Source: Candidatus Accumulibacter regalis
Lineage (GTDB): Bacteria; Pseudomonadota; Gammaproteobacteria; Burkholderiales; Rhodocyclaceae
Length of the DNA stretch: 64,000 nucleotides
Assembly: GCA_000585075.1 (NCBI GenBank)
Contig: JEMY01000038.1
Location: 1 to 64,000, forward strand
Direction: 5' to 3'
Within the stretch, counting starts at the first letter, position 1, and every line of letters begins with the position of its first letter. The notes under the pieces were generated by a model. The model had not been told where the DNA came from and did no database searches. It saw only the letters and a list, made by a program, of their open reading frames with translations. A program made the translations under genes and the position numbers. This document shows positions 1 through 64,000 of the stretch, piece after piece.

Positions 1-1
1 C

Positions 2-427
2 GGCGCCGGGCTGCTGCAAGCCAGCGCCCATTCCCGCGCTGAGCTGACCCGCCTCAGCCGCCGCCTGCTGCTCAGCCGCCCCGACCCGGCACGCCACGCC
101 GGCCGGCTCGCCGCACTGGCACCACAACTGCGCAGCGCCTGGCACGACGTGCAGCACGGCAGGCGCGCCAACCTCGACCGGCTGGCCACCGGACTCACGC
201 ACCTCAATCCGCAGGCGGTCCTGGCGCGCGGCTACAGCGTCGTCACCAGCGCGCAGGGCGAGATCGTCCGCGACGCCCGCAGCCTGGAACCAAGCGCGCG
301 AATCGCTGTCTTGTTGCACCGTGGGCGCCTCGAGGCCGAGGTGACTGCGCTTTTCGAAGATCATGAAGGGCCCGATCGACCGCTCGTTCCACCAGGCGCC
401 ATTGCCAGTAGCGCGGGCCGCGAATAG
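2..427 (+). CDS. xseA: Exodeoxyribonuclease VII large subunit, C-terminal part
   Basis: The reading frame is open from the left edge, so only the last 141 residues are present. ExoVII is a cytoplasmic XseA-XseB nuclease that degrades single-stranded DNA to oligonucleotides in repair. The visible part has a charged helical stretch rich in Leu and Arg, as in the family's long coiled-coil region. It is followed by the family signature LNPQAVLARGYSVV (about residues 68-81 of the fragment) and a short beta-rich tail. The tail after the signature is slightly longer than usual and variable. Assignment rests on this signature, which is highly characteristic of XseA C-termini. Confidence 0.88.
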   Translation, partial: GAGLLQASAHSRAELTRLSRRLLLSRPDPARHAGRLAALAPQLRSAWHDVQHGRRANLDRLATGLTHLNPQAVLARGYSVVTSAQGEIVRDARSLEPSARIAVLLHRGRLEAEVTALFEDHEGPDRPLVPPGAIASSAGRE

Positions 428-577
428 AATTCCGGGGCCACGAAGCCAGGAAGCCAGGAACTCGCGGACCCATGAAATCCATAAAAGCCATGAATACGCG
501 AATGAGCAGAACGCGTTCACCGCATCGCTTCACTGCGCTCCATTTCACCCCATAACAACCTTCACGGAGAACAAACC

Positions 578-1165
578 ATGGAACATCAGCTGCCGCAGCT
601 TCCCTTCGCCATCGACGCTCTGGCGCCGCACATGTCGCAGGAAACCCTCGAATACCACCACGGCAAGCACCATCAGGCCTACGTCACCAACCTCAACAAC
701 CTGATCAAGGGCAGCGAATACGAAGCGCTTGACCTCGAGGCAATCGTCAAGAAAGCGCCCGCCGGCGGCATCTACAACAACTCGGCGCAGGTCTGGAACC
801 ACACTTTCTTCTGGAACTGCCTGAAGCCCGCGGGCGGCGGCGCACCCGGCGGCGCGCTGGCCGCGGCGATCGACGCCAAGTGGGGCTCGTTCGCCGAGTT
901 CGCCAAGGCTTTCCAGGCTTCTGCGGTCGGCAACTTTGGCTCGGGCTGGACCTGGCTGGTCAAGAAGGCCGACGGCTCGGTGGATATCGTCAACATGGGC
1001 GCGGCCGGCACGCCGCTGACCACCGGCGACACGGCGCTCCTGTGCATCGATGTCTGGGAGCATGCCTACTACGTCGACTACCGCAACCAGCGTCCCAAGT
1101 TCGTCGAGACCTTCCTCGCCCAACTCGCCAACTGGACCTTCGCCGAGAAGAACTTCGCCGGCTGA
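578..1165 (+). CDS. sodB: Superoxide dismutase, Fe type
   Basis: Converts superoxide to oxygen and hydrogen peroxide in the cytoplasm. The protein has 195 residues, normal for the family. Metal ligands are recognisable as His27, His75 (in QVWNHTFFW), Asp158 and His162 (in DVWEHAYY). Gln71 two residues before the WNH motif is the position typical of iron enzymes, whereas manganese enzymes carry a distal Gln near residue 146. No signal peptide is present. The start follows GGAG about nine bases upstream. The gene stands alone between xseA and a convergent two-component system, with an intrinsic terminator just downstream. Confidence 0.96.
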
Positions 1166-1186
1166 GCGGCAGCAAGCGACGCAAGA

Positions 1187-1209
1187 CGGGGGCCCAGGCC
1201 CCCGTTTTT
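1187..1209 (+). terminator. Intrinsic terminator of sodB
   Basis: A GC-rich stem (CGGGGGC paired with GCCCCCG around a four-base loop) is followed directly by five T residues, 22 bases after the sodB stop codon. It lies before the convergent histidine kinase gene. Confidence 0.85.
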
Positions 1210-1236
1210 CATTCTGGCAAGGGTGTGCGGCGTTGC

Positions 1237-2640
1237 TTAACCGAGCGGCAAACTAAGCGTCACTTCGAGGCCGCCATCCGGCCTGTTGCGTGCCCGCACC
1301 TGGCCGCCGTGTGAAAGCAGCGCCCGCCGGGCGATCGCCAGTCCGAGTCCGTAGCCGATCGTGCCCGCGTTGTTGTCGGCACGGTAGAAGGGTTCAAAGA
1401 TCGCCTCGAGGTCGGCTTCCGGCACGCCGGGACCACGATCGGAAACGACGATTTCGAACACGCCTGACGCTTGGCAGGCGCCCGAAACCCCGGACGTCCG
1501 GCCTTCCCCCGCTACCCCCCCGTCGACCAGGCGGCGCGCCGTCACTTCGACGGTGGTACCCGCGGCGGTGTATTTGGCGGCGTTGCGAACGACGTTCTCG
1601 ACAGCGCGATAGAGCAGCTCACCCTGCACGCTCGCGGTCACTTCGCCGGCACCGCTGAACTGCACGCTGCGACCACTCGCCTCGGCCTCGAAACCGGCGT
1701 CGTCGGCGATGCTGGCGACCATTTCCATGAGCTCGATGGTCACCGGTGGCGCACCCGGCGTGCCGGCTTCGAGACGCGACAGGGTGAGCAGCTCGCCGAC
1801 CAGTTCGTCAAGCCGAACCGACTCGCGTTCGATGCGCCCGAGCGTCGTTTCGAGTTTCTCCGGGCTCTGCCGCGCCAGCCCGATGGCTGCGTGCAGGCGC
1901 GCCAGCGGCGAGCGCAACTCGTGCGAAACATCGTGCAGCAGACGCTGTTGGCTATGGATCTGCGCCTGCAGGCGCTGCGCCATGCGGTCGAAGTCGCGCC
2001 CGAGATCGGCCAGCTCGTCGCGCCGGCTGCCCATCGAAGGCTGCACGCGGGTCTCCAGATGCCCTTCGGAAACGGCGCGAAAAGCGCCGCGCAGGCTGCG
2101 AATCGGCTTGGCCACGTACCACGCCAGCGCGGCGCTGAAGACGAGGCTGGCGAGCAGGCCGGCCATGATCGGCAACGCCGGCGACGGCCGTTCGCCGCGC
2201 AGCAGGTGACCACGCCCACCCGGGCGCTCGTAACGGGCGACCAAGGTGTAGGTCTGTCCGTCGTGGGCGTGTACGCGGCGCGCACCGGACATCGGTCCAC
2301 GCCGGAAATCACCCGAAGCCAGCGCGGCGGTCAGGTCGCCGGGAAGCTCGCGACCGAAGAGGTCGCGGCCGCCTTCGTCGATCACGAAGAGCTGCGCCTT
2401 GCCCGGTGCTTCGGCCCATTCGCGCAACACTTCGCGCATCATCTGCGGGCCGCCGCGGCGTAGGAAGACCTCCGCCGCATCGAGCATCACCGCCGCCCGC
2501 CGGCCACCCGGCAGGGCCGGCAGCGACTCGAATTCGGCCTCGGCCTGACGGTGCAGCCAGACGACGCTGCCGACGCCGACACCGGCGAGCAACAGCGCCA
2601 GCCAGAAGGCAAAGAAGGATTTCCAGAACAGCCGTCCCAC
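1237..2640 (-). CDS. cpxA: CpxA-like envelope-stress sensor histidine kinase
   Basis: Inner-membrane sensor kinase of 467 residues. There is a membrane segment at about 9-29, a periplasmic domain of about 125 residues, a second membrane segment at about 156-176 and a HAMP domain. The phosphoacceptor is His240 in HDVSHELRSPL. The ATPase domain has an N box around Asn353, and DRGPGVP and GYGLGLAIARR near 401-439. The GTG start is chosen because it lies two bases after the response-regulator stop, giving a tight operon, and precedes the first membrane helix. An insertion rich in Gly and Ser at about 374-393, inside the ATPase domain, is unusual. CpxA identity is inferred from the CpxR-box promoter and adjacent CpxP-like genes; RstB-like kinases are the alternative. 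Confidence 0.82.
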   Translation of the reverse strand: MGRLFWKSFFAFWLALLLAGVGVGSVVWLHRQAEAEFESLPALPGGRRAAVMLDAAEVFLRRGGPQMMREVLREWAEAPGKAQLFVIDEGGRDLFGRELPGDLTAALASGDFRRGPMSGARRVHAHDGQTYTLVARYERPGGRGHLLRGERPSPALPIMAGLLASLVFSAALAWYVAKPIRSLRGAFRAVSEGHLETRVQPSMGSRRDELADLGRDFDRMAQRLQAQIHSQQRLLHDVSHELRSPLARLHAAIGLARQSPEKLETTLGRIERESVRLDELVGELLTLSRLEAGTPGAPPVTIELMEMVASIADDAGFEAEASGRSVQFSGAGEVTASVQGELLYRAVENVVRNAAKYTAAGTTVEVTARRLVDGGVAGEGRTSGVSGACQASGVFEIVVSDRGPGVPEADLEAIFEPFYRADNNAGTIGYGLGLAIARRALLSHGGQVRARNRPDGGLEVTLSLPLG

Positions 2641-2642
2641 GT

Positions 2643-3332
2643 TCAGGCCTTGACGAACTGGTAACCCTGGCCGCGAACGGTCTGGATCCACGAGTCGCCG
2701 TCGGGCCGGGCGCCGAGCTTCTGGCGAATGCTGCTCACATGCACGTCGATGCTCCGGTCGAAGCGCGCCAGCGGGCGCCCCATCGCCAGCTCCGAGAGGT
2801 CGCTCTTGCTCACCACCCGGCCAGCGTGGCGGGCCATGACTTCGAGAATACTGAATTCGGTGCTCGTCAATTCGAGCGGCTGCTGCTGCCATTGCGCGCT
2901 TCGCCGCTCGGGCCACATGCGCAGGGGACCGACGACGATCGGCCCGTCGGACGTGCTCTCGGCGCTGTTGTCGGCGACCCGGCGCAGGATCGCCCGCAGG
3001 CGGGCGACCAGTTCGCGCGGCGAACACGGCTTCGGCACGTAGTCGTCGGCGCCGAGTTCGAGCCCGATGATGCGGTCGATGTCGTCACCCCTGGCGGTGA
3101 GCATCAACACCGGCAGGCGGCTGGCGGCGCGGATGCGGCGCAGGACCTCGACGCCGTTGAGCCGCGGCATCATCACGTCGAGCACGGCGATGGCGAAGCG
3201 CCCGCTGAGCGCTTCGCGCACACCGCTTTCGCCATCATGCACCACCTCGGCTTCGAATCCCTCCTGTTCGAGGTACTCACGCAGCATCGAGGCGAGTTCG
3301 ACATCGTCATCGACCAGCAGTACTCGAGTCAT
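2643..3332 (-). CDS. cpxR: CpxR-like response regulator, OmpR/PhoB family
   Basis: DNA-binding regulator of 229 residues paired with the downstream kinase. The receiver domain shows the acidic pocket DDD at 8-10, phosphoacceptor Asp52 (VLDVMMP), Thr79 and Lys101. A winged-helix DNA-binding domain fills the C-terminal half and ends with VRGQGYQFV. The inner ATG is chosen because a GGAAAGG ribosome-binding site lies nine bases upstream, whereas an ATG three codons earlier abuts that site. The divergent intergenic region carries two clusters of GTAAA-N5-GTAAA repeats, the CpxR recognition element, suggesting autoregulation and control of the divergent cpxP-like genes. Confidence 0.85.
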   Translation of the reverse strand: MTRVLLVDDDVELASMLREYLEQEGFEAEVVHDGESGVREALSGRFAIAVLDVMMPRLNGVEVLRRIRAASRLPVLMLTARGDDIDRIIGLELGADDYVPKPCSPRELVARLRAILRRVADNSAESTSDGPIVVGPLRMWPERRSAQWQQQPLELTSTEFSILEVMARHAGRVVSKSDLSELAMGRPLARFDRSIDVHVSSIRQKLGARPDGDSWIQTVRGQGYQFVKA

Positions 3333-3390
3333 CGTTCCCATCCTTTCCACAGCACTGATAATAAGCGCCGGCAAGGCCTGGTCACGCTTC

Positions 3391-3415
3391 TTTACGGCTC
3401 TTTACCGGCTTTAAC
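3391..3415 (-). promoter_or_regulatory. CpxR-box cluster, cpxR-proximal
   Basis: On the minus strand this reads as GTAAA-N5-GTAAA, with a third, imperfect element (GTTAA) exactly ten bases away. Elements start at 3391, 3401 and 3411. GTAAA-N5-GTAAA is the established CpxR~P consensus in Enterobacteriaceae. Its place here, 59 bases upstream of a CpxR-like gene, supports autoregulation. Confidence 0.75.
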
Positions 3416-3451
3416 GCCCGCTGGCCATCGCCTGCTGCCGCGCGCCGCCCA

Positions 3452-3487
3452 TTTACATGGCTTTACAGACGATTAACCGCGCTTTAC
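3452..3487 (-). promoter_or_regulatory. CpxR-box cluster, cpxP-proximal
   Basis: TTTAC at 3452 and 3462 (ten-base period), TTAAC at 3473 and TTTAC at 3483 give four near-helically phased half sites of the GTAAA type, read on the minus strand. The cluster ends about 80 bases before the first cpxP-like gene, suiting an activator site for that promoter. Confidence 0.7.
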
Positions 3488-3565
3488 CGGCCGCTGCGCG
3501 AAAGTTCAGCCAACGGTCGAGGCCACCGATGCCCGACTGGAACCCCCCTTATCAAGGAGCCAAAC

Positions 3566-4078
3566 ATGAATACATTCAAACGCACTCTTGCCGTTTTCCT
3601 GGCCACCAGCAGCATCGCCCTGGCCGTCCCGCTGGCCGCCAATGCCGGCCCGATGATGGGCGGCGGAATGGAAGGCGGCTGTGGCAAAGGCTGGTCGGAG
3701 ATGCGCGGCGGCCAGCGCGACGGCGTGCCACCGATGATGAAGAAGCTCAAGCTGACCCCCGAACAGCAAACGACGATCAGCGAGCTACGCAAGCAAGACG
3801 CCGCCCTGATCGGCGAAAAGTACCAGAGCATGCGCGACAGCCGTGCGCAGCTGCATGAAATGGCGAAGAAGGGCGAATACGACGAAGCGAAAGTCAAGGC
3901 GCTCACCGAGCAGGGAGCCCAGGCCATGGCCGAAATGGCCCAGCTGCGGGCCCGTCAGCACCACCAGATCATGGAGGTGCTCACCCCCGAGCAGCGCGAG
4001 AAGCTCGCAGCCCAGCGCGATGCGATGATGAAGCGCTGGGAGAAGAAGCGTGGCGAGCGACCAGGGCCGGCAGCTTGA
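3566..4078 (+). CDS. Periplasmic CpxP/Spy-family protein, first copy
   Basis: Exported protein of 170 residues with a Sec signal peptide ending near AANA-GP. The mature part begins with a Met/Gly-rich segment (GPMMGGGMEGG). It contains the two family motifs LTPEQQ (about residue 63) and LTPEQR (about residue 139) within a mostly helical, charged chain. Spy and CpxP are periplasmic chaperones or modulators of the Cpx sensor; CpxP inhibits CpxA. A strong AAGGAG site precedes the ATG. The gene diverges from the cpxRA-like pair across the CpxR-box clusters, the classical arrangement. The Met-rich N-terminus could bind metal, which is inference. Confidence 0.85.
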   Translation: MNTFKRTLAVFLATSSIALAVPLAANAGPMMGGGMEGGCGKGWSEMRGGQRDGVPPMMKKLKLTPEQQTTISELRKQDAALIGEKYQSMRDSRAQLHEMAKKGEYDEAKVKALTEQGAQAMAEMAQLRARQHHQIMEVLTPEQREKLAAQRDAMMKRWEKKRGERPGPAA

Positions 4079-4097
4079 CCGGACGTCAGGACCCAGG

Positions 4098-4140
4098 CAG
4101 CCTTCGCCAGGCGGGTAGCGTGAGCGCCTGGCGAAGGCTG
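4098..4140. repeat. Long perfect inverted repeat between the two cpxP-like genes
   Basis: Sixteen bases (CAGCCTTCGCCAGGCG) at 4098-4113 are perfectly complementary to 4125-4140 around an 11-base loop. There is no T run on either side, so it is not a standard intrinsic terminator. It could stabilise or partly attenuate the transcript between the paralogues. Confidence 0.8.
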
Positions 4141-4202
4141 CAGACGACCGACGAAGCGGCCAACGCCTTCCCTTGATCGATTCCACCTTTGCGGAGCAAA
4201 TA

Positions 4203-4691
4203 ATGACCACACCCCGTCGCACCCTCGCCATCTTGCTTGCTGCCGGCATTTCGCTGGCTGCGCCACTGACCGTCGAAGCAGGACCGCCAGGCGCGGCCTA
4301 TGACTGCCTCGGGCCGCAGGCGGCGCAAGGTCATCGCGACGGCGTGCCGCCGCTGATGAAGGGACTGAAGCTGACCGCCGAGCAGCAGGCGCGCATCGCC
4401 GAGCTGCGCAAACAGGACGCCGACCTGATGGACGAGAAGTTCAAGCACGTCCGCGACACCCGCATGCAGCTTGACGAAATGCAGATGAAAGGCCAGTACG
4501 ACGAACTCCAGGTCAAGAAACTGACCGAGGAAGGCGCGCAGGTGATGGCGGAACTGGAACAGATTCGTGCCCGCCAGCAACACCAGATGATGGACATGCT
4601 CACCCCAGAGCAGCGCAAGGAGTTCGTGGCACAGAGCCAGCGCATGATGCAGCGCAGGCTTGAACAGCGCGTCCGCCAGTCTGGCGGCTGA
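4203..4691 (+). CDS. Periplasmic CpxP/Spy-family protein, second copy
   Basis: Exported protein of 162 residues, clearly paralogous to the preceding gene. It shares RDGVPP, LT-EQQ, ELRKQDA, the YDE-VK-LTE segment and LTPEQR in the same order. The signal peptide ends near VEA-GP. The ATG at 4203 is chosen because GGAG lies eight bases upstream and the signal peptide then has normal length. It lacks the Met/Gly-rich mature N-terminus of the first copy, so the two may have diverged in ligand. Probably co-transcribed with the first copy, with a large hairpin between them. Confidence 0.83.
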   Translation: MTTPRRTLAILLAAGISLAAPLTVEAGPPGAAYDCLGPQAAQGHRDGVPPLMKGLKLTAEQQARIAELRKQDADLMDEKFKHVRDTRMQLDEMQMKGQYDELQVKKLTEEGAQVMAELEQIRARQQHQMMDMLTPEQRKEFVAQSQRMMQRRLEQRVRQSGG

Positions 4692-4726
4692 GCAGCGGCG
4701 TGGGCGGAACGCCCGCCCAGGCCGCG

Positions 4727-6433
4727 CTACGCGGCCTGCTGCTGCGCCCCTCTCGGCACGCTGGGCTCGAGACGGTTGATGCCGGTGATCAACGCTCGCA
4801 GCGACGCGGTAACGATGTTGGTGTCCACCCCGGCGCCGTAGAACTCGCCACCGCCACCAGCCGCCGGCGCGACTTCGATGAAGGCGCAGGCCCTGGCGTT
4901 GCCGCCCTCGCCGCTGGGACTCATCGCGCGCTCTTCATAACTGCGCACCTGGATATGGATGCCGACACTCTGGAAGGCATTCACCGCTGCGTCGATCGGG
5001 CCGTTTCCGGTACCGGTGAGGACCTGCGACGTGCCGTCGATGTCGACATTGAGGCGGATGCCTTGCCCGTTGCCGCCACCGTGCTCGAACAGATGGTGCT
5101 CGCGGTAGCGTACCGGGTCCACGCAGTCGATATAGGTCGCCGAGAAGAGCTGCCAGATGGCAGCAGCACTCATCTCGCCGCCGTGCGCGTCGACGTGCTG
5201 CTGGACGACACCCGAGAACTCGACCTGCAAGCGGCGCGGCATGACCACGCCGTATTCGCTTTCCAGCAGGTAGGCAATGCCGCCCTTGCCCGACTGGCTG
5301 TTGACGCGGATCACCGAGTCGTAGCTGCGGCCAAGGTCGGCCGGGTCGATCGGCAGGTAGGGAACGTTCCAGAAGCCGTCGCTCTGCCCGACCGCAAAAC
5401 CCTTCTTGATGGCGTCCTGATGCGAACCCGAGAAAGCGGTGAACACCAGATCGCCGACGTAGGGGTGGCGCGGGTGAATCGGTAACTGGCTGCACTGCTC
5501 GAAGGTCCGGGCAACGGCATTGATGTCCGAAAAGTCGAGCCCCGGCGCGACGCCCTGGGTGTACAGATTGAGCGCCAGGGTGACCAGATCGACGTTGCCG
5601 GTGCGCTCGCCGTTGCCGAACAGGCAGCCCTCGACGCGCTCGGCGCCAGCCATCAGCGCGAGTTCGGCGGCGGCCACGGCGGTGCCACGGTCGTTGTGCG
5701 GATGCAGGCTGATGATCACGCTGTCGCGCCGATCGAGGTGACGATGCATCCATTCGATCTGGTCGGCGTAGATGTTCGGCGTCGCCATCTCGACGGTCGT
5801 CGGCAGGTTGAGGATCACCTTGTTGTCCCGCGTCGCGCCCCAGGCGGCGGTCACCGCGTTGCAGACTTCGAGCGCGAAGTCGAGCTCGGTGGCGGTGAAG
5901 GTTTCCGGGCTGTATTCGAGCACCCACTCGGTCTCCGGCGCCTGCGCCGCGAGGTCCCTGATCAACTTCACCGCCACCACCGCCATGTCGATCACCTCCT
6001 CCCGGCTCATCTGAAAGACGGTCTCGCGGAAAGGTTTCGAGGTGGCGTTATAGACATGCACGATCGCCCGTCGCGCGCCGCGCACCGACGCCATCGTCCG
6101 CCGAATGAGGTGCTCGCGCGCCTGCGTGAGAACCTCGATGCTCACGTCATCGGGAATATGATCGCCCTCGATGAGGCTGCGCACGAAATCGAAGTCGGTC
6201 TGCGACGCCGACGGGAAAGCGACCTCGATCTCCTTGAAACCGATCTCGCAAAGCATCCTGAACATGCGCGTCTTGCGTTCGGCGTTCATCGGCTCGAAGA
6301 GCGACTGATTGCCGTCGCGCAGATCGGTGCTCATCCAGATCGGTGGCTTGCTGATCGTGGCGTTCGGCCACTGCCGATCGGCAAGCGCGACCGGCGGGAA
6401 AGAGCGGTACTTGCTGGCGGGGTTGGACAACAT
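4727..6433 (-). CDS. leuA: 2-isopropylmalate synthase
   Basis: Condenses acetyl-CoA with 2-oxoisovalerate, the first committed step of leucine synthesis. The protein has 568 residues, matching the long (type 2) LeuA. The TIM-barrel catalytic domain begins with STDLRDGNQ (Arg39, Asp40), and the metal-ligand motif [10 protein letters not shown] lies near residue 245. The C-terminal third is the LeuA allosteric dimerisation domain, which binds leucine. The ATG follows GAGGAG by seven bases. It diverges from an Lrp/AsnC-type regulator, and phased TTGCGYA motifs lie between them, suggesting leucine-linked control. It ends 35 bases from the convergent cpxP-like gene. Confidence 0.96.
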
Positions 6434-6505
6434 GATGGCGACTCCTCGGGTTTCGGGTGTTGAATCTGATGACCCACATGGTAAGGAAAAGGCGCCGGCA
6501 GGTGC

Positions 6506-6587
6506 TTGCGTATTGCCGCTTTAGAAGGGGCCTGGGAGCAATTTTGTTGCGCACATGAAAAGAAAATAGCATTAGAATTGCGCAATT
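6506..6587. promoter_or_regulatory. Phased TTGCGYA sites, probable Lrp-type operator
   Basis: TTGCGTA at 6506, TTGCGCA at 6547 and TTGCGCA at 6578 are spaced 41 and 31 bases, about four and three helical turns. The last lies inside the perfect palindrome AATTGCGCAATT (6576-6587), just before the regulator start. Lrp-family octamers bind several phased weak sites, so this fits an operator shared by leuA and the divergent regulator. Binding is inferred. Confidence 0.5.
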
Positions 6588-6606
6588 GTCTCGGCGGAGA
6601 AATTTT

Positions 6607-7095
6607 GTGCACCTCGATCGCTACGACTGGCAGATTCTGCGCGTCCTCCAGGAGGACGGCCGAATCAGCAATCAGGACCTTGCCGACCGCATCGGCCTTT
6701 CGCCCTCACCCTGCCTGCGGCGGATGCGCGCGCTCGAGGAATCCGGGCTGATCACCGGCTATCGCGCACTGCTCGACGCCAGGAAGCTCGGCCTGTCGCT
6801 GATGGCGCTGATCTACATTTCGATGGACCAGCACACGCCCGAGCGCTTCACCAGCTTCGACGCCGCCATCGCCGAGATCCCGGAGCTGCTCGAATGCCTG
6901 CTGATCACTGGCCAGGACGCCGACTACCAGCTCAAGGTGGTGGTCAGGGACATGGACGCCTACCAGGAGCTGCTCCTCAGCCGCCTCACCCGCATCCCCG
7001 GCGTGACCGGCGTGCATTCGAGCTTTGTCCTGCGCCGGGTGGTTGACAGGACGGCGCTGCCGCTGGCGATGGCGTCGAGTTTTCTGGCCAGTTGA
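6607..7095 (+). CDS. Lrp/AsnC-family transcriptional regulator
   Basis: Cytoplasmic DNA-binding protein of 162 residues. An N-terminal winged helix-turn-helix starts with HLDRYDWQILRVLQEDGR and continues with LADRIGLSPSPCLRRMRALEE. A RAM ligand-binding domain follows (ITGQDADYQL, with GVTGVHSSFVLR near the end). The GTG start is preferred over an in-frame TTG seven codons upstream because GGAGA lies six bases before it. Family members sense amino acids, often leucine, and form octamers. The divergent leuA gene is the obvious target, but the ligand is not shown by the sequence. Confidence 0.9.
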   Translation: MHLDRYDWQILRVLQEDGRISNQDLADRIGLSPSPCLRRMRALEESGLITGYRALLDARKLGLSLMALIYISMDQHTPERFTSFDAAIAEIPELLECLLITGQDADYQLKVVVRDMDAYQELLLSRLTRIPGVTGVHSSFVLRRVVDRTALPLAMASSFLAS

Positions 7096-7128
7096 TCCGG
7101 GAGGAGCGTTCGCCAGGGTTCGGATGAA

Positions 7129-8235
7129 TCAGTGGCTGCCGATCGCCGGATCGACGGGGGTCAGACAGATGGCGGGCTTCTGCAACTGCAAGGCTATGCG
7201 GGCGCCGGGGACGATGCCGCGGCGCTGCGCCACCGCGCTGCCGATGGCGAACGACAGCGTCGCATCGCCGTCGTCGCCGACGCGGGCAGTCACCGTCGCG
7301 TGTCCGCGCCAGGCGAGTCGCTCGCTGACGATCGCGCCAAGCGTGTTCTCGCGCTCGGCCTGGTGGTCACGAACGAGTATCACGCCGGCTTCGGGAACGA
7401 TCCAGCAGATTCTGTCGCCGACGGCGAATTCGGCGTGATGCGCCGCCTGCAGCGGCTGCCCGTGCCAGTCGATCAGCGTCGTGTCGGTGCACGGCGACTG
7501 CTCGATGACCCTGCCGATGAAGACGTTCGGCTGGTCGGTCAGGCGGGCAACCAGCGCGCTCGCCGGTCGCGCCAGCAGTTCGCCTGGCGGCGCCGTTTGC
7601 AGCGTGCGGCCGTGGTGCAGGACGGTCATGTTGTCGGCGAGCAGCGCTGCCTCCTCGAGGTCGTGCGTGACCAGGATGATCGGGATCGCCAGCGAGCGGC
7701 GCAGTTCGATCAGCTGGCGCAGCAGCTTGCGGCGGGTCACCTGGTCGAGCGCCGAGAAAGGTTCGTCGAGGAGCAGCACCTGCGGCTCGCGCGCCAGCGC
7801 TCGGGCAATCGCCACCCGTTGCTGCTGCCCGCCGGAGAGTTCGGCCGGGCGCCGGTCCTCGAGGCCTTCGAGCCTGCTGCGCGCCAGCCAGTGACGCGCC
7901 TGCGCCGCGCGCGCGCGCGCCGGCAGGTGCTGCAGGGCGACCATCACGTTGGCCAGCGCGCTGAGGTGAGGAAAGAGCGCGTAGTGCTGGAAGACGAAGC
8001 CGACACGCCGCTGCTGCGGCGAGACATCGACGCCGCCGCTGGCATCGAACCAGATCTCGTCACCGCAACGAACGCGCCCGCCCGACGGTCGGTGCAGGCC
8101 GGCGAGGCAGCGCAGAATCGTCGATTTGCCGCTCCCCGAAGGGCCGACCAGCGCCAGCAGCTCGCCGCTGTCGCAGGCGATGTCGGCGGCCAGCGGAATC
8201 GGCGCGCTCTGTTCGAGGCGGGCGACGAGTCTCAC
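7129..8235 (-). CDS. modC: Molybdate ABC transporter ATP-binding protein
   Basis: ATPase of the molybdate importer, 368 residues. The Walker A motif GPSGSGKST is at 31-39, the Q loop (FVFQHYALFPHL) near 82, the signature LSGGQQQR at 132-139 and Walker B with LLLDEPFSALD at 153-163. The switch His lies in VTHDLEEA. The C-terminal region, from about 290 on, matches a molybdate/tungstate-binding TOBE domain, which distinguishes ModC from other importer ATPases. The GTG start overlaps the modB stop as GTGA, so the two are translationally coupled. Confidence 0.93.
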   Translation of the reverse strand: MRLVARLEQSAPIPLAADIACDSGELLALVGPSGSGKSTILRCLAGLHRPSGGRVRCGDEIWFDASGGVDVSPQQRRVGFVFQHYALFPHLSALANVMVALQHLPARARAAQARHWLARSRLEGLEDRRPAELSGGQQQRVAIARALAREPQVLLLDEPFSALDQVTRRKLLRQLIELRRSLAIPIILVTHDLEEAALLADNMTVLHHGRTLQTAPPGELLARPASALVARLTDQPNVFIGRVIEQSPCTDTTLIDWHGQPLQAAHHAEFAVGDRICWIVPEAGVILVRDHQAERENTLGAIVSERLAWRGHATVTARVGDDGDATLSFAIGSAVAQRRGIVPGARIALQLQKPAICLTPVDPAIGSH

Positions 8236-8915
8236 CGGCGCAACACCGAGCGCCCGAGGCGACTGACCAGCAGCACGGCGACGAAGGACAGCGCCAGCAA
8301 CAGCGCCGACATGCCTGCCGCCGCCGAATCGTTGAACGCCTGCGCCTGATCGTAGATGGCGATGGCGATGGTCTTGGTCTCGCCGGGCAGGCTGCCGCCG
8401 ACCATCAGCACGACGCCGAACTCACCGAGGGTGTGCGCGAAGGTCAGCGCCAGCGCCGCGGCGACGCCCGGCCAGGCGAGCGGCAGTTCGATGCGCAGGA
8501 AGGTCTGCCAGCGCGACAGCCCGGAGACCCACGCCGCTTCGCGGACTTCGCGCGGGATGGCGGCAAAGGAACGCTGCATCGGCTGCACGGCGAAGGGCAG
8601 GTTGAAGATCAGCGAGGCGGCGAGCAGTCCGTCGAAGCTGAACACCAATGCCCGTCCGGTCAGCGCGTGGTACGCCTGGCCAAGGGGAGAGGCGCCGCCG
8701 AAGCCGAGCAGCAGGTAATAGCCGAGAACGGTGGGCGGCAGCACCAGCGGCAGCAGGATCGCCGCCTCGAGCGCGCCCTGATGGCGAATCTGCGACCAGG
8801 CCAGCAGGCGTGCCAGCCAGATCGCCAGGGGCAGCAGCACGAGCGCCGTGGCGCTGGCCAATTGCAGCGACAGCGAGAGCGCCGGCCAATCGATCACGGC
8901 CATCCCTGCAGCCAC
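8232..8915 (-). CDS. modB: Molybdate ABC transporter permease
   Basis: Inner-membrane permease of 227 residues with five or six hydrophobic segments. The cytoplasmic coupling loop has HTLGEFGVVLMVGGSLPGETKT, the EAA-type motif of ModB permeases. The GTG start is chosen because AAGGGG, overlapping the modA stop codon, lies eight bases upstream; an ATG four codons later has a poorer site. It sits between modA and modC in the order modA-modB-modC, with coupled ends. Confidence 0.93.
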   Translation of the reverse strand: MAAGMAVIDWPALSLSLQLASATALVLLPLAIWLARLLAWSQIRHQGALEAAILLPLVLPPTVLGYYLLLGFGGASPLGQAYHALTGRALVFSFDGLLAASLIFNLPFAVQPMQRSFAAIPREVREAAWVSGLSRWQTFLRIELPLAWPGVAAALALTFAHTLGEFGVVLMVGGSLPGETKTIAIAIYDQAQAFNDSAAAGMSALLLALSFVAVLLVSRLGRSVLRR

Positions 8916-8927
8916 GGCGCTCGCCCC

Positions 8928-9692
8928 TTACCGGGTTGCCGGCAGCGAGAAACCGTAGCGCTCGAAAATGGCGCGCGCCGCCGGCTGTTGCAGATAGGCG
9001 TAGAAACGGCTGGCGTCCTCGCTGGCGTGACGGGTCAGCGCCATGCGCTGGCGCAGTGGCGGATGCCAGCTCTCGGGAATCAGTGCGGCGACACCGTGCC
9101 GGGCCAGCTCGGGCGCCTTGACCAGCGACCAGGCAACGATGCCGCCCTGCGCCGAACCGCTGAGCGCAAACTGCGCCGCCTGCGCGACGTTCTCGCCGAG
9201 GACCAGCCTGCCCTGCAGCGCTGCCCAGAGGCCGGCGCGTTCGAGGACGGCGCGGGCGGCACGCCCGTAGGGCGCGTGCTCGGGATTGGCGATCGCCAGA
9301 CGCTGCAGGCGACCATCGCTGATCGCCGCCGCCAGGTCGCGAAGTTCGCTATCGACCTTCAGCGGCGAGCCGCGTGGTACCAGCAGTGCGACGCGCCCGA
9401 TGGCGTAGAGCTGGCCCTGGTCGCGCAACAGGCCCTGTCCGGCGAGGCGGAAAATGTATTCCTCGTCGGCGGACAGGAAGAGGTCGAAAGGCGCCCCCTG
9501 GGGAATTTGGCGGGCAAAGTTGCCCGATGCACCGAAGGACAGAACGACCTTTTCGCCGCTCTCCCGTTCGTAACGGGCAGCAATCTCGCCGAGCGCGAAC
9601 TGCAGATCCGAGGCCGCAGCGACCTTGACCGTCTGGGCGTTGGCGACGATGACGAAAAAGTTCAGCAGAAGGAAAAGCAGGAAGCGCATCAT
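8928..9692 (-). CDS. modA: Molybdate-binding periplasmic protein
   Basis: Solute-binding protein of 254 residues that delivers molybdate (or tungstate) to ModBC. The signal peptide is short and very hydrophobic, with cleavage likely after VANA. The mature protein starts with VKVAAASDL. The oxyanion-binding regions are recognisable as AAASDL, SFGASGNFARQIPQGAPFDLF and the DEEYIF segment. Two consecutive ATG codons (9692 and 9689) are both possible starts; a TTG at 9704 also exists. No molybdenum-cofactor riboswitch was recognised upstream. Confidence 0.92.
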   Translation of the reverse strand: MMRFLLFLLLNFFVIVANAQTVKVAAASDLQFALGEIAARYERESGEKVVLSFGASGNFARQIPQGAPFDLFLSADEEYIFRLAGQGLLRDQGQLYAIGRVALLVPRGSPLKVDSELRDLAAAISDGRLQRLAIANPEHAPYGRAARAVLERAGLWAALQGRLVLGENVAQAAQFALSGSAQGGIVAWSLVKAPELARHGVAALIPESWHPPLRQRMALTRHASEDASRFYAYLQQPAARAIFERYGFSLPATR

Positions 9693-9764
9693 GTCATGAC
9701 CCAAGGGGAGAGGAAGTGCAGGTGGCCAGGCGAGCCTGGCGAGACGGCGCTCGTGGAGCCCGGC

Positions 9765-9983
9765 TCAGAGCTCGGGCAGCGAGCCATCGGCCTGCGAATG
9801 GTTGGCGTGGGTTGGCCAGTCGGGCGAATACCTGTTGGTCTGATCACCCCAGGTCGTCCGGCCGGCGCCCGAGCCGCGCGCGAAGAGTTCGCTGCGCGGC
9901 CCCGGGCTGCACGATTCGCTGAGCGCGTAGTGTTCGTCGGGCGGGCGCGAATGCGCGCTTTTGGCGGCGAATGCACTGCTCAT
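9765..9983 (-). CDS. Hypothetical protein of 72 residues coupled to the upstream dehydrogenase
   Basis: A small reading frame whose ATG overlaps the stop codon of the D-2-hydroxyacid dehydrogenase as ATGA, the arrangement of coupled genes elsewhere in this window. The product is polar, rich in Ser, Pro, Arg and Gly, without membrane segments or a signal peptide. It ends with a Trp- and Asn-containing segment (TTWGDQTNRYSPDWP). No family was recognised. The overlap and the otherwise unexplained space before modA support it; the biased composition argues for caution. Confidence 0.4.
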   Translation of the reverse strand: MSSAFAAKSAHSRPPDEHYALSESCSPGPRSELFARGSGAGRTTWGDQTNRYSPDWPTHANHSQADGSLPEL

Positions 9984-10936
9984 GTCAGCACGTGTTGCGG
10001 CTCGCCGCGGGCGAAGGCTTCCAGATTGTCGATCAGCTGGTCGGCGAGTGCCTGCATCGCGGGCTGGCTGGCCCAGGCGACGTGCGGGGTAAGCAGGAAA
10101 TTGGGCAAGGCCAGCAGCTCGGGAGCGAGCAGGGCGTTGCCGCTGCGCGGCGGCTCGACGCTGAGGACGTCGAAGCCGGCCCCGGCGATCCAGCCTTCGT
10201 GCAGCGCCCGGGCGAGCGCTGCCTCATCGACCAGGCCGCCGCGCGCGGTATTGATCAGCAGCGCCGAGGTTTTCATCGACCGCAGCTCAGCTTCGCCGAT
10301 CAGCCTCGCCGTCTCGGCGTTGAGCGGGCAATGCAGTGAAACCACGTCGGCCTGGCGCAGCGCTTCGGCAAAGGGCGTGTAGCCAGGACGAACGCTGAGT
10401 GCATCCTTGCGTTCGCTGCGCAGCACGCGCATGCCGAAAGCGGCGGCCAGACGCGCGACTCCGCTGCCCAGGCTGCCGCTGCCGATGAGCGCCAGCGTCG
10501 CGCCGTGCAGGTCGCGGATCGGGTAGTCGAAAAAGCAGAACTGCCCGGAACGCTGCCACCTGCCGTCGACGACCGCCTGCCGATAGGCGAAGAGATTGCG
10601 CGACAGCGCCAGCAGCATCGCCAGCACCTGCTCGGGGACGCTATGCACGGCGTAGCCGCGAACGTTCGAGACGACGATGCCACGTTCACGGCAAGCGTCG
10701 ACATCGATGTTGTTGCTGCCGGTGGCGGCGACGGCGACCATCTGCAACGCGGGCAGCGCGGCGATCAGCTCGGCGTCGATCTGCAGCTTGTTGACGATGG
10801 CCATCGTCGCTCCGGCGAGCCGCTCCTTGACCTCGTGCTGCAGCGTCTGCGCATGTTCGACCCAGTGATGCGGGAAATCCGGCCGGCGAACTTCGGCGAT
10901 GATCGATTCGCGCTCAAGAAAGACGATTCGGTGCAT
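9980..10936 (-). CDS. D-2-hydroxyacid dehydrogenase (glycerate/hydroxypyruvate reductase type)
   Basis: NAD(P)-dependent oxidoreductase of 318 residues interconverting a 2-oxoacid and a D-2-hydroxyacid. The Rossmann motif GSGSLG lies at 152-157. Catalytic residues are Arg232 (NTARGGLVDE), Glu261 (GFDVLSVEP) and His285 (LTPHVAWAS). The LTPHVAWAS form is typical of glycerate dehydrogenases (HprA), so hydroxypyruvate or glyoxylate is the likely substrate, though family members overlap. The gene starts three bases after the aldehyde-dehydrogenase-like gene, so both probably act on one transcript. Confidence 0.85.
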   Translation of the reverse strand: MHRIVFLERESIIAEVRRPDFPHHWVEHAQTLQHEVKERLAGATMAIVNKLQIDAELIAALPALQMVAVAATGSNNIDVDACRERGIVVSNVRGYAVHSVPEQVLAMLLALSRNLFAYRQAVVDGRWQRSGQFCFFDYPIRDLHGATLALIGSGSLGSGVARLAAAFGMRVLRSERKDALSVRPGYTPFAEALRQADVVSLHCPLNAETARLIGEAELRSMKTSALLINTARGGLVDEAALARALHEGWIAGAGFDVLSVEPPRSGNALLAPELLALPNFLLTPHVAWASQPAMQALADQLIDNLEAFARGEPQHVLT

Positions 10937-10939
10937 GGC

Positions 10940-11659
10940 TCAATCCACGAATGGTTTGTCGTAGCGGATGGCGACTTCGGCAATCCTGGCGCCGAGGGCA
11001 GAATCGCCGGAAAAGCACAGCCGGCTGACCTGGCTGGCGACACAAAGGCCTTCGATGGCCTTCAGGTCGCCGTGCAAGACGTTGAAAACGCCGGCAGGGA
11101 AAGCGCTCTCGGCCGTCAGTTCGGCCAGCGCGAAAGCGGCCGAGGGCGCTTTCGGGCTCGGTTTGACGACCACCGTCGCGCCCGCCAGCAGGGCCGGAAC
11201 GGCGTGCCGCAGCGGACCGAGCAGCGGCGCGCTGTCGTCGCTGACGACGGCCACGACCGCCTTGGCCGCGCTGCTGCCGCCCCGGCTATCGGTCGCCGAG
11301 TCGCGGTCGCGCAGCAGGGCGAGCGCGGCGTCGACTTCGGCCGCCGCCGAACCGGCATCCTTGCCGGTTTCTTCGCTGATCAGTGCGGCGAAGTGCTCGC
11401 CATACCCGGCCAGCGCGTCGGCCAGGACGAGCAACAGCGCCGCGCGTTCAGCGACGGTTCTGGCCGCCCAGTCAGCGAGGGCCGCCTGCGCCGAGCCGGC
11501 GGCAGCGAGCGCTTCGGAAGCGCCGCACAGCGGTGTGCGCCGCTTGACCTCGCCGCTGCGTGCGTCGCGGACATCGAAAAAAGCCGGCGCCATGGTCAAA
11601 TAGGCGTGCCCATTGATCCACAGCGGTATCGCCAGGACCTGGTCGGTTGCGGACGTCAT
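10940..11659 (-). CDS. Aldehyde dehydrogenase-like protein, NAD-binding half only
   Basis: The 239 residues match only the N-terminal half of the aldehyde dehydrogenase superfamily (full length about 480). Recognisable parts are the helix with WAARTVAERAALL, the ISEETGKD segment, the cofactor-binding VPALLAGATVVVKPSPKAP, FPAGVFNVLHGD and LCFSGDSALGARIAE. The chain stops just where the catalytic Glu (ELGGK) and later the catalytic Cys should follow. The next gene begins three bases downstream, so no continuation in another frame is possible here. It may be a decayed enzyme or a repurposed domain. A GGAG site precedes the ATG. Confidence 0.78.
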   Translation of the reverse strand: MTSATDQVLAIPLWINGHAYLTMAPAFFDVRDARSGEVKRRTPLCGASEALAAAGSAQAALADWAARTVAERAALLLVLADALAGYGEHFAALISEETGKDAGSAAAEVDAALALLRDRDSATDSRGGSSAAKAVVAVVSDDSAPLLGPLRHAVPALLAGATVVVKPSPKAPSAAFALAELTAESAFPAGVFNVLHGDLKAIEGLCVASQVSRLCFSGDSALGARIAEVAIRYDKPFVD

Positions 11660-12012
11660 CTGGAAGTTCGCTCCTTGCTTGGTTGCCGAGGAAGTCGCGT
11701 GGGCGACTCATGAATTGAGGCAATGCTGGACATTGGCAGAGGGAACCAGCCTGGCTCGTCGCTGCGCTCGCGTACCTCACCGGACGCGCTGACGCTGGCG
11801 GTAGCGTTTGCGGAATGTCCTCCCCTGCGCTGCGGGCAGGTCGCGAGCGGCGCAAGAAGCGCTGGGCCCGACCAGGTAGCCTACGAACAGGGCGACGCGC
11901 ATGATGGTAAGATATTGCGCCGCACAAGTTAGCGTGGGCGAGTGGCAGAGCGGGCAATATTAGTCTCCCGCAGGCAAAAACGGAAGATTCCGGGAATTGC
12001 GATAGGAAGGTA
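11660..12012. other. Intergenic region between divergent genes
   Basis: No convincing gene is seen. The part near the iclR-type gene holds an inverted pair, ATATTGC at 11912 and GCAATAT at 11954, separated by 35 bases, which could be part of an operator. The rest has no clear promoter or structure. Confidence 0.4.
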
Positions 12013-12792
12013 ATGGCGGAACAACAGGCAGAGAAGACGTCGATACAGGTCATCGAGCGCATGATGTCGCTGCTCGACGTGCTGGCTGACATCCGCGAGC
12101 CGGTGAGCCTCAAGGTCCTGGCCAGGAACAGCGGCCTGCACCCGTCGACGGCGCACCGCATTCTGGCCGCGATGGCCAGCGCCGCGGTCGTCGAGCGGCA
12201 CGAGAACGGCAGCTATACGCTCGGCATCCGGCTCCTCGAACTGGGCAATCTGGTCAAGTCGCGGATCAGCATCCGTGAAGTCGCCCGGCCGTACATGCAG
12301 CAATTGCACGAGGCCATCGGCGAGGCCGTCAACCTCGGCATCCGCCATGAGGACGAGATCATCTACGTCGATCGTACGTCCAGCGGTCGCTCGCTGGTCC
12401 GCGTCGTCTATCTGGTTGGTGGTCGGGCGCCACTGCATCTGACTTCGGTGGGCAAGCTGTTTCTTGCCGCCGACAGCGCCAGCGATGTCCGCGCCTACGC
12501 GCGTCGCACCGGCCTGCCGGGAAAAACGCCGCACTCGCTGACGCGCCTCGATGCCCTCGACAAGGAACTCGACAAGATTCGCCGCCACGAAGTGGCCTTC
12601 GACAATGAAGAAGCGGAGATCGGCCTGCGCTGCATCGCTGCGCCGATCCGCAACGACGAGGGTCAACTGGTCGCCGGGCTTTCCGTCTCGGCCCCCAGCG
12701 ACCGCCACGATCCAGACTGGGCAACGACGATCAAGGCGACGGCCGACAAGATCGCGCGGGCCCTCGGCCATCAGGCGCCACCGCACCCCTAA
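12013..12792 (+). CDS. IclR-family transcriptional regulator
   Basis: DNA-binding regulator of 259 residues. The N-terminal winged helix-turn-helix includes [19 protein letters not shown]. The C-terminal IclR effector domain shows [33 protein letters not shown] and the late [25 protein letters not shown] segment. Ligands of the family are small carboxylates or aromatics; none can be deduced here. It diverges from the aldehyde-dehydrogenase-like/hydroxyacid-dehydrogenase pair, which may be its target. GGAAGG precedes the ATG. Confidence 0.92.
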
Positions 12793-12915
12793 TCCGCGCG
12801 GCCGGTCTGCAAGCCGTGGAACAAGAGACACCCGCGCCAACCACCACGAAGAAGGGTGCCGCCATTGCCGTGGCGATGCTTGCTACACTCTCTCCCCTGC
12901 CACGGAGCCCATTGC

Positions 12916-13779
12916 ATGCCCCTGCCGACATCGTTGCTGCCCTTTCTTTTTGTCTTTCTGTGGAGCACCGGATTCATCGGCGCCAAGTTCGGCCTACCCT
13001 ACGCCGAACCCTTGACCTTTCTGCTCACCCGCTACCTGCTGGTGCTGACGCTGATGCTTCCCTTGGTACTGCTGACGCGCGCACCGTGGCCCGCCAATCC
13101 GCGCCAGTTTTTCCACATCGGCGTTTCCGGCGTTCTCGTGCACGGCGTCTATCTGGGTGGCGTGTTCACGGCCATCAAACACGGCTTGCCGGCGGGCGTG
13201 ACGGCGCTGGTGGTCGGCATGCAACCGCTGCTGACTGCCTGCGGCGCGGGTTTGCTGCTCGGCGAACGCGTCTCGCCGCGGCAATGGCTGGGCCTGGCGC
13301 TCGGCTTCGCCGGAGTGACCCTGGTCGTTGCCAACAAGCTTGCCGACCTGCCTCTGGCGGCAATGCTCGTTCCGGCCATCGCCGCACTGCTCGGCATCAC
13401 CCTCGGCACCCTGTATCAGAAGCGCTTCTGTCCGCAGTTCGACCTCCGTACCGGCTCGGTAATCCAGTTCCTGCCCACCGCTCTGATCACCGCCGTGGCC
13501 GCCTCGGCAAGCGAAAGCATGCTCATCGAGTGGACGCCGCAGTTCGTCTTCGCCGTGCTGTGGCTGGTGCTGGTACTCTCGGTCGGGGCGATCAGCCTGC
13601 TCAATCTACTGATCCGCAGCGGCAGTGCGGTCAATGTCGCCACCCTGTTCTACCTGACGCCGCCGAGCACGGCGATCATCGCCTGGCTGCTGTTCGACGA
13701 AACACTCGGCGGGCTGGCGGTTGCCGGCATGGTGCTGGCGGTCAGCGGCGTCTATCTGGCGCGCGCGACACCGCGATGA
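12916..13779 (+). CDS. EamA-family (DMT superfamily) exporter
   Basis: Inner-membrane protein of 287 residues with about ten hydrophobic segments in two EamA repeats. The first begins [20 protein letters not shown], and the second ends [18 protein letters not shown] followed by a final helix. Members export amino acids or metabolites; the substrate is unknown. The ATG at 12916 is chosen because CGGAG lies eight bases upstream and the N-terminus then matches the family. The stop overlaps the ruvC start as ATGA. Confidence 0.9.
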
Positions 13780-14354
13780 ATGAGGCAGGGCAGCACGGGA
13801 AAGCAGGCCCGCTGCGCATTCTGGGCATCGACCCGGGCTTGCGCATCACCGGTTTCGGGCTCATCGAAAAGACCGGCAACCGCCTGTCCTACCTGGCCAG
13901 CGGCTGCATCAGGACCGACGCCGGTGCTTCGCTACCCAGCCGCCTGGGAACCATACACAGCGAACTGCGCACGCTGGTCGCCCGGCATCGGCCCGACCAG
14001 GCGGCCGTCGAAATCGTCTTCGTCAACGTCAATCCACAATCGACGCTGCGCCTCGGCCAGGCCAGGGGTGCGGCGATCACCGCGCTGGTCGTCAGCGGCC
14101 TGGAAGTCGCCGAGTACACTGCCCTGCAGGTCAAGCAGGCGGTGGTCGGCAATGGCCACGCCGACAAGGTGCAGGTGCAGCACATGGTGCGCCGCCTGTT
14201 GTCGCTGGCGGCCGAGCCGAGCCCGGACGCCGCCGACGCCCTGGCCTGCGCGATCGCGCACGCGCACGGGGGCCAGGGCATCGAACAATTGAGCAGCCGC
14301 GGTCTGCACGTCCGCAATGGGCGATGGATGGTCGCCAAGGAGAACAAGAGATGA
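13776..14354 (+). CDS. ruvC: Holliday junction endonuclease RuvC
   Basis: Resolves Holliday junctions by symmetric cleavage together with RuvAB. The protein has 192 residues. Acidic catalytic residues are Asp19 (LGIDPGLR), Glu79 (VEIVFVN), Asp151 and Asp154 ([11 protein letters not shown]). The start overlaps the exporter stop, and the stop overlaps the ruvA ATG (ATGA in both cases). The N-terminus carries about 11 extra residues ([11 protein letters not shown]) before the usual start of the fold. The order is ruvC-ruvA-permease-ruvB. Confidence 0.96.
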
Positions 14355-14926
14355 TCAGCCGATTGAGTGGCATCCTGCTCGCGAAGAACCCGCCGCAGGT
14401 GGTGGTCGACGTGCATGGCGTCGGCTATGAGCTCGAGGTACCGATGAGCACCTTCTACAGCCTGCCCGAGAACGGCGAGAAACTCAGCCTGCTGACCCAT
14501 TTCGCGGTCCGCGAGGACGGGCAGTTCCTCTTCGGTTTTGCCACCGAAAGCGAGCGCTTCGCGTTTCGCCAGCTGCTCAAGATCTCCGGCGTCGGCGCGC
14601 GCATGGCGCTGTCGGTGCTTTCCGGACTGTCGGTGAGCGACCTGGCGCAAGTCGTCTCCCGTCAGGAAGTCGGGCGCCTGACCAAGGTACCGGGAATCGG
14701 TACCAAGACCGCCGAGCGCCTGCTGCTCGAACTCAAGGGCAAGCTCGCCGAGGCTCTGCCGACGGCCACGCCGGCGGCCGCCGACAGCCGCAGTGACATT
14801 CTCAATGCGCTGCTGGCGCTGGGTTACAATGAGCGCGAAGCAGGCGCCGTGATGAGGCAGTTGCCGGCCGAAACCACTACTTCCGACGGCATTCGGCAGG
14901 CGCTCAAGCTGCTGTCAAAGGTCTGA
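14351..14926 (+). CDS. ruvA: Holliday junction branch-migration protein RuvA
   Basis: Tetrameric junction-binding subunit of the RuvAB motor, 191 residues. Domain I is an OB fold ([24 protein letters not shown]). Domain II has the paired helix-hairpin-helix motifs [18 protein letters not shown] and [20 protein letters not shown]. Domain III at the C-terminus ([15 protein letters not shown]) contacts RuvB. The ATG overlaps the ruvC stop. Confidence 0.97.
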
Positions 14927-14943
14927 ACCGCGCCCATGAATCC

Positions 14944-16032
14944 ATGAATCCCAGCCACAAGCAACTGATCCAGATCGCGCTCGTCGCGCTGCTTCTGATC
15001 GGCTGTGTTGCTGTGCTGCTGCCGTTTACGGGCACCCTGCTTTTCGCCGTCGTCATCTGCCTGACGACGCTGCCGATTCGCAACCGCCTGCTGACGCTCT
15101 GCGGTGGGCGCAGCAGTCTGGCGGCGCTCCTGCTGTCGCTACTCTTGCTGCTCTTGCTGGTAGTGCCGATGGCCTTGCTCTCCGGCTCACTCGCCGACGC
15201 CGTTCAGATCGGCATCCGGCAGGTGAAACCACTGCTCGAGAGCGGCATTCCCGGCCAACCGCCGGCGTGGCTTGCCAGTCTGCCGATCATCGGCCCGGAC
15301 GTCACCGGATATTGGCACGATCTGGCCGATAGCCGCGAGGAAATGAACAATCTACTGCGTCAGGTTTTCGACCCGACGCGCAAGTTCGCGCTGGCCGCGG
15401 TGGCCCTGTTTGCGCAAGGACTGTTGCAACTGGTGCTGGTGATCTTCTTCGTCTTCTTCATCTTTCGCGACGCACATATCTACGCCGACGCCCTGCTCAC
15501 CGGCAGCCGCATGCTCGCCGGCAACCTCGGCGAACGGATGCTGACGCTGGCCGAGGGAACCGTCACCGGCGTCATGGCCGGGATCGTCGGAACCGCCGCG
15601 GCGCAGTCGATCGTGGCCATGATCGGCTTTCTCGTCGCCGGCGTTCCGGGCGTCATTCTGCTGACCATTGCCACCTTCTTTTTCTCGATGGTGCCGGTGG
15701 TCGGCGCGACGCTGATCTGGTTGGGGGCGGCAATCTGGCTGTACAACGGCGACCAGACCGGCTGGGCCGTGTTCATGGTGCTGTGGGGGATGTTCGCCAT
15801 CAGCAGCGTCGATAACTTCCTCAAACCGATCCTCATTTCGCGCAGCGCGAGCCTGCCGCTGCTGCTGATCGTCGTCGGCGTTTTCGGCGGCGTCCTGGTC
15901 TTCGGCTTCATCGGCCTGTTCCTCGGGCCAACCCTGCTCGCCCTCGGGCAGGTACTGATCCGCGAGTGGCTGGCGCACGACGGTCCCGACTCCGCCGCCG
16001 CCCTGGCCACGGAAAGCGAGCGCCAGCCATGA
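14944..16032 (+). CDS. AI-2E family membrane transporter
   Basis: Integral membrane protein of 362 residues with about seven or eight hydrophobic segments. Features typical of the AI-2E (PerM/TqsA/YdiK) family are the LVVPMALL segment, a central soluble loop, [11 protein letters not shown], a conserved [10 protein letters not shown] motif and the late [15 protein letters not shown] segment. Family members export varied solutes; some are linked to autoinducer-2. It lies inside the ruv cluster, and its stop overlaps the ruvB start (ATGA). Confidence 0.9.
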
Positions 16033-17093
16033 TCGAAAGCGACGACCTCGGCGCGGCGCCGATCGAGCGGCTGATTTCGGCCGAGTCGAAATCGACGCAG
16101 GAAGAAGCCATCGAGCGCGCTCTGCGGCCGCGGCGGCTGGCCGATTACGTTGGCCAGGCGAAGATTCGCGAACAGCTGGCGATCTTCATCGAAGCCGCCA
16201 GGCGACGCCACGACACGCTTGACCACGTCCTCCTCTTCGGTCCGCCCGGACTGGGGAAAACGACGCTGGCGCACATCATCGCCGCCGAAATGGGCGTCAA
16301 CCTGCGCTCGACATCGGGCCCGGTACTCGAAAGGGCCGGCGATCTGGCCGCCATCCTGACCAACCTCGACGCGCACGACGTGCTGTTCATCGACGAGATC
16401 CACCGCTTGTCGCCGGTGGTCGAGGAAATCCTCTACCCGGCCCTGGAAGACTTCCAGATCGACATCATGATCGGCGAAGGGCCAGCGGCGCGCTCGGTCA
16501 AACTCGATCTGCCGCCCTTTACGCTGGTCGGCGCGACCACCCGCGCCGGCATGCTCACCAACCCGCTGCGCGACCGCTTCGGTATCGTCTCCAGGCTCGA
16601 GTTCTACACCGCCGAGGAGCTGACGCAGATCGTCACGCGTTCGTCGCAGTTGCTCAAGGTGCCCGCCGATAGCGGCGGCGCACTGGAAATCGCGCGCCGT
16701 TCGCGGGGCACGCCGCGGGTTGCCAACCGGCTGTTGCGGCGGGTACGCGATTTCGCCGAAGTCAGGGCCGCCGGCCGGATCACGCGCGAGGTCGCCGACG
16801 CGGCGCTGCTGATGCTCGACGTCGACCACGGCGGGCTCGACGTCATGGACCGCAAGCTGCTGTCGGCGGTGATCGACAAGTTCGCTGGCGGCCCGGTCGG
16901 TGTCGACAACCTTGCCGCGGCCATTGGCGAAGCGCGCGATACCATCGAGGATGTGCTCGAACCCTACCTGATCCAGCAAGGTTTCCTGCAACGCACACCG
17001 CGCGGGCGGATGGCGACGGCGGCCGTCTACCGCCATCTGGGCCTCGAACACCTGCTCGGCGACGCGCAGGTCGAACTCTGGCGAAACGCCTGA
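16029..17093 (+). CDS. ruvB: Holliday junction helicase RuvB
   Basis: AAA+ motor that drives branch migration with RuvA; 354 residues. Walker A GPPGLGKT is at 71-78 and Walker B with FIDEIH at about 120-125. Sensor 1 ([11 protein letters not shown]) and the arginine-finger region (LRDRFG) follow. The C-terminal winged-helix domain includes [17 protein letters not shown] and a late [14 protein letters not shown]. The ATG at 16029 overlaps the permease stop. Confidence 0.97.
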
Positions 17094-17167
17094 GCCGCTC
17101 CTCGCACGACCGGTCACAAAAGCTTACTTTCTACGTGAAGAAAGCTGCATTAGAATCTGATCCTACG

Positions 17168-17611
17168 ATGAAATTCACGCCCAAGCTCAGCTCTTTCTCG
17201 ATTCCCGTTCGTATCTACTACGAAGACACCGACGCCGGCGGGGTCGTCTATTACGCGAACTATCTGAAGTTCCTCGAACGCTGTCGCAGCGAATGGCTGC
17301 GCGCGATCGGTTATCGGCAGGCGGACTTGCTGCGCGACCCGGGGATCGCTTTCGTCGTGCGCAGCGTTCAGGTCGACTTCCTGAAGGCGGCGCGGCTCGA
17401 CGATCAACTCCTCGTTGATCTCGAAGTGGAGAAGATCAGCCGCGTGCAAGTATTTTTTCGCCAGGCCATCCGGCGTGCCGACGAGAGCGTCGCCGGCGGC
17501 TCGGTCGACCTGCTCGGCGCCGCCGTCCAGATCGTTTGTGTAAACTCGGCGCAGATGAAGCCGACTTCGATTCCCGCATTTCTGCGGTCCCAACTGGAAG
17601 CATTGCAATGA
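17168..17611 (+). CDS. ybgC: Acyl-CoA thioesterase YbgC of the Tol-Pal operon
   Basis: Hot-dog-fold thioesterase of 147 residues. The family motif YYEDTDAGGVVYYANYLKFLER contains the catalytic Asp, and FVVRSVQVDFLKAARLDD follows. YbgC opens most proteobacterial tol-pal operons and is associated with phospholipid enzymes; its preferred acyl-CoA varies. The ATG at 17168 is favoured by alignment to the family, although a GTG 33 bases upstream in frame is possible and neither has a strong ribosome-binding site. The stop overlaps the tolQ start as ATGA. Confidence 0.93.
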   Translation: MKFTPKLSSFSIPVRIYYEDTDAGGVVYYANYLKFLERCRSEWLRAIGYRQADLLRDPGIAFVVRSVQVDFLKAARLDDQLLVDLEVEKISRVQVFFRQAIRRADESVAGGSVDLLGAAVQIVCVNSAQMKPTSIPAFLRSQLEALQ

Positions 17612-18285
17612 ACGTCTCGCAAGACCTCTCGATCCTGCACCTGATCCTCAACGCCAGTGCCGTCGTGCAGGCGGTCATGCTCCTCCTGGCCGGCGTTTCG
17701 TTCATGTCCTGGTACTACATTTTCCGCAAGTGGTTCACCGTTAAGGCGGCGCGATCGCAAACCGAGCAGTTCGAGCGCGATTTCTGGAGCGGCGGCGATC
17801 TCAACAGCCTCTACCAAAGCGCCATCAACGACCGCCATAGCACCGGCAGCATGGAACGTATCTTCGAAGCCGGTTTTCGCGAGTTCACCAAACTGCGCAG
17901 CCAGAAGCACCTCGACGCCAAGGACGTCATCGACGGCTCGCGCCGCGCCATGCGGGCCACCTATCAGCGCGAGATGGACAGCATCGACTCGCATCTCGCC
18001 TTTCTCGCCTCGGTCGGTTCCGTGAGTCCCTACGTCGGCCTCTTCGGTACCGTCTGGGGAATCATGCATTCCTTCCGCGGCCTGGCCAACGTCGGCCAGG
18101 CGACGCTCTCGGCGGTTGCCCCGGGGATTGCCGAAGCGCTGGTGGCCACCGCCATCGGCCTCTTCGCGGCAATTCCGGCGGTGGTCGCCTACAACCGCTT
18201 CGCACACGAGATCGATCGCCTCTCGTCGCGCTTCGAGTCGTTCATGGAGGAATTCTCGAACATCCTGCAACGGCAAGTGAGGTAA
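17608..18285 (+). CDS. tolQ: Tol-Pal system proton-channel subunit TolQ
   Basis: Inner-membrane component of 225 residues. With TolR it uses the proton gradient to energise TolA for outer-membrane constriction at division. Three membrane segments are visible (about 15-37, 130-155 and 165-190). The conserved LFGTVWGIMHSFRGL and the late GIAEALVATAIGLFAAIPAVVAYN are family hallmarks. It is coupled to ybgC upstream and followed four bases later by tolR. Confidence 0.96.
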   Translation: MNVSQDLSILHLILNASAVVQAVMLLLAGVSFMSWYYIFRKWFTVKAARSQTEQFERDFWSGGDLNSLYQSAINDRHSTGSMERIFEAGFREFTKLRSQKHLDAKDVIDGSRRAMRATYQREMDSIDSHLAFLASVGSVSPYVGLFGTVWGIMHSFRGLANVGQATLSAVAPGIAEALVATAIGLFAAIPAVVAYNRFAHEIDRLSSRFESFMEEFSNILQRQVR

Positions 18286-18289
18286 GGCC

Positions 18290-18694
<405 letters not shown>

Positions 18695-18705
18695 GTTGCT
18701 GAGCA

Positions 18706-19725
18706 GTGAATTCAGTCGACACACTCACGGCGCCACCGCAAGCTGCCGATCCAGCCAAATGGCGCTCGCTGGCCCTTGCCGCAGCCGTCCATCTGCTGCT
18801 CATCGGCGCCTTGTTTTTCGGCGTGCAATGGAAGAGCAAGGCACCGAAGTCGATCGAAGTCGAAGTCTGGCGCAGCGCACCGGCGCCGGCGCTGCCGGTC
18901 AAGACCGAGCCGGCACCGCAAGCCAGGCCCGAGCCCGAGCCAAAGCCAAAACCCGAAGCGAAACCCGCCCCGCCGCCACCTCCACCACCGCCGCCAAAGC
19001 CGGCGCCAAAACCCGAAGCGAAGCCCGAGCCCAAACCGGCACCCAAGCCCGAGGTCAAGCCGGACATCGTGCTGAAGGAAGAGAAAAAGCCCAAGGAAAC
19101 TCCCCGGAAGGAAGAAGTCAAGGAGCCACCGAAGAAGGAAGCTGCCAAGAAGGAAGAGCCGAAAGCGAAGGAACCACCCGCGAAGGAACAGCCGAAAGCC
19201 AAGGAGCCGCCGAAAAAGGAAGAGCCCAAGCCGAAGAAGGAGGAGCCCAAGCCACAAGCGGAACGCCGGCCAAGTTTCGAGGACGAGCTGGAACGCGAGA
19301 AAGCGCAGCTGGAAAAGCAGAAGGCGGCGCAGGAAGCGAAGCAGAAAGCGGCCGAGAAAGCCGCTCAGGACCAGCGCGCCCGGGCTCAGGCCGAGGCACG
19401 CCAGCTCAAGCAGCTGCAGGCCGAACAGGCGGCCGTCGAGCGCGCCCGCGGCCTGGCCGAGTACATGGACAAGGTGCGTGGCAAGATTCGTGGCAACATC
19501 GCCCTGCCGCCAGGCATCCAGGGAAATCCGGAGGCCGAGTTCGAGGTCACGCAACTACCCAGCGGCGACGTCCTCGACGTCAAGATCCGCCGTTCGAGCG
19601 GCAACGCAGCGCTCGACGCCGCCGTCGAGCGTGCGATCCGCAGATCGTCGCCCTTGCCGAAACCCCCTCAAGCGGAGCTCTTCGAGCGCGTCCTGAAGAT
19701 CCCCTACCGCCCACGTGACGACTAG
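18706..19725 (+). CDS. tolA: Cell-envelope spanning protein TolA
   Basis: Protein of 339 residues with one N-terminal membrane helix (about 22-42). A long periplasmic linker is made first of Pro/Lys/Glu-rich repeats, including ten consecutive prolines (residues 88-97), then of Lys/Glu/Ala-rich coiled coil to about residue 240. The C-terminal globular domain (about 250-339) resembles TolA_C/TonB_C and binds TolB and Pal. TolQR transmits force to the outer membrane through it. The start is GTG. The linker is repetitive at DNA level and forms long antisense frames that are not genes. Confidence 0.93.
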   Translation: MNSVDTLTAPPQAADPAKWRSLALAAAVHLLLIGALFFGVQWKSKAPKSIEVEVWRSAPAPALPVKTEPAPQARPEPEPKPKPEAKPAPPPPPPPPPKPAPKPEAKPEPKPAPKPEVKPDIVLKEEKKPKETPRKEEVKEPPKKEAAKKEEPKAKEPPAKEQPKAKEPPKKEEPKPKKEEPKPQAERRPSFEDELEREKAQLEKQKAAQEAKQKAAEKAAQDQRARAQAEARQLKQLQAEQAAVERARGLAEYMDKVRGKIRGNIALPPGIQGNPEAEFEVTQLPSGDVLDVKIRRSSGNAALDAAVERAIRRSSPLPKPPQAELFERVLKIPYRPRDD

Positions 19726-19853
19726 CAATCGACGTTGACAAGTAGCGGCCTTTTCTTTCGGTTTGGCAGGCAGCTCGCGACGAGATCAATCTTTGTTACA
19801 GATGCCAAGAATGCAAAGGCGATATAATCGCCCATTCTGTATTGGATCGCGCC

Positions 19854-21170
19854 ATGTCAAGAACACTCTCCCAGATCCGGCGTATCGGCCTGTTTGCCGT
19901 CTGCGCACTTGCCTTGCTGCACGCGTCGGCACACGCTCAACTGACCATCGAGATCACCGGTGCTGGCGCCAACCGCATTCCCGTGGCCATCGCCGACTTC
20001 GGCGGAGATCCGGCCGCTTCGCGGATTCTGACTTCGGTCATCCGTAGCGACCTTGAACGCAGTGGCCTGTTCAAGATGATCGACACCGGCGGCATTGCCA
20101 TCACCGAGACCAGTAGCCCGATATTCGGTGACTGGAAAAGCCGCGGTGCCGACGCGCTCGCCGCTGGCAGCATCGGCGTGAGTGCCGACGGACGCCAGGA
20201 GGCACGCTTTCGGCTTTACGACGTCACCCGTGAGACGGTCCTCGGCGGCTCTGCTTTCGTGACCTCGAAGCCGATGCTGCGCGCCGCCGGACACCGCATC
20301 GCGGACGTGATCTACGAGAAGCTGACCGGCGAGCCTGGCGTTTTCTCGACGCGAATTGCCTATGTCGTGCGGGTCAACGCCGCGCGCTACGAGTTGCACA
20401 TCGCCGATGCCGACGGGCAGAATGCGCAGGTGGCTCTGATCTCCAAGGAACCGATCATATCGCCCTCCTGGTCGCCTGATGGCGACCGTCTGGCCTACGT
20501 CTCGTTCGAAAACAAGAAACCCGTGGTGTATGTGCACTCGCTGGCCTCCGGCAAGCGTATCGTCGTGGCCAACTTCAAGGGTTCGAACTCGGCGCCGGCA
20601 TGGTCTCCCGACGGCCGCCGTCTGGCCGTCGTGCTGAGCAAGGAGGGCGGCTCGCAAATCTTCATCGTCAATGCCGACGGCACCGGCGCGCAGCGCCTGA
20701 CGAGCAGCAGCGCGATCAATACCGAACCCAACTTTTCTCCGGACGGACAATTCGTCTATTTCACTTCCGACCGTGGCGGCAGCCCGCAGATCTACCGGGC
20801 CGCTATCGGCGGTGGCGACGTGCAGCGGGTGAGCTTCGAAGGAAGCTACAACGTCACGCCCCGCCTGTCGCCGGACGGCAAGTCGATGGCCTTCATCAGC
20901 CGGCGTGACGGCGGATTCCGTTTGAGCGTGATGGATCTGGCGAGCAGGCAGGTACAGGTACTGACCGACTCCTACAAGGACGAGTCACCGACGTTTGCGC
21001 CGAACGGTCGGATGATCCTGATTGCCACCGAGTCCGGTGGTCGGGGCGTCCTCTCGGCGGTGTCTACCGACGGCCGAATCAAACAACGCCTGTCCATATC
21101 GGCGGGTGATGTTCGCGAGCCGTCGGCGGGTGATGTTCGCGAGCCGGCGTGGGGCCCCTTCAACAAGTAA
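19854..21170 (+). CDS. tolB: Tol-Pal system beta-propeller protein TolB
   Basis: Periplasmic protein of 438 residues with a signal peptide ending near AHA-QL, an N-terminal alpha/beta domain and a six-bladed propeller. WD40-like PD40 repeats are seen as [52 protein letters not shown] and others. It binds Pal and TolA. The C-terminus carries an exact 24-base tandem duplication that repeats SAGDVREP just before AWGPF, an insertion in a normally conserved segment. A TATAAT box lies 26 bases before the ATG. A TTG four codons upstream is less likely to be the start. Confidence 0.95.
21099..21146 (+). repeat. Exact 24-bp tandem duplication in tolB
   Basis: Two identical 24-base units at 21099-21122 and 21123-21146 each encode SAGDVREP in frame. 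Perfect identity suggests a recent slippage duplication. Confidence 0.95.
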
Positions 21171-21211
21171 AAAGCCGCTTTAATCATCCATTTTCCGCAG
21201 GAGATAGATCC

Positions 21212-21736
21212 ATGAAACAACTCGTCATTCCGGCTGCTCTTGCCCTTATGTTGGCCGCCTGCAGCTCTACGCCAGACGCCGACAAGGCAGGCGCCGGTGC
21301 GCCGGTCGAGTCACGCGGACCGGGAGTGGCCACCGTCACGACAGGGGGTGTCGATAGCCACCGCCTGCCGCCCGAGCTCACCGATCCCAACAATATCCTG
21401 TCCAAGCGCAGCGTCTATTTTGATTATGACAACTACGAAGTGAAACCCGAATACCGGGATCTGGTCGCTTCGCACGCCAAGTTCCTCACTCAGAACCGCC
21501 AGTTCAAAATGCTCATCCAGGGCAACACCGACCAGCGCGGCAGCCGTGAGTACAACCTTGCACTCGGGCAGAAGCGCGCCGATGCGGTGAAGAGAATGCT
21601 GGCCTTGCTCGGCGCTCAGGAAGAGCAGCTCGAGGCAGTGAGCCTCGGCGAGGAGAAGCCGAAGAATGAAGGCCAGAACGAAACCGCCTGGGCCGAGAAC
21701 CGTCGCGCCGACATGCTCTATAACGGCGAGTTCTAG
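21212..21736 (+). CDS. pal: Peptidoglycan-associated lipoprotein Pal
   Basis: Outer-membrane lipoprotein of 174 residues. The lipobox LAAC gives lipidated Cys18. The OmpA-like domain (about 65-170) contains SVYFDYDNYEV, IQGNTDQRGSREYNLALGQKRADAV and AENRRADM, with the Asp and Arg that bind diaminopimelate in peptidoglycan. It anchors the outer membrane to the wall and is released by TolB. The ATG at 21212 follows GGAGATAG and sits directly before a normal lipoprotein signal. Confidence 0.97.
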   Translation: MKQLVIPAALALMLAACSSTPDADKAGAGAPVESRGPGVATVTTGGVDSHRLPPELTDPNNILSKRSVYFDYDNYEVKPEYRDLVASHAKFLTQNRQFKMLIQGNTDQRGSREYNLALGQKRADAVKRMLALLGAQEEQLEAVSLGEEKPKNEGQNETAWAENRRADMLYNGEF

Positions 21737-21737
21737 G

Positions 21738-22562
21738 ATGCCGGGAACCTGCACGGGTCGCTCGCCGGCCAGAACACGCGTCGTTCCGGTCGCCCTGTTG
21801 CTCGCCGCGCTCGGCGCGCAGCAGGCGCACGCCGGTCTTTTCGACGACGAGGAGGCGAGACGCCAAGTCACCGACCTTTCGGCGAAGTCGAACGAACGCC
21901 TGGACACGGTCGCCAGAGGGCAGATGGAACTGGCCAATCAGATCCAGGCGTTGCGCGACGAAAATGCCCGCCTGCGCGGCCAGGTCGAGACGCTGAACTA
22001 CGAGCTCGATGCGGCCAAGAAGCGACAGCAGGACTTCTACGTCGACCTCGACGGGCGCCTGCGCAAACTTGAGACGCCCGCGGCGGCGAGCGCGCCAACG
22101 GGCGCGGCAACGGCAGCTGCCGGCACCTCAGCCAGACCGGCGGACGACAAGCCGGTCGCCAGCGAGCCCCCCAGGAAGGTGGCCAGCGATCCGGCCGCCG
22201 AGACCCGCGAGTACGAAGCGGCGCTCAATCTGTTTCGGGCCAACAAGCTCAAGGAAGCGGCAACGGCGTTCGAAGCCTTCGCCAAGGCGCATCCGGACAG
22301 CACGCTGACACCCAACGCTTATTACTGGCTCGGCAACGCTCATTACGCCTTGCGTGATTGTCGCCGCTCGCTCGAGGCACAGCGCGTCGTCGGCAGCAAG
22401 TGGCCGACCCACAGCAAGGCGCCCGATGCACTGCTCAACGTCGCCACCTGCCAACAGGAACTCGGCGACAGCAAGAATGCCAGGAGTACGCTGGAAGCCC
22501 TGCTGGCCAAGTACCCGGACAGCGCGGCGGCGAGCGCCGCCAGGCAACGCCTGAAAAAATAG
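21738..22562 (+). CDS. cpoB: Cell-division coordinator CpoB (YbgF)
   Basis: Periplasmic protein of 274 residues. The signal peptide ends near AHA-GLFDDEEAR. A coiled-coil trimerisation segment runs from about residue 38 to 115, followed by an Ala/Pro linker. The C-terminal TPR domain has EYEAALNLFRANKLKEAATAFEAF and TPNAYYWLGNAHYAL. CpoB links Tol-Pal constriction with PBP1B wall synthesis. The ATG lies one base after the pal stop. Confidence 0.93.
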   Translation: MPGTCTGRSPARTRVVPVALLLAALGAQQAHAGLFDDEEARRQVTDLSAKSNERLDTVARGQMELANQIQALRDENARLRGQVETLNYELDAAKKRQQDFYVDLDGRLRKLETPAAASAPTGAATAAAGTSARPADDKPVASEPPRKVASDPAAETREYEAALNLFRANKLKEAATAFEAFAKAHPDSTLTPNAYYWLGNAHYALRDCRRSLEAQRVVGSKWPTHSKAPDALLNVATCQQELGDSKNARSTLEALLAKYPDSAAASAARQRLKK

Positions 22563-22566
22563 GCAG

Positions 22567-23226
22567 GTGGAATCCTCGGGAAAAGCCCCGGCGCTGAAGA
22601 TCAGCGAGATTTTCCTGTCCCTGCAAGGGGAGAGCTCGCGCGTCGGCTTGCCGACCGTTTTCGTCCGCCTGACCGGCTGCCCCCTGCGTTGTGTATGGTG
22701 CGACACGGCCTACGCCTTCTCGGGTGGGCAGACGATGTCGCTGCCGGAAGTCCTCGCCGAGGTCGCCACTCACGACGTCGCCCGCGTCTGCGTGACCGGC
22801 GGCGAACCCCTCGCCCAGCCCGCTTGTCTGCCCCTGCTCGGCGCTCTGTGTGACGCCGGCCATGCCGTCTCTCTGGAAACTTCGGGCGCACTCGATATCG
22901 GCCAGGTCGACGCGCGCGTCGCGCGCGTCGTTGACGTCAAGGCACCCGGTTCCGGTGAGAGCGACCGGAATCGTTGGCAGAACCTCGCCCTGCTGACCGT
23001 CAACGACGAGATCAAGTTCGTTCTCAAGGACCGCTCTGACTACGAATGGGCGCGGCAGCTGATCGTGGAACGTCAGCTCGCGGCCCTCTGTCCGCTGCTT
23101 TTTTCGCCCGTCGACGGCGAATTGGCAGCGGCAACCCTGGCCGACTGGCTGCTCGCCGACCGCCTGCCCGTACGCTTCCAGTTGCAGCTGCACAAGATTC
23201 TTTGGGGTAAGCTGCGCGCTAGGTAA
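22567..23226 (+). CDS. queE: 7-carboxy-7-deazaguanine synthase QueE
   Basis: Radical SAM enzyme of 219 residues making the deazapurine core of queuosine and archaeosine from 6-carboxytetrahydropterin. The iron-sulfur cluster cysteines are Cys38, Cys42 and Cys45 (CPLRCVWC). The ISEIFLSLQGE start and VTGGEPLAQ motif are typical. The GTG start sits five bases after the cpoB stop with AGGCAG nearby. Its partner queC lies at 25953-26651, so the pathway genes are split by the PHA genes. queE next to tol-pal is a common proteobacterial arrangement. Confidence 0.95.
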   Translation: MESSGKAPALKISEIFLSLQGESSRVGLPTVFVRLTGCPLRCVWCDTAYAFSGGQTMSLPEVLAEVATHDVARVCVTGGEPLAQPACLPLLGALCDAGHAVSLETSGALDIGQVDARVARVVDVKAPGSGESDRNRWQNLALLTVNDEIKFVLKDRSDYEWARQLIVERQLAALCPLLFSPVDGELAAATLADWLLADRLPVRFQLQLHKILWGKLRAR

Positions 23227-23245
23227 ACTTTCCGAGCGAGCGGCC

Positions 23246-23608
23246 ATGACCAAGCAGCGACGTCACTTTTCCCGTATTGCCTTCGATTCGCCGGCTCAGT
23301 TACTTCTTGCTGGGCAGCAGCTCGACGTACGCGTCCTCGACCTTTCCCTGCGCGGTGCGCTGGTGCACCTGCCGGCGCATGCCGAGCCTGGACTCGCAGC
23401 CAGCGCTGAACTGCGTGTCGTCCTCGACGACGCCGGCAGCGTGATCTGCATGCAGGCGTCCGTCGCACATCGTGAAGGCCGCCGAGCCGGGCTCGCCTGC
23501 CAGACCATCGATGTCGACAGCGTCACCCACCTGCGGCGCCTCGTCGAGCTGAACGCCGCTGACCCCGACCTGCTGCAGCGCGAGCTTTCGGCACTGCTCA
23601 GCGCGTAG
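23246..23608 (+). CDS. PilZ domain protein
   Basis: Cytoplasmic protein of 120 residues, a single PilZ domain. The c-di-GMP-binding arginines are in RRHFSR (residues 5-10), followed by the second motif D-LSLRGALV (about residues 31-38). This pattern predicts that c-di-GMP is bound, unlike PilZ proteins lacking the arginines. The target process is not shown; it is 19 bases after queE and upstream of the PHA depolymerase. Confidence 0.85.
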   Translation: MTKQRRHFSRIAFDSPAQLLLAGQQLDVRVLDLSLRGALVHLPAHAEPGLAASAELRVVLDDAGSVICMQASVAHREGRRAGLACQTIDVDSVTHLRRLVELNAADPDLLQRELSALLSA

Positions 23609-23773
23609 TCCGTCATCTTGCCCTGGCTCCTCCCGCCGCACCCTCACGACTTGACTTTGGCCAGCCGCACCCTATGCTTCATGGTGCGGCGCAGCATTTT
23701 GCGCGTCGCTTGTGCGGACGGCAAGCCTGGTAGATCGCGTCAGGCGACGACTCAAGAAAAAAGGGAGAAAACA

Positions 23774-25159
23774 ATGTCTCGGCAAGAAGTGAGCGCGAGC
23801 ATTCGCTACGGCGTCCTGAGCATCGCGGCGCTGTGGTTGCTGGCATTTTCCGCTTCGCCAAGCGCTGCCCCGGCGCTGGAAGACGTGGCCGCCGGAGTCA
23901 AGGTCGATACCACCCAGATTTCCGTGTCGGGGATTTCCTCGGGTGGCTTCATGGCGCACCAGTTTCACGTCGCGCACTCGCAGCACATCATGGGCGCCGG
24001 CATCGTCGCCGGCGGACCCTACTACTGCGCTCGCGGCAGCATCCTCGACGCGCTCACCCGCTGCAGTCGGTTCGCGATGCTCGAATGCCTGGCCTTCAAG
24101 CTGGACCCGAAACTCTGCGGCAAGACCGATCTCGCGCCAAAGGGCAGAAGGGCGATCGAGGCGGCGGCACGAGCGTCCTTCGACGAGGCAAGGAAACAGG
24201 AAGCCGCCGGCAAGATCGATCGCCTCGCCAATCTTCGCGATGACAGCGTCTATCTGTTCAGCGGCAGCTACGACGACATCGTCCCGCACGGGGTGATGGC
24301 CATCGTCTTCCGCTTCTATGCCGACCCCGACAAAGGCGCCGTGCGGCAAGGAAACATCGACTTCAACGGTACCTTCCCCGCCCGCCACACGATGGTTCGC
24401 GACGGTTTCGGCAAACCCGGCGGCAAGGTCGTCGGCGACTGTGCCGTGCCGCCAGCGCCACCGCCGGCGGTGGCGACCAACGCCTACATCGACGACTGCG
24501 AAGCGGTGGCCCGGCAACAGGCGAAGAAGAACCTCTGCATTTGCCCCGCCGCGTCGGCAGCCGACGGCGAAGTCGCAGTCGCCTGTCCACCCCCCGACAA
24601 GCTGGCGGTATGCAAGGATCTGAAGGACGTCGATCTCGCCGGTGCGATCCTCGAACGGATTTACGGCGCACAGGCACTGGACAAGGGTCGCCTGCAGGTG
24701 CAGGAGAACGAGCTGCAGGCCTTCGATCAACGGCAGGTTTTCGGCAAGTTCTCGGACCTCCCCTATAGCGCGTTGCAGAATGCCTCGATGGCCAGAGAAG
24801 GCTACATCTTCATTCCCGAGCCGTGCCGGGACGGCCGGCAGTGCAAGCTGCACATTGCCTTCCACGGTTGCAAGCAGGGCGGCAACACCGACTATCGGCC
24901 AGGCCACGCCGGCAATCTGTTCGCCAAGTTTGCCGGCTACAACGAATGGGCCAAAGCCAACGGGGTGATCGTCCTCTATCCACAAATCCAGGCCCGCAGC
25001 CTGGGGCCGGTGAATCCGCGCGGCTGCTGGGACTGGTGGGGGCAGAATTACACGCATGCCGGCTACCACACCAGGGATGGCAAGCAGATCAAGGCCGTGG
25101 CGCAGATGATCAACCTCGTCGCCGGTGGGCAGGCGCTAATGGAAGTTGCGCCGGAGTAG
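23774..25159 (+). CDS. Exported poly(3-hydroxyalkanoate) depolymerase
   Basis: Secreted or periplasmic esterase of 461 residues. A hydrophobic signal segment (about 14-32) precedes SAAPALEDV. The lipase-box serine is Ser55 in GISSGGF, with SGSYDDIV as the likely Asp region, IAFHGCKQGG as the oxyanion region and a late CWDWWGQNYTHAGYHTRDGKQ segment with candidate His. The pattern fits extracellular-type short-chain-length PHA depolymerases with type 2 catalytic domains. No separate PHB-binding domain is evident at the C-terminus. It has ten or more cysteines, suggesting disulfides. A strong AAGGGAG site precedes the ATG. The phasin gene follows 147 bases later. Confidence 0.82.
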   Translation: MSRQEVSASIRYGVLSIAALWLLAFSASPSAAPALEDVAAGVKVDTTQISVSGISSGGFMAHQFHVAHSQHIMGAGIVAGGPYYCARGSILDALTRCSRFAMLECLAFKLDPKLCGKTDLAPKGRRAIEAAARASFDEARKQEAAGKIDRLANLRDDSVYLFSGSYDDIVPHGVMAIVFRFYADPDKGAVRQGNIDFNGTFPARHTMVRDGFGKPGGKVVGDCAVPPAPPPAVATNAYIDDCEAVARQQAKKNLCICPAASAADGEVAVACPPPDKLAVCKDLKDVDLAGAILERIYGAQALDKGRLQVQENELQAFDQRQVFGKFSDLPYSALQNASMAREGYIFIPEPCRDGRQCKLHIAFHGCKQGGNTDYRPGHAGNLFAKFAGYNEWAKANGVIVLYPQIQARSLGPVNPRGCWDWWGQNYTHAGYHTRDGKQIKAVAQMINLVAGGQALMEVAPE

Positions 25160-25306
25160 GGCGGGGAAAGGAAAATGGGGCGCCACCAGGCAGAAACCGC
25201 GGAAACGATTTCCGCCCAGGGACGCCCCGCGCAGCGTCAATCACGGCCATATACGGCTACTCACAACCACTCGCAGCTAGAAGCAAATCGACAGGAGGAC
25301 AAGGAA

Positions 25307-25792
25307 ATGGCAGACCTTTCTCAACAACTCAGCGCTTGGAGCAAGGCAGTCGCCAGCATGGACATGACGACGAGCAGCGAACAAATGCTCAACATGATTG
25401 CCGCTCTCAAAGTACCGGGAGTCAATATGGACGCTCTGGTCGCCAGCCAGCGCGACAACCTGGAAGCGCTGAACGCCGCCAACCAAGCGGCCCTGGAAGG
25501 CATGAAGGCGGTCGGCGAGTGGCAGGCGAAACTGCTGCAGGAAACGATGCGCGAGCTGACCGCCGCGATCGGCAAGCTGTCGCAGTCCGGCTCGCCGCAG
25601 CAGCTGTTGGCCGCCGAGAGCGACCTGGCGAAAAAGGCCTTCGCCACCGCAGTCGGGCAGATGCAGGAACTGACGCAAATCGTGATTCAGGCCAATCAAC
25701 AGGCAAGCGCCGCGATTGCCAAGCGCATCCCGGAAAGCCTCGGTGAAATCAAGGACGTGCTGAAGCTGCCGGAAGCGTCGGGGAAGACCTGA
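25307..25792 (+). CDS. Phasin family protein
   Basis: Small, helical, cysteine-free protein of 161 residues. It has the phasin pattern [37 protein letters not shown], split over residues 28-65, followed by an amphipathic helical tail. Phasins coat PHA granules in the cytoplasm and control their number and size. AGGAGG and AAGGAA precede the ATG. It lies downstream of a PHA depolymerase, supporting a storage role. A PhaP assignment is plausible, but several paralogues usually exist. Confidence 0.9.
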
Positions 25793-25952
25793 TTGCGAGG
25801 CGCGACACGAGCGAGTCACGGCGTGGAGGTGCACCGCGCACCCTCCCGCCTGCGTCGGAGCTGTGGCGACAAGCCCGGGCATCCCCGGACTTCCCGCAAC
25901 TTCGGGGCAGAAGCCCGCGGGCAGGCGCGGAAAGCGGTATATTCTCGACCCC

Positions 25953-26651
25953 ATGAATACGCCACCTGACTCACCCGGCCAGCGCGCCGTCGTTCTGCTC
26001 TCCGGCGGACTCGACTCGGCGACGACACTGGCCATCGCCCGGGCCGCGGGTTTCGCATGCCACTGCCTGTCGGTCGACTACGGTCAGCGTCATCACGCCG
26101 AACTGCAAGCGGCGGCGGCGGTCTCCGCGGCGCTCGGCGCCGCCGAACATCGCGTCATCAGCCTGTCGCTGGACGTCTTCGGCGGTTCGGCGCTGACCGA
26201 TGCAGCGATCGCCGTCCCCGTCGACGGCGTACAAGCGGGCATTCCGGTCACCTATGTGCCGGCCCGCAACACGATCATGCTCTCGCTGGCGCTGGCCTGG
26301 GCCGAGGTACTCGGCAGCAACGACATTTTCGTCGGGGTCAATGCCGTCGATTACTCGGGCTATCCTGATTGCCGACCGGAATACATCGCCGCTTTCGAGC
26401 GCATGGCCACGTTGGCGACCAAGGCTGCCGTCGAAGGCGCGGCGCTGCACATTCACGCTCCGCTGATCAATCTTGGCAAGGCGCAGATCATCCAGCGCGG
26501 CGCAGAGCTCGGCGTCGACTACGCGCTCACCGTTTCCTGCTACCAGGCCGACCCATTGGGGCGCGCCTGCGCTGTCTGCGACTCGTGCCGGCTGCGGCAA
26601 GCCGGCTTCGCCGCCGCCGCAGTCGCCGATCCGACGCGCTACGCCCGCTGA
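25953..26651 (+). CDS. queC: 7-cyano-7-deazaguanine synthase QueC
   Basis: ATP-dependent enzyme of 232 residues converting 7-carboxy-7-deazaguanine to preQ0 for queuosine. The PP-loop motif [10 protein letters not shown] is at about 18-27. [10 protein letters not shown] and [17 protein letters not shown] are characteristic. The zinc site near the C-terminus has VSCYQ and [10 protein letters not shown]. The ATG at 25953 fits family alignments. It overlaps the end of the convergent CBS-domain gene by 13 bases. Confidence 0.95.
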
Positions 26652-27967
26652 TCGCTGCCCGGCAGCGAGGCCTTGTCGGCGGGAATAGAACGTGCAATCA
26701 AGACCTTGTCGACTCGATTCTGATCCATGTCGACAACCTCGAAGCGCAGCCCGGCAAACTCGAAATGGTCCGCGGTTTTTGGAATGTGGCCGAGGACGTA
26801 CATGATGAAACCGCCGAGCGTGTGGAAGGCACCCTCTTCCTCACCGGGCAGGGCGGCAGCGATCTGGAGCACACTGCGCAGTCGTTCAAGCGTGACGCCG
26901 CCGTCGACCAGCCACGAGCCGTCCTCGCGGGCGACGATGTCCTGCTCCTCGGGCGTGTCGAAGACCGGCAGGTCGCCGACGATCGAAGTCAGCACGTCGG
27001 TAAGCGTGACCAGGCCCTGCAGCTCGCCGTATTCGTCGACCAGCAGCGCACACTGCTGCTGCGCCCTGCGGAAAGTTTCGAGCAACTGCGTCGTGTTCAC
27101 GCTCGCCGGAACGTACAGCGGCGGGCGTACGAACGCCTCGATGTTCAGCGCCTCGCCGGAAAACGCGCCTTTGAGCAGGTCGCTGGTGCGCAAGACGCCG
27201 ACGAGGTCGTCGAGGCCATCGCGGCAGACGACGACGCGTTTGAAGGGGCTGGCGGCGAGGCGCTTACGGATTTCCGCTTCCTCATCGTTCAGATCGATCA
27301 GGTAGAGATCCTTGCGATGGGTCATGATCTCGCGAATTCGCTGCTGGTCAAGACGCAGGACATTGGCAACGATCTCCTGTTCGCTGACATGGAAAACGCC
27401 TGCCCTGGCACCCTGACTCATCAGGATCTTGATTTCGTCGTCGGTGACCGAAGAGTCCGGCACCCGGCGCGCGCCGAGCAGACGCAGCAGCAGGGTAGAC
27501 GACGACGCCAGCAGCCAGACCAGCGGGCGCGCCAACAGGGAGAGTAGATGCATCGGCGGCGCAATGACCGCGGCCACACGCTCCGGCGCGAGCAAACCGA
27601 GGCGCTTGGGAACCAGTTCGCCGACGACAACCGCGAAATAGGTCACCGCGCAGACAACCAGCGTCATTGAGATGGCCCTCGCGTAGGGCGCCAGCGCCGG
27701 CACACTCGCCAGCCACTCGCCGAGCGGAACCGCCAGCGTGGCGTCGCCAATGGCGCCGCTGAGAATGCCGACACTGGTAATGCCAACCTGCACGGTGGAC
27801 AGGAAAATCGATGGCTCGTGTTGCAGCGCCAGTGCCGTGCGGGCGCCCGGGTTGCCGTCGTCGGCGAGCTTCTGCAGGCGCGACTGGCGCGAAGAGACGA
27901 GCGCGATTTCCGACATCGCGAGAACGCCGTTGAGGAGGATCAGCAAAAAGAGGAGGGCGATGTCCAT
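26639..27967 (-). CDS. CNNM/CorC-type membrane protein with CBS domains
   Basis: Membrane protein of 442 residues. The N-terminal DUF21/CNNM domain has three or four helices and begins [20 protein letters not shown] (residues 1-20). A CBS pair follows (about 200-330: [14 protein letters not shown] and [19 protein letters not shown]). A C-terminal CorC/HlyC FAD-like fold ends with [17 protein letters not shown]. These proteins are called hemolysin family or putative Mg/Co transporters; the activity is unsettled. The ATG at 27967 is chosen because the upstream in-frame candidate is TTG with no better site. Confidence 0.9.
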
Positions 27968-28198
27968 GGCTAGGGGCAAGGTGGCTGACGGTCGGCGTGG
28001 TCCACGACAGGGAAGTGGGCATTATATCGACCGCGAGGCCCGAAAAAGTGGGCGCGCCATAACGCCAGCGAACGGAGATCATCATGTTGCGCCGCCGCAA
28101 AGGCAGCTCAATGTTGTTTTTTCGCAACACTCTTGCCGGGCGCCTGACGGCCATGACGAATGCCACGGCCGCTCGGCCCGGACATCGCTCGAGCGCCC

Positions 28199-28327
28199 TT
28201 AGAGCAAGGCCTGCAGCGACCCGAGCGTTTTTCCCACTCGCCGGCCGCTATGCTTGCGGGCTTGCCCCTGGCGCGCCTTGACGCGGCGCGCCGGGCCACC
28301 CGGGTTGACCAGACCCTTGATAATCAA
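28199..28327 (-). CDS. Candidate small basic protein, 42 residues
   Basis: A short frame with a TTG start. A perfect GGAGG ribosome-binding site (28337-28341, minus strand) lies nine bases upstream. The product starts MIIKGLVNPGG and continues with a strongly basic middle (ARRVKARQGQARKHSGRR), ending VGKTLGSLQALL. Third codon positions are mostly G or C, like neighbouring genes. It has no membrane segment and resembles no family I recognise. It could be a small nucleic-acid-binding protein or a gene remnant. Confidence 0.4.
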   Translation of the reverse strand: MIIKGLVNPGGPARRVKARQGQARKHSGRRVGKTLGSLQALL

Positions 28328-28350
28328 TAGAGTCCGCCTCCAGTTGATCC

Positions 28351-28416
28351 GAAGCAAGCAAGTTTCAGCGCTCAGTTGAAACGACAGACGGCACTTTCAG
28401 CGGCCCAGCTTGCTTC
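28351..28416. other. Nested inverted repeats upstream of the transglycosylase gene
   Basis: Outer arms GAAGCAAGC (28351-28359) and GCTTGCTTC (28408-28416) are perfectly complementary. Inside them GTTTCA (28362-28367) pairs with TGAAAC (28377-28382). The arrangement could fold as a two-stem RNA in the 5' leader of the downstream gene, or act as a DNA operator. No known riboswitch consensus was recognised. The other intergenic bases on either side hold nothing clear. Confidence 0.5.
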
Positions 28417-28563
28417 TCGCCCCCTCTGCTTGCGGTGCAACAATCCGCGCAGAGACCCGGCCTCAGGGTACCAGTTTCCCCCAAGTTCGAGGCTTTATAC
28501 CCATCTGTAATTGTCATCGTTGGCACGCAACACGGCCACGCTGACAACAGTGAAGGAGAGAGC

Positions 28564-29355
28564 ATGTCTGCCACAATCTCACTCAAGAGTACAAGGCCAC
28601 GTCGTAGCGACGCCACCTTGAGTTTCATTCAATACGCCTTGGTCATCGTCGGGCTGATGCTCCTGGTGGGCACCGTCAAGCCGGCCTTCAGCGACAGTCG
28701 CAAGGATGATGGCGGCCAGCGGCAGGCGGCGGCAATGACGGAATCCGTCGCGCCGACTGCGACTTCGCCAGCGACCGTATCGCCATCGCTAATGGCCGAA
28801 GAGGAAGCATCGATCACCACCGCCGAAGCGCAAGCAGTGCCAGCGCTGAAGGAGGCGGTCAAGAAGGAGACCTTCGCCGCTGCCCCCGCAGCGCTGCGCC
28901 CCTCCCTGCAGCGCGCGCTCGACTACGTGTCGGATCGCTACCGCGTTGCCCCCGAGGCGCTGGTTCCGATTTTCGAGACCGCGCAGAGCGTCGGCCGCGA
29001 GCGTAAACTCGATCCGCTGTTGATCATCGCCATCATCGGCATCGAGTCGCGCTTCAACCCGTTTGCCGAAAGCCCGGTCGGCGCACAGGGCCTGATGCAG
29101 GTGATGCCCGACATCCACAAGGACAAACTGCCGGAAGACGCCGGCGAGCAGCCGTTTCTTGACCCGGTGACCAATATTCAGGTTGGCGTGCATGTCCTCG
29201 AGGAGGCGATCCGCTGGCGCGGCAGCCTGACCGGCGGGCTGCAGCACTACGGCGGCTCGCCCACGGACCCGGCAACCGGCTACGCGAAAAAAGTCTTTGC
29301 CGAGAAGCAGCGTCTCGAAAAGGCAGCCAAGCGCGGCAGCAACTCACGCGCCTGA
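28564..29355 (+). CDS. Lytic transglycosylase (SLT domain)
   Basis: Membrane-anchored or exported protein of 263 residues. A hydrophobic segment at about 22-40 is preceded by basic residues. A Pro/Thr/Ala-rich linker follows. The transglycosylase domain (about 145-250) has the catalytic Glu in IIGIESRFNPFAESPVGAQG, then LMQVMPDIHKDKL, NIQVGVHVLEE and HYGGSPTDPATGYAKKV. It cleaves peptidoglycan with formation of 1,6-anhydromuramic acid. The ATG follows GGAGAG closely. Confidence 0.9.
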   Translation: MSATISLKSTRPRRSDATLSFIQYALVIVGLMLLVGTVKPAFSDSRKDDGGQRQAAAMTESVAPTATSPATVSPSLMAEEEASITTAEAQAVPALKEAVKKETFAAAPAALRPSLQRALDYVSDRYRVAPEALVPIFETAQSVGRERKLDPLLIIAIIGIESRFNPFAESPVGAQGLMQVMPDIHKDKLPEDAGEQPFLDPVTNIQVGVHVLEEAIRWRGSLTGGLQHYGGSPTDPATGYAKKVFAEKQRLEKAAKRGSNSRA

Positions 29356-29375
29356 GCGGCCGCCCCGTCGCCAGA

Positions 29376-31892
29376 TCACGATGGCGGCGGCTTTACTGGA
29401 GGCAGACCTGCTCCGCGGCCGCCTCCGGAACGATCGCCTCCCGCCATGCGCCGGATCGCCTGTCTGGCCTCGGCGGAGAGCAGCAGCTCGGCATCCGCCA
29501 GCGGCGTCATCAGCCGATGGTCGAAGTGCAGCAGGCCGCCCTCGTCTTCGCACAGGAATTCGGCTTCGATCAGCGTACTAATGAAGCCCGAGAAAGCGAG
29601 CTTCTCGGCGAACTCAGGCGAATTGAATTCGTAGAGAAGCTCCAGCCGCCGCCCCAGGTGATGGCAGCTGTCCTCGAGAGCCTGGCGGGTCAGCTGTCCA
29701 CTTCCGTGTTGCTCGAGCAAGGCCAGCGTCAGGAAATATCGCTCCAGTAGCGGTCGGATGCTTTCGCCAAGCAAGTGCAGTTCGGCGAACTCCTGACTGA
29801 TCGGCTCCGGCGCGGCCAGGCTGCCAGAGGGATCGCCGCGCAGCAAGAGGCCGCGGGCGACCAGCACCACGATCACGGCATCGCTGGCGACAGCCAGTTC
29901 GGCTTCCGGCCAGCGCAGGAACAGCTCGGCGCGCAGCAAGACGTAGATGCCACGCACCGCCTGCGCCATACGCGCACTGCCGAGTCGCCGATTGTGACTG
30001 AGCAGACAGGCGATCACCGCCGGCAGGGCAAAAAGGTGCAGGACATTGTTGCGAAAGTAGGCCAGCAACGGCGCCTGCTTTTCGGTGACGCGAATCAGCT
30101 CCCCCAGGGGATCGGAAAAACGCTCGACGAAGCCCAGGCGCTGGGTGTAGGCGACAATCTGCGGCGCGTCGAGTGTGCAGGCGATACTCGCCGACGCGTA
30201 TGGCGCTTCGGCGAACAAGGCCTGGTAGTGCTCGATCAGCCGGTGCAGCGAAGACTCGTCGGCGGTGTGCCTTGGCGTCGCCAGCAGCGCCAGGGCGATC
30301 AGATTGACCGGATTGAGAACGCTCGCCTCGTTGATCCGCTTGGCGATTTCGCCCGCCACGCGGCGGACAAGCGCACGCGACCACGGGGCAGGACAATCGT
30401 CAGAGCCCGCGCGCCAGCCGGGGTGCTGCGCGTCGAGAAAGGCGGCCAGCGGCAACGGCTCGGCGACACAGACATGGACCCGGCCAAATACCCGTTTGAG
30501 ACTGCGAATGGTCCGCAGAATGCCCCACAGCGACTCGCGCCGCTTGGCTTTTCCGGCCAGCTCGGCAAGGTAGCTGCGCCCTTCGAGCAGCTTCTCGTAG
30601 CCGATATACACCGGCACGAAGACCAGCGGCCGGCTGTGCTCGCGAATGAAGCTGTGTACGGTCATCGCGAGGATGCCGGCCTTGGGCGTCAGCATCCTGC
30701 CGCTACGACTGCGCCCACCCTCGATGAAATACTCCAGCGGAAAGCCGCGCGCCAGGACAAGGTGCAGGTACTCGTCGAAAACGGCCGCATAGAGCGGCTC
30801 GCCCCTGAAGCTGCGGCGCAGGAAAAAAGCACCGCAGCGGCGTAGCAGGGCGCCGACGATGGGCAGGTTGAGGTTGGCACCGGCGGCGATATGCGGCGGA
30901 GTCAACCCCTTGCGGCGAATCAGGTAAGAGAGCAGCAGGTAATCGACATGGCTGCGGTGGCAGGGAACGTAAACAATTTCATGGCCTGGCGCGACACGGG
31001 TCAGGGCTTCGAAATTATGCGTCTCTATGCCGTCGTAGAGCCGTTTCCACAGCCAGGTCAGGAACAGCTCCAGGGCCCGAACGGCGCCGTGCGAATAGTC
31101 GGAAGCAATCTCGCGGGCGAAGCCGGCGGCACGCGCTCTTGCCTGGTCGGGCGTAATGCCGTGCGTCGCGACTTCGCTGGCCATCGCCGCGCGCACTCGC
31201 TCGCCGGCGAGCACCGCGCCCACCTGCGTGTGGCGGTGCGACAGATCGGGCCCGATCGCCATCTGCCGCTGGCGACGAAAATGGACCCGCAAAACCCGCG
31301 ACAACTTGCGTTGCGCCTGCTCCTGGTCGAGCCCCCCGTGCAGTAGGTCACGCAGCGAGATTGGCGAGTTGTAGCGCACCAGGACCTGGCGGCCGTGCAA
31401 CACGATCGCCAGCAGCTGTCGCCAGGCGCCTGGCGGGCGCCAGGTTTCCGAGAACAGCGCCTTGATGATCGAGTCCTGCTTGCCGGGAGATCGCCCCCAG
31501 AGAATAAGCACCGGCAGCAATTGCACATCGAGTTCCGGGTCGGCAATGGTCGCGCCGATGAGATGCGCGAGCAACGGCGAATGATCATTCTGATCGCGCG
31601 CCCGGCCAGCCAGGCTGCGGTCACGATTGACAAAGAAGAATGAGCGCGCCGGGTGCTGCCCGCCGATGGCCAGCGGTGCCTCGGCGCGTGGCAAGCCGGC
31701 GCGCCGCGATTCCTCGATAAGCACCAGGAGGTTCGACAAGTGCCGGTCCTGGAGGACATAACAGACCGGCTTGCCCGGAGCGAGGCACAGGTCCTGCATC
31801 TTCTCCGGGAAAACCGAGCTGCGTACCCAGAGGTACAAGAGCCGGCGGGCCAGCGGGAGAAACCATTCGGCGAGCTTGCGCGCGCCAATCAC
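29376..31892 (-). CDS. plsB: Glycerol-3-phosphate acyltransferase PlsB
   Basis: Inner-membrane-associated enzyme that acylates sn-glycerol-3-phosphate at position 1, the first step of phospholipid synthesis. The protein has about 838 residues against 807 in E. coli. Acyltransferase motifs are in order: VPCHRSHVDYLLLSY (catalytic His-x4-Asp near residue 310), the block around FLRRSF, FIEGGRSRSGR and FVPVYIGYEK. The GTG start 34 bases after the preceding stop gives the usual N-terminus; longer in-frame versions overlap the upstream gene. It follows the EF-G-like gene on the same strand. Confidence 0.93.
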   Translation of the reverse strand: MIGARKLAEWFLPLARRLLYLWVRSSVFPEKMQDLCLAPGKPVCYVLQDRHLSNLLVLIEESRRAGLPRAEAPLAIGGQHPARSFFFVNRDRSLAGRARDQNDHSPLLAHLIGATIADPELDVQLLPVLILWGRSPGKQDSIIKALFSETWRPPGAWRQLLAIVLHGRQVLVRYNSPISLRDLLHGGLDQEQAQRKLSRVLRVHFRRQRQMAIGPDLSHRHTQVGAVLAGERVRAAMASEVATHGITPDQARARAAGFAREIASDYSHGAVRALELFLTWLWKRLYDGIETHNFEALTRVAPGHEIVYVPCHRSHVDYLLLSYLIRRKGLTPPHIAAGANLNLPIVGALLRRCGAFFLRRSFRGEPLYAAVFDEYLHLVLARGFPLEYFIEGGRSRSGRMLTPKAGILAMTVHSFIREHSRPLVFVPVYIGYEKLLEGRSYLAELAGKAKRRESLWGILRTIRSLKRVFGRVHVCVAEPLPLAAFLDAQHPGWRAGSDDCPAPWSRALVRRVAGEIAKRINEASVLNPVNLIALALLATPRHTADESSLHRLIEHYQALFAEAPYASASIACTLDAPQIVAYTQRLGFVERFSDPLGELIRVTEKQAPLLAYFRNNVLHLFALPAVIACLLSHNRRLGSARMAQAVRGIYVLLRAELFLRWPEAELAVASDAVIVVLVARGLLLRGDPSGSLAAPEPISQEFAELHLLGESIRPLLERYFLTLALLEQHGSGQLTRQALEDSCHHLGRRLELLYEFNSPEFAEKLAFSGFISTLIEAEFLCEDEGGLLHFDHRLMTPLADAELLLSAEARQAIRRMAGGDRSGGGRGAGLPPVKPPPS

Positions 31893-31926
31893 GACGACCT
31901 GGATCCCGGTCGCTGCTCGCTGGCCC

Positions 31927-33975
31927 CTATTCCTCGTCGACCACCTGATGCTCGGAAACAAGCTGCTGTTGCGTCGCCGGCGGCACCTGCGCGTAATGCG
32001 AGAAGGCAATGCTGTACGAACCCTGTCCGGCGGTCAGCGATTTCAGGCGTGACTGGTAACCGTCCAGTTCGGCGAGCGGCACCTCGCCGGTGATCGCCAT
32101 CACTCCCGGCCCGCGCGGCTGCGTGCCGGTGAGGTGGCCGCGCTTGCTGGAAAGATCGCCGGTGAGGTCGCCGGTCATCGCCTCGGGGGCGAGAATCTCG
32201 ATTTCGACCACCGGTTCGAGAATGATTGGCTTGGCCGCGCGAATCGCTTCGATCGTCGCTTTGCGGCCGGCGGTCTGGAAAGCGATGTCCTTGCCGTCGA
32301 CCGGGTGCGACTTGCCGTCGTGTACGGTGACGCGCAAGTCCTGCACTTCGAAGCCGGCAACCACGCCATCGGCCAGTGCCTGACGGACACCCTTCTCGAC
32401 CGAGGCCATGAACACGCCCGGGATGACGCCACCCTTGACGATATCGACGAATTCGAAACCGGCACCACGCGCGAGCGGTTCGACGCGCAGCGCCACTTCC
32501 CCAAACTGGCCGGCGCCGCCGCTCTGCTTCTTGTGCCGGCAGTGCCCTTCGGCCGAGGCGGTGATCGCTTCACGATAGGCAATCTGCGGCGGCGTGGTGT
32601 CGAGTTCGAGTTTGTACTGCTGCGCCAGCCGGGTGAGCTTGGCGCGCAGGTGCATTTCGCCGATGCCGCGAATGACCGTTTCATTGGTCGTCGGATGGCG
32701 TTCGATGCGGAAGCACGGGTCTTCGACCTCGAGCTTGCGCAGGATCTCGAACAGGCGCTGCTCGTCGGCCTTGCGTTTGGCATGCACGGCGAGGCCCTGC
32801 ATGGGCTGCGGGAACTCGAGCGGTTTGAGGTGGATGTGGTCTTCTTCGTGCGAATCGTGCAACACGCAGTCGAATTCGATTTCGTCGACCTTGGCCACCG
32901 CACCGAGGTCGCCAGGGACCAGTGACTCGGCTTCGAGGTATTCCTTGCCCTGCAGGCGATAGATGTGACCGACCTTGAACGGGCGCTTGCCGTCGCCGAC
33001 GAAGAGCTGCGAGTCCTTGCGGATGGTGCCCTGATGAACGCGGAAAATGCCAACCTTGCCAATGAAGGGATCGCTGACGATCTTGAAGACGTGCGCCAGA
33101 ACGTGCTTTTCCGGGTCTGGGTCCGCCCGGAACGCTTCCGTCGCTCCGCCCGGCTCGCCGCGATAGAACGGCGGCGGGTTGCCCTCGGCCGGACTGGGTG
33201 CCAGCTGGGCAAGCGCGTCGAGTAGTTGCGGGATGCCAGCGCCGGTTTTAGCCGAAACGAAGAGGATCGGAATCAGGTGCCCTGAACGCAGTGCTTTCTC
33301 GAACGGCAGGTGCAGCTCCTCCGGGCTGGGATCGAGACCCTCGTCCAGATAGCGGGCGAGCAGATCCTCGTCTTCCTCGACGATCTGATCGATCAAGGCG
33401 CGGTGCGCGGCGGCCACCGATTCGAAATCGCTCTCGCCGCTGTCGTGACCGAGCAACTCGACGACCTCTGCACCGTGCTTGACCGGCAAGTCAAGCAACA
33501 TGCACTCGCGCCCGAAGCGCTCGCGAATCTCGCCGACCAGCGCCGGCAGGTTGACGTTGTCGGCGTCGATCTTGTTGATGACGATCATCCGGCAGACGCC
33601 ACGAGCGGCGGCCAGCTGCATCATCTTTTCAGTCGAGAGTTCGATACCATTCTGCGCATTGATGACCACCAGTGCGGTATCGACCGCGGCCAGGGCGCTG
33701 ATCGCCTGCCCCGCGAAGTCCGGAAAACCTGGCGTATCGATCAGATGCACATACACGTCCTGCCACGAAAACCCCACCAGGGTCGCGTTCAGCGAGTGGC
33801 CGAATTCCTTTTCCTGCGCATCAAAGTCGCAAACGGTGTTACCTCTTTCGACGGCACCGCGGCTGCTGATAGCGCCGGCGGCAGCGAGCAGACTTTCGGC
33901 TAGCGTCGTCTTGCCAGCAGCACCGTGGCCGACAAGAGCGACAGCGCGCAGCATACTGGTGGTGGTTTGGCCCAT
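31927..33975 (-). CDS. EF-G-like GTPase (EF-G2 type)
   Basis: Paralogue of translation elongation factor G, 682 residues with all five EF-G domains. G1 is GHGAAGKTT instead of the canonical AHIDAGKTT, and G4 NKID is kept. G3 reads DTPGFPDF, so the catalytic His of DTPGH is replaced by Phe, as in the EF-G-like group whose GTPase and translocation activity is weak or absent. Domain IV has the HKKQSGGAGQFGEV motif. Other markers are RGIGEMHL and the late MAITGEVPLAELDGYQSRLKSLTAG. It lies away from the usual str operon, supporting an accessory role. GGGAGA precedes the ATG. Confidence 0.88.
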   Translation of the reverse strand: MGQTTTSMLRAVALVGHGAAGKTTLAESLLAAAGAISSRGAVERGNTVCDFDAQEKEFGHSLNATLVGFSWQDVYVHLIDTPGFPDFAGQAISALAAVDTALVVINAQNGIELSTEKMMQLAAARGVCRMIVINKIDADNVNLPALVGEIRERFGRECMLLDLPVKHGAEVVELLGHDSGESDFESVAAAHRALIDQIVEEDEDLLARYLDEGLDPSPEELHLPFEKALRSGHLIPILFVSAKTGAGIPQLLDALAQLAPSPAEGNPPPFYRGEPGGATEAFRADPDPEKHVLAHVFKIVSDPFIGKVGIFRVHQGTIRKDSQLFVGDGKRPFKVGHIYRLQGKEYLEAESLVPGDLGAVAKVDEIEFDCVLHDSHEEDHIHLKPLEFPQPMQGLAVHAKRKADEQRLFEILRKLEVEDPCFRIERHPTTNETVIRGIGEMHLRAKLTRLAQQYKLELDTTPPQIAYREAITASAEGHCRHKKQSGGAGQFGEVALRVEPLARGAGFEFVDIVKGGVIPGVFMASVEKGVRQALADGVVAGFEVQDLRVTVHDGKSHPVDGKDIAFQTAGRKATIEAIRAAKPIILEPVVEIEILAPEAMTGDLTGDLSSKRGHLTGTQPRGPGVMAITGEVPLAELDGYQSRLKSLTAGQGSYSIAFSHYAQVPPATQQQLVSEHQVVDEE

Positions 33976-34291
33976 TGATCATCTCCCATTCAAGTCGAAC
34001 GCACGCCGCAGCTTCCCCTCTAGCCAAATGGCATGACAGGCCGCGCGTGCTGACATCATTTTACTCCCGCCGCGAGCGTCGCGCGTGCTGCTCGCGACCC
34101 GCTTCGGGAATGCCATCGGCAGGCGGTCGGCCACGCTCCGGCAGGCGGACAGACATCGGCAGCGGCATCGACGCCAACCGGGAGATCTTGGCCGGCAAAA
34201 CAACTCGCCGAACATCTGTTTTGTGTAAACCGCGCCAGTCAGCTAAAGTGACGCGCTTTATTTTTGATGAACACCGCGTCAGGAGTCCCAA
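33976..34291. other. Divergent intergenic region between the EF-G-like gene and maeB
   Basis: No gene is supported here. The right part holds a probable sigma-70 promoter for maeB and its ribosome-binding site (CAGGAG about ten bases before the ATG). The left 200 bases show no clear structure. Confidence 0.4.
34221..34249 (+). promoter_or_regulatory. Candidate sigma-70 promoter of maeB
   Basis: TTGTGT at 34221 and TAAAGT at 34244 are separated by 17 bases. The pair sits 43 bases before the maeB ATG in a locally AT-richer stretch. Confidence 0.45.
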
Positions 34292-36580
34292 ATGGAAAAC
34301 GATCTGCGCCAGGCCGATCTTCGTGAGGCCGCCCTCGAGTATCACCGCGAGCCGACTCCGGGCAAGATAGCTGTCCAGCCGACCAAAGGACTGAATAACC
34401 AGCTCGACCTGGCGCTGGCCTATTCGCCAGGCGTCGCCTTCGCTTGCCACGCCATCGTCGACGACCCCGGCTCGGCCAGCCTGTATACCTCGCGCGCCAA
34501 TCTGGTCGGGGTGATCACCAACGGTACGGCGGTACTTGGCCTGGGCAACATCGGTCCGCTGGCAGCGAAGCCGGTGATGGAGGGGAAAGGCTGCCTGTTC
34601 AAGAAATTCGCCGGAATCGATGTCTTCGACATCGAACTGGCCGAAAGGGACCCCGACCGGCTGATCGACATGATCGCCGCGATGGAACCGACGTTGGGTG
34701 GCATCAACCTGGAAGACATCAAGGCTCCGGAATGCTTCTATATCGAAGCCAAGCTCAAGGAGCGGATGTCGATCCCCGTCTTCCACGACGATCAGCACGG
34801 TACGGCGATCATTTCGTCGGCGGCGATCCTGAATGCGCTCAAGGTAACCGGCAAGAAGATCGCCGAAGTCAGCGTCGTTTGCTCCGGAGCCGGGGCGGCG
34901 GCGATTTCCTGCCTGAACCTGTGGTGCGACCTTGGCGTACGGCGCGAGAACATTCTCGTCTGCGACTCGAAAGGCGTGATCTACGCCGGCCGCGACGCCG
35001 ACATGGAGCCGAACAAGGCGCGCTATGCGCGCGACACCGAGTGCCGCACACTCGGCGAGGCGCTCGAAGGTGCCGACGTCTTCCTCGGACTCTCCGCCGC
35101 CGGGATCCTCGAACCCGAGATGCTCGCCAATATGGCCAAGGATCCGATCGTTTTTGCGCTCGCCAATCCGACCCCGGAAATCATGCCCGAACTGGCCAGG
35201 AAAGTTCGCCCCGACGTGATCATCGCCACCGGTCGCTCGGACTATCCGAATCAGGTCAACAATGTTCTCTGTTTTCCCTTCATTTTCCGTGGCGCGCTCG
35301 ACGTCGGTGCGACGGGCATCAACGAGCAGATGAAAATGGCCTGCGTCAAAGCCCTGGCGGCGATGGCGCAGGAGGAGGTGAGCGACGAAGTGGCCATGGC
35401 CTACCCCGGCCAGGAGTTGGTCTTTGGCCGCGACTATCTGATCCCCAAGCCTTTCGATCCAGGCTTGATCACCATCATCGCCCCGGCGGTCGCCCTGGCG
35501 GCGATGAATTCGGGAGTGGCCACCCGACCGATCGCCGATATGGAAGCTTACCGGGAGAAGCTGCGCGAGTTCGTCTATCAAAGCGGCGTCGGCATGCGCG
35601 CGGTGTTCTCGGCCGCCAAGCGCAGCAGCGAAACGCGCATCGTCTATTGCGACGGGGAGGACGAGCGGATGCTGCGCGCCGCACAGACGATCATCAATGA
35701 GGGTCTGACGCGGCCGATCCTGATCGGTCGCCCAGAGGTCATTGCGACTCGCCTGAAGAGGATCTCGTCGAAGTTGCGCCCGGGTACCGATTTCGAGGTG
35801 GTCGACCCGGCCAGCGACGAGCGCTACAAGGAGTGCTGGACTGCCTATCACCAGTTGCGCAAGCGCCACGGAGTGACCGTCGACATCGCCAAGACGCGCT
35901 TGCGCACCAACAACACCATCATCGGGGCCATGCTGCTTAGCCTCGGCTACGCTGATGGCATGATCTGCGGCCTCTCCGGCCGCTTCGCCCATCACCTGCG
36001 GCAAATCGACGAGATCATCGGCAAGGAGCCCGGGCGCACGACAATGGCCGCGATGACCCATGTCCTGCTGCCCGGCCGCGCCCTTTTCCTCTGCGATACG
36101 CACGTCAACGAGGACCCCGACGCCGAGCAGCTGGCCGAGATAACGCTGATGGCGGCCGAGGCAGTCAGTCGCTTTGCGATCCACCCAAAAATAGCCATGC
36201 TCTCGCACTCGAACTTCGGATCTTCGCTCACCGCTGGCGCCCGCAAGGTCGCCAGGGCAGTGGAAATCGTCCGCGCCAAAGCGCCGGACCTGGAAATCGA
36301 TGGCGAGATGCACGGTGAAAGCGCCCTCTCACAAAGCATCCGTGAGCGCTCGGACCCCCAGTCGCCGCTAACCGGTGAGGCGAATCTGCTGGTGATGCCC
36401 AACCTGGACGCCGCCAACATCTCGTACAACCTGCTCAAGATGACCGGTGGCGACGGCATGTCGGTGGGCCCGATCCTGCTCGGCGCAGCGCGCCCGGTGC
36501 ATGTGCTGGCGGCGACGTCGACGGTTCGTCGAGTGGTGGACATGAGCGCCCTGATCGTCGTCGAAGCGGCGAGCGAGTAA
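34292..36580 (+). CDS. maeB: NADP-dependent malic enzyme with phosphotransacetylase-like domain
   Basis: Decarboxylates malate to pyruvate while reducing NADP, supplying NADPH. The protein has 762 residues, the usual length of the MaeB fusion. The malic enzyme part (about 1-430) contains [19 protein letters not shown], the catalytic Lys region ([12 protein letters not shown]), FHDDQHGTA and an NAD(P)-binding fold. The C-terminal part (about 430-762) is a phosphotransacetylase-like domain, [17 protein letters not shown] to the end, regulatory and binding acetyl-CoA in characterised MaeB. It stands alone. NADPH from it could feed PHA synthesis, which is inference. Confidence 0.95.
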
Positions 36581-36854
36581 GCGCTGCACAGCGGCCGGCG
36601 AGGCGCACCGCCGAGCGCGTCGCCCATCGCGCGCGCCGGCTGCGTGGCGGCGCGCGTCTTCGGCGCACCCGCTGCGTTGGCCAGGAACAGCACGCTCCGC
36701 GAGCGGCCCCGGGAGCGGCCCCGGGAGCGGGATTCTTGCCGTAAACCCGCCGCTTTACAAACACGCCGAGTCAATGCATCATCGGGAGGGCTAATAACTC
36801 GGCATAGCCGGGACCTGATGGTTCACAACGCATTGCAGGGCCCTATCGCGAACA

Positions 36855-38573
36855 ATGGCAGCCAATCCGCAACACTCCCCACTCAGTGGTCTCGCCCGTG
36901 CGCTGGTGCAAGCCGGTCGGCTCAAGGAAGTCGAGGCGGAGTCCTTGCTCGCGCAGGCGGCAGCCAACCGGACCTCGCTGATTGAACAGATGGTCAGCGC
37001 CAACAAGGCGACCTTCCTTGACCTGGCCCGTTTTGCCGCCGAGAAATTCGGCTACCCCCTACTCGACCTGTCCGCTTTCGACGACGCGCAAATCCAGAAA
37101 AGCGCAATTGACCGCAAGCTGATCGCCAGCCATCGCGTCGTGCCCCTGCACAAGCGTGGCAACCGCCTGGCAATCGCCATCGCCGATCCGACCAATCTGC
37201 GCGCGCTTGACGAAATTCGCTTCCAGACGGGTTTGGCAGTGGACCCGGTAATCGTCGAGGAAAACAAGCTCGGACCCCTGGTCGCCAAACTCTCCGAAAC
37301 CGTCGAGGAGAGTTTGAAGAGCTTTTCCGGCGAGGACATCAACCTCGAGTTCACCGACGAGCAGACGCAGGAAAGGGCCGATGAGGCCGCGTCAGCTCTT
37401 GAGGTTGACGACGCGCCGGTCGTCCGCTTCATTCAGAAGATGTTGCTTGACGCGATCAACGATGGTGCCTCCGACATCCATTTCGAACCGTATGAGAAGA
37501 ACTATCGCATCCGTTTTCGAACCGACGGCATCTTGCGTGAAGTGGCGGCGCCGCCGCTGGTCATCAAGGACAAGATCGCCTCGCGGATCAAGGTCATCTC
37601 GCGCCTGAACATTGCCGAGAAGCGCGTCCCCCAGGACGGTCGGATGCGGCTGGTGCTGTCCAAGAGTCGATCCATCGACTTCCGGGTCAGCACGCTGCCC
37701 ACCATGTACGGGGAAAAGATCGTCTTGCGGATTCTCGACCCGGCCAGCGCCAGCCTCGGAATCGATGCGCTAGGATATGAACCCGAGCAGAAGGCTCTGT
37801 TGCTCGATGCCATCCACCGTCCCTACGGAATGATCCTGGTCACTGGACCGACCGGTTCGGGAAAAACGGTCTCGCTCTATACCTGCCTCAACATTCTGAA
37901 CAAGGCCGGGGTCAACATCGCCACCGCCGAAGACCCAGCCGAAATACCCCTGCCAGGGATCAATCAGGTCAACGTCGATGACAAAGCCGGGCTCACGTTC
38001 CCGGTGGCGCTCAAGGCCTTTCTTCGGCAAGACCCGGACATCATCATGGTCGGCGAGATCCGCGACATCGAAACCGCCGAAATCGCGATCAAGGCGGCGC
38101 AAACCGGGCACATCGTCTTGTCAACGCTGCATACCAATGATGCGCCGGGAACACTGACCCGCCTGATGAACATGGGCATCCCGACCTTCAATCTGGCCTC
38201 GAGCATTCTGCTGATCACCGCGCAACGCCTGGTACGTCGGCTGTGCACCTGCAAGAAACCGCTCGATACACCGGTCGAGACCCTGCTCAACGCCGGCTTC
38301 CTGGAAAGTGATCTGGATGGAACGTGGACGCTCTACGGTCCGGGCGAGTGCGAACGCTGCAAGAGTAGTGGCTACAAGGGACGTGTTGGTCTCTACGAGG
38401 TGATGCCGGTGACCGAGGCGATTCAGCGCATTGTCATGGCCAACGGCACGGAGCATGACGTCGCCGCCCAGGCCAGGCAAGAAGGAGTGAATGATCTGCG
38501 CCGCTCCGGGCTGCTGAAGGTCAAGCAGGGGCTCACCTCTCTTGACGAGATTCTCGGCAGCACCAACGCTTGA
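36855..38573 (+). CDS. pilB: Type IV pilus assembly ATPase PilB
   Basis: Hexameric cytoplasmic ATPase driving pilus extension, 572 residues. An N-terminal MshEN/GSPII_E domain (about 15-150) precedes the ATPase core. Walker A GPTGSGKT is near 331-338, the Asp and His boxes follow, and the sequence DPDIIMVGEIRD is present. A four-cysteine zinc site is formed by CTC and CERC near 464-500. Ribosome-binding signals are weak. pilC and pilD follow in the classical order; pilin genes are not in this window. Confidence 0.95.
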   Translation: MAANPQHSPLSGLARALVQAGRLKEVEAESLLAQAAANRTSLIEQMVSANKATFLDLARFAAEKFGYPLLDLSAFDDAQIQKSAIDRKLIASHRVVPLHKRGNRLAIAIADPTNLRALDEIRFQTGLAVDPVIVEENKLGPLVAKLSETVEESLKSFSGEDINLEFTDEQTQERADEAASALEVDDAPVVRFIQKMLLDAINDGASDIHFEPYEKNYRIRFRTDGILREVAAPPLVIKDKIASRIKVISRLNIAEKRVPQDGRMRLVLSKSRSIDFRVSTLPTMYGEKIVLRILDPASASLGIDALGYEPEQKALLLDAIHRPYGMILVTGPTGSGKTVSLYTCLNILNKAGVNIATAEDPAEIPLPGINQVNVDDKAGLTFPVALKAFLRQDPDIIMVGEIRDIETAEIAIKAAQTGHIVLSTLHTNDAPGTLTRLMNMGIPTFNLASSILLITAQRLVRRLCTCKKPLDTPVETLLNAGFLESDLDGTWTLYGPGECERCKSSGYKGRVGLYEVMPVTEAIQRIVMANGTEHDVAAQARQEGVNDLRRSGLLKVKQGLTSLDEILGSTNA

Positions 38574-38583
38574 AAACGGGGGA

Positions 38584-39825
38584 ATGATGGCGACCGCAGC
38601 GAAACGCACCAGAAAAGCCGAGCCGGAAGTCAAGGAATACGTATTTCTCTGGGAAGGGAAAAACAAGGCTGGCAAGGTCGTTCGCGGCGAGCAGCGCGCC
38701 AACAGCCAGAACGTCGTGCGCGCCACGCTTCGGCGGCAGGGGATTCTGGTCAGCAAGGTCACCAAGCAGCGCTTCAAGGGTGGACGGCAGATCACCGAGA
38801 AGGACATCACGCTGTTCACGCGGCAGCTGGCGACGATGATGAAATCAGGCGTGCCGCTGCTGCAGACCTTTGAAATCGTCGGGCGCGGGCACGACAACCC
38901 GTCGGTCGGCAAACTGCTCCTGGACATCAAGGCTGACGTCGAAACCGGCAGTTCCCTGTCGCAAGCGTTCCGCAAGCACCCGCTGCAGTTCGACCAGTTG
39001 TACTGCAACCTGGTCGCTGCCGGCGAGCAAGCCGGTATTCTCGAAACGCTCCTCGACCGCCTGGCGAACTACAAGGAGAAAATGCTCGCCATCAAGTCCA
39101 AGATCAAGGCAGCACTGTTCTACCCGGTGGCGATTATCGTCGTCGCTTTCATCATCACCGCGGTGATCATGATTTTCGTCATTCCGGCCTTCAAGGAAGT
39201 CTTCAGGAGCTTCGGTGCCGATCTGCCCACGCCGACACTGGTGGTGATCGCCATATCGGACTTCTTCATCGACTATTGGTGGGCCATTTTCGGCGGTACC
39301 GGTGCCGCCGTCTATGGCTTCTTCTATTCCTGGAAACGTTCGGAAAAAATGCAAATGGCGTTCGACCGCCTGTTTCTCCGCTTGCCGATTTTCGGCGACA
39401 TCATTCGCAAGTCCGTGATCGCCCGCTGGACGCGGACGCTGGCCACCATGTTCGCGGCCGGCGTGCCGCTGGTCGAGTCGCTGGAATCGGTCGGCGGCGC
39501 TGCCGGGAACCACGTTTACAAGGTCGCCACCAGGCAGATCCAGGGTGAGGTCAGCACCGGTACCAGCCTCACTTCGGCAATGCAGAACACCGCGCTTTTC
39601 CCGAACATGGTCAATCAGATGGTGGCCATCGGCGAGGAGTCCGGCGCCCTCGATTCAATGCTCGGCAAGGTTGCCGACTTCTTCGAGGCCGAGGTGGACG
39701 ACGCGGTGGAAGCACTTTCCAGCCTCATGGAGCCGATCATCATGGTCGTTCTCGGCGTACTGATCGGCGGCATGGTGATTGCCATGTACCTGCCGATCTT
39801 CAAACTGGGCGCCGTCGTCGGCTAA
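38584..39825 (+). CDS. pilC: Type IV pilus inner-membrane platform protein PilC
   Basis: Polytopic platform protein of 413 residues with two GspF domains. The first has FTRQLATMMKSGVPLLQTFEIVG, the second ARWTRTLATMFAAGVPLVESLE. Three hydrophobic segments are at about 180-205, 225-250 and 380-405. Two consecutive ATG codons (38584, 38587) directly follow GGGGGA; the second has the better spacing. It interacts with PilB and the pilin assembly machine. Confidence 0.94.
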   Translation: MMATAAKRTRKAEPEVKEYVFLWEGKNKAGKVVRGEQRANSQNVVRATLRRQGILVSKVTKQRFKGGRQITEKDITLFTRQLATMMKSGVPLLQTFEIVGRGHDNPSVGKLLLDIKADVETGSSLSQAFRKHPLQFDQLYCNLVAAGEQAGILETLLDRLANYKEKMLAIKSKIKAALFYPVAIIVVAFIITAVIMIFVIPAFKEVFRSFGADLPTPTLVVIAISDFFIDYWWAIFGGTGAAVYGFFYSWKRSEKMQMAFDRLFLRLPIFGDIIRKSVIARWTRTLATMFAAGVPLVESLESVGGAAGNHVYKVATRQIQGEVSTGTSLTSAMQNTALFPNMVNQMVAIGEESGALDSMLGKVADFFEAEVDDAVEALSSLMEPIIMVVLGVLIGGMVIAMYLPIFKLGAVVG

Positions 39826-39834
39826 CCTGGGATC

Positions 39835-40695
39835 GTGCCCGACCTGTTCCCGGCGGACCTGCCCCCTGCCATGTTCGCGCTGATCTGCGCAGTGCTCGGG
39901 CTGCTGGTTGGCAGCTTTCTCAACGTCGTCATTCACCGCTTGCCGATGATGATGGAACGTGACTGGCGCAACCACTGCGCCGAGCTGTGCGGTCAGGCAC
40001 CACCGCCACACGAACCACTGTCGCTGGCCAGGCCCGGCTCGCGCTGTCCTGCGTGTGGGCACGCGATTACTGCGCTCGAGAACATTCCAGTACTGAGCTG
40101 GCTGTTTCTCCATGGCCGCTGTTCGGCGTGCGCGGCACCGATCTCGCCCCGCTACCCACTGGTTGAAGCGACAAGCGGCCTGTTGTCCGCCCTTGCCGCC
40201 TTCCATTTCGGCTATGGCTGGGCGGCTGCCGCCGCCATGCTGCTGATATGGAGCCTGATCGCGCTGACCTGCATCGACTTCGATAGCCAGCTGTTGCCCG
40301 ATGCGATCACGCTGCCACTGCTCTGGGCGGGCCTGCTGTTCAACCTGTTCGGCACCTTTGCCGACCTGCAGTCGGCGGTGATCGGGGCGGTGTGCGGCTA
40401 TCTTGCCCTGTGGTCGGTGTATTGGGTGTTCAAGCTGACCACCGGTAAGGAGGGCATGGGCTACGGCGACTTCAAGCTGCTCGCCGCTCTCGGTGCCTGG
40501 CTCGGCTGGGAGATGCTGCCACTGACCATCCTGCTCTCGTCGCTGCTTGGCGCAGTGGTCGGCATCGCCTTGATCGCCATAGCCAAGCGCGGGCGCAGCG
40601 TGCCGATTCCCTTCGGCCCCTACCTGGCCGCCGCGGGCTTACTGGCACTGTTCTGGGGCAAGCCACTTACGCGCGCCTACCTGAGTCTGCTGTAG
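39835..40695 (+). CDS. pilD: Prepilin peptidase and N-methyltransferase PilD
   Basis: Inner-membrane aspartic protease of 286 residues that cleaves type IV prepilin leaders and methylates the new N-terminus. The cytoplasmic zinc loop has CPACG and CSACA. Catalytic aspartates are in CIDFDSQLLPD and in the GxGD motif GYGDFKLLAALGAWLGW. Eight hydrophobic segments are visible. GTG is the start, nine bases after pilC. The dephospho-CoA kinase gene often found next is absent here; a short non-coding gap follows. Confidence 0.95.
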   Translation: MPDLFPADLPPAMFALICAVLGLLVGSFLNVVIHRLPMMMERDWRNHCAELCGQAPPPHEPLSLARPGSRCPACGHAITALENIPVLSWLFLHGRCSACAAPISPRYPLVEATSGLLSALAAFHFGYGWAAAAAMLLIWSLIALTCIDFDSQLLPDAITLPLLWAGLLFNLFGTFADLQSAVIGAVCGYLALWSVYWVFKLTTGKEGMGYGDFKLLAALGAWLGWEMLPLTILLSSLLGAVVGIALIAIAKRGRSVPIPFGPYLAAAGLLALFWGKPLTRAYLSLL

Positions 40696-40763
40696 CTTTC
40701 CCGGCCGGAAACAGGGGTCCTTGGCGACGTGCCGGGGACGGGCAAACGACACCTGGGTTCGCG

Positions 40764-40769
40764 TATAAT
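40764..40769 (+). promoter_or_regulatory. TATAAT -10 element upstream of the FmdB-family gene
   Basis: A perfect TATAAT 44 bases before the ATG, just after the pilD operon. No good -35 box is seen at the usual distance. It is the likely promoter of the FmdB-DUF502-aspS run. Confidence 0.4.
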
Positions 40770-40812
40770 CGTGCCCTTTCGGGCGCCAGCCTGCGTCTTT
40801 TGAGGGTTTGTC

Positions 40813-41178
40813 ATGCCGATTTACGCCTATCGCTGCGAAACTTGCGGTTTCACAAAGGATCACCTGCAAAAACTCAGTGACGCGGCCTTGAGCATCTGCC
40901 CCGAATGCGGCCAGGCAACGTATCGAAAACAGGTCACGGCTGCCGGCTTTCAGTTGAAAGGAAGCGGCTGGTACGTGACCGATTTCAAGGGGGGCAACAA
41001 AGCCCCGGCGACGGCCACCAAGGGCTCCGAAAGCAAGGATAGCCCAGCTGCCGGCGGTACGGCGAGTTCATCAAGTGCGGCGAACTCGACAGCTTCGGAG
41101 AAGTCAGGAACTTCGGCGAGTCCGGACACTGCGTCCACCAGCGCGAAGAGCACGCCGGCGGCCAACGGCAAGGAATGA
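40813..41178 (+). CDS. FmdB-family zinc-ribbon protein
   Basis: Protein of 121 residues. The first 45 residues form the FmdB zinc ribbon (MPIYAYRCETCG, then ICPECGQATYRKQ) with four cysteines. The rest is a low-complexity Ser/Ala/Thr/Lys tail, probably disordered. FmdB-type proteins are regulators or of unknown role. The stop overlaps the DUF502 start as ATGA. This pairing before aspS is common in Betaproteobacteria. Confidence 0.88.
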   Translation: MPIYAYRCETCGFTKDHLQKLSDAALSICPECGQATYRKQVTAAGFQLKGSGWYVTDFKGGNKAPATATKGSESKDSPAAGGTASSSSAANSTASEKSGTSASPDTASTSAKSTPAANGKE

Positions 41179-41828
41179 AGCGCTACTTCATTACCGGACT
41201 GCTGATCTGGGTACCGTTGGCCATCACGGCCTGGGTACTGGTGCTGATCGTCGGCACTATGGATCAATCGATGCGCCTGCTGCCGGCGGCGATGCACCCG
41301 CGCACGCTCCTCGGCTTCGACATCCCGGGTGCCGGGGCGATCCTGACCCTGCTGATCATCATGATCACCGGCTTGCTGGCGGCCAATTTCATCGGCCAGC
41401 GGCTGGTGCTGTGGTGGGAACATCTGCTGGCGCGCATTCCGGTCGTCAATTCGATCTACAACAGCGTCAAGCAGGTTTCCGACACCCTCTTCTCGTCGTC
41501 CGGCAACGCTTTTCGCAAGGCGCTGCTGATCGAGTACCCGCGGCGCGGGGCTTGGACGATCGCTTTCCTCACTGGCAAGCCGGGCGCCGATGTGCTCCAC
41601 CATCTCGACGGTGACTACGTCAGTGTCTACGTTCCGACGACACCGAACCCGACCTCGGGTTTCTTCCTGATGCTGCCGAGGAGCGACGTCATTGAACTGG
41701 ATATGAGCGTCGATACGGCGCTGAAGTACGTCATCTCGATGGGCGTTGTGGCGCCGCCGCCCAGAAACGCGGCAGCGTCGAAACGGACCGCCACCGTCAC
41801 GCCGCCCATCGACCCCACCAAAATCTGA
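41175..41828 (+). CDS. DUF502 family membrane protein
   Basis: Protein of 217 residues with two N-terminal membrane helices (about 2-25 and 55-80). They are followed by the conserved PVVNSIYNSVKQVSDTLFS and FLTGKPGADV segments, then YVPTTPNPTSGFF and VIELDMSVDTALKYVISMGVV. The domain pattern is diagnostic of DUF502; its function is unknown. Coupled to the FmdB gene upstream, and aspS follows 21 bases later. Confidence 0.9.
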   Translation: MKRYFITGLLIWVPLAITAWVLVLIVGTMDQSMRLLPAAMHPRTLLGFDIPGAGAILTLLIIMITGLLAANFIGQRLVLWWEHLLARIPVVNSIYNSVKQVSDTLFSSSGNAFRKALLIEYPRRGAWTIAFLTGKPGADVLHHLDGDYVSVYVPTTPNPTSGFFLMLPRSDVIELDMSVDTALKYVISMGVVAPPPRNAAASKRTATVTPPIDPTKI

Positions 41829-41849
41829 TACCAGCCACCCGGAAACAGC

Positions 41850-43652
41850 ATGCGAACTCATTATTGCGGACAAGTCAATTCACAGCTCATCGGCCAGGAG
41901 GTAAGGCTTTGCGGCTGGGCGCATCGGCGGCGGGACCACGGCGGCGTCATCTTCGTCGACCTCCGCGACCGCGAGGGCCTGGCCCAGATCGTCTGCGATC
42001 CCGATCGTCCGGAAATGTTCGCGGCCGCCGAAGCGGTGCGCAGCGAGTTCTGCCTGCGCGTTACAGGCAAGGTCCGTGCCCGCCCCGAAGGTACGGTGAA
42101 CCCCAACATCGCCAGCGGCGAAGTCGAGATTCTCTGTCACGCAATGGAGATCCTCAACGCTTCGGCAACCCCGCCGTTCCAGCTTGACGAGGAGAACCTG
42201 TCGGAGAGCATTCGCCTTCAGCACCGGGTGATCGACCTGCGCCGGCCGCAGATGCAGAAGAGCATGCAGCTGCGCTACCAAACGGCACGCGCCTTCCGCC
42301 GCTTCCTCGACGATGCCGGCTTCATGGACATCGAAACGCCGATGCTCACCAAGAGTACGCCGGAAGGCGCGCGCGACTATCTGGTGCCGTCGCGCGTTCA
42401 TCCGGGGCAGTTCTTCGCCCTGCCGCAGTCGCCACAACTGTTCAAGCAACTGCTGATGGTCGCCGGCTTCGACCGCTACTATCAGATCGTCAAGTGCTTT
42501 CGCGACGAGGACCTGCGCGCCGATCGCCAACCGGAATTCACCCAGGTCGATATCGAGGCTTCGTTCATGGCCGAAGGCGAAATCGTCACGCTCATGGAGG
42601 AGCTGATCCGGGCGGTGTTCCGCGAGGTGATGGCCGTCGAACTGCCCAACCCCTTTCCCCGCCTGAGCTACGGCGAGGCGATGGATCGTTACGGGTCGGA
42701 CAAGCCGGATCTGCGCGTCAATCTCGAACTCGTCGAAGTCGCCGACGTGCTCAAGGACGTTTCCTTCAAGGTCTTTGCCGGCGTCGCGAATAGCCCGGGC
42801 GGCCGCATTGCTGCTTTGCGCGTTCCCGGCGGCGCCACTCTGACGCGTGGCGAGATCGACGCGTACACCCAGTTCGTCGGCATCTATGGTGCTCGCGGCC
42901 TGGCCTACATCAAGGTCAACGATGTTACCCAGCTCAACGAAACCGGCCTGCAATCGCCGATCGTCAAGAACCTGCATGAAGTTGCGCTGAAAGCCATCGT
43001 CGAGCGCACCGGCGCGCAGTCCGGCGATCTGATTTTCTTCGGTGCCGACAAGAGCAAGGTGGTCAATGACGCCCTCGGCGCTCTGCGCGTCAGGATCGGT
43101 CACGAAAAGAACTTCCTCAACGGCAATCCATGGGAACCGGTGTGGATCGTGGACTTCCCGATGTTCGACTTCGACGAAACCGAGCGCCGCTGGACGGCCT
43201 GCCACCACCCCTTCACCAGCCCGAAGGACGGCCACCTGGAGCTGCTGCAGAGTGACCCCGGTCGCTGCCTCGCGAAAGCCTACGACCTGGCACTGAACGG
43301 TTCCGAGCTGGGTGGCGGCTCGGTGCGTATCCACCAGCCCGAGGTACAGGAAAGCGTCTTCAAGGTACTCGGCATCGGCGACGAGGAGGCGCAGCTCAAG
43401 TTCGGCTTCCTGCTCGACGCGCTCAAGTACGGTGCGCCACCGCATGGCGGCCTGGCCTTTGGCCTGGATCGCATCGTCGCCATGATGGCCGGCGCCGAGT
43501 CGATCCGCGACGTGATCGCTTTTCCGAAAACGCAGCGCGCGCAGTGCCTGCTCACCGACGCGCCGAACAGCGTCGACGAGAAGCAGTTGCGAGAGCTGCA
43601 TATCCGCCTGCGCCAGAAAGTCGAAACGCAGGTCGAGGTCGGCAAGGGCTAG
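41850..43652 (+). CDS. aspS: Aspartyl-tRNA synthetase
   Basis: Class II synthetase of 600 residues charging tRNA-Asp. It has an OB-fold anticodon domain (about 1-110, [22 protein letters not shown]), the catalytic core with motif 2 ([20 protein letters not shown]), the bacterial insertion (GAD) domain about 285-420, and motif 3 ([13 protein letters not shown]). The length is normal for the bacterial type. Whether it also misacylates tRNA-Asn cannot be told, since asnS or gatCAB are outside the window. Confidence 0.97.
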
Positions 43653-43657
43653 CAGCC

Positions 43658-44068
43658 GTGCTACGCGCCGCCAGCCATTTTCGCCTGCTGCTGGTCGCGG
43701 CGCTGCTCGCGCTGCTTGGCCTGCTCGGCCCGAGCGGCGCCACGCAGGCACGCGAAAACGCCCCCCTGGCGAGCATCACTCTGGCCGAGTTGCCCGCCGA
43801 AGCGCTGCAAACCTTGCGCCTGATCAAGCAAGGCGGACCATTCCCCTATCCGCACAAGGACGGCAGCAATTTCGGCAATTTCGAAAAGCACCTCCCCTTG
43901 CAGCCACGCGCCTACTATCGTGAATACACGGTGCCGACGCCAGGCAGCCGCGACCGCGGTGCGCGGCGCATCGTTGCCGGAGAGGGACGCGGCGGCGATG
44001 TCGCCACCTCCGGCGAGTATTACTACACCAGCGACCACTACCGCAGCTTCCGCCGCATACGCGAATAG
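43658..44068 (+). CDS. Secreted guanyl-specific ribonuclease, barnase/N1 family
   Basis: Protein of 136 residues with a signal peptide (about 8-30, end near TQA-RE). The RNase fold shows GPFPYPHKDGSNFGNFEKHLP and YREYTVPTPGSRDRGARRIV. Catalytic residues can be matched to barnase as Glu89 (YRE), an Arg at 103-104 and His127 (DHYRSF). Such enzymes cleave RNA after guanine. The cognate inhibitor barstar follows 12 bases downstream and would protect the cytoplasm. The GTG start is chosen as the first codon after the aspS stop giving a full signal peptide. It may be a nutritional or competitor-directed toxin. Confidence 0.88.
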   Translation: MLRAASHFRLLLVAALLALLGLLGPSGATQARENAPLASITLAELPAEALQTLRLIKQGGPFPYPHKDGSNFGNFEKHLPLQPRAYYREYTVPTPGSRDRGARRIVAGEGRGGDVATSGEYYYTSDHYRSFRRIRE

Positions 44069-44080
44069 CCACGACCGACC

Positions 44081-44524
44081 ATGACACAGAAAGACCTGCA
44101 AGCTCTGTTGGAGGATTCACGCCAGGCCGGCATCTACCGTCTTCCGCACGGTGATCGTCGGGCCCTGCGCGACGCTGCCGAAGCCGCCGGTTTCGCTTGT
44201 TTCGAAGCCGATCTCGGCGACTCGGACCAGATCCACGGGGTACTGACGCGGCTCGGCCGCCAGCTCGGCTTCCCCGAATGGTACGGCGGCAACTTCGACG
44301 CGCTGAAGGATTGCCTGAGCGATATCTCGTGGCGCGAAGAGTGCGGTTATCTGCTGATCCTGTCGCGAGCCGAAGCCCTGCAGTTCGCGAACGCGAACGC
44401 TTTTCGGACGCTCAACGAAGTCTTCGCCGCGGCAATCGACGAATGGCGTTCGCAGGGTGTTCCGATGTGGGTTTTCTACGACCTCGAGGCCGACGGGTTG
44501 GCAACACTTCCGACCTTGGAATGA
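44081..44524 (+). CDS. Barstar-family RNase inhibitor
   Basis: Cytoplasmic protein of 147 residues, longer than classical barstar (90) by an N-terminal extension. The inhibitory helix region FPEWYGGNFDALKDCLSDI carries Asp73 and Asp77, equivalent to barstar Asp35 and Asp39, which fill the RNase active site. MWVFYDLEADG lies near the end. It is paired with the preceding secreted RNase gene. The stop overlaps nudB as ATGA. Confidence 0.92.
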   Translation: MTQKDLQALLEDSRQAGIYRLPHGDRRALRDAAEAAGFACFEADLGDSDQIHGVLTRLGRQLGFPEWYGGNFDALKDCLSDISWREECGYLLILSRAEALQFANANAFRTLNEVFAAAIDEWRSQGVPMWVFYDLEADGLATLPTLE

Positions 44525-44976
44525 CCGCCTACAAGCGACCGGTATCGGTCCTGGTTGTGGTCCATACCCCCGACCTGCAGGTGCTGTTGCTTGAGCGTGC
44601 CTCGCATGCGGGCTACTGGCAGTCGGTCACCGGCAGCCAGGAAGCCGGCGAGGCGCTGGCCGACACGGCGCTGCGTGAGCTTGCCGAAGAGACGGGCATC
44701 AGCGCGCCTCCAGGCGACCTGCACGACTGGCAGATGAGCAACCGCTACGAGATTTTTGCCGAGTGGCGACATCGTTACGCGCCGGGAGTCGTGCACAACA
44801 CCGAGCACGTTTTCTCACTGCAGGTAGCGGCCGGGCAAGCGGTCGTCATTGCTCCCGACGAGCACCTCGACTACTGCTGGCTGCCCTGGCACGAGGCCGC
44901 TGAGAAGTGCTTTTCGTGGAGCAACCGCGACGCGCTGCTCATGCTGCCGGAAAGGGTTTCCCTGGCTCAGCGCTGA
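44521..44976 (+). CDS. nudB: Dihydroneopterin triphosphate diphosphatase NudB
   Basis: Nudix hydrolase of 151 residues removing pyrophosphate from dihydroneopterin triphosphate in folate synthesis. The Nudix box runs from Gly38 to Ile60, with EAG and RELAEETGI. MTAYKRPVSVLVVVH and the late WLPWHEAAEKCFSWSNRDA match NudB. Its place downstream of aspS is the usual proteobacterial order, so the RNase-barstar pair looks inserted between them. Confidence 0.93.
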   Translation: MTAYKRPVSVLVVVHTPDLQVLLLERASHAGYWQSVTGSQEAGEALADTALRELAEETGISAPPGDLHDWQMSNRYEIFAEWRHRYAPGVVHNTEHVFSLQVAAGQAVVIAPDEHLDYCWLPWHEAAEKCFSWSNRDALLMLPERVSLAQR

Positions 44977-45151
44977 AGCGCTGCGTCAGGCAGGTCGGGC
45001 AAAAACAACTGCCTCCCGCCTCCGGCGCCAACGAAAGCGGCGCCTTCTCCATGCACCAGCAGCTTGCCAGGCCCGCCGCCGCACCACAGACGAAGGACGT
45101 GCCGCAAGCGGGGCAGGTACTCGCTTGCGGGTTTTCAGGGACCTTCGGCAC
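44939..45151 (-). CDS. Small cysteine-rich CWC family protein
   Basis: Protein of 70 residues matching the Cys_rich_CWC pattern: CPACGTSFVC, then SCWC and finally CFCPTCL. That gives eight or more cysteines arranged like a zinc-binding ribbon. The family is widespread and of unknown function. It is convergent with nudB and overlaps its end by 38 bases. No signal peptide is seen. Confidence 0.8.
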   Translation of the reverse strand: MPKVPENPQASTCPACGTSFVCGAAAGLASCWCMEKAPLSLAPEAGGSCFCPTCLTQRFSAEPGKPFPAA

Positions 45152-45444
45152 GGCGTTCCTCGCTCTCCGGATTCACTCTCATCAGGGGTCTCGCCCTTCG
45201 ACTGGATCGGCCCCCGCGGCTCATGAACCGATTCTGCGCCCTGCCGTCACCTTGTCAAGCATGAATGTAAATGCACTCTGCTCGACGGAGCTTCAGGCAG
45301 AGCGATGCAGGCGAGAAGAAAAACACGAGAAAGGTGTAAGCATCGGCCCGCGTGTGGCGACCAAGCGCTATCAGAGGACATCCGCAGGGCGTCGCCGGCG
45401 CTGATGAGTGCAGCGGAAACGAACGCAAGGAGAGGAAATCAGAG
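45152..45444. other. Intergenic region before the cytochrome cluster
   Basis: No gene is supported. The right end carries AAGGAGAGG as ribosome-binding site of the next gene. A relatively AT-rich stretch (45258-45275, with ATGAATGTAAATGC) may hold the cluster's promoter, but no clear -35/-10 pair is visible. Confidence 0.35.
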
Positions 45445-46026
45445 ATGAATCCGACAGCGAAACCCCTGGCCCTGGCCATCGCACTTGCCGGTGGACTGGC
45501 ACTGCCGATGGCCGCTGCGCACGCGGCCAACCCCCGTAACCCCTGCGCGCCGAAGTCGCGAACCCCCGTTGCAGCGAAGAACCCGTGCGCTGCCGGCAAG
45601 CCGAACGACGCTATTGACCCGAAACTGGTCACCCGCCCGAAGAACTACAGGCCGTACGCGGGCACTGCCGGCGAACTCAAGAAGGAAGGCCAGCGCCTGT
45701 GGTCCGACAGCAGCCTGTCGACCAATGGCATGTCCTGCAACACCTGCCATCAGTCGAATGGCGCTTTCCAGGACACTTTTGCGCAGCCCTATCCGCATGC
45801 GGTCCAGATGGCCAAAGATCGTGTCGGCATGAAGACCACGCACCTCGACGAAATGGTACAAATCTGCATGGTCGCTCCCATGGCTGCACGACCACTGGCC
45901 TGGAGTTCGCGGGAGCTGGCGGCTCTCGGTGCTTACGCGACAGAAATCCAGAAGAACTTCACGCCGGCCAAGGGAAAGACGCACAACCCCTGCGCGGCAA
46001 AAAATCCCTGTGCTGTAAAGAAATAG
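45445..46026 (+). CDS. Exported mono-haem cytochrome c with NPCAAK motifs
   Basis: Protein of 193 residues with a signal peptide ending near AHA-AN. One haem site, CNTCH (residues 98-102), lies in a cytochrome c domain. Met142 and Met146 (CMVAPMAARPL) are candidate sixth ligands. Unusually, short Cys motifs flank the domain: NPCAP and KNPCAAGK at residues 33-51, and NPCAAKNPCAVKK at the extreme C-terminus. These match the repeat unit of the next gene, which starts 48 bases downstream. The function is probably periplasmic electron transfer; the role of the extra cysteines is unknown. Confidence 0.82.
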   Translation: MNPTAKPLALAIALAGGLALPMAAAHAANPRNPCAPKSRTPVAAKNPCAAGKPNDAIDPKLVTRPKNYRPYAGTAGELKKEGQRLWSDSSLSTNGMSCNTCHQSNGAFQDTFAQPYPHAVQMAKDRVGMKTTHLDEMVQICMVAPMAARPLAWSSRELAALGAYATEIQKNFTPAKGKTHNPCAAKNPCAVKK

Positions 46027-46074
46027 CGGATGTTCCGCTAGATTGTGTAAGAAAAACCACCCAAGGAGACGCCA

Positions 46075-46365
46075 ATGAATACGAATACCCTGAAGCTTGC
46101 TCTCGGCACAGCCGCCCTTGCTCTCGCCGTTCCGTTTGCGCACGCGGCCAATCCCTGCGCCGCCAAGAATCCGTGTGCAGCGAAAAACCCCTGCGCAGGA
46201 AGATCCGCGGCGACCAAGATGGCCAATCCCTGTGCGGCAAAGGCGGCAAACCCCTGCGCGGCGAAGAACCCGTGCGCAACGAAAAATCCCTGTGCCGCGA
46301 AGAATCCTTGCGCGGCGAAGAACCCCTGCGCTGCCAAGAACCCTTGCGCAGCCAAGAAGATGTGA
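46075..46365 (+). CDS. Exported NPCAAK hexapeptide-repeat protein
   Basis: Protein of 96 residues with a clear signal peptide ending near AHA-AN. The mature part is almost entirely repeats of NPCAAK with small variations (NPCATK, NPCAGR), giving eleven cysteines, all in NPC and mostly spaced six residues apart. There are no acidic residues and no aromatic residues in the mature part. A folded domain is unlikely; metal binding, haem-independent thiol redox or covalent modification are possible. A strong AAGGAG site precedes the ATG. It lies between two cytochrome genes, the first with the same motif at both ends. Confidence 0.85.
   Translation: MNTNTLKLALGTAALALAVPFAHAANPCAAKNPCAAKNPCAGRSAATKMANPCAAKAANPCAAKNPCATKNPCAAKNPCAAKNPCAAKNPCAAKKM
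46147..46361 (+). repeat. 18-bp coding repeats of the NPCAAK protein
   Basis: About eleven degenerate copies of an 18-base unit (AACCCSTGCGCNGCSAAG) in frame. Synonymous third-position differences between copies suggest selection on the peptide rather than very recent slippage. Confidence 0.8.
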
Positions 46366-46378
46366 GCATCGCCCGAGC

Positions 46379-47674
46379 ATGTTCACCTCGGCAGTAACCA
46401 CGGGAAGGGTGCTCTTGGCCCTTCCCGTTTTGCTGTTCGTTCTCAACGCCTGTGACAGAAGCGAGACGGTGCGCTCACCAGCCCTCACAGAACGAACCCC
46501 GGTTACCGAATCCGCGCAGGCGATCAGCGCTTTTCTCGAGCGCCACTGGGTGCGTCCACTGCCCGCGCAGGGCAAGGCTCCCGAGCAGTTCAGCGCGCTC
46601 GAAGCGTCGCTGATGCCCAGCGATTGCGGTAGCTGCCACACCGAGCAATACCGGGACTGGCAGACAAGTTTGCACGCCCAGGCCATGGGGCCCGGCTTGA
46701 TGGGGCAGTTGCTGGCCATGGCGCCGACGGCGCGCGACGAACATCAGGATTGCCTCCGCTGCCACGCACCTCTGGCCGAACAGGCCAATGATCTGCTGGC
46801 TGAACTCGCGGCGGCCGAACACGCGTCAGCAGACGCGGCGCCTTCACCGGCAACCCCTTCTCTGCACCAGCAGGGGCTCGTCTGTGCCGCTTGTCATGTC
46901 CGGGCTCATCAACGTTCCGGACCTCCGCGGCGCGATGGAACGGCACCCGACGCGGTCGAGAGTGCTGCGTTGCCGCACGCCGGCTTCGTCGCCACGGACG
47001 CATTCGAAGATTCCCGCTTCTGCTCTGCCTGCCATCAGTTCCAGCCCGACGAATACGCGCTGAACGGCAAGCTGCTGGAGAACACCTACGACGAATGGAA
47101 AGTCTCGCGACACGCCCGGGAAGGCCGCAGCTGCCAATCGTGTCACATGCCCGAACGCCGACATCTGTGGCGAGGCATTCACGATCCGGAAATGGTCCGC
47201 GCTGCCGTCACCTTTTCAGTGGAAGGCGGCGAGTGGACCAACAATGTCATCCGCGCGGCTCTGAGCGTGCGCAACACCGGCGCTGGCCATTACCTGCCGA
47301 CCTATGTGACACCCAGGCTGGTCGCCGAGATCGAGCAGCTCGACGGCGACGGCCGCAGTCTGCCGGGGACACGCATCGAACACCTGATTCAACGCCTGGT
47401 CCCTCTCGATCTCGGCAGCGAAACCAGCGACACGCGCCTGGCGCCCGACGGCGAGCTGCGCCTGGTCTACGAGCGGCCCGTGCATCGAGCCGCCGTGGCA
47501 CTTGCCTACCGCTTGCGCGTCGAACCTGACGAGTTCTACGCCCGTTTCTACCGTGCGCTGCTGGCCGACGGCGCGGCAGAAAAAGGTCGGGAGCTCATCG
47601 CCCTGGCGCTCAAGCAAGCAGAATCGTCCTCTTTCCTGGCTTTTGAGGAGCGGCGAGTGCTGCCGCAGCGATGA
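46379..47674 (+). CDS. Penta-haem c-type cytochrome lipoprotein
   Basis: Protein of 431 residues. The signal peptide has a lipobox (LNAC, Cys25), suggesting a membrane-anchored lipoprotein. Five haem motifs are present: CGSCH (83-87), CLRCH (125-129), CAACH (169-173), CSACH (215-219) and CQSCH (252-256). Distal His candidates include SLHAQ and SRHAREG. The pattern resembles cytochrome c554-like multihaem proteins. The C-terminal 170 residues (from about AAVTFSVEGG) lack haem motifs and appear beta-rich, with NTGAGHYLPTY. The ATG lies 13 bases after the NPCAAK gene, so they are likely co-transcribed. Confidence 0.85.
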   Translation: MFTSAVTTGRVLLALPVLLFVLNACDRSETVRSPALTERTPVTESAQAISAFLERHWVRPLPAQGKAPEQFSALEASLMPSDCGSCHTEQYRDWQTSLHAQAMGPGLMGQLLAMAPTARDEHQDCLRCHAPLAEQANDLLAELAAAEHASADAAPSPATPSLHQQGLVCAACHVRAHQRSGPPRRDGTAPDAVESAALPHAGFVATDAFEDSRFCSACHQFQPDEYALNGKLLENTYDEWKVSRHAREGRSCQSCHMPERRHLWRGIHDPEMVRAAVTFSVEGGEWTNNVIRAALSVRNTGAGHYLPTYVTPRLVAEIEQLDGDGRSLPGTRIEHLIQRLVPLDLGSETSDTRLAPDGELRLVYERPVHRAAVALAYRLRVEPDEFYARFYRALLADGAAEKGRELIALALKQAESSSFLAFEERRVLPQR

Positions 47675-47786
47675 GCCCGCCGACCCCATCGCGGGACGTG
47701 CGCAAACACCGTCACACGTGGCTTGCGTCTTTTCACTGGTCCGCGCTTGGCGGCACAACCAGAAACGTTTCTGAGGAGAAATTGCC

Positions 47787-48257
47787 ATGACCATCGCAAA
47801 CAAGCTCTTAGTAACTCTCGTTCTCGCCGCCCCAGGGCTTGGCGGCAGCGCACTGGCCGCCGGCGGAAACGCCGCGGTCATCGTCGAACTGACGCAGGTC
47901 CCCTGCCAGTTCCTGGAGAGCGAGCAGGGCACCAACCACGGCTATCGCAGCACCAAGATCCAGGACTGCGAGGCCATCAATGCCAAGTCTGGCGCCAGCC
48001 GCGTGCAAACGGCGAAAACCCTGCAGCTCAAGCCGGGCAAGACGATTTTTCGCGTCACCAACAAGGACGTTCCCTACGAACTCGGCTTCTGGTTGCGTGG
48101 CGAAGGGATTGCAGGGCGGGTCACCCTGCCCAGTGTCTCCGGCGGTGGCCTGCTTGCAGGCAAGACGCAGGACTACGTGATCGATCTCCAGCCCGGCGAG
48201 TACGTCTATTCGTGCCCGCTGAACCCAACGCCCGACTATCGGCTGGTGGTGCACTGA
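47787..48257 (+). CDS. Exported cupredoxin-like protein
   Basis: Protein of 156 residues with a signal peptide ending near ALA-AG. The C-terminal two thirds look like a cupredoxin fold: LQLKPGKTIFRVTNKDVPYELGFWLRG, then DLQPGEYVYSCPLNPTPDYRLVVH. The Cys in YSCPLNPTPDY is where a type I copper Cys sits, but clear His and Met ligands at the usual positions are not evident, so copper binding is uncertain. Two further cysteines (VPCQF, QDCEA) may form a disulfide. GAGGAG precedes the ATG. It follows the multihaem cytochrome by 112 bases. Confidence 0.7.
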   Translation: MTIANKLLVTLVLAAPGLGGSALAAGGNAAVIVELTQVPCQFLESEQGTNHGYRSTKIQDCEAINAKSGASRVQTAKTLQLKPGKTIFRVTNKDVPYELGFWLRGEGIAGRVTLPSVSGGGLLAGKTQDYVIDLQPGEYVYSCPLNPTPDYRLVVH

Positions 48258-48343
48258 ACCGGCCACGTCTCTGCCTTGCTCGCCGTTCGTCGCAGATCTT
48301 GGTATCGATCTATCGCTTGTCTGAGGGTGAACCTTCTCTAGCT

Positions 48344-48370
48344 TTAGCACTCTCAGACTGTGAGTGCTAA
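48344..48370. promoter_or_regulatory. CIRCE operator upstream of rpoH
   Basis: TTAGCACTC and GAGTGCTAA are separated by exactly nine bases, a perfect match to the CIRCE consensus bound by the HrcA repressor. It ends 44 bases before the rpoH ATG, so HrcA binding would block rpoH transcription. Confidence 0.93.
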
Positions 48371-48414
48371 AATACAAGTGATAGCAAGTAAACAGCAAGG
48401 AGGAGTGCATCCAA

Positions 48415-49275
48415 ATGACGCAAGCTTTGGCTTTACCAACGATCTCCGCGGTTGGCAGCATCGACGCGTATATCCAGGCGGCCAGACAGGTTCCCATGTT
48501 GACCGAAGAGCAGGAGTTCGCTCTGGCGACCCGCTTCCGCGAAGAAAGCGATCTCGACGCTGCGCGGCAGTTGGTTCTTTCGCACCTTCGTCTGGTGATT
48601 TCCGTTTCTCGCGGCTATCTGGGTTATGGCCTGCCGCATGCGGATTTGATTCAGGAGGGCAATATCGGGCTGATGAAAGCCGTCAAGCGCTTCGATCCGG
48701 GGCGCGGAGTTCGGCTGGTTTCGTTTGCCATCCACTGGATCAAAGCCGAGATCCATGAGTACGTGCTCAAGAACTGGCGAATGGTGAAACTGGCAACGAC
48801 CAAGGCGCAGCGCAAACTGTTTTTCAACCTGCGCAGCATGAAAGCGAACCGCGACGCTCTCGGCCCGGTTCAGGTTGCCGACATCGCCCAACGCCTGAAC
48901 GTCAAAGCCGACGAGGTCATGGAAATGGACACGCGCCTGTCAGGACACGACACGGCGTTCGACGCGCAGGCTGACGATGACGAGGCCTTCGTGCCTGCGG
49001 CCTATCTCGCCGACCACTCCAGCGAACCGGTGCACGTCCTTGAAGGGCGTGCCCGTGACCGACTGCACAGCGACGGCCTGCAGAATGCCCTGGGCAGTCT
49101 CGACCCACGTAGCCGCCGGATTGTCGAAGCGCGCTGGCTGACCGAAGAAAACCCGGCAACCCTGCACGATCTCGCCGGCGAGTTCTCGGTTTCCGCAGAG
49201 CGGATTCGGCAGATCGAGGTCAAGGCAATGCAGAAGATGCGCGCCAATCTGGCGCCGCTGGTGGCGAATACCTGA
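48415..49275 (+). CDS. rpoH: RNA polymerase heat-shock sigma factor RpoH (sigma-32)
   Basis: Sigma-70 family factor of 286 residues. Region 2 has LIQEGNIGLMKAVKRFDP and FAIHWIKAEIHEYVLKNWRMVK. The diagnostic RpoH box QRKLFFNLR follows at about residues 139-147. Region 4 ends with LAGEFSVSAERIRQIEVKAMQKM. It directs transcription of chaperone and protease genes after heat or misfolding stress. A perfect CIRCE element upstream places it under HrcA repression. AAGGAGG precedes the ATG. A strong bidirectional terminator lies downstream. Confidence 0.96.
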   Translation: MTQALALPTISAVGSIDAYIQAARQVPMLTEEQEFALATRFREESDLDAARQLVLSHLRLVISVSRGYLGYGLPHADLIQEGNIGLMKAVKRFDPGRGVRLVSFAIHWIKAEIHEYVLKNWRMVKLATTKAQRKLFFNLRSMKANRDALGPVQVADIAQRLNVKADEVMEMDTRLSGHDTAFDAQADDDEAFVPAAYLADHSSEPVHVLEGRARDRLHSDGLQNALGSLDPRSRRIVEARWLTEENPATLHDLAGEFSVSAERIRQIEVKAMQKMRANLAPLVANT

Positions 49276-49316
49276 GGGGGCACGCAAAGTCGCGGGTGGA
49301 GGTGCCGCCTGCACAC

Positions 49317-49344
49317 AAAAAAAGCCGGCAATGCCGGCTTTTTT
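49317..49344. terminator. Bidirectional intrinsic terminator between rpoH and tkt
   Basis: AAGCCGGC and GCCGGCTT form an eight-pair stem around a three-base loop, with an A run on the left and a T run on the right. It can therefore stop transcripts from both convergent genes. Confidence 0.9.
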
Positions 49345-49374
49345 CCTGCCCCAAGGCCAAAGTTTCGTCTCTCG

Positions 49375-51438
49375 TCAGCTGCCCCTTTCCGCCTTGCCTG
49401 GCAGAGCCTTTTTCGCGGCTGATGACGGCGCCTTCACCAGGCGGCGCGCCGCGGCGACAACGCTCGCCACGTTGATGGCGAAGAAATCGTAGAGATCGGC
49501 CGCCGGCGCCGACTCGCCAAAACGGTCGATTCCGACGACGGCACCGTTGCCGCCGACGTACTTCCACCACAGATCGGGATGCCCGGCCTCGATAGCGACG
49601 GCCGGCAGCGACGGCGGCAGCACCTGCTGCCGGTACGCCAGCGGCTGCAGATCGAAACGCCGCGTACACGGCATCGAAACCACGCGCGCGACGATTCCTT
49701 CCTCTTCGAGTGCCGCCCGCGCGGCGATGGCGATGTTCAACTCGGAACCGGTGCCGATCAGCAGCACGCTCGTTGCGACGCTGTCCGCGTCGCCGATGAC
49801 GTAGCCGCCGAGCTTGATGCGGGCGATCTGCGCGGCGCTGCGCGCCAGCGCCGGCAGGTTTTGCCGGGAAAGCAGGAAGCACGAAGGGCCATCGCTTCGT
49901 TCTAGGGCAGAAGTCCAGGCGACCGCCGTCTCGACGGCATCGGCCGGGCGCCACACGTCCAGCCCGGGAATAAGGCGCAGGGACGCCGCGTGCTCGATCG
50001 GCTGATGCGTCGGGCCGTCCTCGCCGAGGCCGATCGAGTCGTGCGTGTAGACCATCAGCTGGCGCAGCTTCATCAGCGCGGCGAGGCGAATTGCGTTCCG
50101 TGCGTAATCGGAAAAGACCAGGAAAGTCGCGGTATACGGAATGAAGCCGCCGTGCAGCGCGATACCGTTGGCGATCGCCGTCATGCCGAACTCGCGCACC
50201 CCATAGTTGATGTAGTTGCCGGCCTGTTCGCGGTTGGCCGGGCGCGTGCCGCTCCAGTTGGTCAGATTCGACCCGGTCAGGTCGGCCGAGCCACCGAGCA
50301 GCTCCGGCAGCACAGGGGCCAGCGCTTCGATGACATTCTGCGAAGCCTTGCGCGTGGCGACGGCGCCAGCCGGTGTTGCGCACTGTTTGAGCAACGCGGC
50401 GACGTGCCGGCTCCAGTCGGCAGGTAACTCGCCCTGCATGCGACGGGCAAACTCGGCGGCCAGCTCCGGGTAGGCGACACGATACGCGGCAAAGCGCAGC
50501 TTCCAGTCATTCTCGGCGTCGGCTCCAGAAACGCGCGCGTCCCAGCCAGAACGAACATCAGGAGGGATTTCGAAAGGGGCAAACGGCCATTCGAGCAGGC
50601 GGCGCGTGTCGGCAATCTCGGCCGCACCCAGCGGCGCCCCGTGCACCTCATGCGTACCGCCCTTGTTCGGCGAGCCAAAACCGATCATGGTCTTGCAGCA
50701 GATCAGCGTCGGCCGCCCGGTCTGGGTCCTGGCAATACGAATCGCTGCCTCGATCGAATCGGCGTCGTGGCCGTCGCAATGGGCTACCACCCGCCAGCCG
50801 TAGGCCTCGAAACGCTGCGGCGTGTCGTCGGCGAACCACGGCTGTACGCGCCCGTCAATGGAAATGTCGTTGTCGTCGTAGAAGACGATCAACTTCGACA
50901 GCGACAGGCGCCCGGCCAAGGAACAGGCTTCGTGCGAAACGCCTTCCATCAAGCAGCCGTCGCCAATGAAGGCATAGGTGTAGTGGTCGACGATCTTGTG
51001 CGCCGGGCGGTTGAAGGTCTCGCCCATCAGGCGCTCGGCGAGCGCCATGCCGACGGCGTTGGCCAGCCCCTGCCCGAGTGGTCCGGTGGTCGTTTCGACC
51101 CCGGTGGTGATCCCGAACTCGGGGTGACCGGGCGTCTTCGAGTGCAGCTGTCGAAAGCGCTGCAGCTCCTCGATCGGCAGGTCGTAGCCGCTGAGATGCA
51201 GCAGCGCGTAGAGGAGCATCGAGCCATGCCCGTTGGAGAGCACGAAACGGTCGCGGTCGGCCCAGCACGGATTGGCCGGATTGTGCTTCAGGTGATGACG
51301 CCAGAGGACCTCGGCGATGTCGGCCATGCCCATCGGCATCCCGGGATGACCGGAGTTCGCCGCCTGCACGGCGTCAATGGCGAGAAAGCGCAGGGCGTTG
51401 GCGCAGCGGCGGCGTAGCTTGCGGGATGCGGTGGGCAC
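49375..51438 (-). CDS. tkt: Transketolase
   Basis: Thiamine diphosphate enzyme of 687 residues moving two-carbon units between sugar phosphates in the Calvin and pentose phosphate pathways. [11 protein letters not shown] at the start, [13 protein letters not shown] and the cofactor motif [13 protein letters not shown] plus DDNDISIDG are typical. The central block has [11 protein letters not shown] and the C-terminal domain completes the fold. The GTG start follows AAGGAG by six bases. It is followed upstream on the same strand by prk and fbp, pointing to a Calvin-cycle role. Confidence 0.96.
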
Positions 51439-51497
51439 GGAAATCTCCTTCCCTCAGGGTAGGGCAACTGTCGTCGACCAGTGCGTGGCGATGGCGT

Positions 51498-52373
51498 TCA
51501 GCGCGTACGGCGCTTCTTGTCCATCAACTGCATGATCATCGGCGTAAAAATGATCTGCATCGCCAGACCCATCTTGCCGCCTGGGCAGACGATGATGTTC
51601 GGGCGCGACATGAACGAACCATGCAGCATGCTCAGCAGATAAGGGAAGTCAATGCCATGAGGATTGGCGAAACGGATCACCAGCATGCTTTCGTCAGCCT
51701 GCGGGATATCCTGGGCAATGAACGGATTCGAGGTGTCGACCGTTGGCACGCGCTGGAAATTGACGTGCGTCCTGGAAAACTGCGGGCAGATGTAGTTGAT
51801 GTACTCAGGCATCCGTCGCAGGATGGTATCGACCACCGCTTCGGTTGAGTAACCGCGCTGCGCCTTGTCGCGATGCAGCTTCTGGATCCATTCGAGGTTG
51901 ATGATCGGGACGACACCGACGCACAGGTCGACATGGCGCCCGACGTCAACGGTTTCGGTACGCGCCGCGCCGTGCAGACCTTCGTAGAACAGGAGGTCGG
52001 TCCCTGCAGGGAGGTCAGCCCAGGGAGTGAAAGTTCCCGGTGGAGAAGCGTAAAGCTCGGCTTCAAGATCGTCATGCACATAGTGGCGACTCTTGCCACC
52101 ACCGCTCGCGCCGTACGTTCGGAACAAGGCTTCGAGTTCGGCGAACAAATTGGCTTCGGGTCCGAAGTGACTGAACTGGTGGTCACCGGCAAGCGCCTTC
52201 TCGGCCATCTTCTCGCGCATCTCCAGGCGATCGTAACGATGAAAACTGTCGCCCTCGATAATCGCGGCGTTGAGGTTCTCGCGCCGAAAGATGTGCTGGA
52301 AGGCCTTGGTCACCGACGTGGTTCCGGCGCCCGAGGAACCGGTAATCGCGATGACCGGGTTCTTGATCGACAT
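51498..52373 (-). CDS. prk: Phosphoribulokinase, proteobacterial type
   Basis: Phosphorylates ribulose 5-phosphate to ribulose 1,5-bisphosphate, the reaction specific to the Calvin cycle. The protein has 291 residues, the size of the octameric bacterial class. The P-loop is GSSGAGTTS (residues 12-20). Conserved stretches are EGDSFHRYDR, FSHFGPEANLF, LLFYEGLHGA and DLCVGVVPIINLEWIQKLHRD. GGAGGAATTTCC precedes the ATG. It sits between fbp and tkt. RuBisCO genes are not in the window. Confidence 0.96.
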   Translation of the reverse strand: MSIKNPVIAITGSSGAGTTSVTKAFQHIFRRENLNAAIIEGDSFHRYDRLEMREKMAEKALAGDHQFSHFGPEANLFAELEALFRTYGASGGGKSRHYVHDDLEAELYASPPGTFTPWADLPAGTDLLFYEGLHGAARTETVDVGRHVDLCVGVVPIINLEWIQKLHRDKAQRGYSTEAVVDTILRRMPEYINYICPQFSRTHVNFQRVPTVDTSNPFIAQDIPQADESMLVIRFANPHGIDFPYLLSMLHGSFMSRPNIIVCPGGKMGLAMQIIFTPMIMQLMDKKRRTR

Positions 52374-52432
52374 TGGAAATTCCTCCTGTAACTGAAGTTG
52401 AACGGTGTCCGCGCGGCTGCCCGATACCGGGC

Positions 52433-53515
52433 TCAATCGTCCCGGAACAGGGTACGCGTCGAGAACAACGGCGAACTGAAGGGCTGATCCTCACCGGTCT
52501 CGTGCTCGCGATGGTAGCGTTCGATTCGTTCGACCTCGTCACGCGAACCGAGAATCACCGGTACCCTCTCGTGCAGGCTGGTCGGTTGCACGTCGAGAAT
52601 GCGCTGGCTGCCGGTTGACGCCAGGCCACCCGCCTGGGCGACGATCATGGCCATCGGGTTCGCTTCGTACATCAGGCGCAAGCGACCGGGCCTGGACAGA
52701 TCCTTGCTGTCGCGCGGGTACATGAAAACGCCGCCGCGCATCAGGATGCGATGAACTTCGGCAACCATCGACGCCACCCAGCGCATATTGAAGTCCTTGC
52801 CGCGAACGCCGCTCTGCCCGGCCAGACACTCGCTGACGTAGCGCTGCACAGGCGGCTCCCAGAAGCGCTCGTTGGAAGCGTTGATGGCAAACTCACGCGT
52901 TTCCGGCGCGATCACCAGGTTCGGGTGGGTGAGTAGGAATTCGCCTATGTTGCGATCGAGCGTAAAACCATGCGTTCCGTTGCCGACGCTCAGTACGAGC
53001 ATTGTCGATGGTCCGTAGAGCGCGTAGCCGGCGGCAACCTGCTGCGCGCCCGGTTGCAGAAAATCGACCGCCGTCGGCGCCCCGCCACTACAATTCTCGG
53101 GGCAGCGCAGGACCGAAAAGATGCTCCCCACCGACAGGTTGACGTCGATATTCGATGAACCGTCGAGCGGGTCGAAAACCAGCAGATAGCGGCCGCGGGG
53201 GTTTTCGGAGGGAATCGGAAAAATATCCTCCATCTCCTCGGAGGCCATCGCCGCCAGGTGACCACCCCACTCGCAGTGGCGGAGGAAGGCCTGGTTAGCG
53301 AGGACGTCGAGCTTCTTCTGCCCTTCGCCCTGGACGTTTTCGCTGCCGGCATCACCCAGCAGATCGGCCAGAGAACCACGCGAGACGCCCTGGGCAATGG
53401 CCTTGCAGGAACGAACAATGTCGCTCATGAGCATTGAAAAATCACCGACCAGCGACGGATTGCGGCGCTGCTCTTCGATCAGGAACTTGTTGACATTGGT
53501 ACGTCCGCATAGCAT
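52433..53515 (-). CDS. fbp: Fructose-1,6-bisphosphatase, class I
   Basis: Hydrolyses fructose 1,6-bisphosphate in gluconeogenesis and the Calvin cycle. The protein has 360 residues. Metal and substrate motifs are present: SEEMEDIF, the signature [16 protein letters not shown], and [18 protein letters not shown] near the C-terminus. It is first in the fbp-prk-tkt run and diverges from the cbbR-type regulator, separated by an AT-rich 118-base region likely to carry its operator. Confidence 0.96.
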
Positions 53516-53633
53516 GGCGGTACTCCGGAAGATGAAATCTTGGCTGGTCGATCAGCGATGCCCCGATTCTAGCCGCCTGATAGAAAAACTCTAGTTAAAG
53601 CTATTGTCTATTTTATTTAATGAAAACTAACCG
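53516..53633. promoter_or_regulatory. Divergent fbp/cbbR control region
   Basis: An AT-rich stretch (53578-53632), unlike the surrounding DNA, contains TAGTTAAAGCTA, an imperfect dyad of the T-N11-A LysR kind, and AT-rich promoter-like hexamers. LysR regulators such as CbbR bind such sites between their own gene and the divergent cbb operon. Exact operator limits are not visible. Confidence 0.5.
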
Positions 53634-54545
53634 ATGAGAAACGCGACTATCCGTCAGCTGCAGATTTTTTCGGTCGCCGCCAGCCATCTCTCGTTTGCGC
53701 GGGCGGCCGAGAGTCTGCATCTGACGCACGCGGCCATCTCGCTGCAGATCAAGCAGCTGGAGGAAGTCTGTGGAACCCTGCTCTTCGAGCGCATCGGCAA
53801 GCGCGTCTTTCTGACCGAAGCGGGGGAGATCCTGCTCGAACACGCGCGCCAGATCCTGCAATCGCTGAAAGAGGCCGACGAAGCGCTACTGGCGCTGAAA
53901 GGTCTGAAAGGCGGACGCATCGCCATCGCCGTTGCCAGTACGGCCGAGTATTTCGCGCCGGGGCTGCTGGCACAGTTTCGCAAGACGCACGCCGACGTAC
54001 GTATCCGCCTGCTCATCGACAACCGCGACACGGTCTTTCGCCTGCTCGCCAGCAACGAGGTGGACCTGGCGATCATGGGCCGGCCGCCGCCGGCCCTCGA
54101 CGCCACGGCGGTGGCCTTCGCGCCGCACCCGCTGGTGATCGTCGCCGCTGCCGACCATCCCCTGACCCGGCGGCCAAGCGTCGCCGTCGAAGACCTGGCC
54201 AGTGAAATGCTGATCGTTCGCGAGACGGGATCAGGCACACGCTCGGCGATGGAAGAGTTCTTCCAGGAGCGCTCGATCAAGCCGCGCATCGGCATGGAGA
54301 TGGGTAGCAACGAAGCCATCAAGCAGGCGGTCGTCGCCGGACTGGGGATCAGCTTCCTCTCCCAGCACACGCTCGGACTCGAACTCAGCGCCGGGCGGCT
54401 GAGCGTCCTGAAGGTCGAGGGAACGCCGGTGATGCGCCGCTGGCACATCGTCCGCCACAAGAGCAAGCACCTGACGCCAGCGCTGGCCGCCTTCTGGGAT
54501 TTCGTGCTGGAATTCGCGCCAGCCTACCTGCGCAAGCGGGTCTGA
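53634..54545 (+). CDS. cbbR: LysR-family regulator, CbbR type
   Basis: DNA-binding regulator of 303 residues. The N-terminal helix-turn-helix reads SFARAAESLHLTHAAISLQIKQLEE. The effector domain has AVASTAEYFAPGLLAQFRKTH, GRPP at about 143 and RETGSGTRSAMEEFF, all typical of CbbR. Divergence from fbp-prk-tkt supports control of Calvin-cycle genes, usually sensed through NADPH or sugar phosphates in known CbbRs. A second RuBisCO-linked copy could exist elsewhere. Confidence 0.88.
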   Translation: MRNATIRQLQIFSVAASHLSFARAAESLHLTHAAISLQIKQLEEVCGTLLFERIGKRVFLTEAGEILLEHARQILQSLKEADEALLALKGLKGGRIAIAVASTAEYFAPGLLAQFRKTHADVRIRLLIDNRDTVFRLLASNEVDLAIMGRPPPALDATAVAFAPHPLVIVAAADHPLTRRPSVAVEDLASEMLIVRETGSGTRSAMEEFFQERSIKPRIGMEMGSNEAIKQAVVAGLGISFLSQHTLGLELSAGRLSVLKVEGTPVMRRWHIVRHKSKHLTPALAAFWDFVLEFAPAYLRKRV

Positions 54546-54600
54546 CGATTCGGTCGCCAAGGCGAGCCGACACGCGCGACCAGCTCGGCGGCGGCATGGA

Positions 54601-56097
54601 TCAGGCAAAGCCGGTGCGCGTGGTGGCTGCCGGTATCGGCAAGCGAGACGGCTGCAGGCGACGCAGCGGGAAAACGATCCTGGCAATACAGCCGCACGCC
54701 GCTTCTCCACCCGCGTCGCCGGTCTTCGGACGCAGGCTGGCTGCAGCCTGATGGACCTCGGCAATTTCGCGAACGATGGCCAGGCCCAGGCCGCTTCCCT
54801 CGCCATCGCTGCCGTCGGCCCGATAAAAGCGGTCGAAGACCTTGTGTGAATCGTCGTCGGAAATACCGCTGCCACTGTCTTCGATCTCGAGCAGGGCAAA
54901 ATCGCCCTGCCCGAACACCCGCGCCGTGACCCGCCCTCCGGCGGGCGTATAGCGCAGGGCATTGTCGAGCAGGTTGTTGATCATCTCGCGCAAGAGAAAG
55001 GCGTTGCCGACAATCGGCACCGGACCGGCCGGTTCGTAACCCAGATCGATGCGCTTCTCGAGCGCCTGCACGACCCAGGTTTCGACGATTTCGCGCAGCA
55101 ACTGCTCAAGGTCGAGTGGCACCAGCGTTTGCTGCGAATGCCCGCTCGCCTCGGCCCGCGCCAGCGCCAGCAACTGGTCGACCAGGTGCGAGGCGCGATC
55201 GACGCCGGTGAGAATCTGCCTCAGCGCGTGCCGCAACTCGGCCGGGTCACGCTCACCCATGGCCAGCTGCGCTTGCGTCTTCAGGCCGGTCAGCGGCGTT
55301 CGCATCTGGTGTGCGGCGTTGGCGATGAACCGGCGCTGTGCTTCGACGTTGTTCTGCATTCGCGCCAGCATCGAATTGAAAGCTTCGGTCAGCGGTCGCA
55401 GCTCCTCGGGGACGCGACTCAGCGAAATCGGCGAGAGGTCTGCTTCGCGACGCGCTTCGATACGGTTACGCAAGCGGGTCAACGGACGCAGTCCCTGCGA
55501 CAGCCCGAACCAGACGAGCACGACCGCCAAAGGGATGATCACGAACTGCGGCAGGATCACGCTGGCAATGATCTTGTTCGCCAGCTGGGAACGCTTCTCA
55601 GTCGTTTCGCCGACCTCAATCAGAACGCGATGGGTCGGCGAGCCCGGGCTGGCGAAGACATAGGTATAAGCGACGCGCAACGTCTGGCCGCGGTACTCGT
55701 CATCACGGAAATGAACCTCGCCCGACTCGACGCTCCCCAGGCCGGCAGGCAAGGGCGGCACCGGCAGTTCGGGATCTCCGACAACCAGGGTGCCGTCAGC
55801 GTCAATGAGGTGAAAATAGACGTTGTCGATCTCGTCGGAACGCAGAAAAAGCTGCGCCAGGCCGGGCATCGCCAGCTGCGGACGCCCGTCGGCGAAGGTA
55901 ATCTGGCGCGATATCGCCGCCACATGTTCGCGCAGCGACTGATCATAGGGGAAGCTGGCAACGCTGTTGGCAAAGTAATGGGTGAAAGCGATGCTGATCG
56001 GCCACACGAAGAGGAGCGGTGCAAGCATCCAGTCCAGGATCTCGCCGAACAGCGAGCGCTGGACGTCAGGGTCTCGTTTCTTCCGCAGGTTTCTCAA
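54601..56097 (-). CDS. TctE-like sensor histidine kinase
   Basis: Inner-membrane kinase of about 498 residues. A hydrophobic helix follows RSLFGEILDWMLAPLLFVW. A periplasmic sensing region of about 120 residues (beginning SVASFPYDQSL) resembles the 2CSK/TctE N-terminal domain. The second helix is near 195-215. The phosphoacceptor His is in NAAHQMRTPLTGLK, and the ATPase motifs are NNLLDNALRYTP and GSGLGLAIV. The start is uncertain: a TTG at 56097 overlaps the regulator end by 32 bases and keeps the family N-terminus, while ATG at 56028 would cut into the first helix. TctE kinases sense carboxylates; the ligand here is unknown. Confidence 0.85.
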   Translation of the reverse strand: MRNLRKKRDPDVQRSLFGEILDWMLAPLLFVWPISIAFTHYFANSVASFPYDQSLREHVAAISRQITFADGRPQLAMPGLAQLFLRSDEIDNVYFHLIDADGTLVVGDPELPVPPLPAGLGSVESGEVHFRDDEYRGQTLRVAYTYVFASPGSPTHRVLIEVGETTEKRSQLANKIIASVILPQFVIIPLAVVLVWFGLSQGLRPLTRLRNRIEARREADLSPISLSRVPEELRPLTEAFNSMLARMQNNVEAQRRFIANAAHQMRTPLTGLKTQAQLAMGERDPAELRHALRQILTGVDRASHLVDQLLALARAEASGHSQQTLVPLDLEQLLREIVETWVVQALEKRIDLGYEPAGPVPIVGNAFLLREMINNLLDNALRYTPAGGRVTARVFGQGDFALLEIEDSGSGISDDDSHKVFDRFYRADGSDGEGSGLGLAIVREIAEVHQAAASLRPKTGDAGGEAACGCIARIVFPLRRLQPSRLPIPAATTRTGFA

Positions 56098-56746
56098 GAT
56101 AGTATCCGAGGCCGCGCACGGTCGTGATATTGACACCCGTCGCTTCGAGCTTCTTGCGCAAGCGATGGATATAGACCTCGATGGCATTGTGGCTCACTTC
56201 CTCGCCCCAGCCACAGAGATGATCGACCAGCTGGTCCTTGCTCACCAGCCGTTTGGTACGCGAGAGGAGAATCTCCAGCAGGCCGAGCTCGCGCGCGGAA
56301 AGGTCGAGCATCTCGCCATCGACCATCGCGCAGCGGTCGGTCTGGTCAAAGGTCAGCAAGCCACACTGGATGAGACGTGCCGTCCCCGAAGAGCGACGGC
56401 TCAGCGCACGCACACGCGCCTCCAGCTCCGGCAGTTCGAACGGCTTGGCCATGTAGTCGTCGGCACCCAGGTCAAGCCCCTTGACGCGGTCGTCAATGCC
56501 GTCAAGCGCGGTCAGGATCAATACCGGGGTGCTCGACTTGCGGGCACGCAGCCGCCGCAGCACGTCCAGCCCGGGCAACTTTGGCAGGCCCAGATCGAGA
56601 ATCACCAGATCGTAGACGTTGGTCATCAAAGCCGTATCGGCGTCGATTCCCGTATAGGCGCAGTCGACTGCGTAGCCCGCCTTGCGCAGCGAGCGGCTAA
56701 GGCCATCGGCAATGATTCGGTCGTCTTCAGCAAGAAGGATGCGCAT
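56066..56746 (-). CDS. TctD/QseB-like response regulator
   Basis: OmpR-family regulator of 226 residues. The receiver domain has EDD near residue 8, phosphoacceptor Asp51 (VILDLGLP), Thr79 and Lys101. The winged-helix output domain ends TTVRGLGYYLEKP. It precedes and overlaps the sensor kinase gene. The family closest in pattern is TctD/QseB; targets are not deducible. Confidence 0.88.
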   Translation of the reverse strand: MRILLAEDDRIIADGLSRSLRKAGYAVDCAYTGIDADTALMTNVYDLVILDLGLPKLPGLDVLRRLRARKSSTPVLILTALDGIDDRVKGLDLGADDYMAKPFELPELEARVRALSRRSSGTARLIQCGLLTFDQTDRCAMVDGEMLDLSARELGLLEILLSRTKRLVSKDQLVDHLCGWGEEVSHNAIEVYIHRLRKKLEATGVNITTVRGLGYYLEKPAEETRP

Positions 56747-56859
56747 CGATCTCGGTTCGTTGCCTGGCGTACGTAAGCTGCCTGTAAGCCCCCGCTTTTA
56801 GGCTACGCACGCTGTTCTCCATTTCATGGTCTTCGGAGTTCTGGTTGCGACCGGAACTT

Positions 56860-56903
56860 GGGGAGTGTCCGGGTACCGCCCTGGGCACTCCCCACCATTT
56901 TTT
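56860..56903 (+). terminator. Intrinsic terminator on the plus strand without an annotated gene
   Basis: GGGGAGTG (56860-56867) pairs with CACTCCCC (56886-56893), and six T residues follow at 56898-56903. On the plus strand there is no upstream gene, since the response regulator points the other way. It may therefore end a small RNA. The rest of the 56747-57080 gap shows no supported gene. Confidence 0.7.
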
Positions 56904-57080
56904 GCCGACCCTGCCGCGGCGCCGAAACCAACGTCATGCTACGGGACGGGCGGCCGCCGGGGACACGATGGCCCCGCTTTCCGTGCGAGTGTAACAAAAA
57001 ACCCTCGCCTGTCGTGGCCTTCCGAAAGTCATGCCGACGTCTTGACGAATCGCCGACGGCCTCGCCTATTCGCCTGCGAT

Positions 57081-58259
57081 TCAGGCCTTGCCGCGCTTGA
57101 GCCAGGTTTCTGCCAGGCGTACCCAGTAACTGATGCCGAGCGGCAGGATTTCGTCGTTGAAGTCGTAGTGGGGATTGTGCAGGGTGCAGCCGCCGCTGCC
57201 AGGACCGTTGCCCAGCCAGACGTAACAACCCGGCTTCTCAGCCAGCATGTAGGCGAAGTCTTCGGCGCCCATCGACGGCAGCTCATCGACCCGCAGCTTG
57301 TCGGCGCCGAGCAAATCCCTGACCACCTGACGACAGACTTCGCTTTCCGCAGCGCTATTGACCGTTGCCGGATAGCGGTGGTCGAAGCGCACCGAGATCT
57401 GCGCACCAAAGGCGCTGGCCATGCCGGTGCACAGGCGCTCGACGGCGCGCTCGACCAGCACCTGTGTTTCGCCATTGAAGCTGCGGATCGTGCCACGCAG
57501 GACGGCATCGTCGGGAATGATGTTCCACGCCTCACCGCCGTGCATCTGAGTGACGCTGACGACAGCCGACTCGCAAGGGTGGACGTTGCGCGCCACGACG
57601 GTCTGCAAGGCGAGCACCAGCTGGCTGCTGACGACCAGCGTGTCGACACCCTGATGCGGCATCGCGGCATGGCAACCGTGCCCACGCACCCAGATCTCGA
57701 AGGCGCACGTCCCGGCCATCACCGGCCCCGGCATCACCGCCATTTCGCCAACCGGGATTCCGGGCCAGTTGTGCAGGCCAAACACGGCGTCCATCGGAAA
57801 CTTCTCGAACAGGCCGTCGGCAATCATCACCGCAGCCCCTCCCTCCGACTCCTCGGCAGGCTGGAAGATGAAATGCACGCTGCCGTCAAAATCGAGCTCG
57901 TCGACGTGCCCGGCCATGTAGCGCGCGGCGCCGAGCAGCATCGCTGTATGGCCGTCGTGACCACAGGCGTGCATCAGGCCTGCGGCGGTCGAGCGGTGCG
58001 AAAAGTCGTTCTTCTCGAGCAGCGGCAGCGCATCCATGTCGGCGCGCAGGCCAATCGCCCGCCCGCTGCTGCCTTTGCGCAGCGTCGCCACGACGCCCGT
58101 CTGCGCCAGCCCACGATGAACCTGCAGGCCGTAGCTGCTCAGCTCGCGCGCGACCAGATCGGCGGTGCGCAACTCATTGAAAGCAAGCTCCGGGTGCGCG
58201 TGAATGTCGCGCCGGATGGCCGCCAGCTCGTCGACAAAGGGAATATCAAAAAGACTCAT
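57081..58259 (-). CDS. M20 family metal-dependent amidohydrolase
   Basis: Cytoplasmic hydrolase of 392 residues. IRRDIHAHPELAFNE, GLRADMDALPL, HACGHDGHTAMLLGAA, FQPAEESEGGA and a late PSMGAEDFAYML carry the zinc ligands of the M20 peptidase/hippurate hydrolase group. Members remove N-acyl groups from amino acids or peptides; the substrate is unknown. The ATG at 58259 gives the family N-terminus; an upstream in-frame extension overlaps the divergent rapZ region. Confidence 0.9.
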   Translation of the reverse strand: MSLFDIPFVDELAAIRRDIHAHPELAFNELRTADLVARELSSYGLQVHRGLAQTGVVATLRKGSSGRAIGLRADMDALPLLEKNDFSHRSTAAGLMHACGHDGHTAMLLGAARYMAGHVDELDFDGSVHFIFQPAEESEGGAAVMIADGLFEKFPMDAVFGLHNWPGIPVGEMAVMPGPVMAGTCAFEIWVRGHGCHAAMPHQGVDTLVVSSQLVLALQTVVARNVHPCESAVVSVTQMHGGEAWNIIPDDAVLRGTIRSFNGETQVLVERAVERLCTGMASAFGAQISVRFDHRYPATVNSAAESEVCRQVVRDLLGADKLRVDELPSMGAEDFAYMLAEKPGCYVWLGNGPGSGGCTLHNPHYDFNDEILPLGISYWVRLAETWLKRGKA

Positions 58260-58341
58260 GAGCCTGACCAGAAAAATTGGAAAATCGAGTGTATGCCAGA
58301 CTGGCTTGCTCGTGGCGGCGCGCACCGTTATCCTTGCTCAC

Positions 58342-59223
58342 ATGCATCTCGTTCTCATTAGCGGCCTCTCCGGTTCCGGCAAATCGATCGCCCTCAAAGT
58401 GCTGGAGGACGCTGACTACTACTGTGTGGACAACCTTCCCTCCCAGTTGTTGCCGCAACTGGTCGCGCAACTCGATGCGCAGGGCTATCACAAGGTCGGC
58501 GTGGTGATCGATAGTCGCGGCGGCGACAGCGTCGCCAAGCTCCCGCCACAGCTCGACGCCCTGCGCGCCAGGGATCTCGAACTGCAACTGCTGTTTCTCG
58601 ACGCGCAGGACGACACGCTGATCAAGCGCTACTCGGAAACGCGGCGCCGGCACCCGCTGGCCAGCGATCGGCTGACCCTCACCGAAGCCATTGCCGAGGA
58701 ACGTGTGCACCTGGCCGGCCTGTCCGCCATCGCGCACCACATGGATACCAGTGTCCTCAAGCCCAGCTCGCTGCGCGAGTGGGTGCGCCAGTTTGTCGCC
58801 ACCGACGACGACGCCGATCCCCGCCACGGCCTGGCGCTGCTGTTCGAATCCTTTGGCTTCAAGAACGGCATTCCGCTTGACGCCGATCTGGTATTCGACG
58901 TCCGTTGCCTGCCCAATCCCTACTACGAAGTCAACCTGCGCGCGCTGACCGGCCGTGACTTGCAGGTCGTTTCCTTTCTCGAAGCCGAACCCGAAGTCCT
59001 GCGCATGCGCAACGACATTGCCGGCTTCGTTCGTGCCTGGCTACCAGCGTACGTTCGCGACAGTCGCAATTACCTGACCGTGGCCATCGGCTGCACCGGC
59101 GGGCAGCACCGCTCGGTGTACCTCGCCGAGCGGTTGGGACGTGAATTCCGCAGCAGTGCCCGGGTACTGGTTCGGCACCGTGAATTGGCGCCGCCGCCGA
59201 TGGCCGCTCTCGACATCCCGTAA
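58342..59223 (+). CDS. rapZ: RNase adaptor protein RapZ
   Basis: Protein of 293 residues. The N-terminal kinase-like domain has Walker A GLSGSGKS (8-15) and DADYYCVDNLP. The C-terminal domain with VDFDVRCLPNPYY-like and GCTGGQHRSVYLAE motifs binds small RNAs. In E. coli it delivers the GlmZ sRNA to RNase E to control amino-sugar synthesis and senses glucosamine-6-phosphate. The classical neighbours ptsN/hprK are not in this window. The stop overlaps the next start (TAATG). Confidence 0.95.
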   Translation: MHLVLISGLSGSGKSIALKVLEDADYYCVDNLPSQLLPQLVAQLDAQGYHKVGVVIDSRGGDSVAKLPPQLDALRARDLELQLLFLDAQDDTLIKRYSETRRRHPLASDRLTLTEAIAEERVHLAGLSAIAHHMDTSVLKPSSLREWVRQFVATDDDADPRHGLALLFESFGFKNGIPLDADLVFDVRCLPNPYYEVNLRALTGRDLQVVSFLEAEPEVLRMRNDIAGFVRAWLPAYVRDSRNYLTVAIGCTGGQHRSVYLAERLGREFRSSARVLVRHRELAPPPMAALDIP

Positions 59224-59597
59224 TGCTCTGGCTCGGGCTGTTCAAGCCCGGCGACTGGCTGATCGTGGCGCTGGGCCTGGCCCTCTGCGCCACCGCTTTC
59301 CCGCTCGCCTGGCAGGCCGGCGCTGCTGAAAAAGCGATCGTCCGGCGTGGCGGCGAAGTCTTCTCGGCGCTCGACCTGTCGCGCAATCGCCGCATTGATG
59401 TCCCAGGCCCCTTGGGCGTCACGACGGTGGTCGTCGAGCAGCGTCGTGTGCGCATCGCTGCGGATCCTGGCCCACGCCAGTACTGCGTGCGCCAGGGCTG
59501 GCTATCGCGGCCCGGAGAGATCGCCATCTGCGCTCCGAACCAGGTCAGTGTCGAAGTGCAGGGAAGCAGGCAGCCTTACGATTCGCTGTCCTACTGA
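59223..59597 (+). CDS. NusG domain II-containing membrane protein
   Basis: Protein of 124 residues. A membrane anchor near residues 10-32 follows FKPGDWLIVA. The NusG_II domain has the family pattern DVPGPLGVTTVVVEQRRVR, then DPGPRQYCVRQGWLSRPGE and ICAPNQVSVEVQG. Such proteins occur beside FMN-transfer or thiamine-lipoprotein genes in some genomes; the role is unknown. Coupled to rapZ through the overlapping TAATG. Confidence 0.85.
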   Translation: MLWLGLFKPGDWLIVALGLALCATAFPLAWQAGAAEKAIVRRGGEVFSALDLSRNRRIDVPGPLGVTTVVVEQRRVRIAADPGPRQYCVRQGWLSRPGEIAICAPNQVSVEVQGSRQPYDSLSY

Positions 59598-59661
59598 ATG
59601 CGGAGCGCCATGGCCGTTCCTGTGTGACGAATGCCCTGGTTTTGCAGACAGCGATCCGCGT

Positions 59662-59667
59662 TATAAT
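59662..59667 (+). promoter_or_regulatory. TATAAT -10 element of ahcY
   Basis: Perfect TATAAT. The expected transcript start, about seven bases downstream, falls just before the riboswitch, supporting its use. No strong -35 box is apparent. Confidence 0.6.
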
Positions 59668-59678
59668 GGCAAGCCTAA

Positions 59679-59750
59679 TCCGAGGGGCGCTGCAGGGCTG
59701 TCGTTCGACAGTTTCAGGCTCGGATTTCTCAAACGGCGCTCATCCAACCA
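59679..59750 (+). ncRNA. S-adenosylhomocysteine (SAH) riboswitch
   Basis: The sequence matches the SAH riboswitch core. CCGAGGGGCGCTGCAGGG is followed by a variable hairpin (CTGTCG and CGACAG), CAGGCTCGGA closing the first stem, and GGCGCTCATCC forming the pseudoknot with GAGGGGCGC. It lies between the TATAAT and the ahcY start. SAH binding turns on ahcY in known cases. A further inverted repeat, CCCATGCC/GGCATGGG (59752-59768), may be part of the expression platform. Confidence 0.92.
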
Positions 59751-59850
59751 ACCCATGCCGGGCATGGGAAGCGGGGTGGGCCCAGGCTGAAGTCCTTCAG
59801 TAAGGCACGCTCCGGCTTCCTTGCCCGTCAAAGTTCCGAAGGAGCCACCT

Positions 59851-61263
59851 GTGCTGGACGCTTTTAGCAAGACCCAAGACTACGTCATTGCCGACCTCGG
59901 CCTCGCCGACTGGGGCCGCAAGGAAATACGCATCGCCGAAACCGAAATGCCTGGCCTGATGGCGATTCGCGAAGAATTCGCCGCCGCCAAGACGCTGCAG
60001 GGTGCCCGCATCACCGGTTCGCTGCACATGACCATTCAGACCGCCGTACTGATCGAAACGCTGACCGCCCTCGGCGCCGAAGTGCGCTGGGCGTCGTGCA
60101 ACATCTTCTCGACCCAGGACCATGCCGCCGCCGCCATCGCCGCATCCGGCGTACCGGTATTCGCCGTCAAGGGCGAATCGCTGACCGATTACTGGGACTA
60201 CACGCACCGTATCTTCGAGTGGCCCGACGGCGGTTTCAGCAACATGATCCTCGACGATGGCGGCGACGCGACGCTGCTCCTGCACCTCGGCGCCAGAGCC
60301 GAAAAGGACCTCTCGGTGCTCGCCAAGCCGACTTCCGAAGAAGAGACCATTCTCTTCGCGGCAATCAAGGCCAAGCTGGCCAGCGATCCTGCCTGGTACT
60401 CGGTCCGCCTGGCGGCGGTCAAGGGGGTCACCGAAGAAACCACCACCGGTGTGCATCGTCTTTACCAGATGCACGCCAAGGGTGAGCTGCGCTTCCCGGC
60501 GATCAACGTCAATGATTCGGTCACCAAATCGAAGTTCGACAATCTCTACGGCTGCCGCGAATCGCTGGTCGACGGCATCAAGCGCGCCACTGACGTGATG
60601 ATCGCCGGCAAGATTGCCCTGATTGCCGGCTACGGCGACGTCGGCAAGGGCTCCGCCCAGGCCATGCGCGCCCTCTCGGCGCAGGTCTGGGTGACCGAGA
60701 TCGACCCGATCTGTGCGCTGCAGGCAGCCATGGAAGGCTTCCGGGTAGTGACCATGGACTACGCTGCCGACAAGGCCGACATCTTCGTCACCTGCACCGG
60801 CAACTATCACGTCATCGACCATGGGCACATGGCCAGGATGAAGAATCAGGCCATCGTCTGCAACATCGGGCACTTCGACAACGAAATCGACGTCGCCTCG
60901 GTCGAGGGTTACGACTGGGAAGAGATCAAGCCACAGGTCGACCATGTCATCTTTCCCGACGGCAAGCGCATCATCCTGCTGGCCAAGGGTCGCCTGGTCA
61001 ACCTTGGCTGCGGCACCGGCCACCCCTCGTACGTGATGAGTTCGTCGTTCGCCAACCAGACCATCGCCCAGATCGAGCTGTTCACGCGTACCGCCGATTA
61101 TCCGGTCGGCGTCTATACGCTGCCCAAGCATCTCGACGAAAAGGTCGCCCGCCTGCAGCTCAAGACGCTGAACGCGCAGCTCAGCGAATTGAGCGATGCG
61201 CAAGCCGCGTACATCGGTGTCGCCAAGAATGGTCCCTACAAACCGGACCACTACCGCTACTGA
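59851..61263 (+). CDS. ahcY: S-adenosylhomocysteine hydrolase
   Basis: NAD-dependent enzyme of 470 residues splitting S-adenosylhomocysteine to adenosine and homocysteine. [31 protein letters not shown], the NAD-binding [14 protein letters not shown] and a C-terminal KPDHYRY are diagnostic. The GTG start at 59851 lies six bases after GAAGGAG; an earlier in-frame TTG is less likely. Directly regulated by the upstream SAH riboswitch. With metF downstream it forms a methyl-cycle unit. Confidence 0.97.
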
Positions 61264-61290
61264 TGCCCGCTACCAACAGGGGCGATCGTC

Positions 61291-61644
61291 ATGCGACTGA
61301 TCCTGCTCTGGCTGCTCAACGCCTGCGCGCTGCTTGCCGTCGCCTATCTGATGCCCGCGTCGATACAGCTGGCATCGTTTGCGGCGGCACTGATCGCCGC
61401 CTTGTTACTGGGGCTGGTGAACACCGTCTTGCGGCCCCTGTTGGTTCTGCTCACCCTCCCGGTCACGCTGCTGACCTTCGGCCTCTTCCTGTTCGTGGTC
61501 AACGGCCTGATGTTCTGGCTGGCCGGTTCACTGCTCGAAGGCTTCGTCGTCAACGGCTTCTGGCCGGGCGTCTTCGGAGCGCTGCTGTACAGCATCATCG
61601 CGTCGCTACTTTCCTCCCTGTTGGCTGCCCGCAAGGGCAAGTGA
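61291..61644 (+). CDS. Phage holin family 4-type small membrane protein
   Basis: Protein of 117 residues with four hydrophobic segments. Family features are LLLGLVNTVLRPLLVLLTLP, FGLFLFVVNGLMFWLAG and FWPGVFGALLYSIIASLLS. The pattern fits PF04020 (phage holin family 4/superfamily IV), whose cellular members are of unknown function and not phage derived. It sits between ahcY and metF, an arrangement seen in related bacteria, so it is probably part of the same transcript. Confidence 0.85.
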   Translation: MRLILLWLLNACALLAVAYLMPASIQLASFAAALIAALLLGLVNTVLRPLLVLLTLPVTLLTFGLFLFVVNGLMFWLAGSLLEGFVVNGFWPGVFGALLYSIIASLLSSLLAARKGK

Positions 61645-61654
61645 TGGTCTCCCC

Positions 61655-62494
61655 ATGACACAGCACAAGCGTACTTTCAGCCTCGAACTTTTCCCCCCGC
61701 AAACGCCCGAAGGCGCCGAGAAGCTGCGCGCCGCGCGTGCCCGCATGGCCGCGCTCAAGCCCCGCTTCTTCTCGGTCACTTTCGGCGCTGGTGGCTCGAC
61801 CCGCGACCGGACGCTCGAAACGGTGCTCGACATCCAGGGCGAAGGCCACCAGGCAGCGCCGCACCTGTCGTGCATCGGCTCGACGCGCGAAAGCATTCGC
61901 AGCATCCTTGAACAGTACCGCGCGAACGGCATCCGCCATCTCGTCGCCTTGCGCGGCGACCTCCCGTCGGGGATGGCCAGGCCCGGCACTTTTCGCTACG
62001 CCAACGAGCTGGTCGAATTCATCCGCGCCGAAACCGGCGACTGGTTTCATATCGAAGTCGCCGCCTACCCCGAATACCACCCGCAGGCAAAAAGCCCGCG
62101 CGACGACCTCGTGAACTTCAAGCGCAAGCTCGACGCCGGAGCCAACTCGGCGATCACCCAGTACTTCTACAACTTCGACGCCTACGCGCACTTCATCGAC
62201 GATTGCCAGGCAATCGGCATCGACGTGCCGATCGTCCCCGGCATAATGCCGATCGCCAGCTACAGCAGCCTGGCACGCTTCTCCGACACCTGCGGTGCGG
62301 AAATACCGCGCTGGATCAGGAAGAAGCTGGAAAGCTACGGCGACGATAGCGCGTCCATCCGTGCCTTCGGCCTCGACGTGGTCAGCGGGCTTTGCCAACA
62401 ACTGCTGGCCAACGACGCACCGGGCCTGCACTTTTACACCCTCAACCAGGACGCCCTGACCACCCAGCTGTGGCAGCGCCTCCACCTTTCATAG
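61655..62494 (+). CDS. metF: Methylenetetrahydrofolate reductase
   Basis: FAD enzyme of 279 residues making 5-methyltetrahydrofolate for methionine synthesis. FSLELFPPQTPEG, SVTFGAGGSTRDRT, HLSCIGSTRESI, LRGDLPSG and QYFYNFDAYAHFI are typical, with the catalytic Glu in the first motif. It is downstream of the SAH-riboswitch-controlled ahcY, so remethylation of homocysteine is coordinated with its production. Confidence 0.97.
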   Translation: MTQHKRTFSLELFPPQTPEGAEKLRAARARMAALKPRFFSVTFGAGGSTRDRTLETVLDIQGEGHQAAPHLSCIGSTRESIRSILEQYRANGIRHLVALRGDLPSGMARPGTFRYANELVEFIRAETGDWFHIEVAAYPEYHPQAKSPRDDLVNFKRKLDAGANSAITQYFYNFDAYAHFIDDCQAIGIDVPIVPGIMPIASYSSLARFSDTCGAEIPRWIRKKLESYGDDSASIRAFGLDVVSGLCQQLLANDAPGLHFYTLNQDALTTQLWQRLHLS

Positions 62495-62504
62495 GTTTCT
62501 CAAG

Positions 62505-62855
62505 ATGGCTGCACGCGAGCTACCCGTAGTTGTCCGCTATGCTCTCGAACTCTTCGCTCCGCTCGGCACGCTGCGCGTCAAGGCAATGTTCGGCGGCTGG
62601 GGCTTTTATTGCGACGATCTGTTCTTTGCGATCGTCGCCGACGACGTCCTTTACCTCAAGGCGGATGCGCAGAGCGCCGCCACCTTCGAAGCGGTCGGCG
62701 GCAGGCCTTTTAGCGTCCTGCGCAAGGACGGCCGCAACGACACCATGAATTACTGGACGGTGCCCGAAGAGGCGATGGAGAGCGGCGAGGAAATGTTGCC
62801 CTGGGCACGTGCCGCACTGGCCGCGGCAGCGCGCAGTCGCAAGCCAGCCAAGTAG
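62505..62855 (+). CDS. TfoX N-terminal domain protein
   Basis: Protein of 116 residues corresponding only to the TfoX N-terminal domain. VKAMFGGWGFYCDDLFFAIVADDVLYLKAD is the family core, followed by NDTMNYWTVPEEAME. TfoX (Sxy) activates competence genes, but single-domain proteins of this group are uncharacterised. It starts ten bases after metF. Confidence 0.85.
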   Translation: MAARELPVVVRYALELFAPLGTLRVKAMFGGWGFYCDDLFFAIVADDVLYLKADAQSAATFEAVGGRPFSVLRKDGRNDTMNYWTVPEEAMESGEEMLPWARAALAAAARSRKPAK

Positions 62856-63048
62856 CACGCCCGCGACAGACACCGGCCGCGCCGAGCGCGAGCGAACGCC
62901 GCCCCGCGCAGGCACTCGGCGAAAGAGCAGATTTCAGGCTAGAATTGCGCGCGTCGCGCCGTCTCGCCGGCTGCACGAGGACGCGCGCACCCTGCCTGGA
63001 CTCCCGGCGAACGCGCCAGCCCGCAGCAGACCCGCCCGACGAGGATGC

Positions 63049-63327
63049 ATGAAGGACTACTACGCAGTACTGGGCGTGACCAGTGAGACGTCTATCGAAG
63101 GCGTCAAGCAGGCCTATCGCAAGAAGACGCTGCAGCTCCACCCTGACCGCAATACCGCATCTGACGCAGCGGACAGATTCCGCGACGTTCAGGAAGCCTA
63201 CGAGACGCTTTCCGACGCCACCCGGCGACACGACTACGAAGAGAACCGGCGCCGCAACCTTCTCGAGAAGCCGCTTGAAACGGCGCGGGAGATCTGGAAG
63301 AACTACCTGGAAGGAGTATTGCAGTGA
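63049..63327 (+). CDS. Short J-domain protein
   Basis: Protein of 92 residues consisting almost only of a J domain: DYYAVLGV, YRKKTLQLHPDRN with the HPD motif (residues 32-34) and VQEAYETLSDATRRHDYEE. It lacks the Gly/Phe, zinc-finger and C-terminal domains of DnaJ, so it would stimulate DnaK ATPase for a specialised partner. The stop overlaps the next gene as GTGA. The ATG at 63049 is chosen at the start of the J domain. Confidence 0.88.
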   Translation: MKDYYAVLGVTSETSIEGVKQAYRKKTLQLHPDRNTASDAADRFRDVQEAYETLSDATRRHDYEENRRRNLLEKPLETAREIWKNYLEGVLQ

Positions 63328-63887
63328 GGCTGTCGCCATTTTTTGAAGAGCTCAGCTCGGCCTACGAGGCCGAGCTCGACGACCTGTTGACCGACTCGGC
63401 GGGACACGATGTCCTCGCTCAGCGACTGCGCCTGAAGCGCAGCCAGCTTCCCGATCTGCTGCCGATGATCGAATGCAACCCGGAAATGCTGGCCGTCGCG
63501 TTTCATGGCGGAATGGATTTTCTCAGCCCGGAAGTGATGCGCGAACTGGTGGCGCAGGACCCTGAAGACCTGCCCTCGTGGGACGTTCTGGGGGAAGAAT
63601 CGGTTCGCCTGCAACCCTGGGCTGCGGAACTGGCCAAGATCGTCCTCTCCGACCCGAACGGTGAGCAGTTCCTGGTCGTCACGGCGTGTCTGGAGTACCT
63701 GCGGGCAAGCAGCAAGGGGCCATCGGAGCCAGGCGTTCGGCGGCGCGACGACTATGGCGGCTACGACGACGAACGGACCGACGCTGACGTCGAGCCCGAC
63801 AACGACGTCGATCTCGAAGAAGCGGGCGCTGACTGGCTTGCCGAACAGGGCTTTGACCGCAAAGATCGAACTTCGGGAGATAACTGA
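63324..63887 (+). CDS. Uncharacterised protein coupled to the J-domain protein
   Basis: Acidic protein of 187 residues starting with GTG inside the J-domain gene's stop. The first 125 residues look like a compact helical domain (LLPMIECNPEMLAVAFHGG, then LPSWDVLGEESVRLQPWAAEL). The last 50 are Asp/Glu-rich and probably disordered. No family was recognised. Coupling on both sides suggests it works with the J-domain protein, perhaps as its client or adaptor. Confidence 0.75.
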   Translation: MRLSPFFEELSSAYEAELDDLLTDSAGHDVLAQRLRLKRSQLPDLLPMIECNPEMLAVAFHGGMDFLSPEVMRELVAQDPEDLPSWDVLGEESVRLQPWAAELAKIVLSDPNGEQFLVVTACLEYLRASSKGPSEPGVRRRDDYGGYDDERTDADVEPDNDVDLEEAGADWLAEQGFDRKDRTSGDN

Positions 63888-64000
63888 TGAGTCATCCGGT
63901 GCTCGTACGCGCAGAGAAGCTGATCCGGGTCGGCGATATCGTCGGCGCCGAGGCGGCGCTGGCGTCGTTGGTCGACAGTGACGGCGACGGCGCACTGGTC
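63887..64000 (+). CDS. Uncharacterised protein, N-terminal fragment
   Basis: Only the first 38 codons are inside the window. The ATG overlaps the previous stop (TGATG). The fragment begins MSHPVLVRAEKLIRVGDI and continues with a helical, Ala-rich stretch; no family can be assigned. It is the third gene of the coupled J-domain unit. Confidence 0.7.
   Translation, partial: MSHPVLVRAEKLIRVGDIVGAEAALASLVDSDGDGALV

Follow-up and report, generated by a model that had tools for sequence, protein, structure and literature searches.

Bacterial metallothioneins are small Cys-rich chains. The closest described systems are those of the bufferins and MNIO, in which exported precursors carrying one of several types of Cys motif are accompanied by a dedicated metalloenzyme partner gene and sigma factors are found in the clusters, according to PMC12452194. 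The window, a 64,000-nucleotide stretch of Candidatus Accumulibacter regalis DNA, contains a cluster with a comparable Sec-exported precursor, as Cys motifs behind predicted export signals are present in the window peptide and its relatives. An MNIO-type system was nevertheless rejected for this cluster, as neither MNIO nor a DUF2063-type partner was found (Pfam) among the eight window proteins scanned, in agreement with the preliminary description, which had seen no DUF692-type enzyme nearby. Among 80 NPC loci kept from the matches listed, only two have an MNIO homologue, and the same two have the DUF2063-type partner. Within the genus, the bufferin family DUF2282 does not track the repeat (1/7 repeat-positive versus 9/21 other genomes), and the terms NPC, DUF6969, and cytochrome do not occur in the main text of PMC12452194.

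NPC repeats in exported peptides and haem proteins

The cluster consists of four genes, confirmed at the positions first reported and all on the + strand (45445–48257). The first (45445–46026) encodes a mono-haem cytochrome of 193 amino acids, predicted to be exported, with a SoxA/TsdA-type domain (PF21342, 33.5 bits, cut-off 27) and, as originally noted, the motif at both ends, with two NPC units N-terminal and two C-terminal of the haem domain. It has one CxxCH only, a second haem being absent, and it also matches PF03150 (CCP_MauG) through the haem motif only (25.8 bits, cut-off 25.6), with the SoxA equivalog TIGR04484 far under its cut-off (25.3 versus 110). The haem CxxCH and a downstream Cys are kept in 51 of 51 relatives, and a profile of the tailed cytochrome aligns with SoxA (1h31) over 92 positions (E = 1.5e-4), placing the downstream Cys, a probable haem ligand, on a SoxA Cys. 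Two di-haem proteins score slightly above 1h31, aligned over only 35–36 positions around the haem motif.

The second gene (46075–46365, +), with AAGGAG preceding its start codon, encodes a peptide of 96 amino acids, predicted to be exported from a Sec-type N-terminus; export signals of the repeat proteins were assessed by eye and with a crude hydrophobicity rule. Its NPC-repeat build was upheld, with 10 units, but the eleven cysteines counted in the preliminary description are 10, spaced mostly every six residues. AlphaFold2 (AF2) gave no confident fold (mean pLDDT 44.5). Pfam returned no metallothionein at E ≤ 1, the sole matches being Cornifin and AtDEF-like, both below cut-off. Compared pairwise, the 14 NPC units in the peptide and the cytochrome show 269 synonymous and 71 non-synonymous codon differences, and because the former exceed the latter the amino-acid repeat is conserved. 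A scan of genome contigs found at least 474 stretches encoding an NPCAAK-repeat relative, in several phyla among the matches listed, some of them being small exported peptides and others forming tails attached to SoxA/TsdA-type mono-haem cytochromes, to cytochrome P460, or to other proteins. The NPCAAK repeats are no local oddity; the synonymous excess and the spread over phyla rule out local chance or artefact as their origin. Nothing relevant to NPCAAK or NPCAA was found in the open-access literature searched.

The third gene (46379–47674, +) encodes a C554/ExtKL-like cytochrome of 431 amino acids (PF13435, 29.8 bits, cut-off 20.8), whose reported nature as a penta-haem lipoprotein is borne out by five CxxCH motifs and, by eye, an LNAC lipobox; against NF040886 (ExtKL) it scores 75.9 bits, below the cut-off of 250. 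The start of this gene contains a terminator-like element (46400–46428, +), an 11-bp hairpin with a T-rich stretch behind it. This is a consensus match only, of a kind found five times in the region where 4.1 are expected from shuffles; it could possibly act in attenuation after the repeat gene.

The fourth gene (47787–48257, +) encodes a small exported protein of 156 amino acids that had been called cupredoxin-like. The type-1 copper ligands of cupredoxins are His-Cys-His(-Met). An alignment of 18 homologues has three invariant cysteines (C40, C61, and C143) and no invariant His or Met, and neither the presumed copper site nor the assignment as a canonical cupredoxin is supported. No Pfam family matches the protein at E ≤ 1, no PDB profile does so better than E 0.45, a plastocyanin match reaches only 12.4 bits (cut-off 87.85), and a relative matches Cupredoxin_1 at 11.8 bits, below the cut-off of 27.

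The 80 NPC loci were compared with 60 control pieces, using neighbour queries drawn from the case loci, so that the contrasts between these two sets, here and below, are inflated. A tailed cytochrome of the window's kind is found in 46 of the 80 and a separate repeat ORF in 46, with both in 20; the absence of co-occurrence that would have refuted the preliminary description is therefore not what is seen. Homologues of the multihaem cytochrome occur in 24/80 loci and those of the three-Cys protein in 17/80, each against 0/60 controls. The neighbour family scan covered 138 of 145 eligible proteins of 100–700 amino acids, with 25 of 106 Pfam families among the matches listed, and nothing relevant on these families was found in the open-access literature searched. 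Taken together, the neighbours give a hint of soft-metal or redox stress.

DUF6969 is genetically linked to Cys-repeat genes

Foremost among the new results is a partner for the repeats, DUF6969 (PF22308), a protein family that is unstudied and of which no mention was found in the open-access literature searched. In the window's genome it is encoded at G000:C37:42216-42824 (287.7 bits, cut-off 27). The modifying enzyme that the preliminary description thought the two motif-bearing proteins might share thus has a candidate, which could not be seen there because it is encoded on another contig; that description as a whole is partly supported. In the source genus, the repeat protein is found in 7 of 28 genomes and DUF6969 in eight, including all seven (Fisher p = 6.8e-6, a value that ignores kinship). 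The two genes are on separate contigs in the window's genome and ∼520 kb apart in another (G026), so linkage alone is insufficient to account for this co-occurrence.

A census covered 50 loci of DUF6969, taken from samples in whose choice repeats played no part. Of these, 36 have a Cys-repeat ORF, exported or anchored, on the same strand and no more than 1.2 kb upstream, compared with 3 of 1775 control ORFs, using a detector that was tuned after some loci had been seen and itself needs a hydrophobic N-terminus. Control ORFs were taken in any frame, provided that they had 200 codons or more, rather than from gene annotation; they came from 60 stretches at hand-picked positions in DUF6969-positive genomes, and two of the three control hits represent a single ORF region (L220). 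This test was preferred to a first detector (27/50, with L129 spurious, versus 18/183 control windows, four being real NPC genes), because the controls of the latter were mostly ends of NPC-selected loci. By eye, a repeat gene is nearby in 40/50 loci, with the addition of L120 and L127 (repeat gene downstream), L171 (contig end), and L192 (short anchored PC repeat), and within ∼2 kb in 43/50, with that of L121, L122, and L124 (∼1.7 kb away). The seven loci with no repeat gene nearby are L108 (the window's own genome, unlinked), L119, L126 (contig end), L129, L173, L174, and L193.

The family is not obligatory for the repeat, since in a phylum sample DUF6969 is missing from 10 of the 17 genomes that show the NPCxxKNPC pattern. 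Conversely, 13 of 20 DUF6969 genomes in this sample have no exact NPCxxKNPC, but in 11 of the 13 a variant Cys-repeat gene is close by. Sinorhizobium also carries the pair; in Azospirillum lipoferum, DUF6969 is located behind an Mla-type operon, with the repeat gene absent there. One query of phage records gave no DUF6969 match. The repeat motif (NPCAAK, NPCGPK, NPCAPSARGG, SPC[GS]L, APCAAG, or GCC...) follows the DUF6969 clade, and the six motif groups require five changes on the DUF6969 tree, the minimum, compared with a shuffled mean of 24.3, an agreement that would also result from plain co-inheritance.

Across 40 DUF6969 sequences, H84, H86, H95, H97, H130, E92, and D74 are invariant. Together, the five His, the Asp, and the Glu resemble a site for metal binding or catalysis. 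The predicted structure is confident (pLDDT 94.1), and in it the five His are located on three strands or at their ends. The model has no fold match in the PDB at E ≤ 0.001, and a profile comparison gave no significant match. DUF6969 has no visible export signal and may be a cytoplasmic enzyme that acts on the repeat cysteines.

Proposed role of DUF6969 and alternative explanations

In the proposed mechanism, NPCAAK proteins would be exported polymers of thiols, either free or attached to haem proteins as tails, forming with DUF6969 a two-part system in many genomes. DUF6969 would be a metal-dependent enzyme, or else a metal loader, that acts on the repeat cysteines before Sec export. In the periplasm the finished chain would then bind soft metals or metalloids (presumably Cu, Hg, and As) or would join the attached cytochrome and the multihaem lipoprotein in thiol/haem redox reactions. 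Besides the association with DUF6969 and its invariant residues, a stress-related setting of the NPC loci speaks for this mechanism, with ECF sigma genes in 19/80 loci versus 0/60 controls and homologues of Mer, Ars, MNIO, or CopA in 15/80 versus 2/60 (p = 0.004). One MerR and one MerT neighbor exceed their model cut-offs, and in one genome (G001) the repeat cluster has bufABC-like genes next to it. Against it, the metal genes are a minority of the NPC loci, and MerT, ArsC, ArsM, ArsS, CopA, MNIO, and TlpA are none of them significant singly. To DUF6969 as a cytoplasmic maturase or metal loader of exported Cys-repeat proteins, a role suggested by its sequence and genomic context, we give slightly less than even weight. 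That it represents a new, MNIO-independent class of metalloenzyme modifying Cys repeats post-translationally, with six or more types of substrate motif and with products among which are haem proteins whose thiol tails are modified and bind metal, seems plausible rather than probable.

An unlikely alternative is that the repeats are an unmodified metallothionein-like sponge whose free thiols bind soft metals, with DUF6969 as a chaperone keeping the chain reduced or soluble, or as a metal donor, and no covalent change. A Cys polymer with no confident predicted fold would suit this, as would the pattern-positive genomes that have no DUF6969. The Mer, Ars, MNIO, or CopA homologues of 15/80 loci are also consistent with it. 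The site-like set of invariant residues in DUF6969, however, argues against a chaperone, and a general chaperone need not track the repeat motif so closely.

It is rather improbable that the repeats are a sulfur carrier, on which the SoxA/TsdA-like cytochrome would load sulfane sulfur or thiosulfate, in the way proposed for SoxAX acting on SoxY, with a YeeE/TsuA-family transporter as supply. The domain and its fully kept ligand-position Cys are compatible with this, as are YeeE-type (Sulf_transp) neighbors in 24/80 loci versus 0/60, and TsdA, of the SoxA family, works via a Cys S-thiosulfonate, as described in PMC4423706. In the same paper, however, TsdA uses Arg109, Arg119, and Ser127 near Cys123, whereas no Arg past the haem motif is invariant in 40 sequences of the tailed cytochrome, and the best 1h31 match (residues 58–143) falls outside the catalytic domain given there (177–282; the numbering may differ). 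Tails on cytochrome P460 in other lineages also speak against a sulfur carrier. A Sox pathway partner was rejected, with SoxY in none of the seven repeat-positive genomes of the genus compared with 12 of the 21 repeat-negative ones.

A sacrificial oxidant scavenger, that is, a periplasmic thiol pool re-reduced via the cytochromes and induced by an ECF sigma/zinc-finger anti-sigma pair, is very unlikely, as it leaves DUF6969 and the clade-specific motifs unexplained. Its likeness is a methionine-rich peptide reported from hypochlorite-resistant Azospira, and it would accord with ECF sigma genes in 19/80 loci (0/60 controls), a zf-HC2 gene following the sigma gene in L033, and TlpA-type homologues in 6/80 (1/60, not significant). 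Least credible is a docking or cross-linking role, in which the NPC repeats common to peptide and cytochromes would join both in one complex via disulfides or a bridging metal, because the pairing seen in the window and in 20 of the 80 loci gives way to only one of the two in 52/80 and to neither, with other NPC proteins, in 8/80.

Comparison with known systems

If the maturase reading of DUF6969 is true, it is a second, unrelated solution to the problem solved by bufferins, DUF6969 gains a testable function, many unannotated Cys-repeat substrates are indicated, and Cys repeats can be grafted onto cytochromes. The tailed cytochrome resembles the Cys-ligated SoxA and TsdA in its haem domain and the position of its ligand Cys and differs from them in its single haem, the lack of an invariant Arg after the haem motif, and the NPC units at both ends. 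The repeat peptide is, like the metallothioneins, small and Cys-rich, but is predicted to be exported and has a Pro-Cys repeat of largely regular spacing. With Buf_EGKCG and the oxazolins it shares the build of exported Cys-repeat proteins of variable length, whereas the NPCAAK motif differs and has no confident AF2 fold in place of the β-helix modeled for EGKCG in the main text of PMC12452194. As in the bufferin/MNIO systems described there, the NPC system combines exported Cys-motif precursors, several motif types, sigma factors, and a dedicated partner gene, here for a presumed metalloenzyme. DUF6969 is nonetheless a different Pfam family from MNIO (DUF692), and NPC tails, unlike bufferins, are also found on haem proteins. 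By analogy, DUF6969 may finish the cysteines chemically, as another enzyme family does for copper-buffering peptides.

The repeat peptide and its relatives

All four genes of the cluster at 45445–48257 (+ strand) were confirmed where the preliminary description had placed them: a mono-haem cytochrome of the SoxA/TsdA type with tails of Asn-Pro-Cys (NPC) units on both sides of the haem domain (45445–46026), the repeat peptide (46075–46365), a penta-haem lipoprotein cytochrome (46379–47674) and a 3-Cys protein (47787–48257). Just upstream, a barnase-type ribonuclease gene (PF00545, 84.5 bits) is immediately followed by that of a barstar inhibitor (80.7 bits; together 43661–44524, + strand). The repeat peptide consists of a Sec-type N terminus and ten NPC units, of which approximately six, at the C-terminal end, lie in an 18-base register. 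Pairwise codon differences among the units are mostly synonymous (269 versus 71 non-synonymous), so the repeat is maintained at the protein rather than the DNA level. A terminator-like hairpin, matching the consensus, lies at 46400–46428 (+ strand) within the 5′ start of the penta-haem gene and, judged from sequence, expression of the repeat gene could exceed that of the penta-haem cytochrome.

The repeat-protein finding of the preliminary description is real, and larger than was then seen. A scan of genome contigs produced at least 591 pattern matches, at least 474 of which encode a relative. The matches listed belong, by record title, to beta-, gamma-, alpha- and deltaproteobacteria, Rokuibacteriota, Nitrospinota, Magnetococcales and cyanobacteria, and the nearest named relatives among them are Candidatus Accumulibacter records (85–94% identity). 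Across 59 peptides, the most frequent Cys spacing is 6 and the most frequent linker AAK. Neighbors were counted at the best 80 of the at least 474 relatives: the window-type tailed cytochrome is found at 46 of these loci and a separate repeat ORF at 46, with both at 20, and the remaining 8 have other NPC proteins only. Alignment of 51 tailed cytochromes revealed an invariant haem motif and one further invariant Cys; an NPC-type Cys precedes the haem domain in 98% of them and follows it in 92%. Cytochrome P460 is another tail host (34.0 and 60.7 bits in two proteins, cut-off 27); a third, P460-like host scores 22.3 bits, under that cut-off, and a YHS-like host 29.2 bits, slightly below its cut-off of 30.3. 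Tails also occur on proteins without any Pfam match.

DUF6969 as a frequent partner of Cys-repeat proteins

DUF6969 (PF22308) is very probably linked genetically to exported Cys-repeat proteins. Clustering of neighboring genes revealed a family of ∼250-residue proteins at 46 loci, 45 of them among the best 80, which was identified as DUF6969 from two members (271 and 279 bits, cut-off 27); a profile search raised its count to 54 of the 80. Among 28 genomes of the genus, the repeat protein is found in seven and DUF6969 in eight, including all seven; the sole genome with DUF6969 in which no repeat protein was found (G002) is an assembly 88% complete. The window's own genome has a single copy, on contig C37, not adjoining the window's repeat genes.

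A census of DUF6969 chosen without regard to repeats comprised 50 loci from a phylum sample (20 of 398 genomes positive) and a class sample (30 of 369), with the window's genome in both and one genome holding two copies. At 36 of the 50 loci, the 1.2 kb upstream of DUF6969 contain a same-strand ORF for an exported or anchored Cys-repeat protein, compared with 3 of 1775 control frames (≥200 codons, in 60 20-kb pieces of DUF6969-positive genomes), the detector thresholds having been chosen after some census loci had been inspected. Many of these repeats differ from NPCAAK (NPCGPK, NPCAPSARGG, KPCAAK), some are Pro-free (CCAAEG, CGAK, GCC, CAAT), and a membrane-anchored group combines SPC[GS]L ends with a DHTRH-like segment. 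A separate DUF6969 clade (loci L137, most of L182–L192, and L194) pairs with tiny membrane-anchored proteins sharing a DHTRH-like segment and bearing 2–9 PC[GS]L-type units. Outside the census, APCAAG repeats accompany DUF6969 in Sinorhizobium. On plasmid DNA of S. meliloti SM11 (L259), with a repeat gene upstream, the DUF6969 frame is apparently shifted midway and matches in two pieces; it matches in one piece in other S. meliloti records and in L261.

When 53 DUF6969 sequences were placed in a quick tree, six motif groups required five changes, the minimum (shuffled mean 24.3), where motif labels were given by eye and eight motif-less rows left uncounted. The window genome's DUF6969 places among the NPC group, in a tree with several long terminal branches and weak support (26) for the branch joining that group.

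The NPCxxKNPC pattern occurs in 17 of the 398 phylum genomes, only 7 of which have DUF6969 (Fisher p = 3.8 × 10⁻⁶); DUF6969 is therefore a frequent, not a necessary, companion. Of the ten without it, two are 57–67% complete and one 76%. Four of these ten were inspected (L161, L163, L164, and L165), each with an NPC protein and a multihaem cytochrome nearby, and a tailed cytochrome is also present in L161 and L163; the corresponding frame in L164 appears short. The NPC peptide and multihaem cytochrome of L163 and L164 adjoin an ArsM-like gene and ArsS, assigned by family models in L163 only and by homology in L164. Conversely, no Cys-repeat gene was found in 10.7 kb around DUF6969 on Azospirillum lipoferum plasmid AZO_p5 (L260), where the gene follows the operon of an Mla-type lipid ABC transporter.

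Possible role of DUF6969

Residues Asp74, His84, His86, Glu92, His95, His97, and His130 are common to forty DUF6969 sequences. In a confident AlphaFold2 model (pLDDT 94.1, pTM 0.91) the shared histidines sit on, or at the ends of, three strands, and may form one metal site. A Foldseek search of the PDB with this model gave no match at E ≤ 0.001 (best 0.84). DUF6969 is most naturally read as a metal-dependent enzyme, with a metal loader or chaperone a possible alternative. That DUF6969, as enzyme or loader, acts on the repeat cysteines before Sec export, and that the exported chain then binds soft metal(loid)s or engages in thiol/haem redox chemistry, is a combined proposal we rate at slightly under an even chance, and covalent modification of the Cys-repeat proteins by DUF6969 is a more tentative suggestion still.

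Neighboring genes and a possible link to soft-metal or redox stress

A sulfur carrier, with the repeat cysteines loaded by the SoxA/TsdA-like cytochrome, is a weakened reading because no invariant Arg, as expected of such an enzyme, follows the haem motif in 40 sequences of the tailed cytochrome and SoxY is found in none of the seven repeat-positive genomes of the genus, as compared with 12 of the 21 others. The neighboring genes hint at soft-metal or redox stress, without singling out one metal. Homologues at the best 80 loci include multihaem cytochromes (24), YeeE-type transporters (24), DUF302 (21), ECF sigma factors (19), the 3-Cys protein (17), DUF3179 (16), MerA-like (12), and FGE-like proteins (9), each at 0 of 60 controls, a contrast inflated by drawing the queries from the case loci. 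Mer, Ars, MNIO, or CopA homologues occur at 15 of the 80 loci versus 2 of 60 controls (p = 0.004). Family models confirmed MerR at L036 (161.1 bits, cut-off 150.85), MerT at L056 (202.7, cut-off 150), an arsenite methyltransferase (354.8, cut-off 263), and two ArsS (467.4 and 454.7, cut-off 300); of the arsenate-reductase-like neighbors, two fell under the cut-offs and a third had no match. MerR and MerA-like homologues lie near the repeat cluster at L036, L056, and L065, with MerT at the latter two.

Another genome, G001, has a same-strand run (L116, 365–6183) in which genes resembling bufABC (DUF2282, 84.7 bits; MNIO_BufB, 375.9; DUF2063, 90.5) come after the repeat and multihaem genes. The run also holds a DUF302 gene and a gene YeeE-like by eye, the latter with no match in the homology search.
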